From Amantichitinum ursilacus (GTDB lineage: Bacteria; Pseudomonadota; Gammaproteobacteria; Burkholderiales; Chitinibacteraceae): a stretch of 64,000 nt of DNA. Below the pieces are notes generated by a model, which saw nothing but the letters and a program-made list of their open reading frames with translations, did no database searches and had not been told where the DNA came from. Made by a program: the position numbers and the translations under genes. The DNA is taken from contig NZ_LAQT01000001.1 in assembly GCF_001294205.1 (NCBI RefSeq), positions 496,001-560,000 of the forward strand. The letters run 5' to 3'. This document shows, piece by piece, positions 1 to 64,000 of this stretch (its first letter is position 1; each line of letters opens with the position of its first letter).

Positions 1-183
1 GGTCGGGGCCACACTGCGCGTACTGCGTGTGAGCAACTGCACGCCCAGCCGCGCCTCTAGCTGGCGCACTGTATGGCTAAGCGACGGTTGCGACACGCCC
101 AGTCGAGCCGCAGCGCGAGTAAAGCCGCCGGCCCGCGCCACGGCAAAAAAAGCCAGCAAATCGCCGAACTGATCGCGCGCCAT
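1..183 (-). CDS. LysR-family transcriptional regulator, N-terminal part (cut by window edge)
   Basis: The first 61 codons of a leftward gene are visible; the rest lies beyond base 1. The ATG is at 181-183 in reverse complement. The translation begins MARDQFGDLLAFFAVARAGG and continues with FTRAAARLGVSQPSLSHTVR, then QLEARLGVQLLTRSTRSV. This is the classical LysR winged helix-turn-helix: helix-turn-helix at about residues 20-40, then the linker helix. It is divergent from the MFS exporter starting at 332, the usual arrangement for a LysR regulator that controls the neighbouring transporter, so it probably acts in the 148-base gap. The effector-binding domain is not visible, so the ligand cannot be inferred. 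Confidence 0.9.
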   Translation of the reverse strand, partial: MARDQFGDLLAFFAVARAGGFTRAAARLGVSQPSLSHTVRQLEARLGVQLLTRSTRSVAPT

Positions 184-331
184 TAATGAATTTCTCCTAT
201 AAGTGCATGCCCATTCTAGCGACTAGTGGGGGTGAAGGCGACTGCGTAAAGTGCAGCCTGAACCCGAGCCAGCTGGGCCGCCGTTGCCGTCGCCTGCGGG
301 CCTGTCCCACTCAACCCATGGATTTTCAAGT

Positions 332-1489
332 ATGGATAAAAGCAGTAACGCGCTGGTCTGGAAGCTCACGTTTGGCGTGTTCGGCATCCTGACCACCGAA
401 CTCGGAATGGTCGGCATCTTGCCGCTGGTGGCCAGGGTGTTTCAGGTGAGCGTGGCCCAGGCGGGGTGGACGGTCAGCCTCTTTGCGCTGGGCGTGGCGG
501 TGGCAGGCTTGTTTATGCCGGCGGTGTTTGCTGGCGTTAACCGCAAATACGCAATGTTGCTGGTGCAGGCGATTTTTGTGCTGGGCAACCTGACCGCGAT
601 GTACACCAACGACTTTAACGTGCTGCTGGCCAGCCGACTGATCCCCGCGTTGTTCCACCCGATTTATTGTTCGGCGGCCTTTGTGCTGGCCGCACAAGCA
701 GGTGGCGCGAAAGAGGCGCCCAAAGCGGTGGCGCGCGTGATGATGGGGGTATCGGCGGGCATGGTATTTGGCGTGCCGGTGACGAGCTACATCGCCAGTC
801 TGTCGTCATTTAAAACCGCGATGCTGTTCTTTGCGGCCGTCAACGGCATTGCGTTGCTGCTGACCTTGCTGACCGTGCCGTCACTGCCGGTCGCGCAACG
901 CGCGTCGTACGGTGCGCAATCAAGCGTGCTCAAGCGCGGCGTGACCTGGGTATCGCTGGCCACGGTGGCTTTGATTGCGGCGTCCATGGCCAGCGTGTAC
1001 AGCTATGTGGCGGATTATCTGCAAAACATTACACATGTGTCGCCCTCCATGCTGAGCGCCATGTTGTTGCTGTTTGGCATCGCCAGCATTTACGGCAACC
1101 CGGTTGCCGGCAAAGTACTGAGCAAATACACCACGCGCCCGGTGCTGCTGTTTCCGTTTGCGCTAGGTGCCATCTACCTGGCGCTACTCGCGCTGGGCCA
1201 CTACGCCTTACCGATGTGCGCGCTGATCTGCCTCTGGGGCGTTATTTACGGTGCCGGCAATAACTTCCAGCAATACTGGATCAGCTCCGCCCTCCCCACC
1301 GCCCCCGACCTGGCCAATGGCTTGTTTTTGTCGTTCGGCAATATCGGCATCGTGCTCGGCACCTCCATCGGCGGCGCATTAATCGCAGACCGCGGCGTGC
1401 AATCCATCCTCGCAGGCGGACTGGCGCTGCTGGTGCTGACGTTTGTTTCGGTGGTGATGCGGTTGCGGTGGTTCAACCAACCCGCGTGA
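332..1489 (+). CDS. MFS transporter, DHA1/AraJ-like drug or sugar exporter
   Basis: A 385-residue inner-membrane protein with about 12 hydrophobic segments. It opens with a short charged N-terminus (MDKSSNALVW) and TM1 containing TTELGMVGILP, typical of the DHA1 (AraJ/YdhP-like) group. The frame stays open to 251, but the residues before Met-332 are Pro-rich and non-hydrophobic, so the ATG at 332 is preferred even though no good Shine-Dalgarno precedes it. A conserved motif-C-like stretch (GVSAGMVFGVPVTSYIA) lies at about residues 140-160, as in proton antiporters of this class. It is expected to export small molecules by proton antiport; the substrate cannot be read from sequence. The LysR gene at 1-183 is divergent and is the likely regulator. 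Confidence 0.85.
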   Translation: MDKSSNALVWKLTFGVFGILTTELGMVGILPLVARVFQVSVAQAGWTVSLFALGVAVAGLFMPAVFAGVNRKYAMLLVQAIFVLGNLTAMYTNDFNVLLASRLIPALFHPIYCSAAFVLAAQAGGAKEAPKAVARVMMGVSAGMVFGVPVTSYIASLSSFKTAMLFFAAVNGIALLLTLLTVPSLPVAQRASYGAQSSVLKRGVTWVSLATVALIAASMASVYSYVADYLQNITHVSPSMLSAMLLLFGIASIYGNPVAGKVLSKYTTRPVLLFPFALGAIYLALLALGHYALPMCALICLWGVIYGAGNNFQQYWISSALPTAPDLANGLFLSFGNIGIVLGTSIGGALIADRGVQSILAGGLALLVLTFVSVVMRLRWFNQPA

Positions 1490-1596
1490 TATCGCGCCCG
1501 ACTGTGCAGCGGCTTTGAATCGCAAGCGTCCAGCGACCATCCGAACGAAGCAGGCCGAGACGCCAGCATCCCCCTTTTGCTCCGGCCACTTTGGGT

Positions 1597-1614
1597 GGTG
1601 GGTCTAGACCCACC
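1597..1614. repeat. 18-base perfect palindrome, copy 1 (REP-like)
   Basis: GGTGGGTCTAGACCCACC is its own reverse complement. Identical or one-base-different copies occur at 25947-25964 and 25861-25878, with related flanking bases (a CATA/TATG-like tract next to the GG/CC end). It resembles the short dispersed extragenic palindromes common in proteobacteria. All three copies lie outside genes. Confidence 0.8.
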
Positions 1615-1891
1615 GTATGGGACCGCCGCGTAGCAAGCCCAAAGCGTTAAGCAAGCGCACCACTCATTCACAGTCACGGCCCAGCCCCCACGCCCACCCG
1701 ATGTTGCGCAGCAACGAGGCAGCAATCGTGGCTATGCCGCGCCATCTCCTGAGCGCGCGAAGGTAGGAGACCAGCTTTACCGGGCTCCGACTGAGCGTCG
1801 CGTCCGCGGAGCGGCAGCTATGCAACCCAAAGGATGTGCTTGAGGCTTTTGACCTACCCCCGCATTGCGGCAGCTAAGGGCGGCCTCTTTG

Positions 1892-1921
1892 GTTACTTTC
1901 TCGGCTGTAGGAGAAAGTGAC
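1892..1921. repeat. Inverted repeat, GTTACTTTCTC arms
   Basis: Arms GTTACTTTCTC (1892-1902) and GAGAAAGTGAC (1911-1921) pair in 10 of 11 positions around an 8-base loop. A second short CCCGGG-containing inverted repeat follows at about 1927-1942. The arrangement resembles dispersed extragenic hairpin elements seen in many beta- and gammaproteobacteria. No T-run follows, so it is not called a terminator. Confidence 0.55.
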
Positions 1922-1987
1922 GTGCTCCCGGGCACCCCCGGGTATCAAAACGCGCCGCAGGCTACGCGTTTAAAGGTTTTGACCGCC

Positions 1988-2040
1988 AAAACCCAAAACC
2001 CAAAACCCAAAACCCAAAACCCAAAACCCAAAACCCAAAA
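1988..2040. repeat. Heptamer tandem repeat (AAAACCC), about 7.5 copies
   Basis: Fifty-three bases are a perfect tandem of AAAACCC (TTTTGGG on the other strand). The unit resembles a eukaryotic telomere repeat, but here it is an intergenic simple-sequence repeat near the 3' end of the YoaK-like gene. Seven-base units are not multiples of three, so slippage would shift any reading frame across it; no supported gene crosses it. Confidence 0.9.
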
Positions 2041-2101
2041 CGCGAGCACCCGAACACACGAACACCGAGACACCTCAACACCTCAACACCCGCCACAACA
2101 C

Positions 2102-2788
2102 TCAAACATTCACAGCCCGCCCACCCAATCCCACCCGATCAACCCCCACCAACGCCAGCAAAACCGCCATCGGCAAAACCAACCCGACAAACCCGAACTC
2201 CATCCACGCATAAGCGCCGCCAATCGCCCCGCCCGCAAACGCCACCACCGGCCAGAAAAAGTGACTGATACGCTTCTTCACCTCCGCCGACGCCGCGCAG
2301 CGCAGCACGTCCACCACATCAATCACCAGTTGCGTCACATTGCCCGTCATCACCGTGGTCGGCGCAATGCTCGGCAACAAAATCCGCGATACCGCATTCT
2401 GCACCGCCATCGCCGCCGCCCCGGTCGCACCACAAACCAGCGATAGCGGCGCGTCCAGTTCCAGCCCGCGCGACGCGATGCCCAAAGCCATAAACCCCGC
2501 CAGCAACGCCACTTGCAACACGCGCGTAAACGTCAGCGCGTGCGCCGTGGGCACCGCCAGTAGCAGCAGCCGCGTCAGCGCCACCATCAACACAAACGCG
2601 GCAAACGCCACCAGCTTGAGCAGCACGCCATGGCCAAAGTGCGCCAACGTCGCGCCAATCAGCACAAAGTTGCCCGTTACATGCGCGGTAAACAAACCGC
2701 TAAGCGCGATAAAACCCAGCGTGTCGACATAGCCGGCCACAAAGCCATAACTTACGCCCAGCGTGATGTCTCGTTCGGGCAACTTCAT
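2102..2788 (-). CDS. YoaK/DUF1275 family membrane protein
   Basis: A 228-residue protein with six or seven hydrophobic segments, beginning MKLPERDITLGVSYGFVAGY. The family signatures are visible: GYVDTLGFIAL, LFTAHVTGNFV near the N-terminus and the internally repeated TTVMTGNVTQLV around residues 140-155. DUF1275 proteins are inner-membrane proteins of unknown function. It is the last gene of the leftward operon that starts with the isochorismatase-like hydrolase at 6220, 15 bases after the DoxX gene. It may be a passenger or a transporter for the same pathway; the function is not known. Confidence 0.85.
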   Translation of the reverse strand: MKLPERDITLGVSYGFVAGYVDTLGFIALSGLFTAHVTGNFVLIGATLAHFGHGVLLKLVAFAAFVLMVALTRLLLLAVPTAHALTFTRVLQVALLAGFMALGIASRGLELDAPLSLVCGATGAAAMAVQNAVSRILLPSIAPTTVMTGNVTQLVIDVVDVLRCAASAEVKKRISHFFWPVVAFAGGAIGGAYAWMEFGFVGLVLPMAVLLALVGVDRVGLGGRAVNV

Positions 2789-2803
2789 GCGATTTCCTTG
2801 TGC

Positions 2804-3226
2804 TTATGCGCTGACGCGCGCCAGCCGCGCGTCCAGCGAAAACGCGCCTGGTCCGGCCAGTGCGATGGTGCCGTAGATGATGAGCAACAGCCATGCAAAC
2901 TGGCCATCGGCAATGCTCCAGTCCGCATGCACAAACACCAGCGCCACGCCCAACACCACCAGCACCGGCAAGGTGGCTAGCCGCGTCAGCAAACCCAGCG
3001 CGATGCCGATCGGGCACAGCACTTCGGCCAGCACGGCAAACCACAGCGAAAACTGCGCGCCCAGGCCAAACGGATCTTCGATATGTTGCAGCTCGCTGTG
3101 GTAGTGGATGATCTTGGGCCAGCCGTGCACGTAAAACAGCAGCGCGCTGCCCGCCAGCCGCAAGAACAGCAAACCCACATCCAGGCTGATGGGCGAACTG
3201 ATCAGCGCCCGCTTCAAACTATTCAT
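2804..3226 (-). CDS. DoxX family membrane protein
   Basis: A 140-residue, four-TM protein starting MNSLKRALISSPISLDVGLL. The DoxX pattern is visible: LLFLRLAGSALLFYVHGWPK, then LAEVLCPIGIALGLLTRLAT and LPVLVVLGVALVFVHADW. The frame extends upstream, but the ATG at 3224-3226 overlaps the stop of the preceding XapX gene as ATGA, which indicates translational coupling and fixes the start. DoxX relatives are often linked to quinone or thiosulfate chemistry or oxidative stress, but this subgroup is uncharacterised. It is the fifth gene of the 6220-2102 operon. Confidence 0.85.
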   Translation of the reverse strand: MNSLKRALISSPISLDVGLLFLRLAGSALLFYVHGWPKIIHYHSELQHIEDPFGLGAQFSLWFAVLAEVLCPIGIALGLLTRLATLPVLVVLGVALVFVHADWSIADGQFAWLLLIIYGTIALAGPGAFSLDARLARVSA

Positions 3227-3381
3227 AGATGCACCATCCCTGCCAGTACAAAGCCCAAGGTCATCGCCACCACCAACGAAGCGCCGATCGGCGACGGCGG
3301 CGCGGGTGACGGGATATCCAGCGCGCGGCACAACGCGCCCACGGCAAACGACAGCACGATGCCCACAATCAGCATGGTCAT
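3223..3381 (-). CDS. XapX-domain small membrane protein (second of two)
   Basis: A 52-residue protein read from the reverse strand, starting MTMLIVGIVLSFAVGALCRA. It has two hydrophobic segments separated by a Pro-rich turn, LDIPSPAPPSPIGASLVV, which is the hallmark of the XapX domain (a P-x-P-x-PP turn followed by a second TM). Its start overlaps the upstream XapX gene by 4 bases and its stop overlaps the DoxX start by 4 bases, so all three are probably translated by coupling. XapX proteins are of unknown function and often sit beside transporters or hydrolases. Confidence 0.75.
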   Translation of the reverse strand: MTMLIVGIVLSFAVGALCRALDIPSPAPPSPIGASLVVAMTLGFVLAGMVHL

Positions 3382-3605
3382 GGCCGCGCCTCCCGCGTCA
3401 GATCATGGCCGGCGCAGTTTTTCTTTTGCTCGGCCGGATGCTGCGCCAGATATTTATCGACCAGCCAATAACCCAGGCTCATCACAAACACCAACAATGC
3501 GCCGGTTAACACCGGCGGCGACGGCACCGGAATGCGCGCCAGCTGGCAGGCCACGCCAACGATAAACGACAGCAACAGCCCACCCGGTACTTTAAATTTA
3601 TCCAT
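3378..3605 (-). CDS. XapX-domain small membrane protein (first of two)
   Basis: A 75-residue protein starting MDKFKVPGGLLLSFIVGVAC, with the XapX turn ARIPVPSPPVLTGALLVFVM at about residues 22-42 and a hydrophilic tail rich in Lys/His (LAQHPAEQKKNCAGHDLTRE). A longer start at 3632 would overlap the amidohydrolase, so Met-3605 is chosen. It overlaps the second XapX gene by 4 bases. Tandem, dissimilar XapX proteins suggest a heteromeric membrane unit, but that is inference. Confidence 0.8.
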   Translation of the reverse strand: MDKFKVPGGLLLSFIVGVACQLARIPVPSPPVLTGALLVFVMSLGYWLVDKYLAQHPAEQKKNCAGHDLTREARP

Positions 3606-3616
3606 GTACACGCTCC

Positions 3617-5467
3617 TTAAACCGCAAAACAAGAGCAGCCCAATGCGCCCCAGAAACCGGTGAAATCGCGCACCGGCACGTTTGATTTACGCGCCACGTC
3701 GTGCGTATGCGCATGCACCTGGCACGGGCCGCCGCATTGATGCGCGATGGCTGCGCTGGCTGTCTGCGGCGCGGCCCGATAGTGGCCCGGCACTTTCTGC
3801 ACCGGCGACCAATCCGGCATCACCGGCAAGGTGGGAGGTGCAAGCGACCGAAAGCGATCGGCCGCGTACACAATCTTGCCGTCGACCACGGTCAGTACGG
3901 ATTCGATGGCCTTGATGGCGTCTTCCGGCACGGTAAAAAAATCTGCCGACAACACCGCCAGATCGGCAAATTGCCCCACTTTGATCTGACCCTTTTTGCC
4001 TTGCTCGCTGGAGAACCACGCGCTGCCCGCCGTCCACAGGGCCAGGGCGTCTTCGCGCGTCAGGCGGTTGGCGTCGTCATACAGCTGGAGCCCGCCCACG
4101 GTACGGCCGCTCACCAGCCAGTACAGCGCGGTCCACGGGTTGTAACTGGCCACGCGCGTGGCATCGGTGCCCGCGCCCACCGGCACGCCGGCGCTACGCA
4201 TTTGTTGAATGGGTGGCGTCAGTTTTGCGGCCTCGGCGCCGTAACGCTCGGCAAAATATTCGCCCTGAAAAGCCATGCGGTGCTGGATGGCGATGCCGCC
4301 GCCCAAAGCTTTGATGCGATCGATATTGCGCGGCGTGATGGTTTCGGCGTGGTCGAAAAACCAGTGCAAACCATCAAACGGCATGTCGCGATTCACCTTT
4401 TCGAACACGTCCAGCATGCGGCTGATCGATTCGTCATAAGTGGCGTGCAAACGGAATGGCCAGCGCTGGCTGACCAGATGGCGCACCACTTGCTCCAGCT
4501 CGGCTTCCATGCCCGCGGCCAACTCGGGGCGTGGTTCCAGAAAATCTTCGAAGTCGGCGGCGGAGAACACCAGCATTTCGCCTGCGCCATTCAGTCGCAG
4601 AAAGTCGTCGCCGCCGCCGATGCGCGCGGTGTCGGTCCAGTGCTGGAAGTCGTCCAGTTCCTGGCCTTTGCGCTGGGTGAACAGGTTATAGGCGATGCGG
4701 ATAGTCAGTTGCTGCTCGCGCGCCAATTGCTGCACCACCGCGTAATCGTCGGGGTAGTTCTGAAAACCACCGCCGGCATCGATGGCGCTGGTCAGGCCCA
4801 GCCGGTTAAGTTCGCGCATAAACTGGCGCGTGGAATTGACTTGATACTCCAGCGGCAGCTTGGGGCCTTTGGCCAACGTGGCGTACAGAATCATGGCGTT
4901 GGGGCGCGCAATCAGCATGCCGGTGGGGTTGCCGGCGGCGTCTCGCACAATTTCGCCACCGGGTGGATTGGGCGTGTTTTTGTCGTACCCAACCACGCGC
5001 AAGGCGGCACGGTTGAGTAAGGCGCGGTCGTACAAATGCAGAATAAACACCGGCGTATCAGGCGCGGCGGCGTTGATCTCGTCCAGTGTGGGCATGCGGC
5101 GTTCAGCAAACTGGAATTCGCTCCAGCCACCCACCACGCGCACCCACTGTGGCGCGGGTGTTACGCGCGCCTGTTCTTGCAGCAGGCGCAGCGCATCGGC
5201 CAGCGACGGTACGCCTTCCCAACGTAATTCCAGGTTGTAGTTAAGCCCGCCGCGGATCAGGTGCAGGTGCGAATCGTTTAGGCCTGGGATGACAGTCTGA
5301 CCTTGCAGATCGATTACTTGCGTGGCGTCGTCGCGCAGCCGCATGACGGCCTCGGCATCGCCCACTGCCACAAAGCGGCCTTGATCAATGGCGACGGCGC
5401 TGGCCTGCGCTTGGGTCGGGTCTACCGTATGAAAACGGCCGTTTAACAAAATAAGTTGCGCGGGCAT
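3617..5467 (-). CDS. YtcJ-type amidohydrolase (amidohydrolase family 3)
   Basis: A 616-residue metal-dependent hydrolase. The N-terminal beta-sandwich starts MPAQLILLNGRFHTVDPTQA, the metal motif DSHLHL has His67 and His69, and further family landmarks are FRLHATYDESI, DGLHWFFDHAETI and GAGTDATRVASYNPW near residue 430. The start is ATG 5467, with AAGGAG 11 bases upstream. Family members cleave N-formyl, amide or cyclic amide bonds; the true substrate is unknown. Beyond the usual C-terminal sandwich there is a Cys/His-rich tail (CGGPCQVHAHTHD, later FWGALGCSCFAV) that may bind metal. It is the second gene of the operon led by the isochorismatase-like hydrolase and is followed 11 bases later by XapX. 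Confidence 0.88.
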   Translation of the reverse strand: MPAQLILLNGRFHTVDPTQAQASAVAIDQGRFVAVGDAEAVMRLRDDATQVIDLQGQTVIPGLNDSHLHLIRGGLNYNLELRWEGVPSLADALRLLQEQARVTPAPQWVRVVGGWSEFQFAERRMPTLDEINAAAPDTPVFILHLYDRALLNRAALRVVGYDKNTPNPPGGEIVRDAAGNPTGMLIARPNAMILYATLAKGPKLPLEYQVNSTRQFMRELNRLGLTSAIDAGGGFQNYPDDYAVVQQLAREQQLTIRIAYNLFTQRKGQELDDFQHWTDTARIGGGDDFLRLNGAGEMLVFSAADFEDFLEPRPELAAGMEAELEQVVRHLVSQRWPFRLHATYDESISRMLDVFEKVNRDMPFDGLHWFFDHAETITPRNIDRIKALGGGIAIQHRMAFQGEYFAERYGAEAAKLTPPIQQMRSAGVPVGAGTDATRVASYNPWTALYWLVSGRTVGGLQLYDDANRLTREDALALWTAGSAWFSSEQGKKGQIKVGQFADLAVLSADFFTVPEDAIKAIESVLTVVDGKIVYAADRFRSLAPPTLPVMPDWSPVQKVPGHYRAAPQTASAAIAHQCGGPCQVHAHTHDVARKSNVPVRDFTGFWGALGCSCFAV

Positions 5468-5566
5468 GGCGGGCTTGGCTCCTTGCATGCAAGCAACGCG
5501 CCCGCGTCAAAACGATGCGGGCCACGTGGTGGAAATGACGAGTTACATCGGTTGCTCGGTCAGCGC

Positions 5567-6220
5567 TTAGTGGCCTTCGGAGGCACCGAACATGGTCTTG
5601 GCGTAGATCAGGCCCAAGCCATAGGCGCCGCCATGTTCAATCGCGGTGGCAACGGTCTGGTTATAGGATTCGCTGCGTGACCAGTCACGTTGCAATTCCA
5701 GCAGGTATTGCAGCGAGGTCATCGGCTGCGCGCCGGCCTGGATCATGCGTTGCATGGCGCGTTCGTGCGCTTCGTCGCTGACGTCGCCGCAGGCGTCGGC
5801 AATCACATACACCTCAAAGCCTTGTTCGATGGCGGACAGCATCGGGCCGACGATACACACGCCCGTCCACAGGCCCGCCAGCACGATCTTGTTTTTGCCT
5901 GCGGCGTTAACGCGCACGGAAATGCGCTCGTCTTCCCACGTATTCATGCTGGTGCGGTCGATGACCACTTCATCGGGAAACACGCTTTTGATCTCGGTAA
6001 AGATCGGACCCGAAAAGGTCTTTTCGGCCACCGTGGTCAGAATGACCGGCACTTTGAATTCCTTGGCCGCTTTGGCCACCAGCGCGGCGTTGTTGCGCAG
6101 CGTAACGGCATCAATCGACTTGGTGGCAAACGCCATTTGCGATTGATGGTCGATCATGATCAGCGTGTGGTTGCTGGGGCTTAACAGTTTGGGGCCGGCA
6201 ACGGCCTGGGCTTTGGACAT
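5567..6220 (-). CDS. Isochorismatase-family (YcaC-like) cysteine hydrolase
   Basis: A 217-residue alpha/beta hydrolase of the cysteine-hydrolase fold. Visible catalytic positions are Asp24 in IMIDHQSQM, a basic residue at Arg89 in VVIDRTSMN and the nucleophile Cys122 in LAGLWTGVCIVGP. The start ATG at 6220 has GGAG six bases upstream; the frame extends to 6262 but without supporting signals. YcaC-like enzymes have no settled substrate. The gene leads the leftward operon down to YoaK and is divergent from the response regulator at 6512, which probably controls it. Together with the amidohydrolase it suggests stepwise breakdown of an amide. Confidence 0.88.
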   Translation of the reverse strand: MSKAQAVAGPKLLSPSNHTLIMIDHQSQMAFATKSIDAVTLRNNAALVAKAAKEFKVPVILTTVAEKTFSGPIFTEIKSVFPDEVVIDRTSMNTWEDERISVRVNAAGKNKIVLAGLWTGVCIVGPMLSAIEQGFEVYVIADACGDVSDEAHERAMQRMIQAGAQPMTSLQYLLELQRDWSRSESYNQTVATAIEHGGAYGLGLIYAKTMFGASEGH

Positions 6221-6511
6221 GGGGTTCTCCGGGGACGGTAGGTGGGTTTGCCAGACGCTCAAGGTGGCGTCGTGGGGTGAGGCAAACTGTACGCGGCGGC
6301 CCCGCGCGCCGAATCGCCGTTGTGGCCATGCGGCGTGTTACCCGGATGGGTTAGGCGCTTCCCTGCCCGACTGGCGCGACGGCATCCCGTGCTGACGATG
6401 CGGGTAGTTACGCTGACCAGACGTTCCGACACGCGCATCCCTCCATCGGGTGACTGCCAGCGGGCCAGGTGCGCGATATGCTGGCAGCACCCTCGCCCCC
6501 GGAGTACCGCT

Positions 6512-7147
6512 ATGACTTTGCTACAGCACAATCGCCCGATCTCGGTGCTGGCGGTCGACGACCACCCGCTCATCCTGGAAGGCATTGCGGCGGTGTTTGA
6601 AGGCATGAGCGAAATGAATCTGGTGGGCGCGTGCGACGGCCGCCAGGCGCTGGCACTGTACCAACAGCATCTGCCCGATGTAACGCTGATGGATTTGCAA
6701 ATGCCGGGCGTGAGCGGGCTGGAAGCCATCGAGCTGATCCGCCAATACGATCCGCACGCGCGCATTGTGGTGCTGACCACCTACAAAGGCGACGTGCACG
6801 CTTTACGCGCCATCAAGGCCGGTGCGGTGGGTTATGTGCTGAAGAACATGATGCGTACTGATTTGCTGGAGACCATACGCGGCGTGCATGCCGGGCATCG
6901 GCGCATTCCGGCCGAGGTGGCGATGGAGCTGGCGGAGTATATGTCGGAGGTGTCGCTCACCCCGCGTGAAACCGAGGTGTTAAAGCTGGCGGCGGTGGGC
7001 AAATCCAACAAGCGCATCGGTGCGGGGCTGGATATTTCGGAAGACACCGTCAAAGTGCATATGAAAAACATCCTGGCCAAACTGCACGCCGCCGACCGCA
7101 CCCACGCGGTGACCATCGCGGTGCGGCGCGGCATTCTGCAGTTTTGA
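6512..7147 (+). CDS. LuxR/NarL-type response regulator
   Basis: A 211-residue two-domain regulator. The receiver domain (about residues 8-125) has the acidic pair Asp16-Asp17 in LAVDDHPLI, the phosphorylation site Asp61 in VTLMDLQMPGVSG and the conserved Thr/Lys region VLTTYKGD and GYVLKN. The C-terminal LuxR helix-turn-helix starts at LTPRETEVLKLAAVGKSNK and reads DTVKVHMKNILAKL. The start ATG at 6512 has GGAG seven bases upstream. No histidine kinase is present in the window, so it is an orphan here. It lies between the hydrolase operon (divergent) and the porin/VOC pair (convergent) and is the obvious candidate regulator of both. Confidence 0.92.
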   Translation: MTLLQHNRPISVLAVDDHPLILEGIAAVFEGMSEMNLVGACDGRQALALYQQHLPDVTLMDLQMPGVSGLEAIELIRQYDPHARIVVLTTYKGDVHALRAIKAGAVGYVLKNMMRTDLLETIRGVHAGHRRIPAEVAMELAEYMSEVSLTPRETEVLKLAAVGKSNKRIGAGLDISEDTVKVHMKNILAKLHAADRTHAVTIAVRRGILQF

Positions 7148-7159
7148 CTGGCGCAAGCG

Positions 7160-8569
7160 CTACCACAGCAGCTTGAGTTCGGCGCTGGCGTAGTTGCCGT
7201 TATGCCCACCGAGATCGCGCAACGTGCCGCCGATGGCGTAATGCACCAGCTCGACCGCGCCGGTCAGATTACGATTAAAACGCGTGTCCAGACGCAGCTG
7301 GTCATACGCGCCAGTCCAACTACTGCCCGCCCCTGCGCTGCCAGCCACCGCGATGTTGGGCTGTGTGTAGATGGCGTCGGCGGTGCTTTGCCGCCACAAG
7401 CCGCCCACCGCCAACTGGAGTGTGGCGGCTGGTGCAACGGTCAGCGTCACCGATGGCTTTAGCTGGTACAGGTTGGCGTAACCGGTATAACCCGCCAGCG
7501 CAAAGTAATTGCCGTTGGGAAAGAGCGGGTTGAACGTGCCGACCGTGCCGTCGCCGGCTTTGTGGTCTCCCGAGGCGGCATCCAGTTGCAGCCCGACTCG
7601 CGGCTTGAGCGCTACGTCGCTCCAGCTATAACCGACGCGGCCACCCACGGCCCATGCACGAATAGTGGTGTTGCCCACCCAGCCGAGCTGGCCCATGGCT
7701 TCCAGATCCCAATCGATGGCACCGCGTTTGCCGGCGAAACGCGCATCCAGGATATGCCGGGTTTCATCGCCTTTGGCATCGCCATAACGCGCGCTGTCAC
7801 GGGCATAGCGCGAGTAATAGGCGGACAATTCGTTGCCACCGAGCACATGGCGCTCCATGCGCAAGGTATCGAAGCGGAAGTGCCGGTTGGAGGTGTCATC
7901 AAATGGCGCATCGGCCGCGTACTGCACGGGCTGGCTGATAAAGCCGATCAAGCGCCAGTCGGTGGTTTCCCAATCCAGCCATGCGGCGTCAAACGATTGC
8001 CGCACATTGGGGCCGTCACGCGAAGAGACAAAACGCTGCAAATCAAAGGCGAAATCCTGACGGCCGACCCGGGCCTTGAGCGTGCTGCCATCGGGCAAGG
8101 GCGTGGTGTATGCGACAAAGGCCAGGCGCAAATCAAGCGGGTTTTTGTCCGCGCCGCCGACGGCTTGCTTGCCATAGGCGCGGTCGTCTTCCAGCTGGAT
8201 AAACGCTTGCCAATGCGTGCCGAAACGCGCATCGGCATGCACTTGCGCGCGCTGCAGCAGCCAGCTATCGGGCTGGCCGCCGCCGATGCCAAAGTTGGCG
8301 GCGTTGTTGTATTCAAAGCGCTCGCGCAAGGTAAGACCCAACGACAACCACGCCGCGTTATCGTCAGCCAGCGGCAGATATTTGAGTCGGTCCAGCGGCT
8401 GCGTGCGCAAGGCCGGGTCGGCCAGCGCGGACCAGTCTTCCATCCAGCGATTGCTGTTAAGCGACGGCCGCGCGGACGTGTCGTCGGCATAGGCGCAGGC
8501 GCTGATCAGCCCGCCCGCCGCCGCGCTCAGCAGCAGCGTCAGGGCGGCAACCGGTTGCGACGCGCTCAT
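7160..8569 (-). CDS. Alginate-export-domain (AlgE-like) outer-membrane porin
   Basis: A 469-residue exported protein with an N-terminal signal peptide (MSASQPVAALTLLLSAAAGG, cleavage near AYA-DD) and a beta-barrel composition. The domain shows the landmarks LTLRERFEYNNAAN, WLLQRAQVHADARFG, WQAFIQLEDDRAYG, LKARVGRQDF and a C-terminal strand ending in YASAELKLLW with a terminal aromatic residue. Despite the family name, such barrels serve as specific porins for many anionic or aromatic compounds. Its ATG overlaps the stop of the VOC gene upstream (ATGA, 8566-8569), so the two are coupled. It probably brings the cluster's substrate across the outer membrane. Confidence 0.85.
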   Translation of the reverse strand: MSASQPVAALTLLLSAAAGGLISACAYADDTSARPSLNSNRWMEDWSALADPALRTQPLDRLKYLPLADDNAAWLSLGLTLRERFEYNNAANFGIGGGQPDSWLLQRAQVHADARFGTHWQAFIQLEDDRAYGKQAVGGADKNPLDLRLAFVAYTTPLPDGSTLKARVGRQDFAFDLQRFVSSRDGPNVRQSFDAAWLDWETTDWRLIGFISQPVQYAADAPFDDTSNRHFRFDTLRMERHVLGGNELSAYYSRYARDSARYGDAKGDETRHILDARFAGKRGAIDWDLEAMGQLGWVGNTTIRAWAVGGRVGYSWSDVALKPRVGLQLDAASGDHKAGDGTVGTFNPLFPNGNYFALAGYTGYANLYQLKPSVTLTVAPAATLQLAVGGLWRQSTADAIYTQPNIAVAGSAGAGSSWTGAYDQLRLDTRFNRNLTGAVELVHYAIGGTLRDLGGHNGNYASAELKLLW

Positions 8570-9477
8570 TGCGCTTCCTGATGAATTTCAGCGATATAGC
8601 CGCCGGGAAATTGCACCATCGCCGCAGTGCGGCCATCCACGACATAGGGCGCAACCAGCAATTGCGCGCCTGAAGCCTGCGCTTTGCTGAGCGTGTCGCG
8701 TAATGACGGCACGGCATAGCCGGCCATTTCGCGGCCATATGGCCAGGGTAGATGGCCATCGGTGACCAGCACGGTCATCCGCCCGAACGTGGAGCTGATG
8801 CGCACGCGCCGGTAGCTGCCACTGCTGCGGCCGATTTCGGTGGCGGGCGCAGTGGCGCTGTCTTGCGTAATGGTGCCGTGGGCGAACTTGATAAAGTCGC
8901 CGATAAATTCGTCGGCTTTATCGGGTGAGACATACACGCGGTTCTCGGGAATCAATGCGAAGGGCGCGTAGTGTGGCGCGGTGGTGTGCCAGTACAGCTG
9001 CATATTGACGCCGCCCGGCCACTGGATGACCACATCGCGGCCAATCGGATCATCAAACGGCGCCACCACCACCGCGGCGCCCGCAGCCTGGGCCGCTTTG
9101 ACCGCGGTATCGAGATCGGTGACCAGATAGCCCGTGCGCTCAGAACCAAAGCCATACGGAATCGGCGTTTTAAAGCCAAACAAGGACACGGTGCCATACG
9201 GCGTTTGCAGCAATTGCGTGGTGGTGCTGCTGGCGGTGGGCGTCACCGTGGCGACGCCTTGAGGCGTGCTCTTGCCGCCAAAGGTGGCGACAAAACTACT
9301 GGCAAATTGATTGACGTCGGCCAGCGGCACATACACGTGGGTGGTGTCATATTGCGCGCCGACGGCCACGCTGTTGGCGTCATCGGCGTAAGCGACGCTG
9401 ATCAAAGCGCTGGACAGCACGGCGGCCAGCGCGCTCGCGCGCAGCGTGGGCAATAGCAAAACAGTATGAATGCGCAT
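8566..9477 (-). CDS. Exported VOC/glyoxalase-fold protein
   Basis: A 303-residue protein with a clear signal peptide (hydrophobic residues 5-28, cleavage near AYA-DDA). Two VOC-like halves follow: the first with DTTHVYVPLADVNQFASSFV, GYLVTDLDTAVKAAQAAGA and VVIQWPGGVNMQLYW; the second with ENRVYVSPDKADEFIGDFI, MAGYAVPSLRDTLSKAQASG and AMVQFPGGYIAEIH. VOC proteins bind metals and small substrates; the periplasmic location is unusual and suggests a binding or lyase/isomerase role in the periplasm. It is the first gene of a two-gene unit with the porin. Confidence 0.8.
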   Translation of the reverse strand: MRIHTVLLLPTLRASALAAVLSSALISVAYADDANSVAVGAQYDTTHVYVPLADVNQFASSFVATFGGKSTPQGVATVTPTASSTTTQLLQTPYGTVSLFGFKTPIPYGFGSERTGYLVTDLDTAVKAAQAAGAAVVVAPFDDPIGRDVVIQWPGGVNMQLYWHTTAPHYAPFALIPENRVYVSPDKADEFIGDFIKFAHGTITQDSATAPATEIGRSSGSYRRVRISSTFGRMTVLVTDGHLPWPYGREMAGYAVPSLRDTLSKAQASGAQLLVAPYVVDGRTAAMVQFPGGYIAEIHQEAQ

Positions 9478-9580
9478 ACAAGATCGTCCCGAGCAGGAAA
9501 GCCCTGACGATAGTCCGATGCGCGCCGTGCCGAATCATGGAAACGGCCCGGCCAGGGCTAACCCGAATGGGTGGGTCGGC

Positions 9581-9952
9581 TTATTCGGGCTGGCAGCTGA
9601 TGGTGGCCATGCGCTTGATCATCCAGTCGTGATCGGCCTTGAGCCAGGCATCCGGGTGCGTGCGCATTTTTTCTTCGTTGCGTTTTTTGTCTTCACGCAG
9701 CAAACGGCATTCGGAAGACGTGGGATCGACGGGCTGGGCCGAAGCCAGTTGCACTGCGCTGGCCGCGGGCTGGTTAAGCCGTGGTGGCGCGGTGACGGCT
9801 TTGACAAAACGGCCTCCGCTGATTTCACAGGGATCGCTTTGATACACCGTGCGCCCGCGCGCATCCTTGCATTTGTTGACGCTATCCGCCTGCGCGCCGG
9901 CCGCGAGCACACACAGACCCACCACACCAATCACACTTAACAGCCGAACCAT
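9581..9952 (-). CDS. DUF4124-domain exported protein
   Basis: A 123-residue protein with a signal peptide (MVRLLSVIGVVGLCVLAAGA, cleavage near AQA-DS) and the short DUF4124 motif VNKCKDARGRTVYQSDPCEI just after it. The remainder is charged and has two more Cys residues, one near the end (ISCQPE), consistent with a disulfide in the periplasm. The ORF extends upstream to 10039, but Met-9952 starts directly at the signal peptide and has GGGGTGATT before it. Its function is unknown; DUF4124 proteins are common small envelope proteins in betaproteobacteria. Confidence 0.78.
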   Translation of the reverse strand: MVRLLSVIGVVGLCVLAAGAQADSVNKCKDARGRTVYQSDPCEISGGRFVKAVTAPPRLNQPAASAVQLASAQPVDPTSSECRLLREDKKRNEEKMRTHPDAWLKADHDWMIKRMATISCQPE

Positions 9953-10043
9953 AATCACCCCGAAGAAGATTGTGTGAGCATACCGTGGGCTTGGTGACAT
10001 ATGTATACGGCATAGAACGGAATGAGGCGAAAGGCACACACCG

Positions 10044-10071
10044 TGTGGCGTCCGCGCTTACGGACGCCACA
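10044..10071 (-). terminator. Strong hairpin after the fructose PTS fusion gene
   Basis: TGTGGCGTCCG (10044-10054) pairs perfectly with CGGACGCCACA (10061-10071) around a six-base loop. It lies 11 bases past the PTS gene stop. There is no T-run on either side, so it is either a weak or factor-assisted terminator or a transcript-stabilising 3' hairpin. Confidence 0.5.
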
Positions 10072-10082
10072 TTACACAGCGT

Positions 10083-13000
10083 TTAAGCAGCGACTACGGC
10101 CTGTTTGTTAAGCGGCGGCTTCAATACAAACAACGCCAATGCCGTTACGCAGGTGCCAGCCAGCAAAGCAACCACATACATGCCCAGGTGGCTGATCGCA
10201 TCGGGAATCGGCAGCACAAAGATGCCACCGTGCGGCACTTTAAGCGCTGCGCCAGACGCCAGCGAAATCGCGCCGGCCACGGTCGAACCCAATACGCACG
10301 ATGGGATGACGCGCATCGGGTCGCGTGCGGCATACGGGATCGCGCCTTCGGTGATAAACGCCAGGCCCAGCACGGCGGCGGCTTTAGCGGCTTCGCGGTC
10401 TTCCGCGCTAAAGCGGTTTTTGAACAACCAGCATGCCAGCGCGATCCCTAATGGCGGCGTCATGCCCGCAGCCATGACTGCGGCCATCGGTGTGCAAACG
10501 CCAGTCACCACCAGCCCGGTACTGAACGCGTAAGCCGCTTTGTTGACCGGGCCGCCCATATCGATGGCCATCATTGCGCCCAGAATCGCGCCCAACATCA
10601 GCGCGCTGCTGCCTTGCAGACCTTTTAACCAGCCCGACATGGCCTGCAGCACCACTGCCACCGGTTCGCCAATCACATACAGCATCAGCAGGCCGACGAT
10701 CAGCGTGGAAAGCAAAGGCAGAATCAGCACCGGTTTCAGCCCGGCCAGATTGCGCGGCAAACGGATGTACTGGTTGAGATAACGCGTGGCATAACCAGCG
10801 ATAAACCCGGCTACGATGCCGCCGAGAAAACCCGCGCCGGTCGTGTTGGCCAACATGCCGCCAACCAGGCCAGGCGTGAGGCCCGGCCTATCGACGATCG
10901 ACCACGCGATGTACGCCGACAGCACCGGCACCATCAAGGCAAACGCGCCCTTGGCGCCGATCTGGAACAGCGCCCACGCCAGCGTGCCTTTGTGGCTGTC
11001 GTCGTAGGCGTAGATGCCGCCCACGGCAAACGCCAGCGCAATCAGCAAACCGCCCGCCACCACCAGCGGCAACATATACGAAACACCGGTCATCAGATGT
11101 TTGTACGGGCCATTGCCTTTGTTGCTGGCAGCGCTTTCTTTACTGGCGGATTCGGCCGGGCTGCCGGCGGTGTCGCTTTGCCACACGCTAGCCTCGGCGG
11201 CGGCCAGTTTGATCAGTGCCTGACCATCGTTGATGGCGGCCTTGGTGCCACTGCGATATACGCGTTTGCCGGCAAAGCGCGCCTGATCGACCTGGGCGTC
11301 GGCCGCAATGATCACCAGATCGGCATCGGCAATCTGTGCGGGTTTGAGCGCATTTTGTGCGCCGACCGAACCTTGCGTTTCCACATGGATGGCGTGACCC
11401 AACTGGCGTCCGGCTTGTTCCAGCGCTTCGGCCGCCATAAAGGTATGCGCGATGCCGGTGGGGCATGAGGTGATCGCGATAATGCGCAGTGGGTTTTGCC
11501 CCGGACCGGCGGACATTGCGGGGACGGCCGATGCGACGGCGCTGGCGACAGGCATGGTGTGGTCGACGTGCACGGTGCTGGCCATTTGCTGGATGTGCGC
11601 GCGTTGCAGCGGCCATTCGCGGTTGAGCGACAAGCGTGCGCCCGCATAGGCCATGGCCTGGCACAAGGCCGAATCAGGCGGCAGTTGCGCGATTTGCGCG
11701 GCGACAAAGCCCGCCAGCATCGCATCGCCGGCGCCCACCGTACTGCCACTGGCCAGCGCGGCAGGTTGCGCCCACCAATGGCCGTCGGCGGTGACCAACA
11801 AAGCGCCTTCCGCGCCCAATGACACCAGCACCTGGGCAATGCCGCTGCGCTGTAAGGCTTGCGCGGTTTCCAGCACCAATGCAGCGGTCGGCAACGGTTT
11901 GCCCGCCCATTGTTCCAGCTCGTGGCGGTTGGGTTTGATCAGGTCTGGCAGACCGGCATCGCCTGCGGCCAGACTGGCTTGCAGCGCTGCGCCACTGGTA
12001 TCCAGCGCCACTTTCACGCGGTGCTGATGCAGCATCGCGGTCAGATAGCGATAAAACGCGGCCGGCACGCCCGGCGGCAGGCTGCCCGACAACACCACCC
12101 AGCTTGCATTGGCGGCGTGCACATCGATCAGTTGTTCCAGCGCTTCTTGCTGGCTGGCGGCAACGGTAAACCCGGGCAGATTGATATCGGTGGTGCCTTG
12201 CGCGTCTACCAGTTTGATGTTGGTGCGCGTGGCGCCGGCAACTTCGACCAGCGCATGCGCGATGCCGCGTTGCTCCAGCCAGGGCACAAATTGCGCCAGA
12301 TTGTCTTTGCCAAACAGACCGGTCAGCGTAACCGCATGGCCCGTTGCGGCGAGGCCCGCCGCCACGTTGACGCCCTTGCCGCCCGGCTGCAGCACGCTGT
12401 TTTCGGCTTGCTGCACTTCGCCGGGCTGCAATGCGGATACGGTGACGGTCTGGTCGAGCGCGGGATTGCAGCTAACCACCAGCACCGCGGCGGAGTCGCT
12501 CGACGGGCCTGCGCCTTCAACAGTGCGCAGTGCGCTGGCTTCATGCAGCAAGGCTTCGACGGCTTGCGGGGCATCGGGCCCGACCGCGCTGAACGTGACC
12601 AGCGCGCCGGTTTCCAGACCCAGTTGCAGCAAGGCCAGCATGCTTTTGCCATTGGCGGTCTGACCGGCGTGGCTGACGTCGACCGTTGCCTCGTAACGCT
12701 TGGCCGTTGCCGCCCACACGGTAGCGGGCCGCGCATGCAGGCCGGTGGCGTAATCCATGATAAAGCTGGCGCGCACACTGTTCGGGTCGCCTGTTGCCAC
12801 GCCCACGCTGTTTGTGGCTTGGGGTGTAGCGATATCCGCTTGCAACGCATCGATAATGTCTTGCGGTTGCAAGGTGGCGGCCAGGCGATCGATCAGCGCG
12901 CCGTCGCCCAGAATGCGTGTGAGCTGGCGTAGCACACCAATATGTTCATCGCCACGTGCGGCAATGCCGATGATCAGCCGGGCGCGTTCGCCCTCGGCCG

Positions 13001-13265
13001 ACCACGCCACACCCGCAGGCACTTGTAAAACCGCAATCCCGGTCTTGAGGACGAGATCGCGCTGGGCCGGACTGCCGTGCGGAATGGCCACCGCATGGCC
13101 GAGCCAGGTATTGGCTTGTTGCTCGCGGCTGAGCATGCTTGCGGCATAGCCAGCTTGCACATGGCCCGCACGTTGCAGTAGCGCAGCCAGCATCTCGATG
13201 GCGTGTTCTTTATGTGTTGGCGCGGCGGCCAACTGGATCAGATCGGGTGTAAGGGCTAAGGGCAT
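10083..13265 (-). CDS. Five-domain fructose PTS fusion: EIIA-HPr-1-phosphofructokinase-EIIB-EIIC
   Basis: A single 1060-residue protein carries, in order: EIIA-Fru (about 1-150, phospho-His63 in AVAIPHGS), an HPr/FPr domain (about 165-250, phospho-His177 in ATGLHARPA), a PfkB-type 1-phosphofructokinase (about 260-570, with [22 protein letters not shown] and the catalytic GAGD at 511-514), a linker, EIIB-Fru (about 592-690, phospho-Cys601 in [12 protein letters not shown]) and EIIC (about 720-1055, TM segments, [12 protein letters not shown]). In standard operons these are FruB, FruK and FruA. Together they would import fructose as fructose-1-phosphate and convert it to fructose-1,6-bisphosphate, needing only Enzyme I from elsewhere. 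The start at 13265 has GGAG eight bases upstream; longer starts (13322, 13295) lack support. Only one EIIB is present, not the B'-B duplication of E. coli FruA. I saw no internal stops or frameshift in the reading frame. Confidence 0.93.
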
Positions 13266-13459
13266 GGATGGGGCTCCGGTCAAAAACGCACCCATTTGCT
13301 TATGTGCGCCAGGCATGGTCAATAGGCCCTCAGCCCCATTTCAACCTGCCTTGATCCAGATCGAATTCCGGCGAAATCAGCCCGAAATAAAATCTGCCAC
13401 GACGCGCAGTGGCCCTCGTATAGTGACCAGCGTCCTTTCTTTTGCTCGCGGAGTTACGC

Positions 13460-14713
13460 ATGTCCCCCAAGCCCAGAAATGCCCTGTATGCCCAGTCTGG
13501 CGGCGTTACCGCCGTGATTAACGCGTCCGCCTGGGGCGTGATCAGCGCGGCGCAACAGCACCCCGACCGCATCGGCACGGTGCTGCTGGCGCGCAACGGT
13601 ATTCTGGGCGCGTTGCAGGAAACGCTGATCGATGCGGCCACACTCAGCCCGCAACAACTGGGGGCGCTGCAAACCACACCGGCGGGTGCATTTGGTTCCT
13701 GCCGACACAAGCTCACGCGCACGCAAGAATTTGATCGGCTGGTGGCCTTGTTTGCTGCGCACGACATTGGCTATTTCTTTTACAACGGCGGCGGTGACTC
13801 GGCCGACACCTGCCTGAAGGTGGCCGAACTCGCCCGCCAACGCGGGCTGGACCTGACCGCCGTGCACGTACCCAAGACGCTGGATAACGATCTGCCACGC
13901 ACCGATTGCTCGCCTGGCTTTGGCTCGGCGGCGCGTTACGTGGCGACATCGGTGCGCGAGGCCGGGCTGGATGTGGCCTCAATGGCCAGTACCTCAACAC
14001 GCGTCTTTGTGATGGAAGTGATGGGCCGCAACGCGGGCTGGCTGACCGCCGCCGCGGGTCTGGCCGCCAGCGATGCCACCACGCCGCCGCATATTCTGCT
14101 GGTGCCCGAACGCCCGTTTGACCGCGGCCATTTTCTGGACGAAGTGCAGAAGACGGTGGCGCGCATTGGCTATTGCGTGGTGGTGGCCTCGGAAGGCTTG
14201 CGTTCCGCCGACGGCAAACTGCTGGCCGAAAGCGAGCACAAAGATGCCTTTGGTCATGCGCAACTGGGCGGCGTGGCACCGTTGCTGGCGGGTTTGATCA
14301 GCGACCAGCTGCAGTTAAAAACGCATTGGGCCGTGCCGGATTATCTGCAGCGCGCGGGCCGCCATCTGGCGTCGGGCACCGATCTGCAGCACGCCATCGC
14401 GGTGGGCCAGGCGGCGGTGCAATTTGCGCTGGAAGGCAAGGCGTCGGTCATGGCGGCGATTGTGCGCGAGCAAGACGCGCCGTATCGCTGGCATATCGAT
14501 GCAGTGCCGTTGGCCCATGTGGCGAATCAGGAAAAGAAAATGCCGCGCGAGTTTCTCGATGAATCCGGCTATCGATTGACCGACGCGGCACGCGCTTACT
14601 TTGCGCCGCTCATTCAGGGTGAAGCGCCCATCCCGTATGTGGATGGCTTGCCTGCCCTGCCCGATTGGCGCTTTGACGACATCCCGCAACGGCTGCCGCT
14701 CTGGCACGGCTAA
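13460..14713 (+). CDS. PPi-dependent 6-phosphofructokinase
   Basis: A 417-residue PfkA-superfamily enzyme. The nucleotide/PPi loop is NGGGDSADT (Asp113), and the active site reads VPKTLDNDLP (138-146) where ATP enzymes have PGTIDND; the Lys in this position is the mark of pyrophosphate-dependent enzymes. MEVMGRNAGWL follows near residue 190. It interconverts fructose-6-phosphate and fructose-1,6-bisphosphate reversibly in the cytoplasm. The start ATG at 13460 has GGAG six bases upstream. It is divergent from the fructose PTS fusion, sharing a 194-base control region, so entry of fructose carbon at F1,6BP and gluconeogenic return to F6P may be co-regulated. Confidence 0.9.
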   Translation: MSPKPRNALYAQSGGVTAVINASAWGVISAAQQHPDRIGTVLLARNGILGALQETLIDAATLSPQQLGALQTTPAGAFGSCRHKLTRTQEFDRLVALFAAHDIGYFFYNGGGDSADTCLKVAELARQRGLDLTAVHVPKTLDNDLPRTDCSPGFGSAARYVATSVREAGLDVASMASTSTRVFVMEVMGRNAGWLTAAAGLAASDATTPPHILLVPERPFDRGHFLDEVQKTVARIGYCVVVASEGLRSADGKLLAESEHKDAFGHAQLGGVAPLLAGLISDQLQLKTHWAVPDYLQRAGRHLASGTDLQHAIAVGQAAVQFALEGKASVMAAIVREQDAPYRWHIDAVPLAHVANQEKKMPREFLDESGYRLTDAARAYFAPLIQGEAPIPYVDGLPALPDWRFDDIPQRLPLWHG

Positions 14714-14749
14714 ACCTGCACGCCGACCAGAGCGACTGCGACGCGCTGA

Positions 14750-16222
14750 TTACGGTGTGCCGCGTACCGTCTGGCGCAGGCTGTTGCCTGCGTAGTCCTC
14801 GGGCGGATTGCCCATCGCATCGTACAAGGTGGCGGTATCGGCCAGGCGGGCGGCGCGCGCGCGGATGCTCTGCACTTGCGCGTTCTGATATTGCTGGCCC
14901 GCCGTCAAGGTGGCGTAGAACGGCAATGCCCCCAACTGATAACGCGATGTGGTGTTGCTGGCGGTTTGCTGCGCCGCCGCGGCCGCGCGCTCGGTCTGGT
15001 TGAGCGTGTTGGCATCCTCTTCCAGCGACACCAGCGTATCCGCGACATTCTGGAATGCGCTCAGCACGGTTTGCTTGTACTGCGACACCGCCGCGGTATA
15101 GCTGGCTTCGTACTGATGTTTACGCGCCACCAATGCGCCGCCATGGAAAATCGGCTGCGTCAGCGAAGCGCCCACACCCCAGATCACGCCCGCAGGCGAC
15201 GTAAAGGTCGACCAGTCGAAACCACCCCGACCATAACTGGCCGACAGCGTGAGCGACGGAAACATCGATGCCGTCGCGGCGCCTGCTGCATCGGCCGCCG
15301 TGCGTACCGCGGCTTCGGCCGCCAGAATATCGGGGCGCTGGTGCAACAACTCGGTCGGCACCGAAACCGGCACTGCGGTGGGCAAATGCAGATCGCTGAG
15401 CGCCACCACGTCGGGCGCCTGGTCCGGCGTGCGGCCCAGCAACACGGCCTGCGCATGCCGCACGGCCAGCCATTGCGCGCGCAAAGTCGGCAAGGTGGCG
15501 GCGGCATTGGCAGCGTCTTGCTCGGCTGCCAGTGCGTCATCATGCGATGCACTGCCCGCTTGATAACGCTGCTGCATTTGCTCGGCGCGTGCTTCGCCTA
15601 AACGCACCAGTTCAGTGGTGGCATCCAGTTGCGCCTGCAGCGAGCCGACGTTGATGGTGGCCGCCACGATGTTGGCCGCGATGGCGCGGCGCGTGGCTTC
15701 CAGCTGGAAGGCCTGCTGTTGCACCTGCTCGGCCAAGGCCCGGTCTGCCAGCAATGCCGCGCCAAAAAAGTCGAACGTATACGAGGTTTGCACCTGCGCG
15801 GCAAACACGTTCTCGACAAAGGTTTGCTGCGGCAAGGTGGGCAAGGCCAAGGCACGCTGACGTTGCGGCTTGAAACCCACGTCCACCGCCGGATACAGAT
15901 TGTCGCCAATCTGCGAACGCAATTGCTCGCGCGCGGCCTGCAGATTGTGTCTGGCAGCGGCCAGCGACTGGTTATGCGCCAGGCCTTCTTCCACCAGCGC
16001 GTTTAGCGCCGCCGATTGGTAGGCCTGCCACCACGCCGGCACGGGCGTTATATCGTGGCGGATTTCTTGCGTAACACCGTCGGCGGTGGGCAAGGCAGAA
16101 GCTTGCACCGCGTAATGCTCGGGTGACGGCATGGCGGGCGGATTGCGTTCGGGGCCAAAGGCGCTGCACGCAGACAGCGTCAAGGTCGCAGCGCTGGTCA
16201 AAATCAAAGCGGCGCGGGTCAT
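14750..16222 (-). CDS. NodT/OprM-family outer-membrane efflux lipoprotein
   Basis: A 490-residue outer-membrane factor of the TolC superfamily. It starts MTRAALILTSAATLTLSACS, with lipobox LSAC and lipidated Cys19. The two repeated halves are visible: NALVEEGLAHNQSLAAARHN with YPAVDVGF, and later HQRPDILAAEAAVRTAADAA followed by FPSLTLSASYGRGGF; long coiled-coil helices lie between. It forms the exit duct for the RND pump. Its start overlaps the pump's stop (ATGA, 16219-16222), so the three efflux genes are translationally coupled. Confidence 0.92.
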   Translation of the reverse strand: MTRAALILTSAATLTLSACSAFGPERNPPAMPSPEHYAVQASALPTADGVTQEIRHDITPVPAWWQAYQSAALNALVEEGLAHNQSLAAARHNLQAAREQLRSQIGDNLYPAVDVGFKPQRQRALALPTLPQQTFVENVFAAQVQTSYTFDFFGAALLADRALAEQVQQQAFQLEATRRAIAANIVAATINVGSLQAQLDATTELVRLGEARAEQMQQRYQAGSASHDDALAAEQDAANAAATLPTLRAQWLAVRHAQAVLLGRTPDQAPDVVALSDLHLPTAVPVSVPTELLHQRPDILAAEAAVRTAADAAGAATASMFPSLTLSASYGRGGFDWSTFTSPAGVIWGVGASLTQPIFHGGALVARKHQYEASYTAAVSQYKQTVLSAFQNVADTLVSLEEDANTLNQTERAAAAAQQTASNTTSRYQLGALPFYATLTAGQQYQNAQVQSIRARAARLADTATLYDAMGNPPEDYAGNSLRQTVRGTP

Positions 16223-19200
16223 GGTTGGGCCTCCGGTTGAGCGGATTCGTCGCGTTTAACGCGGAACCACAAAGCGTACAAAGCAGGCAGATAGAACAGC
16301 GTCAGCACGGTGGCCACCGTAATGCCCCCCATCAACGCCGTGGCCATCGGGCCAAAAAAGTTGCTGCGCAACAGCGGGATCAGCGCCAGTACCGCAGCGG
16401 CTGCCGTTAAGGTAATCGGGCGGAAACGGCGCACGGTTGCGCCAATAATCGCCTCAAAACGACTATGCCCGGCGCGGATATCCTGCTCGATCTGGTCCAC
16501 CAGAATGACCGAGTTGCGCATGATGATGCCGAACATGGCAATCGTGCCCAGCATCGCCACAAAGCCAAACGGCATATGGAACAGCAGCAAGGCAAACACC
16601 ACGCCGATCAGCCCCAGCGGCGCGGTCAGCACCACCATCAGCACGCGGCTAAAGCTCTGCAACTGCACCATCAGCAACACCAGCACCACAATCAGCAAGA
16701 CCGGCATCTGCACGTTGATGGACGCTTGCGCCTTGGCGTTTTCTTCCACGGCGCCGCCGATTTCCACGCGATAACCAATCGGCAATTCGGCGCGCAAGCT
16801 GGCCAGTTGCTTGTCCAGCGTGTTGGTGACATTGATGCCCTGCGCGCCATGCTGCACATCGGCTTGCACGGTAATGGTCGGCTGACGGTCACGTTCCCAC
16901 ACCACGCCGTATTCCAGCCCGTAGGTAAAGTGGCCCAATGCAGCCAGCGGGATAGCGTTGCCATTGCCGCCCGGCAAAGCCAGCCGTTCGATCTGGCCCG
17001 GGTCGATGCGGTCGTGTTCCGGCGCGCGCAGATCAACGCCGATCAGCTTGTCGCGTTCGCGGAATTGCGTAACGGTGTAACCCGTCAGCGACATCTGCAG
17101 ATAATCGGCCACGTCTTTCGACGACACATTCAGCGCGCGCGCTTTCACCTGATCAATCTCGAAATGCACCGAGCGCTCGGCCGGTTCGTCCCAGTCAAAT
17201 TGCACGTGGGTGGTGTCGGGATTGGCGCGCATCACGTTGGCGACTTTCTCGGACCATTCGCGCACCACGGCAATTTCGGGGCCGGTTACGCGGAACTGCA
17301 CCGGAAAGCCAATGGGCGGGCCGTTTTCCAGTCGGCTGATCCGCGTGCGCAGGGTCGGAAATTGCTCGCGCAATACGGCGTCCAGCGACTTGGCCAGCGC
17401 CTCGCGGTCTTCGATGGTTTTGGCCGTAATCACCACCTGCGCCAGATTGGGCGATGGCAATTGCTGGTCCAGCGGCAGATAGAAACGTGGCGCGCCAGAA
17501 CCGACAAAGTCGATGAAATGATCAATGCCGTTCTGTTTGGCCAGGATGGCTTCAAAGCGCTGCGTTTCACGCAAGGTGGCGGCAAAGGAGGCGCCTTCTT
17601 GCAAGCGTAGATCCACCAGCAGTTCAGTACGGTCCGAGCTGGGGAAAAACTGCTGCGGCACCAGCGTAAACGCACCCATGCTGAGCAGAAACACGGTCAG
17701 CGTGACCAATAGCACGGTCTTGCGCCGGGTAACGCACCAGCCTATCCAGCCACGCAGACGTTTGTAGAAGCCGGTGTCATAGATATCGTGATGCTGCGCG
17801 TTAGGGCCGTCGTCATGCTGGCCGGTCGCGCGCCGGGTGGGGTGTTCGGACAGAATGCGATAGCCCAGCAACGGAATGACGATGACCGCCGCCAGCCACG
17901 ACAACAGCAGGGCAATGGCCGACACCTCAAAGATCGAGCGCGTGTATTCACCCGTGGCCGATTCGGCCAGCGCAATCGGCAAAAAGCCCGCGACCGTGAC
18001 CAGCGTGCCGGTCAGCATCGGAAACGCCGTGCTGGTATAGGCAAAGGCGGCAGCGCGCATCCGGTCGTAACCTTGCTCCAGCTTAACCGCCATCATTTCG
18101 ACCGCGATGATGGCATCGTCTACCAGCAAACCCAACGCCAGAATCAGCGTACCCAGCGACACTTTGTGCAAGCCGATGCCAAAAAAATGCATCAGCAAGG
18201 CCGTGCCCGCCAACACCAGCGGAATCGACAGCACCACCACCATGCCGGTGCGAAAACCCAGGGTGATCAGGCTGACCACCAGCACGATGCCAATGGCTTC
18301 GGCCACCGCTTCGACAAACTCATCCACCGACAGGGACACCGCGTGCGGCATGCTGGCCACCGGCACCAGCTTCAGGCCAGCGGGCAACAGTTGCTGCAGA
18401 TGGGCGGTTTCGCTATCGAGCGCTTTGCCCAGCGCAATTACGTCGCCCGACGGCGCCATCGTCACACCGATGCCCAGCACAATCTGATTGTTATGCCGCA
18501 TGTATTCAGTGGGCGGATCGGTATAGCCGCGTTTGACCTGCGCGATATCGCCAAGCCGGATGACGCGACCATTGACGCGGATCAGCGTATCGGCCAACTG
18601 GTCCACCGATTTGAACTGGCCGCCCGGGCGCACATAAACGCGGTCATCGGCCGTGGTAAACACACCTGCCGCAGCCACGCTGTTCTGCGCGTTGACCGCA
18701 TTACCGATCTGTTGCGGCGTCAGTCCCAGTTTGGCCAGTTGCGCGTTGCTGATCTCGATATAGATGCGCTGCTCCTGATCAGCAATAAAGTCGACCTTGG
18801 CGACACCCGCCACGCGCAGTAGCTCCGTGCGCAAGCGCTCGGCATAGTTGTGCATTTGCGCAAACGAAAAGCCGTCGCCTTCCAGCGCATACATATTGGT
18901 GTAAACGTCGCCAAACTCGTCGTTAAAAAACGGCCCCTGCACGCCGGGCGGCAAGGTGTAGCCGATATCTCCCACTTTTTTGCGCACCTGATACCAGGTA
19001 TCCGGCACGTCTTTAGGTGGCGCGGCATCCTTGATGGTAAAGAACAGTTGCGATTCGCCGGGGCGCGAATAACTGCGCAAGTAATCGACGTTGGGCGTTT
19101 CCTGCAATTTGCGCGCGATGCGGTCGGTGACTTGTTCCTGCACCTGGCGCGCCGTGGCGCCGGGCCACAGTGTGCGGATGACCATTACTTTGAAAGTAAA

Positions 19201-19416
19201 CGGGGGGTCTTCCGACTGCGCCAGTTTGCCGTACGACAAGATGCCGAAAGTGGTCATCAAAATCAGCAAAAAGATCACCAATGCCTGATGCCGCAAGGCC
19301 CAGGCGGACAGATTGAAGCGGTGCTCTTTTTCCGAAGGCGTCAGTGCGGGCTCGCCGGGCGGCGCCTGGTCGGGGCCGTGCGGGTCGGAATAATCAGAAT
19401 CGGGCAGCCGGCTCAT
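16219..19416 (-). CDS. RND multidrug efflux permease (HAE family)
   Basis: A 1065-residue inner-membrane antiporter with the RND layout: TM1 at about 40-60, a large periplasmic loop, TM2-6, a second TM7-loop-TM8-12 repeat. The proton-relay pair lies in LALGLLVDDAIIAVEMM of TM4, and the C-terminal half has VAMLGTIAMFGIIMRNSVIL. The first residues (about 1-35) are hydrophilic and Pro/Asp-rich. The early motif LAQSEDPPFTFKVMVI is typical of the TriC/VexK-like branch more than of AcrB. It pumps hydrophobic or amphiphilic compounds from the periplasm and membrane. The gene overlaps its neighbours by 4 bases on both sides. Confidence 0.93.
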   Translation of the reverse strand: MSRLPDSDYSDPHGPDQAPPGEPALTPSEKEHRFNLSAWALRHQALVIFLLILMTTFGILSYGKLAQSEDPPFTFKVMVIRTLWPGATARQVQEQVTDRIARKLQETPNVDYLRSYSRPGESQLFFTIKDAAPPKDVPDTWYQVRKKVGDIGYTLPPGVQGPFFNDEFGDVYTNMYALEGDGFSFAQMHNYAERLRTELLRVAGVAKVDFIADQEQRIYIEISNAQLAKLGLTPQQIGNAVNAQNSVAAAGVFTTADDRVYVRPGGQFKSVDQLADTLIRVNGRVIRLGDIAQVKRGYTDPPTEYMRHNNQIVLGIGVTMAPSGDVIALGKALDSETAHLQQLLPAGLKLVPVASMPHAVSLSVDEFVEAVAEAIGIVLVVSLITLGFRTGMVVVLSIPLVLAGTALLMHFFGIGLHKVSLGTLILALGLLVDDAIIAVEMMAVKLEQGYDRMRAAAFAYTSTAFPMLTGTLVTVAGFLPIALAESATGEYTRSIFEVSAIALLLSWLAAVIVIPLLGYRILSEHPTRRATGQHDDGPNAQHHDIYDTGFYKRLRGWIGWCVTRRKTVLLVTLTVFLLSMGAFTLVPQQFFPSSDRTELLVDLRLQEGASFAATLRETQRFEAILAKQNGIDHFIDFVGSGAPRFYLPLDQQLPSPNLAQVVITAKTIEDREALAKSLDAVLREQFPTLRTRISRLENGPPIGFPVQFRVTGPEIAVVREWSEKVANVMRANPDTTHVQFDWDEPAERSVHFEIDQVKARALNVSSKDVADYLQMSLTGYTVTQFRERDKLIGVDLRAPEHDRIDPGQIERLALPGGNGNAIPLAALGHFTYGLEYGVVWERDRQPTITVQADVQHGAQGINVTNTLDKQLASLRAELPIGYRVEIGGAVEENAKAQASINVQMPVLLIVVLVLLMVQLQSFSRVLMVVLTAPLGLIGVVFALLLFHMPFGFVAMLGTIAMFGIIMRNSVILVDQIEQDIRAGHSRFEAIIGATVRRFRPITLTAAAAVLALIPLLRSNFFGPMATALMGGITVATVLTLFYLPALYALWFRVKRDESAQPEAQP

Positions 19417-20588
19417 TGCGCGGCCCCTTCTGCGGCTTGCTCGGCGGCAAACAGCGGCTTGACTGGCTTGACGGCCTGGCCAGCGAACACGGTATGCACG
19501 CCAGCCTGCACCACTTGTTCGCCATTCTTGATGCCGCCGCTGACGGTGGCCGAACGCTCGTCATAGCGCAGTACATTCACCTTGCGTAGCTCCAGTTTGT
19601 TGCTGCCATTCACTACCCACACGGCGGGATCTTTGCCTTGGTGGAAGATGGCGGTGGCAGGCAACTGGAACGTGCCGCCATCGGCATTGGCGCTGGCTGG
19701 GCTATTGGCCGGTTGCAACACCGCATCGCCAGTCATACCAAATTTAACCGCGTCGCCCGGCTGCACCAGCGTCAGTTTGACGCGCCACGTGCGGCTTTGC
19801 GCATCGGCCGCCGGCGCCACTTCGCGCACCTTGGCGGCGAAATGCTGGCCCGGCAATGCGGGGAAGGTAATCGTGGCGTTCTGGCCCACCTTGATGCGTG
19901 CCAGATCTCGCTCGGAGGCATCCAGATACAGATCGGTATCGCCGCTCCACGCCAGGTTGTAGATGGTCTGCCCGGCCGATACCACCGCGCCGGTATCGGC
20001 GTTTTCGCTGGTGATGACGCCATCGTGGTCGGCCACCAGCGTGTTGTACTGCAGATTGTTTTGCGCCAGCAGCAATTGCGCCGCAGCTTGATCACTCCCC
20101 GCCACGGCGGCGGTGTAATTGTCCTGGCTTTGTTCCAGCTGATTGGCGGCAATCAGGTTCTTTTGCGCCTGGCCCTGGTCACGCTGCAATTGTTGCTGCG
20201 TAAACACAACTTTATGTGCGGCGGCATCCAGCTGGGCTTGTGCGCTGGCGACTTGTTTTTGCGCATCGACCGCATCCAGTCGCGCCATCAACTGCCCTTT
20301 GCGGACGCGATCGCCCAGTCGTACTTTGCGTTCGATGATCTTGCCGGCGACGCGAAAAGACATCGCATTGGTGTAACGCGACGCCACTTCCACCGGATAG
20401 CGCAAAGCGTCGCCGGCTTGCGCGGTACTGGATTGCGCGGGCATCGCCACCACCAATGTCGGCGGCGCGGGCGGTTCTTCGTGGCGCTGGCATGCGGCCA
20501 GTGCGCCCGCCAGCATAAACGCCAACGCGGGTAAAACAAACGAGCGGCGTTGGCGCAGGGCAACGCGGCGGATGAGGCTGGGCTTCAC
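19413..20588 (-). CDS. RND periplasmic adaptor (membrane fusion lipoprotein)
   Basis: A 391-residue adaptor. The open frame runs up to 21314 over the TetR gene, but the start is set at GTG 20588, which has CAGGAG seven bases upstream and gives a lipoprotein signal (FVLPALAFMLAGALAACQ, Cys33). Domains follow the family order: lipoyl half-motif with VGDRVRKGQLMARLD-like sequence, alpha-hairpin with many Gln/Ala heptads (VASAQAQLDAAAHKVVF), second lipoyl half (VADHDGVITSENADTGAVVS), then beta-barrel and membrane-proximal domains. It links the RND pump to the outer-membrane duct. It is the first gene of the operon and is divergent from tetR. Confidence 0.88.
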   Translation of the reverse strand: MKPSLIRRVALRQRRSFVLPALAFMLAGALAACQRHEEPPAPPTLVVAMPAQSSTAQAGDALRYPVEVASRYTNAMSFRVAGKIIERKVRLGDRVRKGQLMARLDAVDAQKQVASAQAQLDAAAHKVVFTQQQLQRDQGQAQKNLIAANQLEQSQDNYTAAVAGSDQAAAQLLLAQNNLQYNTLVADHDGVITSENADTGAVVSAGQTIYNLAWSGDTDLYLDASERDLARIKVGQNATITFPALPGQHFAAKVREVAPAADAQSRTWRVKLTLVQPGDAVKFGMTGDAVLQPANSPASANADGGTFQLPATAIFHQGKDPAVWVVNGSNKLELRKVNVLRYDERSATVSGGIKNGEQVVQAGVHTVFAGQAVKPVKPLFAAEQAAEGAAQ

Positions 20589-20669
20589 TTCGAAACTCCT
20601 GATGGCTGATCGGATGGGTAGATCCGTGATCGGTCCGCGGCTGACGTAAGCGTTGCGCGGATCTTGTCT

Positions 20670-20711
20670 GATGCGACGTCGCATCCTAATACACACCTGT
20701 ATCTGAATACA
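20670..20711. promoter_or_regulatory. Probable TetR operators between efflux operon and tetR
   Basis: Two palindromes lie in the divergent control region. GATGCGACGTCGCATC (20670-20685) is a perfect 16-base palindrome. TGTAT-CTGA-ATACA (20698-20711) is a second inverted repeat. A TAATAT box at 20741-20746 would place the tetR transcription start within a base or two of its ATG (20754), and no Shine-Dalgarno is seen, so tetR may be leaderless. Either palindrome could be the binding site of the adjacent repressor; which one is used is not determined. Confidence 0.6.
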
Positions 20712-20753
20712 ACCCGGTTTTTCTGAGCAATAGCCCGTGCTAATATTGCGTTC

Positions 20754-21383
20754 ATGACCCGCAAACGCCTCACCCGTGAAGAAAGCCGTGACCAGACCCG
20801 CCAGCGCCTGCTGGATGCCGCCTTGGCGCTGATCGCGCAAAAAGGCCTGGCCGCGACCAGCGTCGAAGATATCGCTGAAGCCGCGGGCTATAGTCGCGGC
20901 GCGGTGTATTCCAATTTTGGCGGCAAGGGTGATCTGTTTATCGAGCTGCTGCGGCGCGACCATCAGCAGGCCACCGCCGAATTTGATGCCGTGTTTGATG
21001 ACGCCCTGCCCATCGCGGAAATCCGTGAACGCATGCGCGAGTTGTACGTCAGCCTGTATGCCGACACCGCCTGTTTTATGAACTGGACCGAAGCGCGCAT
21101 GCTGGCCGCGCGTGATGCCGATTTCCGCGACAAATTTGCGGCGCTGATCAGCGAGAAATGCGGCCAGGTGGCCGGTTACGTGGGGTACTTCTATCAGCGC
21201 CTGGGTGTTGAGCCGCCCGCTTCCCCCGAGGTGATCGCCATGGGTTTTATGAGCCTGATGGAAGGCGTGAAATTGTTCATGTTGTCCAGCCCGCTGGAAA
21301 TGCGCGCGCAACACGCTGAAGCGGCACTGGCCGTGTTTATGGATTCGATCACCGAGCTGGCTACGCTTAAATCCACGCCTTGA
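20754..21383 (+). CDS. TetR/AcrR-family repressor of the RND efflux operon
   Basis: A 209-residue regulator with the TetR DNA-binding domain at the N-terminus: RQRLLDAALALIAQKGLAAT, SVEDIAEAAGYSRGAVYSNF and FGGKGDLFIELL. The C-terminal half is helical (ligand-binding/dimerisation; LMEGVKLFMLSSPLEMR). It is divergent from the three-gene RND operon with palindromes between them, the standard AcrR-like arrangement. It is expected to repress the pump and its own gene until a pump substrate binds. Confidence 0.92.
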   Translation: MTRKRLTREESRDQTRQRLLDAALALIAQKGLAATSVEDIAEAAGYSRGAVYSNFGGKGDLFIELLRRDHQQATAEFDAVFDDALPIAEIRERMRELYVSLYADTACFMNWTEARMLAARDADFRDKFAALISEKCGQVAGYVGYFYQRLGVEPPASPEVIAMGFMSLMEGVKLFMLSSPLEMRAQHAEAALAVFMDSITELATLKSTP

Positions 21384-21552
21384 TCACGCGCGGTGGCGTT
21401 ATTTGCCGCGCCCAACGCTGCGCGGTAAGGGTCCTGCCCCAGCCTGTTGCGCCAGGAGCCCTCCTGGCTTATCCGCTGCTTGCGCGCGGCCCACAATAGC
21501 GGCCATTCGTTGCAACCTGCCGCCATTTCCTTCGATGTTCACGAGCCCGTTC

Positions 21553-21678
21553 ATGCCAGCAAAAAAACGACTGCTATGGTTCGCGCTAGCCCTATGGCTG
21601 ATCGCGTCGTGCGTCACCTTGATCAAGCTGGACGCGGATTCGATGTTTCCTGGCGGCTTCTGCGGAACCAGAAAATGA
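21553..21678 (+). CDS. Possible small single-TM protein overlapping the chemoreceptor start
   Basis: A 41-residue frame (47 if started at ATG 21535) reads [20 protein letters not shown] and then [15 protein letters not shown]. It has a positively charged start, one hydrophobic helix and a short hydrophilic tail. Its stop TGA overlaps the chemoreceptor ATG as ATGA (21675-21678), which suggests translational coupling. No clear Shine-Dalgarno precedes either start, so it could be a chance frame. Function unknown. Confidence 0.35.
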
Positions 21679-23225
21679 CCCAAAACAGCGGTATTTCCCT
21701 GTCCACCAGCGGCATGACACTCTCCCGGCGCGGCCCGGATCTGATCACAATGTTGCGCGGCACGGCCGATCGCATGTTCGTGCCGATCAATACGCTGTAC
21801 TGGCTGGTGTCGGTGGTCGAGTCTTTTGTGACCGGACATATGCTTGCGGTATGGCTGATTGGATTGCCTGCCGTCATCGTGCCCGCCTTGCTGGCGTGGC
21901 GCGACGCGGGCGCTTTAAGTACGCGGCTGGTGGTGGCGTGCGCCTTGATGATTCAGGCCATCGTGTCGATTCTGACGTCGGGCGGCGCCATCGAGGCGCA
22001 TTTTGGTGTGTTTGTCGTGCTGGGTTTGCTGCTGATTTATTTTGACTGGAAACCGATCGCTGCCGCTGCGGTACTGATTGCCGTACACCACTTGGGGCTG
22101 AATTTTGCCGCCGGGATGGGTGCGGGGTATTTGTTTAAAGAAGGCCCGTCGCTGAGCCGCGTGATGATCCATGCCGCTTATGTGGTGGTGGAATCGGGCA
22201 TGTTGGGCTGGCTGGCTTTCAAGATGGAAGGCGCCTTGCGCGCCAGTGGTTCGATGGGGCGCTTTGCGTCGCTGGCGGCCGAGGGCGATCTGACCATGGA
22301 ATTTCCGGCGGATTTGCTGGAGCTAAGCCCGATGTTGCGCGCCGCCAGAACCATGCAGACGCGGATGACCGATGCGCTGCACAGTGTGCAGACCAGTGCC
22401 AGCACGCTGGCCGACGTGGCGGGCAGCCTGAGCAAGGAAAGCGCTAATCTGCAGGCGGGCATTGAATCGCAAGTGAATGAAACCCGCTTGATGGCCGATG
22501 CGCTGCAAGACATCAGCGCCGGCGTAGGTCGCGTGACCGAGGGCGCGAATGCGGCCAGCGCGGCCATTGCCGAGTCGGTGCGCATGGCCGCCGAAGGCGA
22601 CGCCGCCAGCGTGGGTGTGAACGCTGATCTGGACGCCATTAGCGGCACCATTCAGGGCTTGTCGAGCAATATTGAGGTGCTGAATACCCGCACCACCGAG
22701 GCCATGGCCATCGTTGATCTGATCAAAGCTATTACCGACCAGACCAATTTGCTGGCGCTGAATGCGGCGATCGAAGCGGCGCGTGCAGGTGAGCACGGTC
22801 GCGGCTTTGCTGTGGTGGCCGATGAAGTGCGCAAGCTGGCCAATAAAACCAGCGAAGCCACCATCTCGATCCGCGACACCATGAGCACGATTGCCGGCAG
22901 CATGGATGGCACGCATCAGGCGGTGGGCCAGGCGCTGGAGAAAGTCTCCGCCGGGCTAGAGAAATCGGCGCGGGCACGGACGACGATTTCGGAGATGGCG
23001 CGCATGACCGCGGCCACCGGTGCGGGCGTGCAGGAGATGACCGAATCGCTGGAGCGCCAGTCGCGCAGTAGCGCGGATGTGGCAGACCGTTTGCAGCGCG
23101 TGGTGTCGCAAGCCCATGCCGCCACGGACACCTTGCGGGACGTGACGGAACAGATTGCGCGGCTGAAGTCGCAGGCCGATCGCATGCAGGACAGTAGCCA
23201 GTTCTTTACGATCAACCGCAATTGA
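21675..23225 (+). CDS. Methyl-accepting chemotaxis protein with multi-TM sensor region
   Basis: A 516-residue receptor. The N-terminal 190 residues form five or six hydrophobic segments with almost no periplasmic domain, including [20 protein letters not shown] and the following HLGLNFAAG, a His-His membrane motif found in a subset of MCPs. There is no obvious HAMP domain. The cytoplasmic MCP signalling hairpin is clear, with its tip at [20 protein letters not shown] and [20 protein letters not shown] (about residues 345-390). The frame is open upstream to 21447, but Met-21675 is chosen because the upstream residues do not form a membrane start. No che genes are adjacent. Confidence 0.88.
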
Positions 23226-23243
23226 TGTCAGCAGAAACATGGC

Positions 23244-23273
23244 TTGACGTCAGGCCGGCACAGTCTGTACGGT
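23244..23273 (+). promoter_or_regulatory. Candidate promoter of the Thr leader transcript
   Basis: TTGACG at 23244-23249 and TACGGT at 23268-23273 are spaced by 18 bases. The start point would fall near 23280, directly before the leader ATG at 23281, which would make the leader peptide nearly leaderless. The -10 match is only moderate. Confidence 0.4.
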
Positions 23274-23280
23274 AAAGGCC

Positions 23281-23370
23281 ATGCGTTCCTTAGTCTTCGA
23301 TTTTGCGACTACCACGACCACCACGACCGCCATGGGCGGGCTGTGGTGCGAATCGGTGTGGCGCAAATAA
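23281..23370 (+). CDS. Leader peptide with seven consecutive Thr codons (putative threonine attenuator)
   Basis: A 29-residue frame begins MRSLVFDFA, has Thr10-Thr16 (codons at 23308-23328), then AMGGLWCESVWRK and a stop. A run of seven codons for one amino acid followed by a terminator is the hallmark of ribosome-mediated attenuation, as in thrL. The RNA shows the needed alternatives: CCGCC (23327-23331) can pair with GGCGG (23335-23339); GGGCGGG (23334-23340) can instead pair with CCCGCCC (23402-23408), which overlaps the 5' arm of the terminator. A ribosome stalled on Thr codons would block the first pairing and favour antitermination. The weak AAGG before the ATG is no strong ribosome-binding site. 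Confidence 0.6.
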   Translation: MRSLVFDFATTTTTTTAMGGLWCESVWRK

Positions 23371-23399
23371 ACGCAAGCGACGCAAACCGATTTCCACTC

Positions 23400-23427
23400 G
23401 CCCCGCCCGCTCAGGACGGGGCTTTTT
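23400..23427 (+). terminator. Intrinsic terminator in the Thr leader (attenuator)
   Basis: GCCCCG (23400-23405) pairs with CGGGGC (23417-23422), followed by TTTTT (23423-23427). It lies 29 bases after the leader stop and 39 bases before the hydrolase start. Its 5' arm overlaps the CCCGCCC segment that could pair with the leader GGGCGGG, so termination and antitermination are mutually exclusive. Confidence 0.75.
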
Positions 23428-23465
23428 AATGGGCGTCGTCCGCGGGTATACCCCGGAGTAATGCC

Positions 23466-24005
23466 ATGTCTGATGCTTTGTCGCGTAGTGCCTTGTTGAT
23501 TATCGATATGCAGGTGGGTCACTTGCACGGCCCTGAAGTCGCGTTCGAGGGTGATCGGGTGGTCGCCAATATCAATGCGCTGATCGCCCGCGCCCGCGCC
23601 GGCGATAGTCGGATCATCGCCGTGCGCCATACCGGCCCGGACGGTTCGCCCATCGCCAAGGGCAGCCCGCTCTGGCAAATTGCGCCGGAACTGGATATCG
23701 ACCCGGCGCGCGATCTGATCATTAACAAAACACGCGCCAGCGTGTTTGTCGGCACCGGTCTTGCCACGCAACTGGCTGATTTGGGCGTGGGTCGGGTGCT
23801 GGTGACGGGCATGAAGACGCAATATTGCATCGACACCGCCTGCCGTGCTGCACCCGAGCATGGCCTGCAGCCGGTGCTGATCGCGGACGCGCATACCTGC
23901 ATGGACACGCCGGAGTGGTCGGCGGTGCAGATGATCGCGTATCACAATCGCGTGCTGGCTGGGCCGGTAGTGCAGCTGGCGACGACGGCGGATGTGCAGT
24001 TTTAA
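23466..24005 (+). CDS. Isochorismatase-family cysteine hydrolase
   Basis: A 179-residue enzyme with the full triad of the family: Asp14 in LLIIDMQVGHL, Lys88 in IINKTRASVF and Cys121 in GMKTQYCIDTACR. It has GGAG seven bases before the ATG. Relatives include nicotinamidases, ureidoacrylate and biuret amidohydrolases and many of unknown substrate; nothing in the sequence decides among them. It differs from the YcaC-like enzyme at 5567. It is the only gene between the Thr leader/terminator and the convergent terminator at 24021, so it seems to be the attenuated gene. Confidence 0.88.
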   Translation: MSDALSRSALLIIDMQVGHLHGPEVAFEGDRVVANINALIARARAGDSRIIAVRHTGPDGSPIAKGSPLWQIAPELDIDPARDLIINKTRASVFVGTGLATQLADLGVGRVLVTGMKTQYCIDTACRAAPEHGLQPVLIADAHTCMDTPEWSAVQMIAYHNRVLAGPVVQLATTADVQF

Positions 24006-24020
24006 GCGGCAGAAACGACA

Positions 24021-24056
24021 AAGCCGCGGCCACATCTTGCGATGTGGGCGCGGCTT
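24021..24056. terminator. Bidirectional terminator between hydrolase and suhB
   Basis: AAGCCGCGGCCACATC and GATGTGGGCGCGGCTT form a 16-base-pair stem with one mismatch and a TTGC loop. The AA/TT ends give short U-tracts in both directions. It separates two convergent genes. Confidence 0.8.
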
Positions 24057-24098
24057 GTTGGCTTGATCCCGACGCCCGCCGCCAAGCGGGCATATGGT

Positions 24099-24881
24099 TT
24101 AGCGCAGGTGCGTGCGGATGACTTGCAGCATCTGGCCGAACACGCGCGGCGTGCCGCAGATGACGTCGCCGCTTTGCAGGAAGTTTTCTTCGCCCTTCAT
24201 GTCGGTAATCAGACCACCGGCTTCTTGCACCAGCAGCGAACCGGCGGCGATATCCACCGTTTTGAGGTCGAATTCAAAGAAACCATCAAACTGGCCCGCC
24301 GCCACATACGCCAGATCCAGTGCAGCCGCGCCCGGACGACGCACGCCAGCAGCTTTTTGCGTCATATCGCGGAAGATATTGATATAGGTTTCCAGATTGC
24401 CGAACTGGGTGTACGGAAAGCCGGTACCGATCAGCGCATCCGACAGTTCCCGCGTGCGCGAGACGCGCATACGGCGGTCGTTGCGGAACGCGCCCACGCC
24501 GCGGGTGGCGGTAAACATGTCGTTGCGGTTGGGGTCGTACACCACGGCCTGAGTAACCACGCCTTTGTGCGCCAGCGCAATCGAAACGGCGTATTGCGGA
24601 AAACCATGCAGGAAGTTGGTGGTGCCATCCAGAGGATCGATGATCCATTCGAATTCGGACTCGCCGGTCTGGCCCGATTCCTCTGCTAGAATCGCGTGCT
24701 TGGGATAAGCCTCAAGGATGGTTTCAATAATGGCTTGCTCTGCGGCACGATCCACTTCCGACACAAAGTCGTTGTGACCCTTTTTTTCGGGTGTGATCAG
24801 ATCAAGATTATTGGACGCGCGCTGAATGACTGAAGCGGCGCGGCGAGCGGCACGAACGGCCGTATTGAGCATCGGATGCAT
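24099..24881 (-). CDS. suhB: Inositol-1-monophosphatase SuhB
   Basis: A 260-residue Mg-dependent phosphatase. Family motifs are all visible: [10 protein letters not shown] (Glu metal ligands), [20 protein letters not shown] (the DPxDGTTN core at about residues 81-90), and the C-terminal [20 protein letters not shown] corresponding to WDxAAG. SuhB dephosphorylates inositol phosphates and, in E. coli, also joins the ribosomal antitermination complex. The ATG at 24881 has GGGG six bases upstream. It is divergent from trmJ, a conserved pairing in betaproteobacteria and related groups. Confidence 0.95.
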
Positions 24882-25055
24882 GGCTTACCCCTGATTGTAA
24901 AAGGCTGACGGCAAAGGTGAGCCCCGACCCTGGTGGTCGGGCTGCGATACGATGCGGATTGTCACCAACCCGGCGGCGTGTGCGCCTGCCCGGTCAGCCT
25001 TAAAGAACGAAAAATACGAATAGCGCGCATTCTACTGATTTTCCGGCATTTTTGC

Positions 25056-25847
25056 ATGACTACGACACAGAACCCTTCGCAAGACCCCGCTTTGCTGGCC
25101 GGCCTGGCCGCTAACGATGCCCTCGACGTATTTCGCGTGGTGCTGTCGCATACCTCGCACCCCGGCAATATCGGGTCCACCGCCAGAGCCATGAAAAACA
25201 TGGGCTTGCGCCACCTGGTGCTGATCAACCCGAAAGAATTTCCGTCCGAGGTGGCGACCTCACTGGCGGCGGGCGCGGATGATGTGCTGGCCAACGCGCG
25301 TGTGGTTTCGACCATGGAAGAAGCGCTGGCGGGCACCACGTTGCAAGTGGCAATGACAGCGCGCCGCCGTGAACTGGTGCTGCCGCTGCAAACGCCGCGC
25401 CAACTGGCGCCGGAGCTGCTGCACGAAGCGCGCCAGGGCCAGCAGATTGCCTTGGTGTTTGGCACCGAAATGAGCGGCCTGACCATCCCGGAAGTGGCTG
25501 CGTGCAACCGGCTGGTCACCATCCCCACCAATCCGGATTATTCCAGCCTGAATCTGTCGCAAGCGGTGCAGGTGCTGTGCTACGAGCTACGCGCCGCGCA
25601 ACTGGATGACGTGAGCTATCTGGAAGAAAAGCGCGAACATGCCACGCATGAGCAACTGGAGTTGTTCTATACGCATCTGGAGCAAACGCTGACGGATATC
25701 GGGTTTTTAAAGCCGCACGCGCCAAAGCGGCTGATGGCGCGTATGCGCCGGATGTTCCAGCGCGCCACGCTGGAGAAAGATGAAGTGGATATCCTGCGTG
25801 GCGTGCTGCGCGCCGCGCAAGAATATCGCGGCCCCAAAGCGGATTAA
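25056..25847 (+). CDS. trmJ: tRNA (cytidine/uridine-2'-O-)-methyltransferase TrmJ
   Basis: A 263-residue SPOUT methyltransferase that modifies position 32 of tRNAs. The SPOUT knots are visible: VVLSHTSHPGNIGSTARAMK near the start, ALVFGTEMSGLTIPEV, and TNPDYSSLNLSQAVQVLCYE. The C-terminal extension of the TrmJ branch follows (FLKPHAPKRLMARMRRMFQR). The frame is open to 24933, but the conserved N-terminus starts at ATG 25056. It is divergent from suhB. Confidence 0.93.
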   Translation: MTTTQNPSQDPALLAGLAANDALDVFRVVLSHTSHPGNIGSTARAMKNMGLRHLVLINPKEFPSEVATSLAAGADDVLANARVVSTMEEALAGTTLQVAMTARRRELVLPLQTPRQLAPELLHEARQGQQIALVFGTEMSGLTIPEVAACNRLVTIPTNPDYSSLNLSQAVQVLCYELRAAQLDDVSYLEEKREHATHEQLELFYTHLEQTLTDIGFLKPHAPKRLMARMRRMFQRATLEKDEVDILRGVLRAAQEYRGPKAD

Positions 25848-25856
25848 CGCTAACCC

Positions 25857-25970
25857 ATAGGGTGGGTCGAGACCCACCATCCAGAGCCGTACAGAAGATA
25901 CAGAAGAACGCAGCACGCGGACCAGTTCTTCTGCCCGGCTTTGCTGGGTGGGTCTAGACCCACCCTATTT
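25857..25970. repeat. REP/BIME-like pair of palindromes in opposite orientation
   Basis: Copy B (GGTGGGTCGAGACCCACC, 25861-25878) and copy C (GGTGGGTCTAGACCCACC, 25947-25964) lie 68 bases apart. Their flanks (ATAGGG before B; CCCTAT after C) show that they point in opposite directions. Between them CAGAAGAAC (25901-25909) pairs perfectly with GTTCTTCTG (25925-25933). The whole forms a nested hairpin unit like the BIMEs built from REP sequences. It follows trmJ and precedes the convergent end of clsB. A third copy is at 1597-1614. Confidence 0.75.
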
Positions 25971-26013
25971 CGCCTGCGCGCATTCATGCATGATCCGCCC
26001 GATTCGCGAGCGG

Positions 26014-27180
26014 CTATTTGAGATAGTGCTTCTCGCCATAGCCCGAAATCGCCATCAAAAACCGCACCACCCCGTGGCTTAGCCATGGCACTGCGCGCTG
26101 ATACCATGGTGCGGCCAGCCATTTTTGCGGGTCGAGCGGCCGCGCGGCGTGTTCCAGTGTGTCCAGCACATCGCGCCGCAACTGGCTGGCAAACGCTTCA
26201 TCCTGCACAAACACATTGCCTTCGCGCGCCAGCAACAAGCTGAACGGATCGATATTGGACGAACCGACCGTGGCCCATACGCTATCGATAATCGCTACTT
26301 TGGCGTGCATAAAGCCGGCGCTGTATTCGTGGATTTGCATGCCTGCCGCCAGAAATTGCCGATAAAAGCCACGGCTGGCGGTTTGCAGTAAAGCGTGGTC
26401 GCGCAAGCCTTGCAGCAATAGCACCACGCGCACGCCCCGTTCAGCCGCATCCACCAAGGCATGGCGAAAGCGAAAGCCGGGCAAAAAATAAGCGCAGGCG
26501 ATGATGATTTCTTCCTGCGCAGCCTCGATGGCGGTTAGATACTCATGTTCGATATCGTGCCGTCGGCGGAAGTTGTCGCGCACTTCAAAGCGCGCCGCCG
26601 CGCCGCCCGCCATCTCGACCGGACCACGCAAGGCGCTCGGAATGGCCCAGTTTTGCTCAAGCTGCGTCCAGGCCGTCTGGCGCCAGAGCCGGTCCGCCGC
26701 GTCGTGCATCTCGGCCACCAGCGGACCACGCACCGCCACCATATAGTCGTAGCGTGGTTCGGGTCCGGGCTGACCCGTAAAGTCGGAGACGATATTGATG
26801 CCGCCGGTATAAGCCACTTCGTGATCAATGACGGCCAGCTTGCGATGCATGCGGCGCAGCCGCTGCCGGTTAAATGACAGCGCTTTGACTTCGGGGCGAA
26901 AGAACAAAACGCGCACGCCGGCATGCAACAGGTTCTGTTGCCACTGCGGGGGAAAGCGTCGCACACCAAAGCCATCCAGCAGCACATTGACTTCCACACC
27001 CCGACGCGCTGCAGCGATCAAGGCAGTGACGACAGCCAGGCCAATTTCATCGCTCGCGAACAGATAACTTTCGAGAAAAATCTCATGCCGGGCGTGATCG
27101 ATCGCGTGCAGCAAGGCGGGGAAATACATCTCACCGTTCTTAAGCAGCGTGAGGTGATTGCCCGCCATATAGCCCGGCAT
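26014..27180 (-). CDS. clsB: Cardiolipin synthase B-type phospholipase D family protein
   Basis: A 388-residue protein with two HKD motifs: HRKLAVIDHEVAYTGG (His112, Lys114, Asp119) and HAKVAIIDSVWATVGSSNID (His292, Lys294, Asp299). This is the ClsB (YbhO) layout without N-terminal TM helices. It makes cardiolipin from phosphatidylglycerol, with other lipids as possible phosphatidyl donors, at the inner membrane. The start ATG 27180 lies one base after the stop of the phosphatase-like gene at 27182, mirroring the ybhP-ybhO pair of E. coli. Confidence 0.9.
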   Translation of the reverse strand: MPGYMAGNHLTLLKNGEMYFPALLHAIDHARHEIFLESYLFASDEIGLAVVTALIAAARRGVEVNVLLDGFGVRRFPPQWQQNLLHAGVRVLFFRPEVKALSFNRQRLRRMHRKLAVIDHEVAYTGGINIVSDFTGQPGPEPRYDYMVAVRGPLVAEMHDAADRLWRQTAWTQLEQNWAIPSALRGPVEMAGGAAARFEVRDNFRRRHDIEHEYLTAIEAAQEEIIIACAYFLPGFRFRHALVDAAERGVRVVLLLQGLRDHALLQTASRGFYRQFLAAGMQIHEYSAGFMHAKVAIIDSVWATVGSSNIDPFSLLLAREGNVFVQDEAFASQLRRDVLDTLEHAARPLDPQKWLAAPWYQRAVPWLSHGVVRFLMAISGYGEKHYLK

Positions 27181-27181
27181 G

Positions 27182-27931
27182 TCAGGTTTTCCGCAAAACC
27201 GTATACAGCGGCGCGTGGTCGGATAAACCCGTCCACGGCGCGCCGCCCAGCACATTGGCCAGCTCGATATTGAAACCGCGCACATAAATGCGATCGAGCG
27301 ACAGCACGGGCATCTTTACCGGAAAACTGCGCGCGGGTGCGCCATGCAGCGCTTCGAAGGCCTCGACCACGTGCACGTCGTGCTGCAGCACGTGTGTGGC
27401 CTCGCGGCGCCAGTCGTTAAAGTCACCGGCAATCACCAAGGGCGCATCGTCGGGCACTTCGTGATGAATCTGGCTGACCAGCTTGTTGAGCTGCTTGCGA
27501 CGATCCCGCCCGAGCAGGTTTAAATGCACGCAAAACGCATGCAACGGTTGTTGCCAACCCGGCACATCCAGCACGCAGTGCAACAGACCGCGTTGCTCAA
27601 AACGGTTGAGCGTGATGTCGTGATTGCCCCAGCGCACCACCGGAAAGCGGCTAAGTAGTGCATTGCCGTGGTGGCCTAGCTTGTGCACCGCATTACGGCC
27701 GTACACTGACTTCAGATCACCATGCTCCAGAAATTCATGCTGCGGCGACTCTGGCCAATAGGTAAATTGCTGCGCCCGGCGCTCGTGCGAGCCCTGCACT
27801 TCTTGCAGGAATACGACGTCGGGCTCCAGCGCTTCCAGCGCCTTGCGCACGTCGTGCACTACCAGCCGCCGGTTGAGGGCGCTCATGCCTTTGTGGATGT
27901 TGTATGAGGCGATTTTTAGTGTTTTTGCCAT
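27182..27931 (-). CDS. Endonuclease/exonuclease/phosphatase family protein (YbhP-like)
   Basis: A 249-residue metal-dependent phosphoesterase. EEP motifs are visible: KIASYNIHKGMSA, VVFLQEVQG (catalytic Glu), LVIAGDFNDWR (Asp/Asn) and GLSDHAPLYT (terminal Asp-His). Met-27931 is chosen over GTG 27943; neither has a strong ribosome-binding site. It precedes clsB by one base, so the two form an operon. The YbhP role is unknown; linkage to ClsB suggests lipid phosphoester chemistry. Confidence 0.88.
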   Translation of the reverse strand: MAKTLKIASYNIHKGMSALNRRLVVHDVRKALEALEPDVVFLQEVQGSHERRAQQFTYWPESPQHEFLEHGDLKSVYGRNAVHKLGHHGNALLSRFPVVRWGNHDITLNRFEQRGLLHCVLDVPGWQQPLHAFCVHLNLLGRDRRKQLNKLVSQIHHEVPDDAPLVIAGDFNDWRREATHVLQHDVHVVEAFEALHGAPARSFPVKMPVLSLDRIYVRGFNIELANVLGGAPWTGLSDHAPLYTVLRKT

Positions 27932-28205
27932 GAATCCAGTCACTTACGTTGCTTGATCAAGGCCGCGCCAGCACGCGGGGATGCTGCTGGCGCTTGATAC
28001 CTTCAGGCAGGTTAGCACGTAGCAAGGGTGGCTGAAGCAGGCGAACGGCTGACTTTCTGTAAGGACTGTGCCCGGCACGCCAGACTGAACGCATTTCGCC
28101 GACGTGGCGACCGTCAGCATTCACATCCCACGCCGTAAGAAATGGGTTTAGCCTAAGCATTTTCTTAAGCAGCACTGGCTGCGGTAAACGGATGTGAGAA
28201 CGGAA

Positions 28206-28775
28206 ATGACCCCAATGGCGCTCGGATCGCCCCTCTATCGAAAACTTTCCGGCGCGCGCGACGCCAGCGCCGACGCGCCATGTGATTGCACGCATTCCCG
28301 CTACGTGCCACGCGCCGAATTCAGCTCGCGCATCGATGCCGTCGAGGCCAGAACTGATGCGCGCATCGCATCCATGCAAACCACGACCAGCAGCATCCAG
28401 GCGGAGATGCGTACGTTTCGCGAGGAAATGCGCACTTTTCGCGAAGACATGCGCCGCTTGCGCGAGGAGATCAAGGAAATCTGGACCACCATCGCCGAGC
28501 TACGGCGCGATATGAAAGTGGAAAGTCGTCAGCTCAAGTTCTGGATGGTGGGTACGGGGATAGGCGTGGTGCTGGGGATTGCGGCGTTTAATGCCACGGT
28601 GCTGTCCAGCATGGTGGCTTCGTTTGAATCAGGCAAAAACCTGACCGCCGTGCAAATACAGCTGCAGCAGCAAGGCGCAGAAAATCAACGGATGCTGGAA
28701 CGCGTGCGAAACCAGCTGGAACTGATTGAAGCGCGCACCGCAGCACTGCACACCGTGGCCTCTTCCGCGCAATGA
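28206..28775 (+). CDS. Hypothetical coiled-coil protein with one TM segment
   Basis: About 189 residues, no recognised family. The N-terminus is variable with a CDC motif (ADAPCDCTHSRYVPRAEFSS). Residues 40-105 form a charged coiled coil with near-repeated units (EMRTFREEMRTFREDMRRLR). A hydrophobic helix follows at about 113-135 (KFWMVGTGIGVVLGIAAFNA), then a second, C-terminal coiled coil. Start options are GTG 28194, ATG 28206 and ATG 28215; none has a clear ribosome-binding site at ideal distance. The topology (cytoplasmic coil, TM, coil) resembles small membrane organisers, but no function can be given. Confidence 0.65.
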   Translation: MTPMALGSPLYRKLSGARDASADAPCDCTHSRYVPRAEFSSRIDAVEARTDARIASMQTTTSSIQAEMRTFREEMRTFREDMRRLREEIKEIWTTIAELRRDMKVESRQLKFWMVGTGIGVVLGIAAFNATVLSSMVASFESGKNLTAVQIQLQQQGAENQRMLERVRNQLELIEARTAALHTVASSAQ

Positions 28776-28888
28776 CCTTACGCTCAGCGCGCCCCAGGAA
28801 CCGTCCTGGCTGGCAGCGCGCGTGGTCGATGGCACTATGTATTCAACGCGCAGGCAGGCGCGTTATCTCCGTGTAAGAGGTTGGTTAG

Positions 28889-28920
28889 GCCCGTTACTTT
28901 GGTAACGGGCTTTCTTTTTT
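28889..28920 (+). terminator. Intrinsic terminator overlapping the 3' end of nudB
   Basis: GCCCGTTAC (28889-28897) pairs with GTAACGGGC (28902-28910), followed by TTTCTTTTTT. The T-run lies on the + side, so it ends transcripts of the coiled-coil gene. The opposite-strand nudB stop (28894-28896) lies inside the stem, so the terminator also encodes the last residues of NudB. Confidence 0.85.
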
Positions 28921-29352
28921 GCGCCCGATCAACGCCCGGATGGCTGCGGCATTCGACGGTGAGAACACGGCGTCCGCCGCCTGCTGCCACGGCATCCAGC
29001 AAAAGCGCGTGTGCTCGGCCGGGGCCAGCGTTACCGGGATGTCCGTGGGTACTTGCACGCTAAACACATGTTCGGTGTTGTGCGTGACGCCCGGCGCATA
29101 ACGATGCCGCCAGCGCTCAAAAATCTCGTACACATTTTGTTGCTGCCAGTCTTGCAGGCCGAACTGCGCGACGGTGATCCCGGTTTCTTCAAAAACCTCG
29201 CGCGCGGCCACTTCAGGCAGCGCTTCATTGTTTTCACGACTACCCGTCACCGATTGCCAGGTGCCGGGATAATCTTTGCGCTCAAGCAGCAGCACGTGCA
29301 GGTCGGCCGTATGGATCACCACCAGCACGGAGAAGGGTTGTTTGTAGGGCAT
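28894..29352 (-). CDS. nudB: Nudix hydrolase, dihydroneopterin triphosphate diphosphatase
   Basis: A 152-residue Nudix protein. The Nudix box runs from Gly37 to Ile59 (G-x5-E-x7-REVFEETGI) in TGSRENNEALPEVAAREV. Start KQPFSVLVVIHT, the downstream segments QNVYEIFERWRHRYAPGVTH and NTEHVFSVQVP, and CWMPWQQAADAVFSPSNAAA are typical of NudB, which removes pyrophosphate from dihydroneopterin triphosphate in folate synthesis. The ORF extends to 29499, but Met-29352 fits the family length. It is divergent from sufS with 55 bases between. Confidence 0.88.
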   Translation of the reverse strand: MPYKQPFSVLVVIHTADLHVLLLERKDYPGTWQSVTGSRENNEALPEVAAREVFEETGITVAQFGLQDWQQQNVYEIFERWRHRYAPGVTHNTEHVFSVQVPTDIPVTLAPAEHTRFCWMPWQQAADAVFSPSNAAAIRALIGRKKESPLPK

Positions 29353-29407
29353 GGCGGCATTATACAATCGAGCGTCCGCCGCCAGGCCCATCCCATTAGA
29401 GCCCGCT

Positions 29408-30622
29408 ATGTCTGTCTGGTCTGCCGCCCAACCGCGCGCCTGCTTTCCCTTGTTGACGCAACAGTCAGAACTGATCTGGCTGGACAGCGCCGCCACCACG
29501 CAAAAACCGCTGGCCGTGCTGGATGCCGAGCGTGCGTTTTATGAGCAGATCAACGCCAATGTGCATCGCGGCGCGCACCGTCTGGGGCATGCGGCCACTG
29601 AGGCGTTCGAGGCCGCACGCAGCAGCGTTGCCCATTTCATTAATTCCCCGTCGCGCCAGCAGGTGGTGTTTACGCGCGGCGCCACCGAGGCCATCAATCT
29701 GGTGGCGCACAGCTGGGGCGGCAGCCAGTTGCAAGCTGGCGATGAAATTCTGATTTCGATGCTGGAGCATCACGCCGACATCGTGCCGTGGCAGATGCTG
29801 GCGGCCCGCACCGGCGCGATGGTCAAGCCGATTCCGCTGACCGATGCGCTGGAGCTGGATCTGGATGCGTTGGCCGCAATGCTGAGCCCACGTACGCGGC
29901 TCGTCTGCGTCACCGCCATGTCGAATGTGCTGGGCACGCGCCCGCCCCTGTCCCGCATCATTGCCATGGCCCATGCCGTCGGCGCGCGCGTATTGGTGGA
30001 TGCGGCACAGGCGCTGGCGCATGACGTGATCGACGTGCAGGCGCTGGACGCGGATTTTCTGGTGTTTTCGGCGCACAAGGTGTTTGGCCCTACCGGCATC
30101 GGCGCATTATGGGCGCGCATGGAATTGCTGGAAGCGATGCCGCCGTGGCAAGGCGGCGGCGAGATGATCGCGCGCGTCTCGTTTGACGGCACCACTTACG
30201 CGCCACCGCCATTGCGGTTTGAAGCCGGAACGCCTGCCTTCGCCCAGGCCGTCGGCTTTGCCGCAGCGCTGAACTGGCTGCAACAGCAAGACCGCAGCGC
30301 GATCGCGGCGCACGAAACTGCGCTATACCAACAGCTCGCTGCGGGCATTGCGCACATCGACGGCGTGCATATTCTGGGGGCGCCACACGACAAAGGCCCC
30401 ATCGCCTCGTTGGCCTTTGCCACGGCGCACCCCTACGATGTGGCGCAATTTCTCGATAACGCCGATATCGCGGTGCGCGTCGGCAATCATTGCGCCGAGC
30501 CCTTGATGCAAGCGCTGCAACAGCACGGCACATTACGCGTCTCGATTGCCGCGTATAACAGCGCGCACGACATTACGCGCTTACTGGCCGTGCTGGCCGA
30601 AACCCTGGAGCTATTGGCTTGA
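29408..30622 (+). CDS. sufS: Cysteine desulfurase, SufS/CsdA type
   Basis: A 404-residue class V aminotransferase-fold enzyme. Visible active-site residues: LDSAATTQKP near the start, Glu-His-His (120-122) in SMLEHHADIVPWQ, DAAQALAH (198-205), PLP-Lys224 in FSAHKVFGPTGIG and persulfide-carrying Cys362 in RVGNHCAEPLMQ. The short Cys loop and the RVGxHC context are of the group II (SufS/CsdA) type. It releases sulfur from cysteine for Fe-S or related synthesis. The gene overlaps sufE (TTGA) but there are no sufBCD genes, so it is a CsdA-CsdE-like pair. Confidence 0.92.
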   Translation: MSVWSAAQPRACFPLLTQQSELIWLDSAATTQKPLAVLDAERAFYEQINANVHRGAHRLGHAATEAFEAARSSVAHFINSPSRQQVVFTRGATEAINLVAHSWGGSQLQAGDEILISMLEHHADIVPWQMLAARTGAMVKPIPLTDALELDLDALAAMLSPRTRLVCVTAMSNVLGTRPPLSRIIAMAHAVGARVLVDAAQALAHDVIDVQALDADFLVFSAHKVFGPTGIGALWARMELLEAMPPWQGGGEMIARVSFDGTTYAPPPLRFEAGTPAFAQAVGFAAALNWLQQQDRSAIAAHETALYQQLAAGIAHIDGVHILGAPHDKGPIASLAFATAHPYDVAQFLDNADIAVRVGNHCAEPLMQALQQHGTLRVSIAAYNSAHDITRLLAVLAETLELLA

Positions 30623-31044
30623 CCACACTCAGCATTCCCGCACTGCCCGCCTCGCTCGAACTGACCGCGCTGCGCCAACGTCTGGCTGACGCGCAGGGTT
30701 GGGAAAACAAAAACCGCACGCTGGTGCAACTGGCGCGCGATCTGCCTTCCTTACCTGAAGCATTTCGCACCGAGGATCATCGCATTCAGGGCTGTGAGGC
30801 GCGGGTGTGGCTGTATACCGACGACCAGAACGGACAGATAGCGCTATGGGTGGACAGTGATTCGCGCGTCGTGAAAGGGTTGCTGGCGCTGGTGTGGTCC
30901 GCTTACGCGGGCCGCAGCGCGGACGAAGTTCGCAATTTCGACTTCGCCGCGCTTTTGCAGGAGCTGGGATTAAGCCGCTTTTTATCCAGCTCGCGCGTCA
31001 GCGGGCTGAGCGCCATTGTTCGCGCAATTCAGCGCGCGGTTTAA
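30619..31044 (+). CDS. sufE: SufE/CsdE sulfur acceptor protein
   Basis: A 141-residue protein with the family core GWENKNRTLVQLARDLPSLP and the acceptor Cys59 in HRIQGCEARVW, followed by SRVVKGLLALVWSAYAGRS and the C-terminal LGLSRFLSSSRVSGL. It takes the persulfide from the desulfurase. The start codon is TTG at 30619-30621, overlapping the sufS stop TGA by two bases; no other in-frame start fits as well, and translational coupling would explain the weak codon. Confidence 0.92.
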   Translation: MTTLSIPALPASLELTALRQRLADAQGWENKNRTLVQLARDLPSLPEAFRTEDHRIQGCEARVWLYTDDQNGQIALWVDSDSRVVKGLLALVWSAYAGRSADEVRNFDFAALLQELGLSRFLSSSRVSGLSAIVRAIQRAV

Positions 31045-31056
31045 TCCCCGCCTGGT

Positions 31057-32286
31057 TTATTTGGCGTCCCCATTGGGCGTCAGCGCCAATAACGTGCCAT
31101 TGCGATCTTCCGTCACCCAGATTGTGCCTTTGTTATCGGCTTTAAGATCGGTGGGCGCGCCCATGGGATGTTTGCCCGGCGCATCGGCCCAATCGCCAAC
31201 CAATTCCGTATAGTCGCCTTGCGGCTGGTTATTCGCATCAAAGTGATACGCCACAATACGATGTCCATTATTGCGATAGCCATGCCAGCCAATAATCAGG
31301 CTATTGCGCCACGCGGCAGGCGCTGCATCGCCGCTGTAAAACAGCATGCCTAATGGCGCAGCGTGGCCCGGCATCAGGCGCACCGGCTTGCTATAACGGC
31401 TGCAATCGGCGTTCGGGAATTCCGGCGCGGCCATATTGTTGTCATAGCAATAGGGCCAGCCATAATGCGCGCCCTGCTTCAGCAAATTCACCTCTTCATG
31501 CGGCAGGTTTTCATCGTTTTCAAGGCCCGGCATTTTGCGATTGATATAGTCGCGACTATTTTCCGCTTGCCACACTGCACCACTGACCGGATTAACGGCC
31601 AGCGCCATCGAATTACGTAAACCGCGCGCAAAAATCTCGTCCTGCCATTGGCCGTCTTTAAAGGTGTAGTGATGCACTACGCCACGTGGCTGATCTGACT
31701 CGGTTTCGCTGCAGGATTGATTGGCCGGCTTGCCCGCTTCGATATGGCCATCGCAATTGTCGGTTGCGGAACCAAAATTAACGTACAGGCTACCGTCTTT
31801 GCCGAACACAAAGGTTTTAAGCGGGTGGCGGCCTTCATCGGGCAGATTGGCCAATACTGTTTCCAGCTTAGGTTTCGCGGCGTCGGCTTTGAAGCGGCTA
31901 ATACGGCCCGCCTCGCCCAGATACACCAGCCCATCTGGCCCCAATTGCAAGGCATGGGGGCGATCCAGTCCTTCCAGTAAGACCTTATTGCTATAGCCGT
32001 TCGGGCCCCGCGTTAATTGCAATAACCTGCCTTTGCGTTTGCCCCAGCCGCCCATATCCGTCACCAGGATATGGCCATCCTGCAAAGGCAATACGCCGCG
32101 CGGCATGCCCAGGCTGCTGGCCGCTAATCCAACGCAAAAGCCCGCTGCCGTTTTAACGGGTAATTGCGGCAAACCGCCGCATTGCCCGTTGGTCACATAA
32201 CCGGCCCCCTCTGCGGCAAAGGCAGCCCCGGTCATCAAAAGGCCCGCAGTGGCCGCGGCGATGCAGGTCTTATCAAATGCGCTCAT
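31057..32286 (-). CDS. Exported PQQ-type glucose/sorbosone dehydrogenase
   Basis: A 409-residue protein with a signal peptide (hydrophobic stretch near residues 9-24, cleavage near AFA-AEG). The beta-propeller of soluble aldose sugar dehydrogenases is recognisable by LGMPRGVLPLQDGHILVTDM, RPHALQLGPDGLVYLGEAGR, SLYVNFGSATDNCD, GLRNSMALAVNPVSGAVWQAE and GWPYCYDN. These enzymes oxidise sugars or related alcohols in the periplasm with PQQ. Several Cys residues fit disulfides. No PQQ synthesis genes are in the window. It is followed by convergent sufE, 12 bases away. Confidence 0.85.
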   Translation of the reverse strand: MSAFDKTCIAAATAGLLMTGAAFAAEGAGYVTNGQCGGLPQLPVKTAAGFCVGLAASSLGMPRGVLPLQDGHILVTDMGGWGKRKGRLLQLTRGPNGYSNKVLLEGLDRPHALQLGPDGLVYLGEAGRISRFKADAAKPKLETVLANLPDEGRHPLKTFVFGKDGSLYVNFGSATDNCDGHIEAGKPANQSCSETESDQPRGVVHHYTFKDGQWQDEIFARGLRNSMALAVNPVSGAVWQAENSRDYINRKMPGLENDENLPHEEVNLLKQGAHYGWPYCYDNNMAAPEFPNADCSRYSKPVRLMPGHAAPLGMLFYSGDAAPAAWRNSLIIGWHGYRNNGHRIVAYHFDANNQPQGDYTELVGDWADAPGKHPMGAPTDLKADNKGTIWVTEDRNGTLLALTPNGDAK

Positions 32287-32381
32287 ACGGTTTACTCACA
32301 AAAAACAATGGCCTGATTGTAGCCGCGCCGCGCTGCCGCATTGCTACATTCAGGCCATTCCGGCAAACCGGTCACTCATAC

Positions 32382-33944
32382 TCAGAAGAACCCGCCGCGT
32401 TTTTCCATTTTGCATTCATACGACAAGACCACTTCGCCTTTATCGTCGACGCTATCGAGCCGCACCGAAAAGCCCCACAGCCGTGCAATATGCTTCAGGA
32501 CCTCATGCACGCTATTGGCCAACGGCCGGCGTTGATGTTGGAAATGCCGCAGCGTAAGCGATCGATCGCCGCGCGTATTGACGTCGTAAATCTGGATATT
32601 GGGTTCGCGATGCGCCAAATTATATTGCGCCGCCAGCATCGAGCGAATATCGGCATAACCTGCATCGTCATGGATCGCTGAAACCTTGAGTTGCGGATTC
32701 TCGTCATCATCCAGAATCGCAAACAAGCGAAAATCACGTATCAGCCGCGGCGACAGGTATTGCGCAATAAAACTCTCATCCTTGAAATTGCGCATGGCAA
32801 AGTCCAATGCTTTGCGCCAGTCCTTACCGATCAAATCGGGAAACCAGCGTTTGTCTTCATCGGTGGGTTCTGTGCAAATGCGCTGGATATCGCGGTACAT
32901 GGCAAAGCCCAATGCATAAGGATTGATGCCGCTGTAATACGGACTATCCACGCCGGGCTGCATGATGACGCTGGTGTGGCTATGCAGGAATTCAAACATC
33001 GCGGAATCGGTGATTTTGCCCTCGTCATACAGCTTGTTCATCAGCGTGTAATGCCAGAATGTGGCCCAGCCTTCATTCATCACCTGGGTCTGGCGTTGCG
33101 GATAAAAGTATTGCGCCACTTTACGGATAATGCGGACGATTTCGCGTTGCCATGGTTCCAGCAAGGGCGCGAATTTCTCGATGAAATACAAAATGTTTTC
33201 TTGCGGCTCAGCCGGAAAACGTGACGGCGCATCGGCTTGCGCTTCTTCAGCGCGGCGCGGCAAGGTGCGCCAGATATCGTTGATTTGCGATTGTAGATAG
33301 ACCTCGCGCTCGGCCTGGCGTGCCCGTTCTTTTTCCAGCGACAATTTCTGCGGCCGTTTATAGCGGTCAACACCGTAATTCATCAAGGCATGGCAAGAAT
33401 CGACCAGTTCTTCGACTTTGTCTTCGCCATACCGCGCTTCGCACTCGGCGATATAGCGTTTGGCAAACACCAGATAATCAATAATGGCATCGGCTTCCGT
33501 CCATGTGCGGAACAGATAATTGCCTTTAAAAAAGGAATTGTGCCCAAAGCTGGCATGCGCAATCACCAAAGCCTGCATCGTCATGGTGTTTTCTTCCATG
33601 AGATACGCAATGCAGGGATTGGAATTGATCACAATTTCATAGGCCAGCCCCATCATGCCGCGCTGGTAATTCTTTTGCGTCGACAGGAATTGTTTGCCAA
33701 AGCTCCAATGATTGTACATTACGGGCATGCCGACGGAGGCATACGCATCCATCATTTGTTCGGCAGAAATAATCTCAAGCTGATTGGGATAATAATCCAG
33801 ACCAAACTCATCGGCGATGCGTTTGATCTCCTGGTAATACTGATCGATCAGCTCAAAATTCCATTCCGACCCGGTCGATATTGGCTGCCGTACCGGTGCT
33901 ACCGGTTCTTCACGGGGCGTACTGGGGCGCGTTGAAGTGGCCAT
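32382..33944 (-). CDS. SpoVR/YcgB family protein
   Basis: A 520-residue protein matching SpoVR over its whole length: WNFELIDQYYQEIKRIADEF, LDYYPNQLEIISAEQMMDAY, GMPVMYNHWSFGKQF, NTMTMQALVIAHASFGHNSF and YFYPQRQTQVMNEGWATFWH. In Bacillus it is involved in spore cortex formation; in proteobacteria it acts in stress physiology and is co-transcribed with prkA and yeaH. It follows the DUF444 gene by 26 bases. Confidence 0.95.
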   Translation of the reverse strand: MATSTRPSTPREEPVAPVRQPISTGSEWNFELIDQYYQEIKRIADEFGLDYYPNQLEIISAEQMMDAYASVGMPVMYNHWSFGKQFLSTQKNYQRGMMGLAYEIVINSNPCIAYLMEENTMTMQALVIAHASFGHNSFFKGNYLFRTWTEADAIIDYLVFAKRYIAECEARYGEDKVEELVDSCHALMNYGVDRYKRPQKLSLEKERARQAEREVYLQSQINDIWRTLPRRAEEAQADAPSRFPAEPQENILYFIEKFAPLLEPWQREIVRIIRKVAQYFYPQRQTQVMNEGWATFWHYTLMNKLYDEGKITDSAMFEFLHSHTSVIMQPGVDSPYYSGINPYALGFAMYRDIQRICTEPTDEDKRWFPDLIGKDWRKALDFAMRNFKDESFIAQYLSPRLIRDFRLFAILDDDENPQLKVSAIHDDAGYADIRSMLAAQYNLAHREPNIQIYDVNTRGDRSLTLRHFQHQRRPLANSVHEVLKHIARLWGFSVRLDSVDDKGEVVLSYECKMEKRGGFF

Positions 33945-33970
33945 ATTTGTCCTCTCGCACGGTGGCCCGA

Positions 33971-35248
33971 TCAGGCGGCGGCCTTTTCGGGATGCTTGCT
34001 GAACAGATCGCGGAATACCGGCCAGATTTCGCTCGGATCCTTGATACGGCGCATCGCAAATTGCGCGTGCGTTTGCGCGATCATTTCGTATTCATACCAG
34101 AGGTTTTGCGGCTCCCCTTCGGTGATTTCGACATAGGCGTAATACTGCAACGCGGGCAATAACTGATTGGCAATAATCTCGCGGCATTGTGGAGAATCCG
34201 AATCCCAATTATCGCCGTCCGAAGCTTGCGCCACGTAGATATTCCAGTCGGACGAAGGATAGCGCGCTTCAATAATTTGCCGGGTAAGCTTGAGCGCACT
34301 GGAAACCACCGTGCCGCCAGTATCGCGGGCATGGAAAAATTCTTCTTCGTCCACTTCAAATGCCTGCGTATGGTGGCGGATAAATACCACTTCAATTTTT
34401 TCATACACGCGCGTTAAAAACAGATACAGCAGGATAAAGAAACGCTTGGCGATATCCTTTTTGTTCTCGTCCATTGAGCCCGATACATCCATCACGCAAA
34501 ACATCACGGCTTTGGTGGTGGGCAATGGCACGCGGATACGATTGGAGTATTTAAGATCAAATGGATCAATAAATGGAATGCTGCCTAGCCGCGCTTTCAA
34601 GCCATGGATCCGCTCCATTGCCGCTTTGACCACCGGATCGTGTTCGTCGCGCGTTTCCAGTAATTGATCGAGGTCTTCCTGCGCTTCATTCAATTCACGT
34701 AGCGGTTCAGCAGTCAACGCAATACGGCGACCCAAGGCGCTGCGCAAGCTGCGCAAAACATGAATGTTGGTGGGCGTGCCATCACTGGTGTAGCCCGCAC
34801 GTTGTGGCTTGAAGGTAATCGTCTCGCGTAATTGCCGCTTGATCAGATTGGGCAATTCCAGATCTTCAAAAAAGAAATTGAGGAATTCATCGCGTGATAA
34901 TTCGAAGGCAAATTCGTCCTCACCGCCGCCGCCATTGCCGGAGCCGCCATTGCCTTGCCCGCCGCCACCGCCATCAGGTCGATCAATGCCATCGCCGCGC
35001 AGATATTCCTTGTTGCCCGGAAATACGCGTTCCCATACGCCGCCCTGGGCATGGCCCAGCGTCGGTTCGTTGATGTCACGTACCGGAATCGAAACTTTTT
35101 CTCCCCGTTCTATATCGGTAATGGAGCGGTCTTTAACGGACCGGGCCACCGCGTCGCGGATCTGGCTTTTAAAGCGTTTTAAAAAACGCTCCCGGTTTAC
35201 CGCCGATTTGTTTTTGCCGTTCAAACGCCGGTCTATCAAATGATGCAT
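33971..35248 (-). CDS. yeaH: YeaH/YhbH (DUF444) family protein with VWA domain
   Basis: A 425-residue protein. The N-terminal part is basic (IDRRLNGKNKSAVNRERFLK), then a Gly-rich linker at about residues 92-109 and a von Willebrand A domain with a complete MIDAS start, DVSGSMDE (Asp254, Ser256, Ser258). It ends in a YeaH-like helical tail. It is the middle gene of the prkA-yeaH-spoVR cluster; in E. coli YeaG and YeaH act together under nitrogen starvation. The gap to prkA is 66 bases. Confidence 0.93.
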   Translation of the reverse strand: MHHLIDRRLNGKNKSAVNRERFLKRFKSQIRDAVARSVKDRSITDIERGEKVSIPVRDINEPTLGHAQGGVWERVFPGNKEYLRGDGIDRPDGGGGGQGNGGSGNGGGGEDEFAFELSRDEFLNFFFEDLELPNLIKRQLRETITFKPQRAGYTSDGTPTNIHVLRSLRSALGRRIALTAEPLRELNEAQEDLDQLLETRDEHDPVVKAAMERIHGLKARLGSIPFIDPFDLKYSNRIRVPLPTTKAVMFCVMDVSGSMDENKKDIAKRFFILLYLFLTRVYEKIEVVFIRHHTQAFEVDEEEFFHARDTGGTVVSSALKLTRQIIEARYPSSDWNIYVAQASDGDNWDSDSPQCREIIANQLLPALQYYAYVEITEGEPQNLWYEYEMIAQTHAQFAMRRIKDPSEIWPVFRDLFSKHPEKAAA

Positions 35249-35314
35249 AGTACCCCCGAGCGGACAAGCCGCTTGCCGCGCCAGCGCTGACGCAGCAAGA
35301 CGGCTCGTATTGCC

Positions 35315-37237
35315 TTAAGACGACTTGCGAACGCGCAAATACCATTCGCACAACAAACGCACCTGCTTCGGTGTATAGCCTTTGGTCACCATACGGTTAA
35401 CAAAGTCTTCATGCTTTTTCTGGTCCTCTGCGCTGGCCTTGGCGTTAAACGAAATCACGGGCAACAATTCCTCGGTGTTCGAGAACATCTTCTTCTCAAT
35501 CACCGTGCGCAATTTTTCATAACTGGTCCAGGCGGGGTTTTTGCCATTGTTATTGGCGCGTGCCCGCAGCACAAAGTTAACGATTTCGTTGCGAAAGTCT
35601 TTCGGGTTAGAAATGCCGGCCGGCTTTTCGGTTTTCTCCAGTTCGTTATTCAGCGCGTTACGATCAAAACTCTCCCCCGTATCCTGATCGCGGTATTCCT
35701 GATCCTGAATCCAGTAATCGGCAAACGTCACATAACGATCAAAGATATTCTGGCCGTATTCTGAATAGCTTTCGAGATAGGCGGTCTGGATTTCCTTGCC
35801 GATAAACTCGACGTATTTAGGCGCCAGATATTCCTTGATATACGCGATGTAACGTTGCTCGGTTTCTTGCGGAAACTGTTCGCGCTCCACCTGTTGTTCC
35901 AGTACGTACAACAAATGCACCGGGTTGGCCGCCACTTCTTGATGATCAAAGTTAAATACGCGCGACAAAATCTTGAAGGCAAAGCGCGTTGACAAACCAC
36001 TCATGCCTTCATCTACCCCAGCAAAATCGCGATATTCCTGCAGTGATTTGGCTTTGGGGTCGACGTCTTTCAGATTGTCGCCATCGTAGACCTGCATTTT
36101 AGAATACGGGCTGGAATTCTCCGGTTCGCGCAGTCGCGACAAAATGGCAAATTGCGACATCATTTTCAGTGTGCCCGGGGCGCATGGCGCGTCAGACAAT
36201 GAAGAATTCCGCAACAATTTATCGTAGATTTTGACCTCTTCTGTCACACGCAAGCAATACGGCACCTTGACGATATAGATACGATCGAGGAAGGCTTCGT
36301 TGTTTTTATTGTTGCGAAATTGTTTCCACTCCGATTCATTCGAGTGAGCCAGAATGACGCCTTCAAACGGAATGGCGCCAAAGCCTTCCGTGCCTTTGAA
36401 GTTGCCTTCCTGCGTGGCCGTCAACAATGGATGCAGCACCTTGATCGGCGCTTTGAACATTTCGACGAATTCAAGCAAACCCTGATTGGCCAGGCATAAA
36501 CCACCGGAATAGCTATACGCATCCGGATCATCCTGCGCGTATTTTTCCAGCTTGCGGATATCCACCTTGCCGACTAGCGAGCTGATATCCTGGTTGTTTT
36601 CATCACCCGGTTCGGTTTTGGCAATGCCCAATTGCCGCAAGACCGACGGATACCGTTTGACGACGCGAAACTGATTAATGTCACCATTAAATTCATGCAA
36701 CCGTTTAACGGCCCATGGGCTGGGAATGGTTTTTAAATAGCGCAGCGGGATACCATATTGTTCTGCAAGGATGGCGCCGTCTTCATCAGGATTAAACAAT
36801 CCTAATGGCGATTCATTAACCGGCGAACCCTTGATGCAATAAAACGGCACTTTCTCCATCAATTCTTTCAGTTTTTCGGCGATCGACGATTTGCCGCCGC
36901 CGACCGGGCCGAGCAAATACAGGATTTGTTTCTTTTCTTCCAGACCTTGCGCGGCGTGGCGGAAATAAGAAACAACTTGTTCGATGACCTCTTCCATACC
37001 GTAAAACTCACGGAATGCCGGATACAGCCGGATCACCTTGTTCTGAAAAATGCGCGAGGCGCGCGAATCGAGCCGGGTGTCGATCATTTCCGGCTCACCA
37101 ATGGCCATCAACATGCGTTCAGCAGCGGTGGCATACACCGAAGGATCCTGGCGACATAACTCCAGGTACTCTTTGAGGGTTAGTTCTTCTTCGCGGGTGC
37201 GCTCGTAACGCGAGGCGTAATGATTGAATACATCCAT
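35315..37237 (-). CDS. prkA: PrkA serine protein kinase (YeaG)
   Basis: A 640-residue AAA+-like protein with Walker A GPVGGGKSS (110-118), the preceding PrkA domain (FREFYGMEEVIEQVVSYFRH), and the C-terminal kinase-like region (ISNPKDFRNEIVNFVLRARA). The ORF runs to 37444, but ATG 37237 has GGAG seven bases upstream and matches the family length (E. coli YeaG 644). It leads the stress cluster with yeaH and spoVR. Homologues phosphorylate proteins during starvation; some show ATP-dependent protease activity. Confidence 0.95.
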   Translation of the reverse strand: MDVFNHYASRYERTREEELTLKEYLELCRQDPSVYATAAERMLMAIGEPEMIDTRLDSRASRIFQNKVIRLYPAFREFYGMEEVIEQVVSYFRHAAQGLEEKKQILYLLGPVGGGKSSIAEKLKELMEKVPFYCIKGSPVNESPLGLFNPDEDGAILAEQYGIPLRYLKTIPSPWAVKRLHEFNGDINQFRVVKRYPSVLRQLGIAKTEPGDENNQDISSLVGKVDIRKLEKYAQDDPDAYSYSGGLCLANQGLLEFVEMFKAPIKVLHPLLTATQEGNFKGTEGFGAIPFEGVILAHSNESEWKQFRNNKNNEAFLDRIYIVKVPYCLRVTEEVKIYDKLLRNSSLSDAPCAPGTLKMMSQFAILSRLREPENSSPYSKMQVYDGDNLKDVDPKAKSLQEYRDFAGVDEGMSGLSTRFAFKILSRVFNFDHQEVAANPVHLLYVLEQQVEREQFPQETEQRYIAYIKEYLAPKYVEFIGKEIQTAYLESYSEYGQNIFDRYVTFADYWIQDQEYRDQDTGESFDRNALNNELEKTEKPAGISNPKDFRNEIVNFVLRARANNNGKNPAWTSYEKLRTVIEKKMFSNTEELLPVISFNAKASAEDQKKHEDFVNRMVTKGYTPKQVRLLCEWYLRVRKSS

Positions 37238-37504
37238 GACGCATCTCCAGACAGCGGTGGGAGGGGCTGCAACGGCATTGCCGAGTTCGTGTTGCGGCAC
37301 GGCAATGCAGGTGAGACGACCAGGAATCGTCCCAGTTCTCGTTATAGACGAGCTAATTTCGAGAAGAGATATAAAATGTGACCGGGTGTACTGTCGCGGC
37401 GTGGATGCAACACTCGGCCAGGCCGTCAAAACGCGACAGGGCAAGCCCGAGCGCAGCGCAGCAAAAGCCGTGCTCCGGCAGATGCGGTACGCCCGCGGCG
37501 CAAT
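37238..37504 (-). promoter_or_regulatory. Leader/promoter region of prkA with inverted repeat
   Basis: This gene-free stretch holds a perfect inverted repeat, GCATTGCCG (37275-37283) and CGGCAATGC (37300-37308), 38 bases before the prkA start, with a 16-base loop. It could fold in the 5' leader RNA or bind a protein. A TATAAC box is visible on the minus strand at about 37344-37349, without a convincing -35. No sigma-54 element was found. Confidence 0.45.
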
Positions 37505-37527
37505 AAAAAAGAGCCCATTGCGGGCTC
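37505..37527 (-). terminator. Terminator of the cheY-cheC-diguanylate cyclase operon
   Basis: On the minus strand GAGCCC-GCAAT-GGGCTC is followed by TTTTTT (37505-37510 in + coordinates AAAAAA). It lies about 60 bases after the diguanylate cyclase stop. Confidence 0.8.
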
Positions 37528-37584
37528 TTGTCGTTGCCGGCGTCGCGCCATCTGGCGGCCGGACTTTACGTGTTACAGATGTGC

Positions 37585-38535
37585 CTACGCGGCTTGCGAA
37601 GCCTCGTAAAAGGTGACGCGATTGCGGCCGCTGCGTTTTGATGCGTAAAGCGCTTCGTCAGCCTGTTGTTTGACTTCTTCCACATTCTGCGAACCGGGCA
37701 CGTACACGGCCACGCCCAGGCTGGACGTCACACGGATTTCGGTGTCATTAAACTGCACCGTCTCAGAGCCAATGGCGAAGCGGATCCGCTCGGCCACCAC
37801 CATCGCGCCTTCGCGATTGGTTTGCGGCAGCATCAGCAAAAATTCTTCGCCACCGTAGCGGCCAAACACGTCGGTATCGCGCAACACGCCGCGCACACGG
37901 TCGGCCACGACGCGCAATACCTCATCGCCGCCGAGGTGGCCGTAGGTGTCGTTGACTTGCTTGAAATGGTCCAGATCCAGCAAGACCACGCTGAACGGAT
38001 CGTGGTGATAGCGTTCCACACGACCGATTTCGTCGATCAGGCGCGCTTCGGTAAAACGGCGGTTGTACACGCCGGTCAGACCGTCGCGACTTGAGCTTTC
38101 TTCCAGCTTGGCCATCGCCTGCTTCAGCATGCTCTGGTACACGGCCGCATCAGTCACATCAAACAAGGTGACCGCCACGGCGCTGACCTCGCCATCCGCA
38201 TCGCGCACCGGCATGAAAGTGGCGTTTTGCTGCATGTAATCGATGCCGCCCGTAATCGGCCGGTTGTGCCGGAACGGGAACAGATAGGGGCGTTGTTCCC
38301 ACGAGGTAAACGCAAAATTGCGCAGCACAAAAACGCTGTCGATTTTTTTCGACAGCCATTTTTGCGGCAGCTCGGGAAACAACTCGAACAGGTTGCGCCC
38401 GATGGCGTTCTCGGCCGAAATTCCGCTGTGGTCAGCCATAAAGCGGTTCCAGACCAACACGTTATACGTCTTGTCGAGCGCGAAAATGCCGACACTGACT
38501 TCGGTTACGATGAAATCGCCAATCTCACCGAGCAT
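37585..38535 (-). CDS. PAS-GGDEF diguanylate cyclase
   Basis: About 316 residues. A PAS domain covers about 8-130 (IGDFIVTEVSVGIFALDKTY, NAIGRNLFELFPEL, VTLFDVTDAAVYQ) and a GGDEF domain about 150-312: RDGLTGVYNRRF, DLDHFKQVNDTYGHLGGDEV, and the active site GRYGGEEFLLML. The inhibitory I-site RDTD sits five residues before GGEEF, so product inhibition by c-di-GMP is likely. Start ATG 38535 overlaps the cheC stop (TGATG). It is the last gene of a three-gene operon, so c-di-GMP synthesis here is linked to a CheY-like input. Confidence 0.93.
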   Translation of the reverse strand: MLGEIGDFIVTEVSVGIFALDKTYNVLVWNRFMADHSGISAENAIGRNLFELFPELPQKWLSKKIDSVFVLRNFAFTSWEQRPYLFPFRHNRPITGGIDYMQQNATFMPVRDADGEVSAVAVTLFDVTDAAVYQSMLKQAMAKLEESSSRDGLTGVYNRRFTEARLIDEIGRVERYHHDPFSVVLLDLDHFKQVNDTYGHLGGDEVLRVVADRVRGVLRDTDVFGRYGGEEFLLMLPQTNREGAMVVAERIRFAIGSETVQFNDTEIRVTSSLGVAVYVPGSQNVEEVKQQADEALYASKRSGRNRVTFYEASQAA

Positions 38536-39152
38536 CACAGGTTATCCATGAAAGTATCGAGCGCATTTTTGAGCTGGATAATTGATTCTTCGGGCATCAG
38601 CGTCAGCAGATGACAGGTGAAATCACGAATTTCGAGCGTAAAGCGTACTTCGACCAGCAGCGCGTAATTCCACGTCAGCTGCTGCGTATTGATCAGCCGA
38701 TCAACGCCGGCGTTTTCTGCAATCAGCGTCGGCGCCGAGAACGACAAGGTGGCGTTGAGCAGATCGGCCACGCCATTCAAGCAAGCCCCCACCAGCACAT
38801 TGCCGACATCGAGCAGCAGTTCGCGCTCTTGCGCCTGGCCCATGTCGTCTTCGTAGCCCATCAGGTCGGCCAGATTGCGGCAGCCCAGCTCGTCGTACAC
38901 CACCATTGCTTCGCCATGCAACGTGCCGCCAAACGATTGGCGGATGGCGGTAATGCTGGCGCCAGAGCCCACCATGTGCTCGATGGCCTGAGTAATCTGC
39001 GCCGAGCCGGTGATATTGATGCGCGGCACAGACAGATGCACGAAGGTGTCGAGAATTTGCGCCAGACGCGCGCCCGCCTGCCCCATGGCGATATTGGTGA
39101 CTTCCTGCAGCGCGTCGCGCTGATCTTCGGAAAGCAGCAATTCGGCAGTCAT
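38535..39152 (-). CDS. cheC: CheC-family phosphatase
   Basis: A 205-residue protein with two CheC active-site helices: EVTNIAMGQAGARLAQ (Glu17, Asn20) and LLLDVGNVLVGACLNGVAD (Asp115, Asn118). CheC-type proteins dephosphorylate CheY-P and related receivers. It overlaps the CheY-like gene by 4 bases upstream and touches the diguanylate cyclase downstream. The likely partner is the receiver protein encoded just before it. Confidence 0.88.
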   Translation of the reverse strand: MTAELLLSEDQRDALQEVTNIAMGQAGARLAQILDTFVHLSVPRINITGSAQITQAIEHMVGSGASITAIRQSFGGTLHGEAMVVYDELGCRNLADLMGYEDDMGQAQERELLLDVGNVLVGACLNGVADLLNATLSFSAPTLIAENAGVDRLINTQQLTWNYALLVEVRFTLEIRDFTCHLLTLMPEESIIQLKNALDTFMDNL

Positions 39153-39517
39153 AGTTCGATTCCGTACTCGCGCAGCACGCGTTCGATCTGAACCGCGTCG
39201 ACCGGCTTTTTGATAAAGGCAGCCGCGCCCAGTGCCCGCACGCGCTCGCGCGCCAACGGCTGGATATCGGCCGAAACCACAATCACGAACGAGTCGAGGC
39301 CTTCGTGCTGCAAGGTTTCCAGCACCGCGTAGCCATCCATTTCTGGCATGGTCAGGTCCAGAAACATCACATCGGCCTTGCCGGCATGATAGGCGGCCAC
39401 GGCTTCACGGCCATTGCTGGCCTGCGTGATTTCGACATTCCAGCTAGCGGGTAGCGCCTTGATGAGCATTTTCCGCGCCATGGCGGAGTCATCTACAACG
39501 AGAATGGGCGTTGGCAT
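39149..39517 (-). CDS. Single-domain CheY-like response regulator
   Basis: A 122-residue receiver with acidic pair Asp9-Asp10 (LVVDDSAMARKML), phosphorylation Asp54 (VMFLDLTMPEMDGY), the conserved Ser in FVIVVSADIQ and Lys in AAFIKKPVDA. No output domain. It is the first gene of an operon with CheC and a PAS-GGDEF protein. Its 4-base overlap with cheC suggests that receiver and phosphatase are made in a fixed ratio. Confidence 0.92.
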   Translation of the reverse strand: MPTPILVVDDSAMARKMLIKALPASWNVEITQASNGREAVAAYHAGKADVMFLDLTMPEMDGYAVLETLQHEGLDSFVIVVSADIQPLARERVRALGAAAFIKKPVDAVQIERVLREYGIEL

Positions 39518-39579
39518 ACGTCGGGTTGGGTTCCGGATTAAACAATGCTAAAGGCATAAACTGACAGAGTTTAGAACAA

Positions 39580-39599
39580 CCCTGCATTGCTGAACAGGG
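39580..39599 (-). terminator. Weak hairpin upstream of the cheY operon
   Basis: CCCTG (39580-39584) pairs with CAGGG (39595-39599). It lies upstream of the SafE-like gene's stop in + coordinates and could end minus-strand transcripts of that gene, but the following T-tract (TTGTTCT) is broken. Confidence 0.35.
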
Positions 39600-39602
39600 C
39601 TT

Positions 39603-40283
39603 TCAAATGAATGTCTGATTGAAGCCCAGCCCCTGTATTAGTTGATAGAGCGCAAACAGGATTAGCAATATTCCTGCCGCACGCCTGACAAATTGCTTTC
39701 TAAGTAAGGAGCCTGTGGCGCTCGCGGCAAAGCCGATCAATAGCAGATTGGGCAATGTACCCAGGCCAAACACCAACATGGTTAATGCACCGCGGCCCGG
39801 GCTGCCGCTGGCCAAGGCACCCAGACTGGCAGTGTAGACCAAGCCACAGGGTAGCCACCCCCACAACGCGCCGATCAAAGGCGTCTGATACCAATGTCTG
39901 ACCGGCAGCAGACGCGCCAGCAGCGGTTGCACCTTGCGCCAGACGGGCCGCCCGGCCATCTCCAGACGCGCCACCCAGGTCGACCAGCCAGCCATATACA
40001 GGCCCATGCCGATCAATAACAGATTAGCCAATACAAACAGGGCCGTTTTCAGCCCTTGTAATGAGATCAACGCAGGAATGGAACCGAGCGCGCCGGCCAG
40101 CACGCCAATCAAGGCATAGCCAGCGATGCGGCCGAAGTTAAAGCCGAGGTAATACTTGAGGCGCGGCCCGGGCGGCAGTTGCAGGCTAAAGGCGGTCACG
40201 ATGCCGCCGCACATGCCAAAGCAATGGCCGCCGCCCAGCAAGCCCGCCAGGAAATACGCAAATAGATCAAGGTTGTGCAACAT
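39603..40283 (-). CDS. TauE/SafE-family (DsbD-like) membrane protein
   Basis: A 226-residue protein with about six TM segments. TM1 carries the HC-x3-C motif FLAGLLGGGHCFGMCGGIVT (His20, Cys21, Cys25), and another Cys appears in GALWGWLPCGLVYTASLGAL. This is the sulfite-exporter-like group that often lies beside cytochrome cbb3 oxidase assembly, hemN and fnr genes and is thought to take part in copper or thiol handling for oxidase maturation. ATG 40283 is chosen; AAGGG is just upstream. It lies 49 bases after hemN in the same direction, so oxygen-dependent expression with hemN is plausible. Confidence 0.85.
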   Translation of the reverse strand: MLHNLDLFAYFLAGLLGGGHCFGMCGGIVTAFSLQLPPGPRLKYYLGFNFGRIAGYALIGVLAGALGSIPALISLQGLKTALFVLANLLLIGMGLYMAGWSTWVARLEMAGRPVWRKVQPLLARLLPVRHWYQTPLIGALWGWLPCGLVYTASLGALASGSPGRGALTMLVFGLGTLPNLLLIGFAASATGSLLRKQFVRRAAGILLILFALYQLIQGLGFNQTFI

Positions 40284-40332
40284 CAGGCCCTTGGGTAATA
40301 CGCTCCGCGGCGTCAGTGCCGCGCACTTTACC

Positions 40333-41754
40333 TCAAACCAGGCGGGAATATCTGGCCTGGCTGCGCCCCAGTTGCAGGTGACGATCAAATACCATCGCAA
40401 TCGAACGGATCAGCATGCGACCTTTGGCGCTGACCTGCAGGCTGCCTTTGGGTAACGGCAATGCCGAGATATTCAGCAGGCCATCTTCGGCGAGCGGCAG
40501 CAACGCCATCAGCTCGGCGGCAAAATAATCGGCAAAATCAATCTGCCATTTTTGCTCGAACGCGTTGACGTCCAGGCTGAATTGACACATCAGTTGCTGG
40601 ATCGCATCGCGCCGCACCTGGTCGTCGTACGTGAGGGTGTAGCCACGGACGATGGGCAGCACGCCTGCGTCGAGTTTTGCGTAATACGCTTCCAGCGATT
40701 TTTCATTCTGCACAAAGCCCTGCGCCGGCTTGCCGATAGCGGAGACGCCGAAGGCAAACAGATCACAGTCGGCATAAGTGGAATAACCCTGAAAGTTGCG
40801 CTGCAAGGTGCCATTTTGCTGGGCTCGCGCCAGGTCGTCTTCGGGCAGCGCAAAGTGATCCATGCCGATATAGACGTAGCCCGCGTTGGTCAGCAGATGG
40901 ATGGCGGCATCCAGAATGTCGAGTTTGGCCGCGGCAGGCGGCAGCGCCGCACCATCAATACGCCGTTGCGGCATAAAGCGTTCGGGCAAATGTGCGTAAT
41001 TGTAGAGTGCGATCCGGTCAGGCCGCAGTGTCAGTACACGCTGCAATGTACGCGTTACGCTGGCGACGGTTTGATGGGGCAAACCATAGATCAGATCGAT
41101 GCTGACCGAACTAAAACCGGCCTGACGGCCCGCGTCGATGACCATGCGGGTGATGTCTTCGCTTTGCACGCGATTGACGGCTTTTTGCACGATCGGGTCC
41201 AGATCCTGCACGCCCACGCTCATGCGGTTAAAGCCCTCGTGCGCCAGATGTTGTACACGTGCGGCCGTCAGTTCTCGCGGATCCAGCTCAATTGAAAACT
41301 CGCCGTCATCCTGCAAATCAAAATGCGTGCGCAGGATATTCATCACTTCGGTAATTTGCGCATCGGACAGAAAGGTGGGCGTGCCGCCGCCGAAATGAAT
41401 CTGGCTGACGCGCGGCTTCTGAGGCAAAATGGCGGCCTGCAATTCAATCTCTTTGCGCAGGTATTCGATATAGATGGCCGCCCGGCTGCGATCCTTGGTG
41501 GCCACCTTGTTACAGCCGCAATAAAAACAGACCGTGTCGCAAAACGGCACGTGGATATACAGCGATGCCGGCCGCCCTGCACGGCTCGCCAGCTCGAGCG
41601 CCGCGCGCGCCAGCAGATCAGCGCCCTCTGCCGCGCTAATGGGTCCAAAGCGGTCTGCGGTGGGGTATGACGTGTAGCGCGGCCCATGACCATCGTATTT
41701 TTCGATCAGCGCGCGGTCGAATTCCACGCGCGACGTACAGGCCTGCGATTCCAT
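40333..41754 (-). CDS. hemN: Oxygen-independent coproporphyrinogen III dehydrogenase HemN
   Basis: A 473-residue radical-SAM enzyme with IHVPFCDTVCFYCGC (Cys72, Cys76, Cys79 for the cluster, Cys81 next). The HemN N-terminus EFDRALIEKYDGHGPRYTSY, the motif IHFGGGTPTFLS and the C-terminal HemN domain are all present. It oxidatively decarboxylates two propionate side chains in anaerobic haem synthesis. Start ATG 41754 fits E. coli HemN; an ATG at 41763 is an alternative. It is divergent from fnr, with an FNR box between. Confidence 0.95.
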   Translation of the reverse strand: MESQACTSRVEFDRALIEKYDGHGPRYTSYPTADRFGPISAAEGADLLARAALELASRAGRPASLYIHVPFCDTVCFYCGCNKVATKDRSRAAIYIEYLRKEIELQAAILPQKPRVSQIHFGGGTPTFLSDAQITEVMNILRTHFDLQDDGEFSIELDPRELTAARVQHLAHEGFNRMSVGVQDLDPIVQKAVNRVQSEDITRMVIDAGRQAGFSSVSIDLIYGLPHQTVASVTRTLQRVLTLRPDRIALYNYAHLPERFMPQRRIDGAALPPAAAKLDILDAAIHLLTNAGYVYIGMDHFALPEDDLARAQQNGTLQRNFQGYSTYADCDLFAFGVSAIGKPAQGFVQNEKSLEAYYAKLDAGVLPIVRGYTLTYDDQVRRDAIQQLMCQFSLDVNAFEQKWQIDFADYFAAELMALLPLAEDGLLNISALPLPKGSLQVSAKGRMLIRSIAMVFDRHLQLGRSQARYSRLV

Positions 41755-41811
41755 TTGTCTCATCCACCTTGCATAAGCAAGCGATTGTGTCAGGATCAAA
41801 CCAGAATTTTT

Positions 41812-41840
41812 TTGATCTAAATCAACAATTGCCAATTGTT
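41812..41840. promoter_or_regulatory. FNR box and adjoining palindrome between hemN and fnr
   Basis: TTGAT-CTAA-ATCAA (41812-41825) is a perfect FNR consensus. Its end overlaps a second inverted repeat, AACAATTG-C-CAATTGTT (41824-41840), with 8-base arms. The FNR box is about 57 bases before the hemN start and 111 bases before fnr. It is expected to switch hemN on, and possibly to autoregulate fnr, without oxygen. Confidence 0.88.
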
Positions 41841-41936
41841 CACTGTTGAATGTTCGTAAGTCGCGGCAGAATGCCATGTAGGGTCTAGTCCTACTTCGAC
41901 CCGACCGCTAACCGAACCTCATCGACGAAGGCACTT

Positions 41937-42683
41937 ATGCTCGCCCCCATCAAAATTCGTGACGCCAGCCTCAAGCAGATCCGCCACGCCTGCTCTAATT
42001 GCAGTCTGCGCGAACTATGCCTGCCCGTCGGACTTTCGCGCGACGAGATGAAACAAGTTGACCAATTGGTCACTCAGGGTCGCCCGATTCGTCGTGGGGA
42101 ATATCTGTATCGGGCGGGCCAGCGTTTTCATTCCATCTACGCGGTACGGTTGGGTTTCTTCAAGACCAGCGTGATTTCGGAAGACGGGCGCGAGCAGGTC
42201 ACCGGCTTTCATATGAATGGCGAGCTAATGGGGCTGGATGCGATCAGCACCACGCGCCACACCTGCGATGCAGTGGCATTGGAAGACGGGGAAATCTGTG
42301 AATTGCCGTTTGATGATTTCGAAAGCCTTGCGCGGCGCATCCCCGCGTTGCAGCACCATTTGTATCGGATGATGAGTCGCGAAATTGTGCGCGACCATGG
42401 CGTGATGCTGTTGCTAGGCAATATGAAGGCGGAAGAACGCATCGCGGCTTTCCTGCTAAATCTGTCGGAGCGTTTTGAACAGCGCGGCTATTCGCACAGC
42501 AGCTTTCATTTACGCATGACCCGGGAAGAGATCGGTAGCTATCTGGGGCTGAAACTGGAAACCGTCAGTCGCACCTTGTCGCGCTTTCAGGAACAAGGAT
42601 TGGTGAAGGTGCAAAACCGCCTGATCAATCTGACTGATGAAGCCGGCTTGCGCCAATTGGTGTCGAGCTGCGTACGCGACTAG
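41937..42683 (+). CDS. fnr: Fnr/Anr oxygen-sensing transcription regulator
   Basis: A 248-residue CRP-family protein with the N-terminal iron-sulfur ligand pattern ACSNCSLRELCLPVG (Cys19, Cys22, Cys28) plus Cys110 in TTRHTCDAV, i.e. four Cys for an oxygen-labile [4Fe-4S] cluster. The recognition helix reads YLGLKLETVSRTLSRFQ, with the E-x2-SR of FNR that reads TTGAT. It controls anaerobic genes, here hemN directly by the box at 41812. ATG 41937 is well placed before the conserved region. Confidence 0.95.
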   Translation: MLAPIKIRDASLKQIRHACSNCSLRELCLPVGLSRDEMKQVDQLVTQGRPIRRGEYLYRAGQRFHSIYAVRLGFFKTSVISEDGREQVTGFHMNGELMGLDAISTTRHTCDAVALEDGEICELPFDDFESLARRIPALQHHLYRMMSREIVRDHGVMLLLGNMKAEERIAAFLLNLSERFEQRGYSHSSFHLRMTREEIGSYLGLKLETVSRTLSRFQEQGLVKVQNRLINLTDEAGLRQLVSSCVRD

Positions 42684-42733
42684 GCCTGCCGGACAGCCCG
42701 GGCGGTTGGCCCTCGTCCCGCGCCGCAAAGCAA

Positions 42734-42757
42734 AACGCCCCGTGCTGACGGGGCGTT
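42734..42757. terminator. Terminator after fnr
   Basis: AACGCCCCG (42734-42742) pairs with CGGGGCGTT (42749-42757) with loop TGCTGA, followed by GTTGTTT. It separates convergent fnr and the YjfB-like gene and can serve both. Confidence 0.75.
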
Positions 42758-42794
42758 GTTGTTTCTGGGGTAACCCGCGCGAATGTCGCCGGAC

Positions 42795-43001
42795 TCAGGC
42801 CTTGGTATCGACCGAATTGCCCAGATTGGACGGATTGTTGTACTGCGGCTGCGGAATGGATTGCAGCAGGCTGACCGCGCCTTGTTGCTGCAAATCAAGC
42901 GCTTTGCGCAGCACATTGGTGCTGACCGATTCGCGCAAGGTCTGCGACGGCGCATCGCTTGCGGCGCTGGCTGCAGAACTAACCGCGGAGGACAAATCCA
43001 T
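42795..43001 (-). CDS. YjfB-like putative motility protein
   Basis: A 68-residue protein starting MDLSSAVSSAASAASDAPSQ and continuing VSTNVLRKALDLQQQGAVSL, then LQSIPQPQYNN. The short helix with VLRKALDxQ and LLQ is the YjfB family signature. GGGAG lies seven bases before the ATG. YjfB-like proteins are small cytoplasmic proteins associated with flagellar gene sets; the function is not established. It is divergent from dnaE. Confidence 0.72.
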   Translation of the reverse strand: MDLSSAVSSAASAASDAPSQTLRESVSTNVLRKALDLQQQGAVSLLQSIPQPQYNNPSNLGNSVDTKA

Positions 43002-43135
43002 AAGAGGTCTCCCAAATGAGTCTGTAACAGTAAATGTCTTGGCAAACAGCCGCAAGTGCTTGACGACAAAGGGGCGTACACAGAGGTTGAAGTGCAGTGC
43101 CAACAGTACCCGCCGCCAGTGGTAAAATGCGCCGC

Positions 43136-46100
43136 ATGAATACGCCCGCCTTTATCCATCTCCGCTTTCACTCCGAATTTTCTGTCACCGATGGCATCGT
43201 GCGCATCGATGACGCGGTGGCCCGCGCCAAAGCGCTGGGCATGCCCGCGCTCGGGATTGCCGATCTCAGCAACCTGTTTGGCTTGGTCAAACATTACAAA
43301 GCCTGCCGCAGCGCGGGTCTGAAGCCCATTGCCGGCGTTGATGTCTGGATCGAAAACGACGAGGACCTCAACAAGCCATTCCGCGTGCAGTTGATCGCCA
43401 AAGATCGTAATGGCTATGGCCGTTTGTGCGAATTGTTAACCCGCGCCTTCCTTGAAAACCAGAGCCGCGGCAAGGCCGAAGTGCGCAAGGAATGGTTGGA
43501 TAGCGGCGACAACAGCGGTCTGATCTGCCTGTCGGGCGCACACATGGGCGAAGTGGGTGTGGCTTTGCTCAACGGCAATTACGAGCAAGCAAAGTTACTG
43601 GCGCAATGGTGGCAGCGCCGCTTTGCCGGCGCCTTTTACCTGGAACTGCAACGCACCGGTAAGCCCGAATGCGAGCCGTCGGTGCAGGGCCATCTCGACT
43701 TGGCGGTCGAACTTGATTTGCCCGTCGTCGCCACGCATCCGATCCAGTTTATGGATCAGGATGATTTCAAGGCGCACGAAGCGCGCACCTGCATTGCCGA
43801 AGGTTATGTGGTCAACGACAAACGTCGTCCGCGTCTGTTTACCGAAGAACAGTATTTCAAGACGCCGGAACAGATGGCGCAACTGTTTGAAGATGTGCCT
43901 GAAGCGCTGGCCAATACGGTTGGCATTGCACAGCGCTGTAATTTGCAGATTGTGCTGGGCAAAAACTTCTTGCCGCTGTTCCCCACTCCCGACGGCATGA
44001 CGCTGGACGATTTTCTGGTGCATCAGGCCAAAGAAGGCCTGGAGCAACGTCTCGTCGCGCTCTACCCGGACGCCGCCCAACGCGATGCCGAGCGTCCGCG
44101 CTATCAGGATCGGCTCAAGTTCGAGACGGACACCATCATCCAGATGGGCTTTCCCGGCTACTTCTTGATCGTGGCGGACTTTATCGTCTGGGCCAAACAC
44201 AACGGCTGCCCGGTTGGGCCCGGCCGGGGTTCTGGCGCTGGCTCGCTGGTCGCCTATTCGCTGGGCATTACTGACATCGATCCAACGGCTTACGCGCTGC
44301 TGTTCGAGCGGTTTCTTAACCCCGAACGCGTTTCGATGCCCGACTTCGATATCGACTTTTGCCAGGATAACCGCTGGCGCGTCATCGAATACGTGCGCGG
44401 CAAATATGGCGCAGAGGCCGTCAGCCAGATTGCCACGTTCGGTACGATGGCCGCCAAGGCCGTAGTGCGCGACGTCGGCCGCGTGCTCGATCTGCCGTAT
44501 ATGTTCTGCGACGGCCTGTCCAAGCTGATTCCGGCCGCACCAGGCAAGCAATACAGCCTGGATGACGCGGTCGAGATGGTGCCCGAGCTGGCCGAGCGCG
44601 TTAAAAACGAAGAAGAAGTGTCCGAGCTGTGGATTCTGGCCAAAAAGCTGGAGGGCTTGACGCGCAATATCGGCATGCACGCGGGTGGCGTATTGATTGC
44701 GCCGGGCCAGATCACCGATTTCTGCCCGGTGTACCAGGCGGGAGGCGCCGATTCTTCGCCCGTCTCTATGCTGGATAAAGACGACGTCGAGCAAGTCGGC
44801 CTGGTCAAATTCGACTTTTTGGGCCTGCGCAACTTGACGATTATCGAGTTGGCGCTGCAGTACATCAAACAGCAAACCGGCGAATATCTGGATTTGATGA
44901 GCCTGGGCTTTGGCGATCAGGCGGCGTATCAGGTTTTCCGCGACGCCAACACCACTGCGGTATTCCAGGTGGAGTCGGACGGTATGAAACGGCTGCTGGA
45001 AAAACTGCAGCCCGACCGTTTTGAAGACATCATCGCTGTGCTTGCGCTGTATCGGCCGGGCCCGTTGGGCTCGGGCATGGTCGACACGTTTATCAACCGT
45101 AAAAAAGGTCTGGAGCAGCCGGACTACTTCCACCCCGATCTGGAAGCGTGCCTGGAGCCCACTTACGGCGTGATCGTGTATCAAGAGCAGGTGATGCAGA
45201 TTTCGCAGATTATCGGCGGCTATACGCTCGGTGGCGCGGATATGCTGCGCCGGGCCATGGGCAAGAAAAAGCCCGAAGAAATGGCCAAGCACCGCGTTAC
45301 CATCGCGGAAGGCGCCGCCAAAAAAGGCTACGACCCGCAGCTGGCCGAGCATCTGTTCGATTTGATGACCAAGTTTGCCGAGTACGGCTTCAACAAATCG
45401 CACACGGCTGCTTACGCCGTTGTCTCGTATCACACGGCCTGGCTAAAGGCGCATCACACCGCTGCATTTATGGCCGCCACCATGAGTTCGGAACTGGATA
45501 ACACCGACCAGCTCAAGGTGTTTTACGACGATTGCGTCGAGAAAAACAAACTCGAAATCCTGCCGCCTGACGTTAATGCCAGCGTCTATCGCTTTGTTCC
45601 AGTGGGCAAAAAGCAGATTCGCTACGCTTTGGGCGCGATCAAGGGCGTGGGTGAAGGCGCGGTCAATATGATTGTGGCTGAGCGCACCGAGAACGGTCCG
45701 TTTAAAGACCTGTATGACTTCTGCATGCGTACCGACAAGAAGGAAGTCAACAAACGCGTGATCGAGGCCTTGATCCGCGGCGGCGCATTCGACGCGCTGG
45801 AACCCAACCGCGCACAACTGCTCGCCAACGTCGAACAAGCGATGAGCCTGGCCGAACACGCGGCCGCCAATGCCAATCAGGGCAGCCTGTTTGATGTGTT
45901 CGAGCCGTCGGCTGCGCCCACCGTGGAATGGATTACCGCGCCCGCATGGGATGACAAAACGCGGCTGGCCGAAGAAAAGCCTGCGATTGGCTTCTATCTA
46001 TCGGGCCACCCGTTTGATGCTTATGCCAAGGACGTCAAATCATTTATCAAAACACGGCTGGATCGCTTGCAGCCTACGCGCACCAAAGACACGCAATTTA

Positions 46101-46582
46101 TTGCCGGGATCGTGATCGGCGTGCGCGTCAAAAATGGTGATCGCGGTCGCATGGCGTTTGTGACGTTGGATGACGGCTGGGCCAAGCAGGATGTGACCGT
46201 GTATTCCGAGGTGTACGAGGCCAACCGCACCAAGTTCACTGAAGACGCCCTGCTGGTGATTGCCGGCAAGATCAGCGAAGACCGCTTTTCGGGCGGTTTG
46301 CGCGTGATTGCCGATGGCGTGATGGATATCGCCGAGGCGCGCAGCCAGTTTGCCCGCGCGCTGACGCTCAAGTTCAACGGCAATGCCGATGCAGCGCGTT
46401 TGCAGCAAGTGCTCGATACTCACTCGGGCGGCCAATGCCCGGTGGAAATCGAATATCACAACGCCAACGCGCGCTGCAAACTGGAGCTGGGCCGCAGTTG
46501 GCAAGTTACCTTGCATGACGAGTTGGTCGACAAGCTCAAAACATGGCTGGGCAACGATGCGGTTTCGGTGCGTTTCCAGTAA
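43136..46582 (+). CDS. dnaE: DNA polymerase III alpha subunit
   Basis: A 1148-residue replicative polymerase. The N-terminal PHP domain begins FIHLRFHSEFSVTDGIVRID; the palm active site has MPDFDIDFCQDNRWRVIEYV (acidic residues at about 403, 405, 407); later motifs are GRGSGAGSLVAYSLGITDID and GLRNLTIIELA; a helix-hairpin-helix and an OB-fold lie in the C-terminal quarter. Start ATG 43136 matches DnaE1 of proteobacteria. It catalyses leading- and lagging-strand synthesis. A convergent-neutral strong terminator follows at 46594. Confidence 0.97.
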   Translation: MNTPAFIHLRFHSEFSVTDGIVRIDDAVARAKALGMPALGIADLSNLFGLVKHYKACRSAGLKPIAGVDVWIENDEDLNKPFRVQLIAKDRNGYGRLCELLTRAFLENQSRGKAEVRKEWLDSGDNSGLICLSGAHMGEVGVALLNGNYEQAKLLAQWWQRRFAGAFYLELQRTGKPECEPSVQGHLDLAVELDLPVVATHPIQFMDQDDFKAHEARTCIAEGYVVNDKRRPRLFTEEQYFKTPEQMAQLFEDVPEALANTVGIAQRCNLQIVLGKNFLPLFPTPDGMTLDDFLVHQAKEGLEQRLVALYPDAAQRDAERPRYQDRLKFETDTIIQMGFPGYFLIVADFIVWAKHNGCPVGPGRGSGAGSLVAYSLGITDIDPTAYALLFERFLNPERVSMPDFDIDFCQDNRWRVIEYVRGKYGAEAVSQIATFGTMAAKAVVRDVGRVLDLPYMFCDGLSKLIPAAPGKQYSLDDAVEMVPELAERVKNEEEVSELWILAKKLEGLTRNIGMHAGGVLIAPGQITDFCPVYQAGGADSSPVSMLDKDDVEQVGLVKFDFLGLRNLTIIELALQYIKQQTGEYLDLMSLGFGDQAAYQVFRDANTTAVFQVESDGMKRLLEKLQPDRFEDIIAVLALYRPGPLGSGMVDTFINRKKGLEQPDYFHPDLEACLEPTYGVIVYQEQVMQISQIIGGYTLGGADMLRRAMGKKKPEEMAKHRVTIAEGAAKKGYDPQLAEHLFDLMTKFAEYGFNKSHTAAYAVVSYHTAWLKAHHTAAFMAATMSSELDNTDQLKVFYDDCVEKNKLEILPPDVNASVYRFVPVGKKQIRYALGAIKGVGEGAVNMIVAERTENGPFKDLYDFCMRTDKKEVNKRVIEALIRGGAFDALEPNRAQLLANVEQAMSLAEHAAANANQGSLFDVFEPSAAPTVEWITAPAWDDKTRLAEEKPAIGFYLSGHPFDAYAKDVKSFIKTRLDRLQPTRTKDTQFIAGIVIGVRVKNGDRGRMAFVTLDDGWAKQDVTVYSEVYEANRTKFTEDALLVIAGKISEDRFSGGLRVIADGVMDIAEARSQFARALTLKFNGNADAARLQQVLDTHSGGQCPVEIEYHNANARCKLELGRSWQVTLHDELVDKLKTWLGNDAVSVRFQ

Positions 46583-46593
46583 ACCAAAGCACA

Positions 46594-46617
46594 AAAAGGG
46601 GACGCGCGTCCCCTTTT
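46594..46617. terminator. Terminator after dnaE
   Basis: A 24-base perfect palindrome: AAAAGGGGACGC (46594-46605) and GCGTCCCCTTTT (46606-46617). The poly-A/poly-T ends make it work in both directions. It lies 12 bases after the dnaE stop. Confidence 0.88.
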
Positions 46618-46835
46618 CGTTTTGCGATCAAAGACTCAGTTTTTTAAATCGATGCACCAAATGGACGCCGCCATCATCCACGCAAACCTGCCATTCCGGC
46701 GCGCCTTACACGCCGAAATAAACGCTGGCTACACCGGTTTCCCTATTCGGCAAAACCCTGGCTTGTATTGGCCACGCCGCGCGTCCAGCATTCAGCACAA
46801 ATACAACCATCTCACGCAATCCGTCGGAGCCAGAC

Positions 46836-49130
46836 ATGGATGAAGAACTGAAAAAACAAGCCCTCGATTATCACCGCTGGCCCCGCCCCGGCAAGATCCA
46901 GGTCATGCCCACCAAAGGTCTGGCCAGCCAGCGGGATCTGGCGCTGGCTTATTCGCCCGGCGTGGCGGCGGCATGTATGGCCATCGTCGAAGACCCGGCC
47001 GAAGCGCGCAATATGACTGCCCGCGGCAATCTGGTGGCCGTGGTCACCAACGGCACCGCCGTGCTGGGCCTGGGCAATATTGGCCCCCTTGCCGGTAAGC
47101 CGGTAATGGAAGGCAAAGGCGTGCTGTTTAAAAAGTTTGCCGGTATCGACGTGTTCGATATCGAAATCAATGAAAACGACCCGGACAAGCTGGTTGAAGT
47201 CATCGCCGCACTCGAACCTACGTTTGGCGGCATCAACCTTGAAGACATCAAGGCACCGGAATGCTTTGTAGTCGAAAGCAAACTACGCGAACGCATGAAG
47301 ATTCCGGTGTTCCATGATGACCAGCACGGCACCGCCATCATCGTGGGCGCCGCGGTCAAAAACGGCCTGCGTCTGGTTAGCAAGAAAATCGAGGAAGTAA
47401 CGCTGGTGTGTTCCGGCGCGGGCGCTGCAGCGATTGCGTGTCTGGATTTGCTGGTCTCGCTGGGCATGCGCCGCGAAAACATCCTGGTGTGCGATTCCAA
47501 AGGGGTGATCTGGCAAGGCCGTGACGAAAAAATGGACCCCACCAAGGCCCGTTACGCGCGCGACACACCGCATCGCAGCGTGGGCGACGCCATGGACCAG
47601 GTGGATATTTTCCTCGGCTTGTCTGGCCCGGGCGCGGTGTCGCAAGACATGATCAAGCGCATGGCGCGCCAGCCGCTGATTCTGGCGCTGGCCAATCCCG
47701 ACCCGGAAATCACCCCGCCCGACGCTCACGCCATCCGCCCGGATGCGATTGTGTGTACCGGCCGCTCGGACTATCCGAACCAGGTTAATAACGTACTGTG
47801 CTTCCCGTTTATCTTCCGCGGCGCGCTGGATGTCGGCGCCACCACCATCAACGAAGAGATGAAGCTGGCTGCCGTGCACGCGATTGCCGATCTGGCGCAC
47901 GCCGAGCAATCCGATGTGGTAGCGGAAGCTTATGCCAACGAAGACCTGCATTTTGGCCCGGATTATCTGATTCCCAAGCCGTTTGATCCGCGCCTGATTA
48001 TCAAGATTGCCCCGGCTGTGGCGCAGGCCGCCATGGATACCGGCGTGGCCAGCCGCCCGATCACCGACATCCCCAATTACGTGGAAGAGCTGACCCAGTT
48101 CGTCTACAAATCCAACTTGTTCATGCGCCCGGTATTCAACGCCGCGCGCAAGGCCAGCAAGCGCGTGGCGTATTGCGAAGGCGAAGACCAGCGCGTGCTG
48201 CACGCCGCGCAAGAAGTGGTGGATATGAAGCTGGCGCGCCCGATTCTGATCGGCCGTCCGCAAATCATCCTCAAGCGCATCGAGCAGCTCGGCCTGCGTA
48301 TGGTGGAAGGCCGTGATTTCGAGATTTGCAACCAGGATAGCGATCCGCGTTATCGCGATTACTGGACGCAATACCACCAACTGATGATGCGCAAAGGCGT
48401 ATCGGAAGAACAAGCGCAACTGGAAGTACGCAGCAAGCCCACGCTGATTGGCGCGCTGATGGTCAAGCGTGGCGATGCGGACGCCATGATCTGCGGCACG
48501 CAAGGCCGTTATCACATGCACCACTGGTATGTGCAGAACGTGCTGTGTCCCAGCCAGGGCAAAGCCACCACCGCCGCGATGAACGCGCTGCTGCTGCCCA
48601 CCGGCAACATCTTTATCGCCGATACCTACGTCAACCAGGATCCGACCGCTGAACAGCTGGCCGATATCACTCTGATGGCCGCCGAGGCCGTGCGCAACTT
48701 TGGCATCGTGCCAAAGGTGGCGCTGTTGTCGCACAGCAGCTTTGGCTCGGTGGACTCACCGTCAGCGCACAAGATGCAGCAAACGCTGACCTTGGTGCGT
48801 GAACGTGCGCCCGATCTGGAAATTGAAGGCGAAATGCATGGCGACGCCGCATTGTCGGGCGAGGTTCGTAATCGCGTGTTCCCGCAGTCGCAGCTGAAAG
48901 GCGAAGCCAATGTGCTGATCATGCCTAACCTGGATGCCGCCAATATCTCGTTTAACCTGCTGAAGATGACCGCGGGCGAAGGCGTAACGGTGGGCCCGAT
49001 CCTGCTGGGTATTGCAGCACCGGCCCACATCCTGACGCCGACGGCATCGGTGCGCCGTCTGGTGAACATGACTGCGCTGGCCGCCGTCGAGGCTGCCAAG
49101 CACGAACTGGCCACACCGCAAGTGCGTTAA
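46836..49130 (+). CDS. maeB: NADP-dependent malic enzyme with C-terminal phosphotransacetylase-like domain
   Basis: A 764-residue two-domain protein. The malic enzyme part (about 1-420) shows [74 protein letters not shown] and the dinucleotide fold [20 protein letters not shown]. The C-terminal part (about 430-760) resembles phosphotransacetylase but in MaeB it serves acetyl-CoA-type allosteric control. It decarboxylates malate to pyruvate with NADP. GGAG is six bases before the ATG. A T-rich terminator follows. Confidence 0.95.
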
Positions 49131-49148
49131 ACCCGGCGGGAACGAAAC

Positions 49149-49188
49149 ACGGCGCGATCCGCTCAACCGGACTCGCGCCGTTTTTTTT
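49149..49188 (+). terminator. Terminator after maeB
   Basis: ACGGCGCGA (49149-49157) pairs with TCGCGCCGT (49173-49181), then seven further T residues. Loop of 15 bases. Confidence 0.88.
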
Positions 49189-49239
49189 GAAGCGTAGCGT
49201 GTAGCATGCGGCGCAGACGCAGCGAGGAGACGACAAACC

Positions 49240-49509
49240 ATGAGCGAATTCAATCCGGCCGATCCATTCGGCTTTTTTAGCCAGTTTCTGAACCCCGGCG
49301 CGGCCCCGACCACGCCCAACCCGTTTCTGCCCCCGCTGAAAGAAGAAGAGATCGAGCAAAAGCTGGCCGAGCTGCAAGTGGTGGAGCAATGGATGACCAT
49401 GCAACTGGGCATGCTGCAAATGACGCGCAAGACGCTGGAAATGCAGAAAGCCGGGCTGGCCGCGATGCGTCAGGGGCTTGATCCTAACCCATCTTCCGGA
49501 GGGCGTTGA
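49240..49509 (+). CDS. PhaM-like polyhydroxyalkanoate granule-associated protein
   Basis: An 89-residue protein. The N-terminus (MSEFNPADPFGFFSQFLNPG) is followed by a helical segment that matches the PhaM core: LKEEEIEQKLAELQVVEQWM and TMQLGMLQMTRKTLEMQKAG, then LAAMRQGL. PhaM activates PHA synthase and tethers granules to DNA via a Lys-rich tail; that tail is missing here (ends SSGGR), so DNA binding is doubtful. It is followed two bases later by the mltA start and probably shares its transcript. Confidence 0.65.
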   Translation: MSEFNPADPFGFFSQFLNPGAAPTTPNPFLPPLKEEEIEQKLAELQVVEQWMTMQLGMLQMTRKTLEMQKAGLAAMRQGLDPNPSSGGR

Positions 49510-49510
49510 T

Positions 49511-50710
49511 TTGCCTGCTGTATTAACGAAGTCCCTGCCCGGCTGGTGCATTGTTGCGCTGGCTGGACTATTGATTCTGGCGGGTTGCGCCACGCCGCCT
49601 GCCACTCCACCGACGCCCACGCCCACGCCGACCGAGCCCACCAAACCCGCGCCGTTAACCTACCAGCCCGGCAACTGGACCGATTTGCCCGCCGCCAGCG
49701 ACGCCGATCTGGTCAATGGCTTTGCAGCCTGGCGCAATGGTTGCAGCAAGCTGGCCCGCAATGAAGTCTGGTCCGCGCCGTGCAAAGCTGCGGCCGAGGT
49801 CAGCCTGGATGCCGTCAGCGTGCGCGCCTTTATGCAGGCCAATCTACAACCGTATGCCCTGCAAAACCCCGACGGCAGCCAGAACGGTTTGATTACCGGT
49901 TATTACGAACCCATCTATCCAGGCAGCCTGACGCGCACCGCCAAAGCCGTGGTGCCGGTGTATGCGGTGCCCGATGATCTGATCACGGTGCAGCTGGACG
50001 ACGTGTACCCCGAGCTGAAAGGCAAGCGGCTGCGCGGCCGCCTGCAGGGCAAAAAGCTGGTGGCATATCCTGATGCCGCCGCCATCGGTGCGAGCGGTCT
50101 GAACACCGCGCCGGTATTGGCATGGCTGGAAAATCCGATGGATTTACAGTTTCTGCAAATCCAGGGTTCGGGGCGCGTGCGGCTGGCCGATGGCAGCCAG
50201 TTGCGTCTGGCCTATGCCGACCAGAATGGCCGCCCGTTCAAGCCCATCGGTCGCTGGCTGATTGAACAGAAAGAGCTGAAGTCCGGCGAGGTTAGCATGC
50301 AGGCGATCCGTGGCTGGGCGCAGCAGCACCCGGATCGCATCAACCAGATGTTGGGCAGCAATCCTAGCTATGTGTTTTTCCGGACGCTGCCGCCCGCCAA
50401 TGAAGGCCCGCAAGGCGCGCTGGCGGTGCCGTTAACCGCAGGCTATTCGGTGGCGATCGATCCGAAGGCGGTGCCGCTGGGCAGTATGTTGTGGCTGGCG
50501 ACGACGCGGCCGGATACCGGTGCGGCGCTGCAAGGGCCGATGGCGGCGCAGGATACCGGTGGCGCCATCAATGGCAATGTGCGCGCGGATTTGTTCTGGG
50601 GCACCGGCGACGCGGCAGGGGAAGTCGCGGGCAAGACCAAACAGAGCGGCAAGATCTGGTTGTTGTGGCCCAAGGGAGCGGCGTTGCCGCTGGCACCTTC
50701 GGTTAATTGA
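49511..50710 (+). CDS. mltA: Membrane-bound lytic murein transglycosylase A
   Basis: A 399-residue lipoprotein. The start is taken as TTG 49511, right after the phaM-like stop and seven bases past GGAGGG; the frame opens earlier (49478) inside phaM. The signal reads VALAGLLILAGCATPP, with lipobox Cys26, then a Pro/Thr linker. MltA features: LITGYYEPIYPGSLTRTAKA, DLQFLQIQGSGRVRLADGSQ, SYVFFRTL and the 3D domain MAAQDTGGAINGNVRADLFW with catalytic Asp. It cleaves peptidoglycan glycan strands with 1,6-anhydro product at the outer membrane. Confidence 0.9.
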   Translation: MPAVLTKSLPGWCIVALAGLLILAGCATPPATPPTPTPTPTEPTKPAPLTYQPGNWTDLPAASDADLVNGFAAWRNGCSKLARNEVWSAPCKAAAEVSLDAVSVRAFMQANLQPYALQNPDGSQNGLITGYYEPIYPGSLTRTAKAVVPVYAVPDDLITVQLDDVYPELKGKRLRGRLQGKKLVAYPDAAAIGASGLNTAPVLAWLENPMDLQFLQIQGSGRVRLADGSQLRLAYADQNGRPFKPIGRWLIEQKELKSGEVSMQAIRGWAQQHPDRINQMLGSNPSYVFFRTLPPANEGPQGALAVPLTAGYSVAIDPKAVPLGSMLWLATTRPDTGAALQGPMAAQDTGGAINGNVRADLFWGTGDAAGEVAGKTKQSGKIWLLWPKGAALPLAPSVN

Positions 50711-50826
50711 GGGTCCGTTGTTGCATGGGTCGGCCGCCAGATGTGCGCTGCTCTAAAGTAGTCGTGCTGCATCGAAAAGTACGCCGTCCTGTATCCGGCG
50801 ACAAACTCCCTCCGACAGCGCACTCG

Positions 50827-50853
50827 CGCCGCGCGCCCGTTGAGCGCGCGGCG
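50827..50853. terminator. Ten-base-pair hairpin between mltA and the trp leader
   Basis: CGCCGCGCGC (50827-50836) pairs perfectly with GCGCGCGGCG (50844-50853), loop seven bases. There is no U-run, so it may be a factor-assisted terminator for mltA. The rest of the 363-base gap to trpE contains a weak possible promoter (TTGACC 50894-50899, CAAGAT 50917-50922) and the trp leader peptide. Confidence 0.4.
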
Positions 50854-50963
50854 ATTTGAAATGCGCTCAAAGGCATCAAAAGGCGCGGCCAGCTTGACCG
50901 TCGCGTCCGCCTTGGGCAAGATTGACGCCACTTTTCCAACTGCTCACGCACCCTCCTTTCAAA

Positions 50964-51017
50964 ATGGCATTTCACTCCAACGAAATCTGGCTCGAATGGC
51001 GATGGCGACGCTGGTGA
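50964..51017 (+). CDS. trpL: Trp-rich leader peptide upstream of trpE (trpL-like)
   Basis: A 17-residue frame MAFHSNEIWLEWRWRRW with four Trp (codons at 988, 997, 1003 and 1012 of the 50/51 kb region) ends 56 bases before the trpE ATG. Four Trp in 17 residues directly before trpE is far above chance and is the signature of a trp attenuation leader. I found no classical U-tailed terminator between it and trpE, so the read-out (termination, or access to the trpE ribosome-binding site CGGAG at 51062-51066) remains open. No good Shine-Dalgarno precedes its ATG. Confidence 0.62.
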   Translation: MAFHSNEIWLEWRWRRW

Positions 51018-51073
51018 ACCCGGCCGCAAGCCCATTGCATTGTTCATCCCATTGATTCGTTCGGAGTTGCATC

Positions 51074-52543
51074 ATGCTCACGCGTGACCAGTTTGCAGCG
51101 CTCGCTGCGCAAGGCTACAACCGTATTCCCGTCGTTCTCGAACTGTTTGCCGATCTCGATACCCCGCTGTCGGTGTATCTGAAGCTGGCCAACAAGCCGT
51201 ATTCCTATCTGCTGGAATCAGTAGTCGGCGGCGAACGTTTTGGCCGCTATTCATTTATCGGCCTGCCCGCCCGCACTCGCCTTACCGTCACAGGCGAACA
51301 CGTGGACGTCATCCATAACGGCAAGGTTGTCGAACAACACGACGGCAACCCGCTCGATTTTATTCATAGCTATCAGGGCCGCTTTAAAGCCGCCGTCCCT
51401 ACCGGCATGCCGCGCTTTATGGGTGGCCTGGTTGGTTATTTTGGTTATGAAACCATCCGCTTTATCGAACGCAAACTGGCGCATGTCGAAAAGCCCGACG
51501 TGATTGGCGCGCCTGATATCCAGTTGCTGCTGTCCGAAGAACTGGCCGTGGTCGACAACCTGTCGGGCAAGCTGTTGCTGGTGGTCTACGCCGACCCGGC
51601 CCAATCTGAAGCGTACGAGAAAGCCCAAGCGCGCTTGTGGGAACTGCGCATGAAGTTGCGCGAACCCGCGCCGATGCCGCTGCAAGGCCCGGCCGAACGC
51701 GTGACCACGCCCAATTCTGAATTTGGCGAAAGTGCGTTTAAAGACGCCGTACTCAAAGCCAAGGATTACATCAAAGATGGCGATGTGATGCAGGTGGTGC
51801 TGTCGCAGCGCATGCAACTGCCCTTTAACGAATCGCCGCTGTCCTTGTACCGTGCACTGCGTTCGCTGAACCCGTCGCCGTATATGTTTTTCTATCACTT
51901 CGACGATATGCATATCGTCGGCGCGTCGCCCGAGATTCTGGTGCGCCTTGAGGGCGAAACCATTACCGTGCGCCCGATTGCCGGCACCCGTCCGCGCGGC
52001 AAAACGCGTGAAGAAGATGTGGCGCTGGCCGAAGAATTGCTGGCCGACCCCAAGGAAATTGCTGAACACGTCATGCTGATGGATCTGGGCCGTAACGACA
52101 CCGGCCGCGTGGCGCAAACCGGCAGCGTGAAAGTGCAAGATCGCATGACCATCGAACGTTATTCGCACGTGATGCATATCGTATCCAGCGTCGAAGGCAA
52201 GCTCAAACCTGGCCTGAGCGCCATCGATGTGCTGAAAGCTACCTTCCCGGCTGGCACGGTATCGGGCGCGCCCAAGGTGCGGGCGATGGAGATCATCGAC
52301 GAACTAGAACCGAGCAAGCGCGGCATCTACGCCGGTGCGGTCGGTTATCTCGGCTTTAATGGCGATATGGATGTGGCCATTGCGCTGCGTACCGCCGTCG
52401 TCAAGAACGACACGCTGTATATGCAGGCTGGGGCAGGCATCGTGGCCGATTCGGTGCCTGAGAGCGAATGGCAAGAAACGCTGAACAAGGCCCGCGCCGT
52501 GCTGCGCGCCGCCGAGTTGGTGCAACGCGGGCTGGACGCATGA
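51074..52543 (+). CDS. trpE: Anthranilate synthase component I
   Basis: A 489-residue chorismate-utilising enzyme. N-terminal feedback segment contains [20 protein letters not shown] (Trp-binding LLES-like site just before it: KPYSYLLES). The catalytic core has [67 protein letters not shown] and [20 protein letters not shown]. It makes anthranilate from chorismate using ammonia from TrpG. GGAG is seven bases before the ATG. It is preceded by the Trp-rich leader. Confidence 0.97.
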
Positions 52544-52625
52544 TGCGGCAATTTGCGGCGGCGGCCCCAACCCACCCATCGCGCGTGCCCGCGCCGCGAT
52601 GGCGGGCCTGCGCCTGATTGTGCCT

Positions 52626-52650
52626 TGCCGCATCGCGCCGCGATGTGGCA
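52626..52650. repeat. Hairpin in the trpE-trpG gap
   Basis: CATCGCG-C-CGCGATG (52631-52645) is a perfect inverted repeat extended by TGCC/GGCA on the outside with one mismatch. It sits in the 168-base gap between trpE and trpG, which is otherwise empty of genes. It has no U-run. It could be an mRNA-stability hairpin or a partial transcription stop. Confidence 0.5.
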
Positions 52651-52711
52651 CTTGCTCGCGGTCGACCCCTACGACTGCCCGTTCCGGAATTTGCTAGAAA
52701 GGTGACCAGCC

Positions 52712-53281
52712 ATGCTGCTGATGATCGACAACTACGACTCTTTTACTTACAACCTGGTGCAATACTTTGGCGAGCTGAAACAAGACGTTGTGGTGCACCG
52801 CAACGACGAAATCAGCCTTGCGCAAATCGAAGAACTCGACCCGCAATACATCGTCGTGTCACCCGGCCCGTGTTTTCCGCATGAAGCCGGTATTTCAATC
52901 GACGCCATCAAACACTTTGCCGGCAAGAAACCGATCATGGGCGTGTGCCTGGGTCATCAAGCCATCGGCGAAGCCTTCGGCGGCAAGATCATCCACGCCA
53001 AAACGCTGATGCATGGCAAGACGTCGCCGGTGGAACACACCGATGTGGGCATGTTCCACCAACTGCCCTCGCCGTTTATTGCCACGCGCTATCACTCGCT
53101 GGTTATCGAGCGCGAAAGCCTGCCCGATTGCCTCGAAGTAACCGCCTGGACCGACGACGGCGAAATCATGGGCGTGCGCCACAAAACGCTGCCGATCGAA
53201 GGCGTGCAATTTCACCCCGAATCGATCCTGACCGAACACGGTCATCAAATGCTGGAAAACTTCCTGCGTGAGTGGGCCTGA
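52712..53281 (+). CDS. trpG: Anthranilate synthase component II (glutamine amidotransferase)
   Basis: A 189-residue class I glutaminase. Visible: [34 protein letters not shown], nucleophile Cys79 in [16 protein letters not shown], and the His168-Glu170 pair in [14 protein letters not shown]. It supplies ammonia to TrpE and may double as PabA in folate synthesis, as in many bacteria. AAAGGTG is seven bases before the ATG. Confidence 0.95.
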
Positions 53282-53326
53282 CGCCACTGCCTGCGCGTCG
53301 CCTCCACTCCAACCAGGAAAAACAAA

Positions 53327-54367
53327 ATGATTACCGTACAAACCGCGCTTAACCGCCTGATTGATAACAACGAATTGTTCTATGACGAAATGCTGCATCT
53401 GATGCGGCAGATCATGTCGGGCGAAATGCCGCCGGTACAGATTGCCGCGCTGCTAATGGGCCTGCGCACCAAGGTCGAATCGGTCTCCGAGATTGCCGCT
53501 GCCGCCACTGTAATGCGTGAATTCGCCACCCCGGTGGCGGTGCAAGATCGCAGCCATCTGGTCGATATTGTCGGCACCGGGGGCGACAAAGCCCACACCT
53601 TTAATATTTCGACCACGGCGATGTTCGTCACCGCTGCCGCTGGCGCCCGTGTGGCCAAACACGGCAATCGCGCCGTGTCGTCCAGCAGTGGCAGCGCTGA
53701 TGTGCTGGAAAAACTGGGCTTGCGGCTGGATCTAACGCCGGGCCAGGTGGCGCGCTGTATTGATGAGGTCGGCGCCGGCTTTATGTTTGCGCCCAACCAC
53801 CACAGCTCGATGAAGCACGTGGCCGCCGTGCGCAAAGAAATGGGTGTGCGCACCATCTTTAATATTCTCGGCCCGCTCACCAACCCGGCGCAGGCCGATA
53901 ACCAGTTGATGGGCGTGTTCCACCCCGATCTGGTGGGCATTCAGGCGCGCGTATTACGCCAGTTGGGCGGCAAACACGCACTGATCGTGCATGGCAAAGA
54001 TGGTCTGGATGAAATCAGCCTGTGTGATCGCACGCTGGTGGCCGAGCTGAAAGACGGCCAGATCACCGAATTTGAATTTGATCCGCGCGAGCTGGGATTC
54101 GCCTTCTGCCAACCCGTCGACTTGCAAGCCAACAGCGCCGAACATTCGCGCAGCATTGTGCTGGCCGTGCTCGATAATCAAGCTGGGCCGTGCCGCGACA
54201 TCGTGCAGCTGAATGCGGGCGCCGCCATCTATGCCGCCAATGTCACCAGCACGCTGGCCGATGGCGTCAAGCTGGCGGGCGAAACGCTTGCAAGCGGCAT
54301 GGCGCGCGCCAAACTCGACCAGCTGGTCACCTTTACTCACCAGTTTTCTACTCAGGCCGAGGCGTAA
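53327..54367 (+). CDS. trpD: Anthranilate phosphoribosyltransferase
   Basis: A 346-residue enzyme with the PRPP-binding glycine loop [20 protein letters not shown], the [20 protein letters not shown] segment and [20 protein letters not shown]. It joins anthranilate and PRPP. It follows trpG by 45 bases, and ends two bases before trpC. Confidence 0.97.
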
Positions 54368-54369
54368 TC

Positions 54370-55158
54370 ATGTCGGACATTCTTAACAAGATCCTGGCCA
54401 CCAAGGCCGAAGAAGTCGCCGCCGCGCGCAAACTGATTCCGGCCGCCCGCATCCGTGCCGAGGCCGAAGGCAACCGTGATGTACGCGACTTTGTTGGCGC
54501 AATCCACGCCAAACATGCCCAACAGCAAGCGGGGGTGATCGCCGAAGTTAAAAAGGCCAGCCCGTCCAAAGGCATTATCCGGCCCGACTTTGACCCGGCC
54601 GCAATTGCCGCCAGCTACGCCGCGCATGGTGCTGCCTGCTTGTCGGTGCTGACGGATGTCGAGTACTTCCAGGGCCACGCAGACTATCTGAAAGCCGCAC
54701 GCGCCGCGTGTGATCTGCCTGCGTTGCGTAAAGACTTTATGATCGACGAATACCAGGTCTTCGAAGCCCGCGCATGGGGTGCTGACTGCATTTTGTTGAT
54801 CGCTGCGGCGCTGACGCTATCGCAGATGCAAGACCTGGAAGCCACCGCGCATGCGCTTGGCATGGCTGTATTGGTGGAAGTGCATAACGGCGCGGAGCTG
54901 GAACAGGCACAACGACTGAAGACGCCGCTGATTGGCATCAACAACCGTAATCTGCGCACGTTTGAAGTGAGTTTGCAGACCACCATCGATTTGCTGCGCG
55001 ATATCGACGGCAACCGCACGGTTGTGACGGAGAGCGGCATCGTTACGCCGGATGATGTGGTGTTGATGCGGCAAAACCAGGTGCATACCTTCCTGGTGGG
55101 CGAGACCTTCATGCGGGCGGACAACCCCGGCGCGGCATTGCAGGCGCTGTTCTTTTAA
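54370..55158 (+). CDS. trpC: Indole-3-glycerol phosphate synthase
   Basis: A 262-residue TIM barrel. Landmarks: [20 protein letters not shown] (catalytic Lys/Glu), [53 protein letters not shown] and [12 protein letters not shown]. It closes the indole ring. The frame is open upstream inside trpD, but ATG 54370 is the family start. No trpF is fused or adjacent. A terminator follows, so trpFBA must lie elsewhere. Confidence 0.96.
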
Positions 55159-55181
55159 GCCGACCGTCTGGCTAGCAAAGT

Positions 55182-55207
55182 AAGCCTTCCCTGTGGAAGG
55201 CTTTTTT
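55182..55207 (+). terminator. Terminator of the trp operon
   Basis: AAGCCTTCC (55182-55190), loop CTGT, GGAAGGCTT (55195-55203), then TTTT. It lies 23 bases after trpC. Confidence 0.9.
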
Positions 55208-55350
55208 CGTTTTTGCTCGCCGCAATGCGGCTTACAGCTCGCTAGCGCCTGCGCGGCACGCCGGTCTGGCCGCTCATCTTGCGCGCATTAATAGCGATGG
55301 CAATATATTCAAGTCAGGCTATGTATTAATTTCCATACATGGAGACTTGC

Positions 55351-55950
55351 ATGAAACCAACTCTAATTGCAATCGCACTGGCCGTCAGCGGCTCTGCCCA
55401 CGCCGATATCCTGACTTTTGACAACTACGACGGCAGCGGCACCTACCCGATCTACAACACGCTTACCATCTCCGGCTTGGGCGTGCTGAATTCCGGCGAT
55501 GGAGGCACCACACCCCTACCCAATGGCACCACCAAAGCGTTGGTCGGCGCTGCGCCCGATTATCCGGCTACCTATAGCGGCAGCATCAGTTCGCAATTCG
55601 GTTTTATTTTTAATGGCGCGTATATCGCCGGGTATTTCTCTGATGGCTATCCACTGAATGCAGATTGGGTGGGCATTACCGGCTATTACAACGGCCAGTA
55701 TGTGGGCCAGGTGTCAATCAATCCGTACGAAGACTTTAAATGGACTGGCGGTATCAGCGGCGTAGTCAATCAACTGGTGTTTGATGCCACGCCGTCGCGC
55801 CAGATTGCGCGCGGCTGGGTGCTGGACGCCATTGATTACCAACTGACCCCGGTGCCCGAACCGGAAACCTGGGTACTGGCTCTGGTCGGTTTGGTGGGCA
55901 TTGCCAGCCGCTCTCGCGCCAAGGCGCGGCGCCAGGGGGTTGTGGTTTAA
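55351..55950 (+). CDS. PEP-CTERM sorting-domain exported protein
   Basis: A 199-residue secreted protein with a signal peptide (MKPTLIAIALAVSGSAHA, cleavage before DILTF), a low-complexity Gly/Tyr/Thr-rich body and the C-terminal sorting signal VPEPETWVLALVGLVGIASR followed by basic residues (SRAKARR). GGAG is six bases before the ATG. PEP-CTERM proteins are processed by an exosortase and are tied to extracellular polysaccharide; no exosortase is in the window. The body is not a recognised enzyme. Confidence 0.85.
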   Translation: MKPTLIAIALAVSGSAHADILTFDNYDGSGTYPIYNTLTISGLGVLNSGDGGTTPLPNGTTKALVGAAPDYPATYSGSISSQFGFIFNGAYIAGYFSDGYPLNADWVGITGYYNGQYVGQVSINPYEDFKWTGGISGVVNQLVFDATPSRQIARGWVLDAIDYQLTPVPEPETWVLALVGLVGIASRSRAKARRQGVVV

Positions 55951-55972
55951 GACTTGCGCTGCGGCCAAAACA

Positions 55973-55994
55973 AAACCCCGCTGCGGCGGGGTTT
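55973..55994. terminator. Bidirectional terminator between PEP-CTERM and PepSY genes
   Basis: AAACCCCG (55973-55980) pairs with CGGGGTTT (55987-55994), loop CTGCGG. A/T-rich ends on both sides serve both convergent genes. Confidence 0.78.
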
Positions 55995-56018
55995 GCACTT
56001 GTTTTGATCAAGCCGGAG

Positions 56019-57629
56019 TCAAGCTGGATTGGTCACGGCCTGTTCTTCGCGCGCGGGCGGCGCTGACATCGCCCATACGCTATTGCTCTGGCCGTGCAGC
56101 AAACGCAGTCGCGTCAGCTTGGCCAGCCACAGAAAGCCTGCGCCCAGCACCAGCCCCATCGCATCGACACTAAACACCTGCCACTGGCCGTGCCACGGCG
56201 TCAGCAACATATGGTCGCCCGTCGCCACGCCATTGGCGACCGGAATCAGCATCGTCAACACACCCGCCACGCGCAACAACATGATCGCCGCCACAGCGGG
56301 CGGCCGCACAAAGGCGAAGACCACTGCCAGTGCAAAGGTCGAGTACGCCGCGACGCGCTCCCAATGCGGGATATCCAGCGCGCCCATGGCATGCGCCGCT
56401 TGCGTGGCCACAAACGCGGCCGAGATGCCGATGCAGGTACCGATGCAAATGCCGACGGTGGCTTGCGCCATGCGATAGCTGGATGTGGTTTGCCGGTTTT
56501 GCCGCGCTTTGCGGCGTGATTCCACCCAGAGCAGATTGCCGGAATAAAACAGAAACGCCCCGCCCAAGCCCAGGATGAAATACAGCCACTTGACCATATA
56601 CGCGCCATAGCTGCCGAAATGCAGGCTGTACATGCCCGACATGGTGGCGTGGTTGGCATCCCGTTCGCGCGCGGCTTGCACGTCGGTGATCACTCCATCC
56701 GCCATGCGGATGCCGACATTGCCATACGGCGCCAACGATCGATCGCTATCGCCGCGCACGGCCATTTCAGCATTGGCGTCACCGTAATTAAGGATGGTGA
56801 GTGAGGTCGGCTCAAACCCTGGCGCGCGTGCTTCGGCCTTCTTGAGCAATACGTCCAGCGGCAGCATCGGCGCGGCTTTATTGGCCGGTTGGACTTCGCC
56901 GATCACGTCCAGCGCCATATTGACCTTGGGTTCCAGCTTGCCGTCGAAACCCAGCGTATTAAAGCCGGCCAGCAGCAGCGCATACAGGCAGAACACTGCG
57001 CCGGTAATGGCAAAGATCAGGTGGAATGGCAGGCTGACAATGCCAATCAGATTATGCGTGTCTTGCCACAGTTTTTTCAGGTTCTTGCCGGGCCGCAATG
57101 ACAGCAGATCTTTGGTCAGCCGCGGCAAATGAATAATCACCCCCGACACCAGGGCCAGCCCGTACAGCACGCTCACCACGCCCATAAAATAAATGCCGCC
57201 CGCGCTGATGCCCAGCGAGTAATGCACGGCGTTTACAAAACTGGTGAGATCGGCGCGGGTGCCGCCTTCCGGGCCATCCAGCGTGGCCAGCGAGGCATTC
57301 GACCACGCTTTCTTCTTCAGGTCGTACCACCACGCCACATAAGCGCCGCCAGTCTCAGCCGGCAATTGCAGGCTGACGCGCGATTTGATTTCGGGATGCG
57401 CCACCAGCACGCGTTCCAACAGGCGTTCGCCGTCTTTGGGCGTTTCTTGTGCCACGTTGCGCGTACTCGGATCTTGCCAGGCGCGGATGTCATCCTGGAA
57501 TACCGTAATCGCACCGGCATAAAACGCGACAAACAAGGCAAAGCCCGCCAGCAGGCCAGTCCAGGAATGCAGCGCGGTGTACAGACGCAATGTCAGGCCG
57601 CTTAACGACGAAATCTCAGACCAACGCAT
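56019..57629 (-). CDS. PepSY-associated TM protein (iron-regulated, reductase-like)
   Basis: A 536-residue inner-membrane protein. It starts with the PepSY_TM pattern LRLYTALHSWTGLLAGFALF, then VFQDDIRAWQDP, a periplasmic part, AVHYSLGISAGGIYFMGVVS, and KKLWQDTHNLIGIVSLPFHL with conserved His. Several more TM helices follow (up to about residue 520). Relatives in Fur-regulated clusters are thought to reduce siderophore-bound ferric iron. It overlaps the DUF3649-like gene by 14 bases. Confidence 0.87.
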   Translation of the reverse strand: MRWSEISSLSGLTLRLYTALHSWTGLLAGFALFVAFYAGAITVFQDDIRAWQDPSTRNVAQETPKDGERLLERVLVAHPEIKSRVSLQLPAETGGAYVAWWYDLKKKAWSNASLATLDGPEGGTRADLTSFVNAVHYSLGISAGGIYFMGVVSVLYGLALVSGVIIHLPRLTKDLLSLRPGKNLKKLWQDTHNLIGIVSLPFHLIFAITGAVFCLYALLLAGFNTLGFDGKLEPKVNMALDVIGEVQPANKAAPMLPLDVLLKKAEARAPGFEPTSLTILNYGDANAEMAVRGDSDRSLAPYGNVGIRMADGVITDVQAARERDANHATMSGMYSLHFGSYGAYMVKWLYFILGLGGAFLFYSGNLLWVESRRKARQNRQTTSSYRMAQATVGICIGTCIGISAAFVATQAAHAMGALDIPHWERVAAYSTFALAVVFAFVRPPAVAAIMLLRVAGVLTMLIPVANGVATGDHMLLTPWHGQWQVFSVDAMGLVLGAGFLWLAKLTRLRLLHGQSNSVWAMSAPPAREEQAVTNPA

Positions 57630-57876
57630 GGCGCGTACTCCACAAAGCCAGAAAAATCACCGCATTGAACACGAGCAGCACGCCCCACACTGGCAGCGTG
57701 CGCTGCACCCGGGCGCAGATGATCATGATGGCCACCCACAGCGGAAAGAAAAATGCGACGGCCGGCACCAGCAACGACGGCCACGGTGCGGGCCACAGGC
57801 GCATGACGGCGCTAATCAGCGCAATACATAAAGTCAGACCCAAAGTCGCCCCGGCGGCGACGCGCGACCACATCAT
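57616..57876 (-). CDS. Small membrane protein, DUF3649-like
   Basis: An 86-residue protein with three hydrophobic segments (VAAGATLGLTLCIALISAVM, SLLVPAVAFFFPLWVAIMII, LPVWGVLLVFNAVIFLALW). ATG 57876 has AAGGGAG seven bases upstream and overlaps the preceding gene's stop. DUF3649 proteins almost always lie between a DUF3325 gene and a PepSY gene, and the position and TM pattern fit; the sequence match itself is modest. Confidence 0.65.
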   Translation of the reverse strand: MMWSRVAAGATLGLTLCIALISAVMRLWPAPWPSLLVPAVAFFFPLWVAIMIICARVQRTLPVWGVLLVFNAVIFLALWSTRHALV

Positions 57877-58136
57877 GATGCGGCTCCCTTGCGGGCAAAC
57901 AACGCCAGTACCGGCAGCGATAAGGTGCTGAGCATGGCGCAGGCCAACCAGCCCGAGATGCCCGCGCCGATTCCTTCCGCCCATATCCATAACGCAGCGG
58001 CCGGCAATAACAATCCGGCAGCCAGCCAGCGATGACTGCGGTGAAGCGGCACGCTGCGCAGACGCTGGTTGGGCGAAGTTAAATACATCAGCGCCATGCC
58101 TGACCAGGTCAGGGCCAGTGCAATCAATTTGATCAT
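57873..58136 (-). CDS. Small membrane protein, DUF3325 family
   Basis: An 87-residue protein with three TM segments. The N-terminus MIKLIALALTWSGMALMYLT followed by SPNQRLRSVPLHRSHRWLAA is the family signature. It is the first gene of the PepSY cluster, 52 bases after the Fur box at 58189. The open frame extends to 58505, but it is a shadow of the divergent hydrolase gene. No function is assigned to DUF3325. Confidence 0.75.
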   Translation of the reverse strand: MIKLIALALTWSGMALMYLTSPNQRLRSVPLHRSHRWLAAGLLLPAAALWIWAEGIGAGISGWLACAMLSTLSLPVLALFARKGAAS

Positions 58137-58188
58137 TCGGTCGACAGTTCTTGTTTTTTGATAAGGCTTACAGATGCACGAGTTTATT

Positions 58189-58203
58189 TGATAACCGTTA
58201 TCA
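58189..58203. promoter_or_regulatory. Fur box upstream of the PepSY cluster
   Basis: TGATAAC-C-GTTATCA is a perfect 7-1-7 palindrome, matching the Fur consensus TGATAAT-N-ATTATCA in 12 of 14 positions. It lies in the control region of the DUF3325-DUF3649-PepSY operon and about 100 bases before the dienelactone hydrolase. Iron repression of the operon is expected. Confidence 0.85.
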
Positions 58204-58304
58204 TTACCAACTGATTTTTTTGTGTGGAAGTCTGACCGCCCGGGTGGCTGCCTGACGCGCTTTGCGCTACGCTGCTGCGCATCGTCAGCCAAGGAAGCCC
58301 GTTC

Positions 58305-59048
58305 ATGATCATCCAGAGTGCAAGCGTCGATCTGCAAACCCCTACCGGCACCATGCGCACCTATGTGCATCGCCCCAAAACCGATGGCAAAGTGCCCGCC
58401 ATCCTGTTTTATTCCGAGATTTTTCAGCAGACCGGCCCGATCGAGCGCGCTGCGCGTTTTCTGGCGGGCCATGGCTACGCGGTGTTGGTGTCCGAGGTGT
58501 TTCATGAGCTGAACCCGATCGGTACGGTGCTGGCTTATGACGACGCGGGCCGTGACAAGGGAAACGCCGACAAGATGGCCAAGGATGTGCAGGGCTACGA
58601 CAGCGACAATCGCGCCATGATTGAATGGCTAAGCCAGCAAGCGTGGTATGACGGCAAGTTGGGTGCCATGGGTTTCTGCATTGGCGGCCATCTGGCGTTC
58701 CGCGCCGCACTGCAACCGGAAGTGCGCGCGACGGCCTGCTTCTATGCCACTGACCTGCACTCGCAGGTAATTCCCAACCAACCGGGCCAGCACAGCATGG
58801 AACGTCTGGCCGATATCGGCGGCGAACTGCTGATGCTGTGGGGCAAGCAAGATCCGCACATCCCCGCCGCGGGCCGCGCGCAGGTTTATCAACGACTGGT
58901 GCAAGCCGAACGCAACTTTACCTGGCACGAAGTCAACGGCCAGCATGCATTTATGCGTGATGAAGGCGACCGCTATGACGCGCAACTGGCCAGCATCGGG
59001 TATCAGCTGGCGTTTGATTTGTTTGATCGTAATCTGCGCATCGGCTGA
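58305..59048 (+). CDS. Dienelactone hydrolase family protein
   Basis: A 247-residue alpha/beta hydrolase. The Cys nucleophile elbow is GFCIGGH (Cys125), the acid Asp183 in GKQDPHIP and the base His214 in NGQHAFMRDEGDRYD; Glu38 in FYSEIFQQT completes the dienelactone hydrolase pattern. It hydrolyses lactone or ester bonds; no aromatic degradation genes are nearby to set the substrate. It is divergent from the Fur-controlled PepSY cluster. Confidence 0.9.
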   Translation: MIIQSASVDLQTPTGTMRTYVHRPKTDGKVPAILFYSEIFQQTGPIERAARFLAGHGYAVLVSEVFHELNPIGTVLAYDDAGRDKGNADKMAKDVQGYDSDNRAMIEWLSQQAWYDGKLGAMGFCIGGHLAFRAALQPEVRATACFYATDLHSQVIPNQPGQHSMERLADIGGELLMLWGKQDPHIPAAGRAQVYQRLVQAERNFTWHEVNGQHAFMRDEGDRYDAQLASIGYQLAFDLFDRNLRIG

Positions 59049-59081
59049 TGCCCTGATCCAGCCAGGCGGGTTGGCAAAAGC

Positions 59082-59113
59082 ACGGCTCGAACTTCTGGTT
59101 CGGGCCGTTTTTG
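59082..59113 (+). terminator. Terminator after dienelactone hydrolase
   Basis: ACGGC-T-CGAAC (59082-59092) pairs with GTTCG-G-GCCGT (59098-59108) with one central mismatch, followed by TTTTGTTT. Confidence 0.85.
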
Positions 59114-59187
59114 TTTGTGCATGATCGCGATCGACTAATTAATAGGCAAAAACTAACAAACCGCTCGGCAAATACAATTTCTCTTGT

Positions 59188-59202
59188 TGAGAATGATTCG
59201 CA
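59188..59202 (+). promoter_or_regulatory. Fur-box-like site before the ZIP transporter
   Basis: TGAGAAT-G-ATTCGCA fits the 7-1-7 Fur pattern TGATAAT-N-ATTATCA at 11 of 14 positions. It sits 41 bases before the ZIP ATG, in a T/A-rich stretch suited to a promoter. A Zur or Mur site is an alternative because these motifs are alike. Confidence 0.65.
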
Positions 59203-59242
59203 ATAATGCAAGTCACGCTCAAAAGACCACAGGCATAGCGCC

Positions 59243-60103
59243 ATGACCACGCTCATTCTCGATTTCGGCCAGAAACTGACCCAACCCGCCCCGCCCGCGT
59301 GGACGCGCCGGCATTCGCTGTTGGCGGTCATCGCCGCCGCAGTGGTTGCCATGTTTTATTTCGCCACGGCTCACAGCTTGCGCGCAGGCTGGATTGCCGG
59401 TGCGGGTGTGGCGCTGGCCACCAGCGTGGGCGCGGTGCCGGTGGCTTTCGCGCGCAAGTTGCCGCGCTGGCTGGCCGATGGATTGATGCTGGTCGGCAGC
59501 GGCCTGATGGCGACGGTGGCGGTGGCCTGGGTGATTCCGGATGCGTATCACAGCATGAGCAAGCTCGTCGGCAATACGCAGGAAGCGGCGTATGCCATCG
59601 GCACGGTCGTGCTGTTAGGGGCGATGGTGTTTGGCCGTTGGCAGGCTGGCGCCGAGAAAATTGCACAGACCAACTCGGGCAATCGCGAACAACTGGGTTT
59701 GCTGATGTTTGCCTTGGCCATTACCTTGCATAACCTGCCGGAAGGTTTGGCGGCGGGCATTTCGATGGCGAGTCATGGCGCGGGCTTGACGCTGGGCATC
59801 GGCTTGCAGGACGTACCCGAAGGCTTTGCCGTTGCGACCGCGTTGTGGCGTGCTGGTGTTAGCCCGGCCCGGGCGGCCATGGGCGGCGTAGTCAGCGGCC
59901 TGGTCGAATGGGCGGGCGCATTGCTGGGTGCTGCGGCAATTTCGGTCTCGGTGAGTCTGTTGCCGGTGCTGACTGCGTTGGCGGCGGGCGCCATGCTCTG
60001 GGTGATCGGCAAAGACGCCTTGCCGCGCCTGCGGCACGGCCGGCCGCGCGATCTGGCCTATTTTGCAGTGGGTGTTGCGGTGGCTGTGGCGGTGCAGTGG
60101 TAA
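59243..60103 (+). CDS. ZIP family metal transporter
   Basis: A 286-residue membrane protein with eight TM segments. TM4 has ITLHNLPEGLAAGISM (His163, Asn164, Glu167) and TM5 GLQDVPEGFAVATAL (Asp190, Glu193), the metal-binding pair; a usual second His of TM5 is replaced by Gln189-Asp190, as in GufA-like members. It imports Zn, Fe or Mn. The Fur-like site at 59188 points to iron control. Confidence 0.9.
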   Translation: MTTLILDFGQKLTQPAPPAWTRRHSLLAVIAAAVVAMFYFATAHSLRAGWIAGAGVALATSVGAVPVAFARKLPRWLADGLMLVGSGLMATVAVAWVIPDAYHSMSKLVGNTQEAAYAIGTVVLLGAMVFGRWQAGAEKIAQTNSGNREQLGLLMFALAITLHNLPEGLAAGISMASHGAGLTLGIGLQDVPEGFAVATALWRAGVSPARAAMGGVVSGLVEWAGALLGAAAISVSVSLLPVLTALAAGAMLWVIGKDALPRLRHGRPRDLAYFAVGVAVAVAVQW

Positions 60104-60122
60104 TCGCGCGCAGCGACTCAAA

Positions 60123-60464
60123 TCAAACCGAAGTGTGGAGCACCGAGCCGCGCTGATAGTCATCAAAGCCGGTTTCCTGGCCATTGGCGGACACAACCGT
60201 CAACGCCACGGTCAGATCGGGGCTTTTCTTGACGCTGATCCAGCCGCCACTGCCTTGATTAAGTTGTGCAATGGCCGCTTGCAGATTGCCGCCCTGCCCG
60301 CCGCTAAACTGATCCGCCGCCGCGTCTTCAGTGGGTGTGGCCGGGGGCAAGCGTGACGTCGCCGGCGTGTCAGGCTTGCTGGACGGCGGCTGATAAGCCA
60401 GCGCCTCAGCCTGCAGACTGGCCGGGGTGTAAGTGAGCGCCGGGCTGCTGGTGGCGTTTAACAT
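60123..60464 (-). CDS. Hypothetical protein, 113 residues
   Basis: The sequence starts MLNATSSPALTYTPASLQAE and has a Pro/Thr/Ser-rich first half without a signal peptide, then SGGQGGNLQAAIAQLNQGSG and a C-terminal part WISVKKSPDLTVALTVVSAN. No family is recognised. It is convergent with the ZIP gene, 19 bases apart, and divergent from pqiA with a 236-base gap. AGGG lies about 10 bases before the ATG. Codon use fits the neighbours. Confidence 0.6.
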   Translation of the reverse strand: MLNATSSPALTYTPASLQAEALAYQPPSSKPDTPATSRLPPATPTEDAAADQFSGGQGGNLQAAIAQLNQGSGGWISVKKSPDLTVALTVVSANGQETGFDDYQRGSVLHTSV

Positions 60465-60700
60465 GGCACGTAAACCCTGTAATTATCAATATGGGTCGTA
60501 AGAACTTTCCGGGATTTTAATCGCCCCGGTGCGCCGTTGCCAGCCCCGCCTGCGCCGTCTGGCGGCCGCAATCGCGCTGATGGCAAGGCGCAAGAGTGAT
60601 CGCGTTATCCGAGCTACGCTTACAGCGGCCAGCTCCATATTCCCACCCGACTGTCGCTATATTTATGTCATGCTGTCGCCCGAACTGAGCGCCCTGAGCC

Positions 60701-61309
60701 ATGATCGATAGCCATTTAATCGCCTGCCATGACTGTGACCTGCTACTGAAACCGCCTTCGCTGCGGCCCGGTGCGGTCGCCTGCTGTCCGCGTTGCGGCG
60801 CCACGCTGTACCGCGAAATCAAACATGGCCACGAACGGGTGCTGGCGTTTGCGCTGGCGGCCGTGGTGCTTTATCTGTTGGCCAATTGCTTTCCGATCAT
60901 GTCGCTGGAGATTTCTGGCACCAAGGTCTCGTGCACGCTGGTGGGCGCGGCTTTGGCGTTGTGGAATCAAGGCATCCAGACACTTTCCATTCTGGTCATG
61001 GCCACCACCGTGATTGTGCCGGGCCTGCAATTGCTGATCCTGCTTTATCTATTGATTCCGATGCAATTACGCCATATGCCACCCTATGTGCCCGAACTGT
61101 TGCGCACGCTACAGTTGCTGCGGCCGTGGAGCATGATCGAAGTGTTCATGCTGGGCATTCTGGTGTCGCTGTCCAAGCTGGCGGCGATGGCGCAGGTGAT
61201 TCCCGGCATCGCCTTGTGGTCGTTTGCCGTGCTGATGTTCATGATGACGGCGGTGTTTGCCGCGTTTGATGCACGCCGCGTGTGGCGTTTGCTGCCGGTG
61301 ATGCAATGA
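60701..61309 (+). CDS. pqiA: PqiA-type membrane protein, first half
   Basis: A 202-residue protein. An N-terminal zinc ribbon (CHDCDLLL ... CCPRCGATLY) is followed by four TM segments with LYLLANCFPIMSLEISG and RPWSMIEVFMLGILVSLSKL, the PqiA core. E. coli PqiA is one protein with two such modules; here the modules are separate genes overlapping by 4 bases. It probably works with PqiB and PqiC in phospholipid transport between membranes. Confidence 0.9.
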   Translation: MIDSHLIACHDCDLLLKPPSLRPGAVACCPRCGATLYREIKHGHERVLAFALAAVVLYLLANCFPIMSLEISGTKVSCTLVGAALALWNQGIQTLSILVMATTVIVPGLQLLILLYLLIPMQLRHMPPYVPELLRTLQLLRPWSMIEVFMLGILVSLSKLAAMAQVIPGIALWSFAVLMFMMTAVFAAFDARRVWRLLPVMQ

Positions 61310-61980
61310 GCGCCGATCAGCCACACATCAATTCGGATGCCGACAGCGCAACTGCTAAAGCGCCGCTGACCGCAGTACGCGCCGGGCTATTGAATTGCCA
61401 CGCCTGCGGCTTGCTAAGCCGACCCACCGCACACGAGGCCAAGCGCTGTCCGCGCTGCGGCGCGCATCTGCATTCACGCAAGCCCGACAGCATTACCCGC
61501 ACCTGGGCGCTGCTGGCAGCGGCGTTCATCCTTTATATTCCGGCCAATCTGCTGCCGGTGATGCATACCTCGTCGATTCTGTATTCCGAGGACGACACCA
61601 TCATGAGCGGCGTTATTTATTTGTGGACCTCCGGCTCGTGGCCGCTGGCCATTCTGGTGTTTTGCGCCAGCATTACCGTGCCGCTGGCCAAGCTGATTGC
61701 GCTGACCACACTCAACTGGTCGGTGCAGCGCAGCAGTCGCTGGAAGCAGCAAGAACGCGCCAGGCTGTATCGGCTGGTAGAACTGGTCGGGCGTTGGTCG
61801 ATGCTCGATATCTTTGTTGTTGCGTTGATGGTGGGGCTGGTGCATTTCCGGGCCCTGGCCACCATCACCGCTGGCCCGGGCGCGATTGCGTTCGGTGCCG
61901 TGGTGGTTATCACCATGTTTGCCGCCATGACGTTTGATCCACGTTTGATCTGGGACCCCGAGAATAATCAAGATGAATGA
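61306..61980 (+). CDS. pqiA: PqiA-type membrane protein, second half
   Basis: A 224-residue protein with the same layout as its neighbour: zinc ribbon CHACGLLS ... RCPRCGAHLH, TMs with LYIPANLLPVMHTSS and VELVGRWSMLDIFVVALMVG. ATG 61306 overlaps the preceding stop (ATGA). The end overlaps pqiB by 8 bases. With the first PqiA it equals one E. coli PqiA. Confidence 0.9.
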   Translation: MSADQPHINSDADSATAKAPLTAVRAGLLNCHACGLLSRPTAHEAKRCPRCGAHLHSRKPDSITRTWALLAAAFILYIPANLLPVMHTSSILYSEDDTIMSGVIYLWTSGSWPLAILVFCASITVPLAKLIALTTLNWSVQRSSRWKQQERARLYRLVELVGRWSMLDIFVVALMVGLVHFRALATITAGPGAIAFGAVVVITMFAAMTFDPRLIWDPENNQDE

Positions 61981-63670
61981 TCCCCAAACACCTGCCGCAC
62001 CCCCGCCTCCGCCTCCACCCGCGCCTGCCCCGGCCGGGCAAGGCCCGGTTATTCCGCCTGATGTGCCGGTTGCACGCGTCAAACCGCCGCGCCGTTGGCC
62101 GTCACTGGTCTGGCTGATTCCGATTGTGGCGGCACTGGCCGGTGGCTTTATTGCCGTGCGCGCCATCATGCAGCATGGCCCCTCCATCACCATTACCTTT
62201 GAAAGCGCAGAAGGCCTCGAAGCCAACAAAACCAAAATCAAATACAAGGATGTGGATATCGGCAATGTCACCGCCGTGGCGCTGACTAAAGACCGTAAAC
62301 ATATTCAGGTAACGGCGGAGCTGTCGCATAACACCGATGATCTGTTGGGCAAAGACACCCGCTTCTGGGTGGTGCGCCCGCGTATCGCCGGGGGCTCGGT
62401 CAGCGGGCTGGGCACTTTGTTGTCCGGCGCGTATATCGGCATTGATCCGGCCCGCACCGCAGGCGATGAGCGCGACTTTACCGGTCTGGAATCGCCCCCC
62501 GTGGTCACCGCCAATCAGTCTGGCCGCGAATTCATCTTGCATGCCGACGATATGGGCTCGCTCGATATCGCCTCGCCATTGTTCTTCCGCCGCATTCAGG
62601 TCGGCGAAGTGACCGCGTATTCACTCGACAAGAATGGCCAGGGCGTCACCGTCAAAGTGTTTGTGCATGCGCCGTTTGACCAGTACGTGACGTCCAATAC
62701 CCGCTTCTGGCACGCCAGCGGCATCGACGTCACCATGGATTCGGGCGGCCTTAAAGTAGACACCCAATCGCTGGCGTCGATCGCGATTGGTGGCATCGCC
62801 TTCCAGGCCCCGCCTGATCAGCCGGTCGCGCCGCGCGCCAATGCGGATAGTCCGTTCAAGCTATCGGCAGATCGCAACGCCGCGATGAAAGAACCGGATC
62901 GGGAGCGCACGCCGTTCGTGCTGTACTTCAAGGAATCGCTGCGCGGTCTGGCGGTGGGTGCGCCGGTGGATTTCCGCGGCATTACCATCGGCGAGGTCAA
63001 ATCCATCAATATCGAGCTGGTGCGCAAAACGCGCGAACTGCTGATGCCGGTGACGATTGATCTGTATCCGGGGCGCTTACGCTCGCGCATCAAAGAGCGG
63101 GCCCAGCCGGAAGAAGAAGTCAACGCGGAGAAAGTGCTGGATGCCATGGTGGCGCATGGTCTGCGCGCGCAACTGCGGACCGGCAACTTGATTACCGGCC
63201 AGTTGTATGTGGCGCTTGATTTCTTCCCGGGCGCGCCGGAAGCCAAAATCGACTGGAAGCAAGACATGCCCGCGTTGCCGACCATGGCCGGTAGCCTGAC
63301 GCAGCTGCAACAGACGATGATTTCGATCGCCAAAAAGCTCGATAGCTTGCCGCTGGAATCGATGGGCCAGCAAGCCGACAAGGCGCTGCACAACATCAAC
63401 AGCACGCTGGACAACACCAATGTGTTGATCAAACGGCTGGATGGCGAAATTTCGGCGTTGTCGCCCGAAGCCCGCGCCACGCTGAAAGACGCGCAAACCG
63501 CGATTGATGCCGCGCGCAAAACGCTGCAGCCCGATGCGCCGGTGCAGCAAAACCTGCAAGACACGCTGCAGGAAGTCTCGAAGGCCGCGCAATCGATCCG
63601 CGATTTGTCCGACTACCTGAGTCGCCACCCCGAAGCCTTGATCCGGGGCAAAAAGGAAGACCAACCATGA
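61973..63670 (+). CDS. pqiB: PqiB-type MCE-domain lipid transport protein
   Basis: A 565-residue protein: Pro-rich cytoplasmic start, one TM (WPSLVWLIPIVAALAGGFIA), then three MCE domains. Their starts can be read at ITITFESAEGLEANKTKIKY, FRRIQVGEVTAYSLDKNG-type sequence and FVLYFKESLRGLAVGAPVDF. A long helical C-terminus (LQQTMISIAKKLDSLPLESM) forms the periplasmic needle. It bridges to the outer membrane for lipid movement. It overlaps pqiC by 4 bases. Confidence 0.93.
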   Translation: MNDPQTPAAPPPPPPPAPAPAGQGPVIPPDVPVARVKPPRRWPSLVWLIPIVAALAGGFIAVRAIMQHGPSITITFESAEGLEANKTKIKYKDVDIGNVTAVALTKDRKHIQVTAELSHNTDDLLGKDTRFWVVRPRIAGGSVSGLGTLLSGAYIGIDPARTAGDERDFTGLESPPVVTANQSGREFILHADDMGSLDIASPLFFRRIQVGEVTAYSLDKNGQGVTVKVFVHAPFDQYVTSNTRFWHASGIDVTMDSGGLKVDTQSLASIAIGGIAFQAPPDQPVAPRANADSPFKLSADRNAAMKEPDRERTPFVLYFKESLRGLAVGAPVDFRGITIGEVKSINIELVRKTRELLMPVTIDLYPGRLRSRIKERAQPEEEVNAEKVLDAMVAHGLRAQLRTGNLITGQLYVALDFFPGAPEAKIDWKQDMPALPTMAGSLTQLQQTMISIAKKLDSLPLESMGQQADKALHNINSTLDNTNVLIKRLDGEISALSPEARATLKDAQTAIDAARKTLQPDAPVQQNLQDTLQEVSKAAQSIRDLSDYLSRHPEALIRGKKEDQP

Positions 63671-64000
63671 TGCGTCCGCTGTGTTCTGCCTCTGCGGTTG
63701 CCGCGCTGTTACTGTTAAGCGCGTGCGGCTCCGTCCCGCCGGATCATTTTTACGCGTTGAACGCGGTCGATCCTGGTGTCGCCGCGCCCACGTTGGCCAG
63801 CAAACCGGTGGTGGCGATCAGTTCGGTGAATGTGCCGGGCACGGTGGACCGTCTGCAACTGGTCATCAGCCAACCCGATAACACCATCGCCTTGCTGGAG
63901 CACCAGCGCTGGGTGTCGCCGCTGAAAACGCAAATCGCCAGCGCACTGGCATTGGATCTATCACGGCGGCTGGATAACGCAGTGGTCACCACGTGGCCGC
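63667..64000 (+). CDS. pqiC: PqiC-type lipoprotein, N-terminal part (cut by window edge)
   Basis: The first 111 codons are visible. Signal peptide with lipobox LLLLSACGS (Cys20), then the ABC-type transport auxiliary pattern DHFYALNAV, KPVVAISSVNVPGTVDRLQL and HQRWVSPLKTQIASALALDL. It is the outer-membrane anchor of the Pqi system. ATG 63667 overlaps the pqiB stop. Confidence 0.9.
   Translation, partial: MMRPLCSASAVAALLLLSACGSVPPDHFYALNAVDPGVAAPTLASKPVVAISSVNVPGTVDRLQLVISQPDNTIALLEHQRWVSPLKTQIASALALDLSRRLDNAVVTTWP

Follow-up and report, generated by a model that had tools for sequence, protein, structure and literature searches.

In the window, by which we mean the whole 64,000-nucleotide stretch of Amantichitinum ursilacus DNA analysed here, the gene for an isochorismatase-family cysteine hydrolase lies behind a threonine-coded leader that very likely responds to the charging of tRNA-Thr. 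Sequence, constrained folding and comparison with relatives together point to a tRNA-Thr-charging attenuator in front of the hydrolase, perhaps coupled to a further lock downstream, and this joint reading, in which the arrangement most likely defends the tRNA-Thr supply, is probably correct.

The leader locus, all of it on the + strand, begins with a promoter (23244..23273) made up of a -35 element TTGACG (23244-23249), an 18-nt spacer and a -10 element TACGGT (23268-23273), read from the sequence and found at similar spacing in relatives. The -10 box lies 7 nt upstream of a leader ORF of 29 codons, MRSLVFDFATTTTTTTAMGGLWCESVWRK (23281..23370; ATG at 23281, stop codon at 23368-23370), which is likewise supported by relatives. 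The distance from the -10 element to +1 is usually six bases, so the leader AUG should start at nucleotide 1 or 2 of the RNA (about +1/+2). Since the AUG follows the best -10 call after 6 nt in 44 and after 7 nt in 27 of 78 leader loci (71/78 together), it is highly probable from this predicted spacing that the leader ORF is leaderless, transcription probably beginning at its AUG. A combined promoter score of at least 8 is reached by 85% of leader loci vs 2.5% of shuffled upstream sequences, and among the loci parsed the 6-nt distance recurs in 17 of 18 ThrRS loci and 20 of 20 GNAT loci of the related leaders described below.

Within the ORF, seven Thr control codons (ACT ACC ACG ACC ACC ACG ACC, 23308..23328) are conserved at the codon level, the first five being predicted as effective. 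Segment 1 (ACCGCC, 23326..23331), supported by folding and conserved in A2 and A3, is the partner of segment 2 (GGGCGGG, 23334..23340) in the anti-antiterminator 1:2. Segment 2 can also pair with segment 3 (CCCGCCC, 23402..23408) to form the antiterminator 2:3, both segments being assigned from the sequence and constrained folding, and segment 3 is at the same time the 5' arm of the intrinsic terminator 3:4 (23400..23427; hairpin 23400-23422, T run to 23427), for which sequence, relatives and folding all speak. Covariation in relatives adds segment 4 (CCCGC-TCA-GGACG, 23406..23418) and segment 5 (CGTCCGCGGG, 23437..23446), which is the partner of either segment 4 or segment 6, and covariation with folding adds segment 6 (23451..23458), which holds the Shine-Dalgarno GGAG (23455-23458). 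The 29-codon leader, its seven Thr codons and the terminator are present in the sequence just as an earlier note on this DNA had described them; that note did not mention that the transcript probably starts at the leader AUG, nor did it name helices 4:5 and 5:6 further downstream. With plentiful Thr-tRNA the ribosome would reach the stop codon, helix 1:2 would re-form and the terminator 3:4 would halt transcription. With scarce Thr-tRNA the ribosome would stall on the Thr codons and block 1:2, the upstream RNA would take arm 3 in helix 2:3, and with arm 3 so engaged the terminator would fail and hydrolase mRNA would be made.

The switch was examined by constrained equilibrium folding of the window sequence only, with the position of the ribosome masked; the folded transcript began at 23282, one base too late, and the mask for the stop codon was displaced by about one base, leaving the helices unaffected. 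In RNA reaching to the terminator end, the probability of 3:4 is 1.0 without a ribosome and 0.87 with a ribosome at the stop codon, falls to 0.00-0.01 for stalls at Thr codons 1-5, and returns to 0.75 at codon 6 and 1.0 at codon 7. The competing pairings named in the earlier note (GGGCGGG with CCCGCCC, 1:2 and the terminator) are thus reproduced, to the terminator end, as mutually exclusive helices 1:2, 2:3 and 3:4 switched by ribosome position. In RNA ending at arm 3 the probability of 2:3 is 1.0 with the ribosome on Thr codons 1-5, 1.0 with it at the stop codon and 0.54 without it; because this shorter RNA favours 2:3 even at the stop codon, 3:4 has to displace 2:3 if transcription is to terminate under plenty. 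The thr/leu-type logic that had been proposed is thus supported by the conserved Thr run and by folding, with this kinetic caveat. Stalls at Thr codons 1-2 in the longer RNA give a third fold that contains neither 2:3 nor 3:4, and for stalls at codons 5 and 6 in the full read-through RNA the probability of 3:4 is 0.09 and 0.22. The stability of the whole window leader is only moderately above that of shuffles (z -1.76; 12 of 200 shuffles equally good). Across relatives there is so little variation in helices 2:3 and 3:4 that the swapped-partner test lacks the power to assess them (303 and 131 of 2000).

The downstream gene (23466..24005, + strand, 179 aa) is assigned from its Pfam family, alignment, model and fold match. 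Its product matches PF00857 (Isochorismatase) at 112.4 bits vs a cut-off of 27, confirming that the gene behind the leader is a hydrolase of this family and not one of threonine biosynthesis; an NCBIfam equivalog search of the protein found none at its cut-off. Residues D14, K88 and C121 are invariant in an alignment of seven orthologues, and we take them to be the Asp-Lys-Cys catalytic residues of isochorismatase-family cysteine hydrolases, the activity being putative. The predicted model (mean pLDDT 79.6, from a 7-row alignment) resembles the isochorismatase-family structures 3oqp, 5ha8 and 2a67 (TM 0.75-0.79 by query length). The gene looks monocistronic because it is followed downstream by a convergent gene of the inositol-monophosphatase family and by a TrmJ-like gene. 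A conserved operon partner was sought in the best 80 of 385 relatives and rejected: the crude gene caller worked in 59 of those 80 loci, and none of the neighbour genes there is shared between genera (in the other 21 it missed the hydrolase frame). The largest neighbour cluster is confined to Pseudomonas. One cluster, of nine loci, is a membrane-transporter-like gene that lies upstream on the opposite strand (L040, L062, L064, L066, L074, L075 and further loci of Pseudomonas) and resembles by eye an amino-acid permease.

Strong orthologues of the hydrolase (E up to 1e-40) are present in 7 of 43 genomes of the window's family, the window included, and the best 80 of 385 confirmed relatives come from Pseudomonas, Burkholderia, Serratia, Pantoea, Erwinia, Shewanella, Aeromonas, Delftia, Cupriavidus and others. 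With three duplicates removed, the seven family loci and 77 of those best 80 gave 84 distinct loci, and 78 of the 84 carry a Thr-rich leader (at least 4 Thr within 8 codons) upstream of the hydrolase, L042 being counted among them though its run is degenerate. The leader is not a chance feature. Lack of the run in relatives had been named in the earlier note as an outcome that would refute the attenuator, and the opposite was observed. The six loci that lack the leader are L032, L054, L055, L056, L097 and L090, the last of which begins at a contig edge; L054-L056 are Aeromonas orthologues, and in L032, from Pseudomonas batumici, a phosphatase-like gene ends just before the hydrolase. A terminator between leader and gene was found by a strict scan in 69 of the 78, and eight of the nine misses have by eye the same stem with a longer loop, the ninth (L089) being poor. 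Among distant homologues the Thr leader is present in 0 of 21 scored (L026 and L030 left out), and the paralogue L117 in the window's own genome has no leader.

On a 65-row hydrolase tree the leader label needs 4 changes vs 20.5 in shuffles, which fits a history of one gain, with the leader lost later in Aeromonas, P. batumici and Winslowiella iniecta. The tree mixes beta and gamma rows, 20 of its 62 inner branches, many deep forks among them, are unresolved, and the distant row far_L028, on a very long branch, groups with the Aeromonas rows. Judged from these sequences, the Thr leader has stayed with one hydrolase clade across beta- and gammaproteobacteria, including many bacteria of soil and plants. 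Capture of the attenuator by an unrelated gene, one of two explanations offered in the earlier note, is rejected because the leader tracks this one clade. In two Pseudomonas loci (L262 and L266) a leader and terminator survive as relics and no hydrolase was found downstream, which looks like loss of the gene.

Beyond the terminator, segment 5, located 3' of the U tract, pairs either back to segment 4 or forward to the Shine-Dalgarno sequence. In read-through RNA it would mask the Shine-Dalgarno (5:6) or join the freed segment 4 (4:5), so that in the order 1:2 / 2:3 / 3:4 / 4:5 / 5:6 ribosome position would set termination and then Shine-Dalgarno exposure. With near-copies (at least 0.88 alike) removed, 47 of the 78 loci were kept and 45 were usable; in these 45 a swapped-partner test gave -12.8 kcal/mol for own vs -10.5 for crossed partners in 5:6, and -20.6 vs -17.2 kcal/mol in 4:5, each with 0 of 2000 permutations, these permutations ignoring the relatedness of the sequences. 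Reversed-arm and wrong-pair controls attain the observed value in 204 to 1628 of 2000. When the ThrRS, MFS and GNAT loci are pooled, only 11 rows being left after near-copy removal, 5:6 is reached in 1 and 4:5 in 4 of 2000 permutations (reversed, 548 and 1319), a result that leans on GNAT: the GNAT loci alone (n=7) give 7 and 7 of 2000, and the ThrRS and MFS loci alone (n=4) give no support for 4:5 (1482/2000) and little for 5:6 (69/2000). In the folded window the Shine-Dalgarno is mostly paired in both states. Across the 45 loci a 7-nt mask on arm 3 raises its predicted opening from 0.30 to 0.53 (reversed-arm control, 0.28 to 0.34), a 10-nt mask to 0.41 (control 0.37) and a 12-nt mask to 0.38 (control 0.36), the opening varying with the mask length chosen. 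A plain CTCC/GGAG pair is present in only 22 of the 45 loci; covariation at its flanks is modest, where three pairs are equalled in 10, 4 and 19 of 1000 shuffles, and the other five show little or no excess. The helix hiding the Shine-Dalgarno may, on balance, act as a translational lock coupled to the termination decision, with energetic support that is weak and mask-dependent, and the exposure step is weaker than the termination step.

The hydrolase is not the only gene behind such a leader. R1, a covariance model of the leader-terminator region (L058, L071, L076, L089, L095 and L099 lie outside its alignment, and L058 and L076 have no parsed start or arm), gives one strong match per genome (66-83 bits; next best 30.8 bits) in six drawn carriers from the window's family, the search having omitted carrier G029. 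Across 20 carrier genomes it also finds matches before genes other than the hydrolase, and at E up to 1e-5 it matches 51 of 119 Pseudomonas genomes. R2, a covariance model without most of the Thr run, matches 58 of the same 119, its strong matches coinciding with R1 places and L275 alone having been examined among ten weak rows, and 56 of 65 Burkholderia genomes with 125 matches in all. A wide draw of the class gave R1 matches at E up to 0.01 in 16 of 369 genomes (17 rows); the 11 non-window rows examined, L148-L152 not among them, look like ordinary terminators or coding sequence except for L138, and the weak R1 hits L177, L178, L180 and L182 are ordinary in appearance. From the R1 and R2 matches 156 stretches were taken, 68 of them covering the 125 Burkholderia matches. 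The gene behind the scaffold is the hydrolase in 86 (these overlap the 84 loci and are not independent counts), GNAT in 20, ThrRS in 19 (including the G598 fragment L291; L290 was scored as none despite its compact ThrRS), DUF2917 in 13 and MFS in 8 (L163 and L281 mark a single place, and L237 and L243 come from two contigs of the same genome), with 10 unassigned. A threonine-biosynthesis gene lies behind it in 0 of 146 assigned stretches. Judged by these matches, the scaffold is common to the hydrolase, ThrRS, MFS and GNAT genes, and the choice originally posed, between an unknown threonine-linked reaction and a captured attenuator, was too narrow for a leader kept with one hydrolase clade and for a scaffold shared in this way.

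Two further groups of matches differ from these. At about 1470-1650 of L138, a weaker R1 match, a different leader, MIRLTINKRTMKTKTLLAGSRLSVRV up to its stop, and a similar terminator precede a gene identified by eye as aspartate-semialdehyde-dehydrogenase-like (asd-like); the Thr and Lys codons of this leader would suit a classical attenuator. The DUF2917 genes of Burkholderia and Paraburkholderia (L332-L338, L341-L343, L179, L181, L183) have R1/R2 matches, often two adjacent, and a leader ORF, mostly MPxxKxxAIA..ALVR and a stop, with the same promoter spacing and no amino-acid run; these leaders perhaps carry a different stalling signal.

The ThrRS behind the scaffold is a compact second copy. 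It scores 431.9 and 453.8 bits with TIGR00418 (cut-off 383.65) and its alignment to the 565-position thrS model covers positions 170-561 only. A housekeeping-type ThrRS match is present in 65 of 65 Burkholderia genomes (split in G596, partial in G624) and the compact copy in 19 of the 65 (60-100% identity), plus a fragment in G598; all 19 and the fragment lie directly downstream of an R2 match. Their leaders carry a Thr run, and in L297 the frame continues beyond the usual stop. Also in Burkholderia, a Thr leader precedes an MFS transporter (MFS_1) whose N-terminus (MMDDCDRR..) is by eye like that of the compact ThrRS (MMDDFDHR..), which looks like an exchange of synthetase for transporter with the leader left in place. 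In Pseudomonas, Met-rich leaders precede a GNAT acetyltransferase, Met codons replacing most of the Thr run and the ACCGCC..GGCGG hairpin being kept. One genome (G628) has hydrolase, MFS, ThrRS and GNAT genes, each behind its own scaffold leader. Two Pseudomonas GNAT copies (L270 and L274) seem to be decaying; the leader of L270 has Ile codons where others have Met, and its downstream gene looks broken.

Since a second ThrRS and an MFS transporter lie behind the same scaffold, the probable task of the hydrolase is to inactivate a compound that prevents the charging of tRNA-Thr. One sensor of Thr charging set over target duplication, efflux and inactivation is what defence against a ThrRS inhibitor would call for, and our reading of the sequences is that a sensor of aminoacyl-tRNA charging would turn on spare-target, efflux and inactivation genes. 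That the hydrolase itself acts against ThrRS inhibitors is quite possible. The fullest version of this picture, which we offer tentatively, is a modular, leaderless plug-in charging sensor of beta- and gammaproteobacteria with a dual lock on transcription and translation, in which Thr codons would drive the ThrRS, the MFS pump and the hydrolase and Met codons the acetyltransferase, the hydrolase destroying a natural, perhaps obafluorin-like, ThrRS inhibitor. Excerpts of published work describe precedents for the parts: ObaO, a second ThrRS, protects obafluorin producers, among them P. fluorescens, Burkholderia diffusa and Chitiniphilus shinanonensis (PMC11252418); SttH is an isochorismatase-like hydrolase that confers resistance to streptothricin, differing in drug class and with no attenuator mentioned in the excerpt (PMC11702664); and MccE and RimL acetylate aminoacyl-nucleotide inhibitors (PMC7916415). 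Chitiniphilus probably belongs to the window's family (Chitinibacteraceae), because it shares a family with Silvimonas.

The ThrRS sequences refine this comparison. ObaO-type resistance through Ser463 (E. coli position) was considered for the compact ThrRS and rejected: Gly463 and Leu489 are kept in 19 of 19 (the G598 fragment left out), so these enzymes lack resistance of that type; all 19 have Ser for Asn before the zinc-ligand cysteine. A second ThrRS accompanying the hydrolase in the window's family was likewise rejected, each of the seven carriers having a single ThrRS match. Three of the other 36 family genomes have two matches, and in two of these (G003 and G013) the second copy is an ObaO-like one with Ser463; neither genome has a strong hydrolase orthologue. 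A single ThrRS in the carriers and no such hydrolase in the Ser463 genomes would fit a defence mounted by non-producers. In genus g4 of the family (L348, L349) the second ThrRS carries Ser463, the ObaO signature, which suggests that there are obafluorin producers within the window's family.

The most serious competitor to this defence is a plain threonine-starvation response, in which the hydrolase would free threonine or ammonia from an amide, the transporter would import, and the extra ThrRS would capture scarce threonine. The sensor would be the same, and raising ThrRS when Thr charging is low would be reasonable even if no inhibitor were present; however, a Met-coded leader of the same build stands before a GNAT acetyltransferase, which would bring no relief of Met starvation, five of the seven NCBIfam models matched by the MFS protein, all seven below cut-off, are drug-efflux models, and the 146 assigned stretches hold no threonine-biosynthesis gene (the asd-like L138 being a weaker and different-looking match). 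We regard a starvation response as unlikely, and favour defence of the tRNA-Thr supply.

The composition of the leaders bears on two further alternatives. In the Thr run of 44 of the 47 non-redundant leaders, per-pair differences at codon positions 1/2/3 are 0.21/0.20/0.415, and at codons 2-5 of the same leaders 0.61/0.65/0.68; because third positions of the run differ twice as much as positions 1 and 2, threonine itself is under selection. Codon usage in the 78 leaders is ACC 346, ACG 114, ACT 45 and ACA 20. The leader peptide or the attenuated RNA could be the main product, acting in trans as peTrpL of Sinorhizobium does, with cis control secondary; short attenuated transcripts would indeed build up, but the peptides have little in common apart from the Thr run and an AxGG motif, which is also required for the RNA pairing, and the leader is kept before the same gene clade, which makes a trans-acting role very unlikely. 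That only the terminator and Shine-Dalgarno hairpin matter, the Thr run following from an ACC/ACG-rich 1:2 arm, would suit the last Thr codons, which are mostly ACC ACG ACC and overlapped by segment 1, but is highly improbable given the third-position differences and the GNAT leaders, which exchange most Thr for Met and keep the hairpin.

Finally, the leader can be set beside systems already described. With thrL (RF00506, Thr_leader) it shares the short leader ORF, the run of Thr codons and the 1:2 / 2:3 / 3:4 logic, and it differs in having few Ile codons and no thrABC downstream. RF00506 has no match in window positions 23000-23700 at E up to 10; L284 reaches 19 bits (gathering score 55) on the Thr-codon part only, and the 20 loci searched with Rfam 15 have no match at gathering scores. 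Its gene context is not found here either, the genes being an isochorismatase-family hydrolase in the window and ThrRS, MFS, GNAT and DUF2917 elsewhere. In B. subtilis thrS and thrZ, two ThrRS genes under antitermination control, the T-box binds tRNA directly without a leader peptide and low charging raises ThrRS; the T-box covariance model is not among the matches up to E 10 in window positions 23000-23700. A leaderless ORF, probable here, is known from trpL of Sinorhizobium meliloti, where the transcript begins at the AUG, and that alphaproteobacterial leader differs in its Trp codons and in the biosynthesis gene downstream. Closest in purpose is the auxiliary, indolmycin-resistant TrpRS of Streptomyces, reportedly placed under ribosome-mediated attenuation in work by Vecchione and Sello in 2010 (cited in PMC4787780): here too an amino-acid-specific leader drives a spare, inhibitor-resistant synthetase, with Trp instead of Thr and in another phylum, and we know of no hydrolase, transporter or acetyltransferase on that scaffold. 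In Shewanella a Thr_leader match is listed, in the portion of a survey available, before ppiD, likewise not a biosynthesis gene (PMC2659441). According to excerpts on B. subtilis vmlR, stalling on an upstream ORF governs a resistance gene at the transcriptional as well as the translational level, like the dual control proposed here, but in a Gram-positive organism and in response to ribosome antibiotics and not to tRNA charging (PMC9226507). In open-licence PMC literature we recognised no report that describes the scaffold or places a Thr leader ahead of a gene of the isochorismatase family, subscription attenuator surveys lying mostly outside that scope. The class of mechanism is already known; its modular, probably leaderless form and its targets were not met in the literature or Rfam searched.

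The textbook role of amino-acid attenuators is control of biosynthesis. Here genes for a stand-alone hydrolase, a spare synthetase, a transporter and an acetyltransferase lie behind one scaffold, whose control codons are exchangeable and which probably lacks a 5' untranslated region. Should the defence reading prove true, the scaffold would be a signature by which sequences could be searched for enzymes that counteract natural inhibitors of aminoacyl-tRNA synthetases, and would give a widespread hydrolase an immediate substrate hypothesis.
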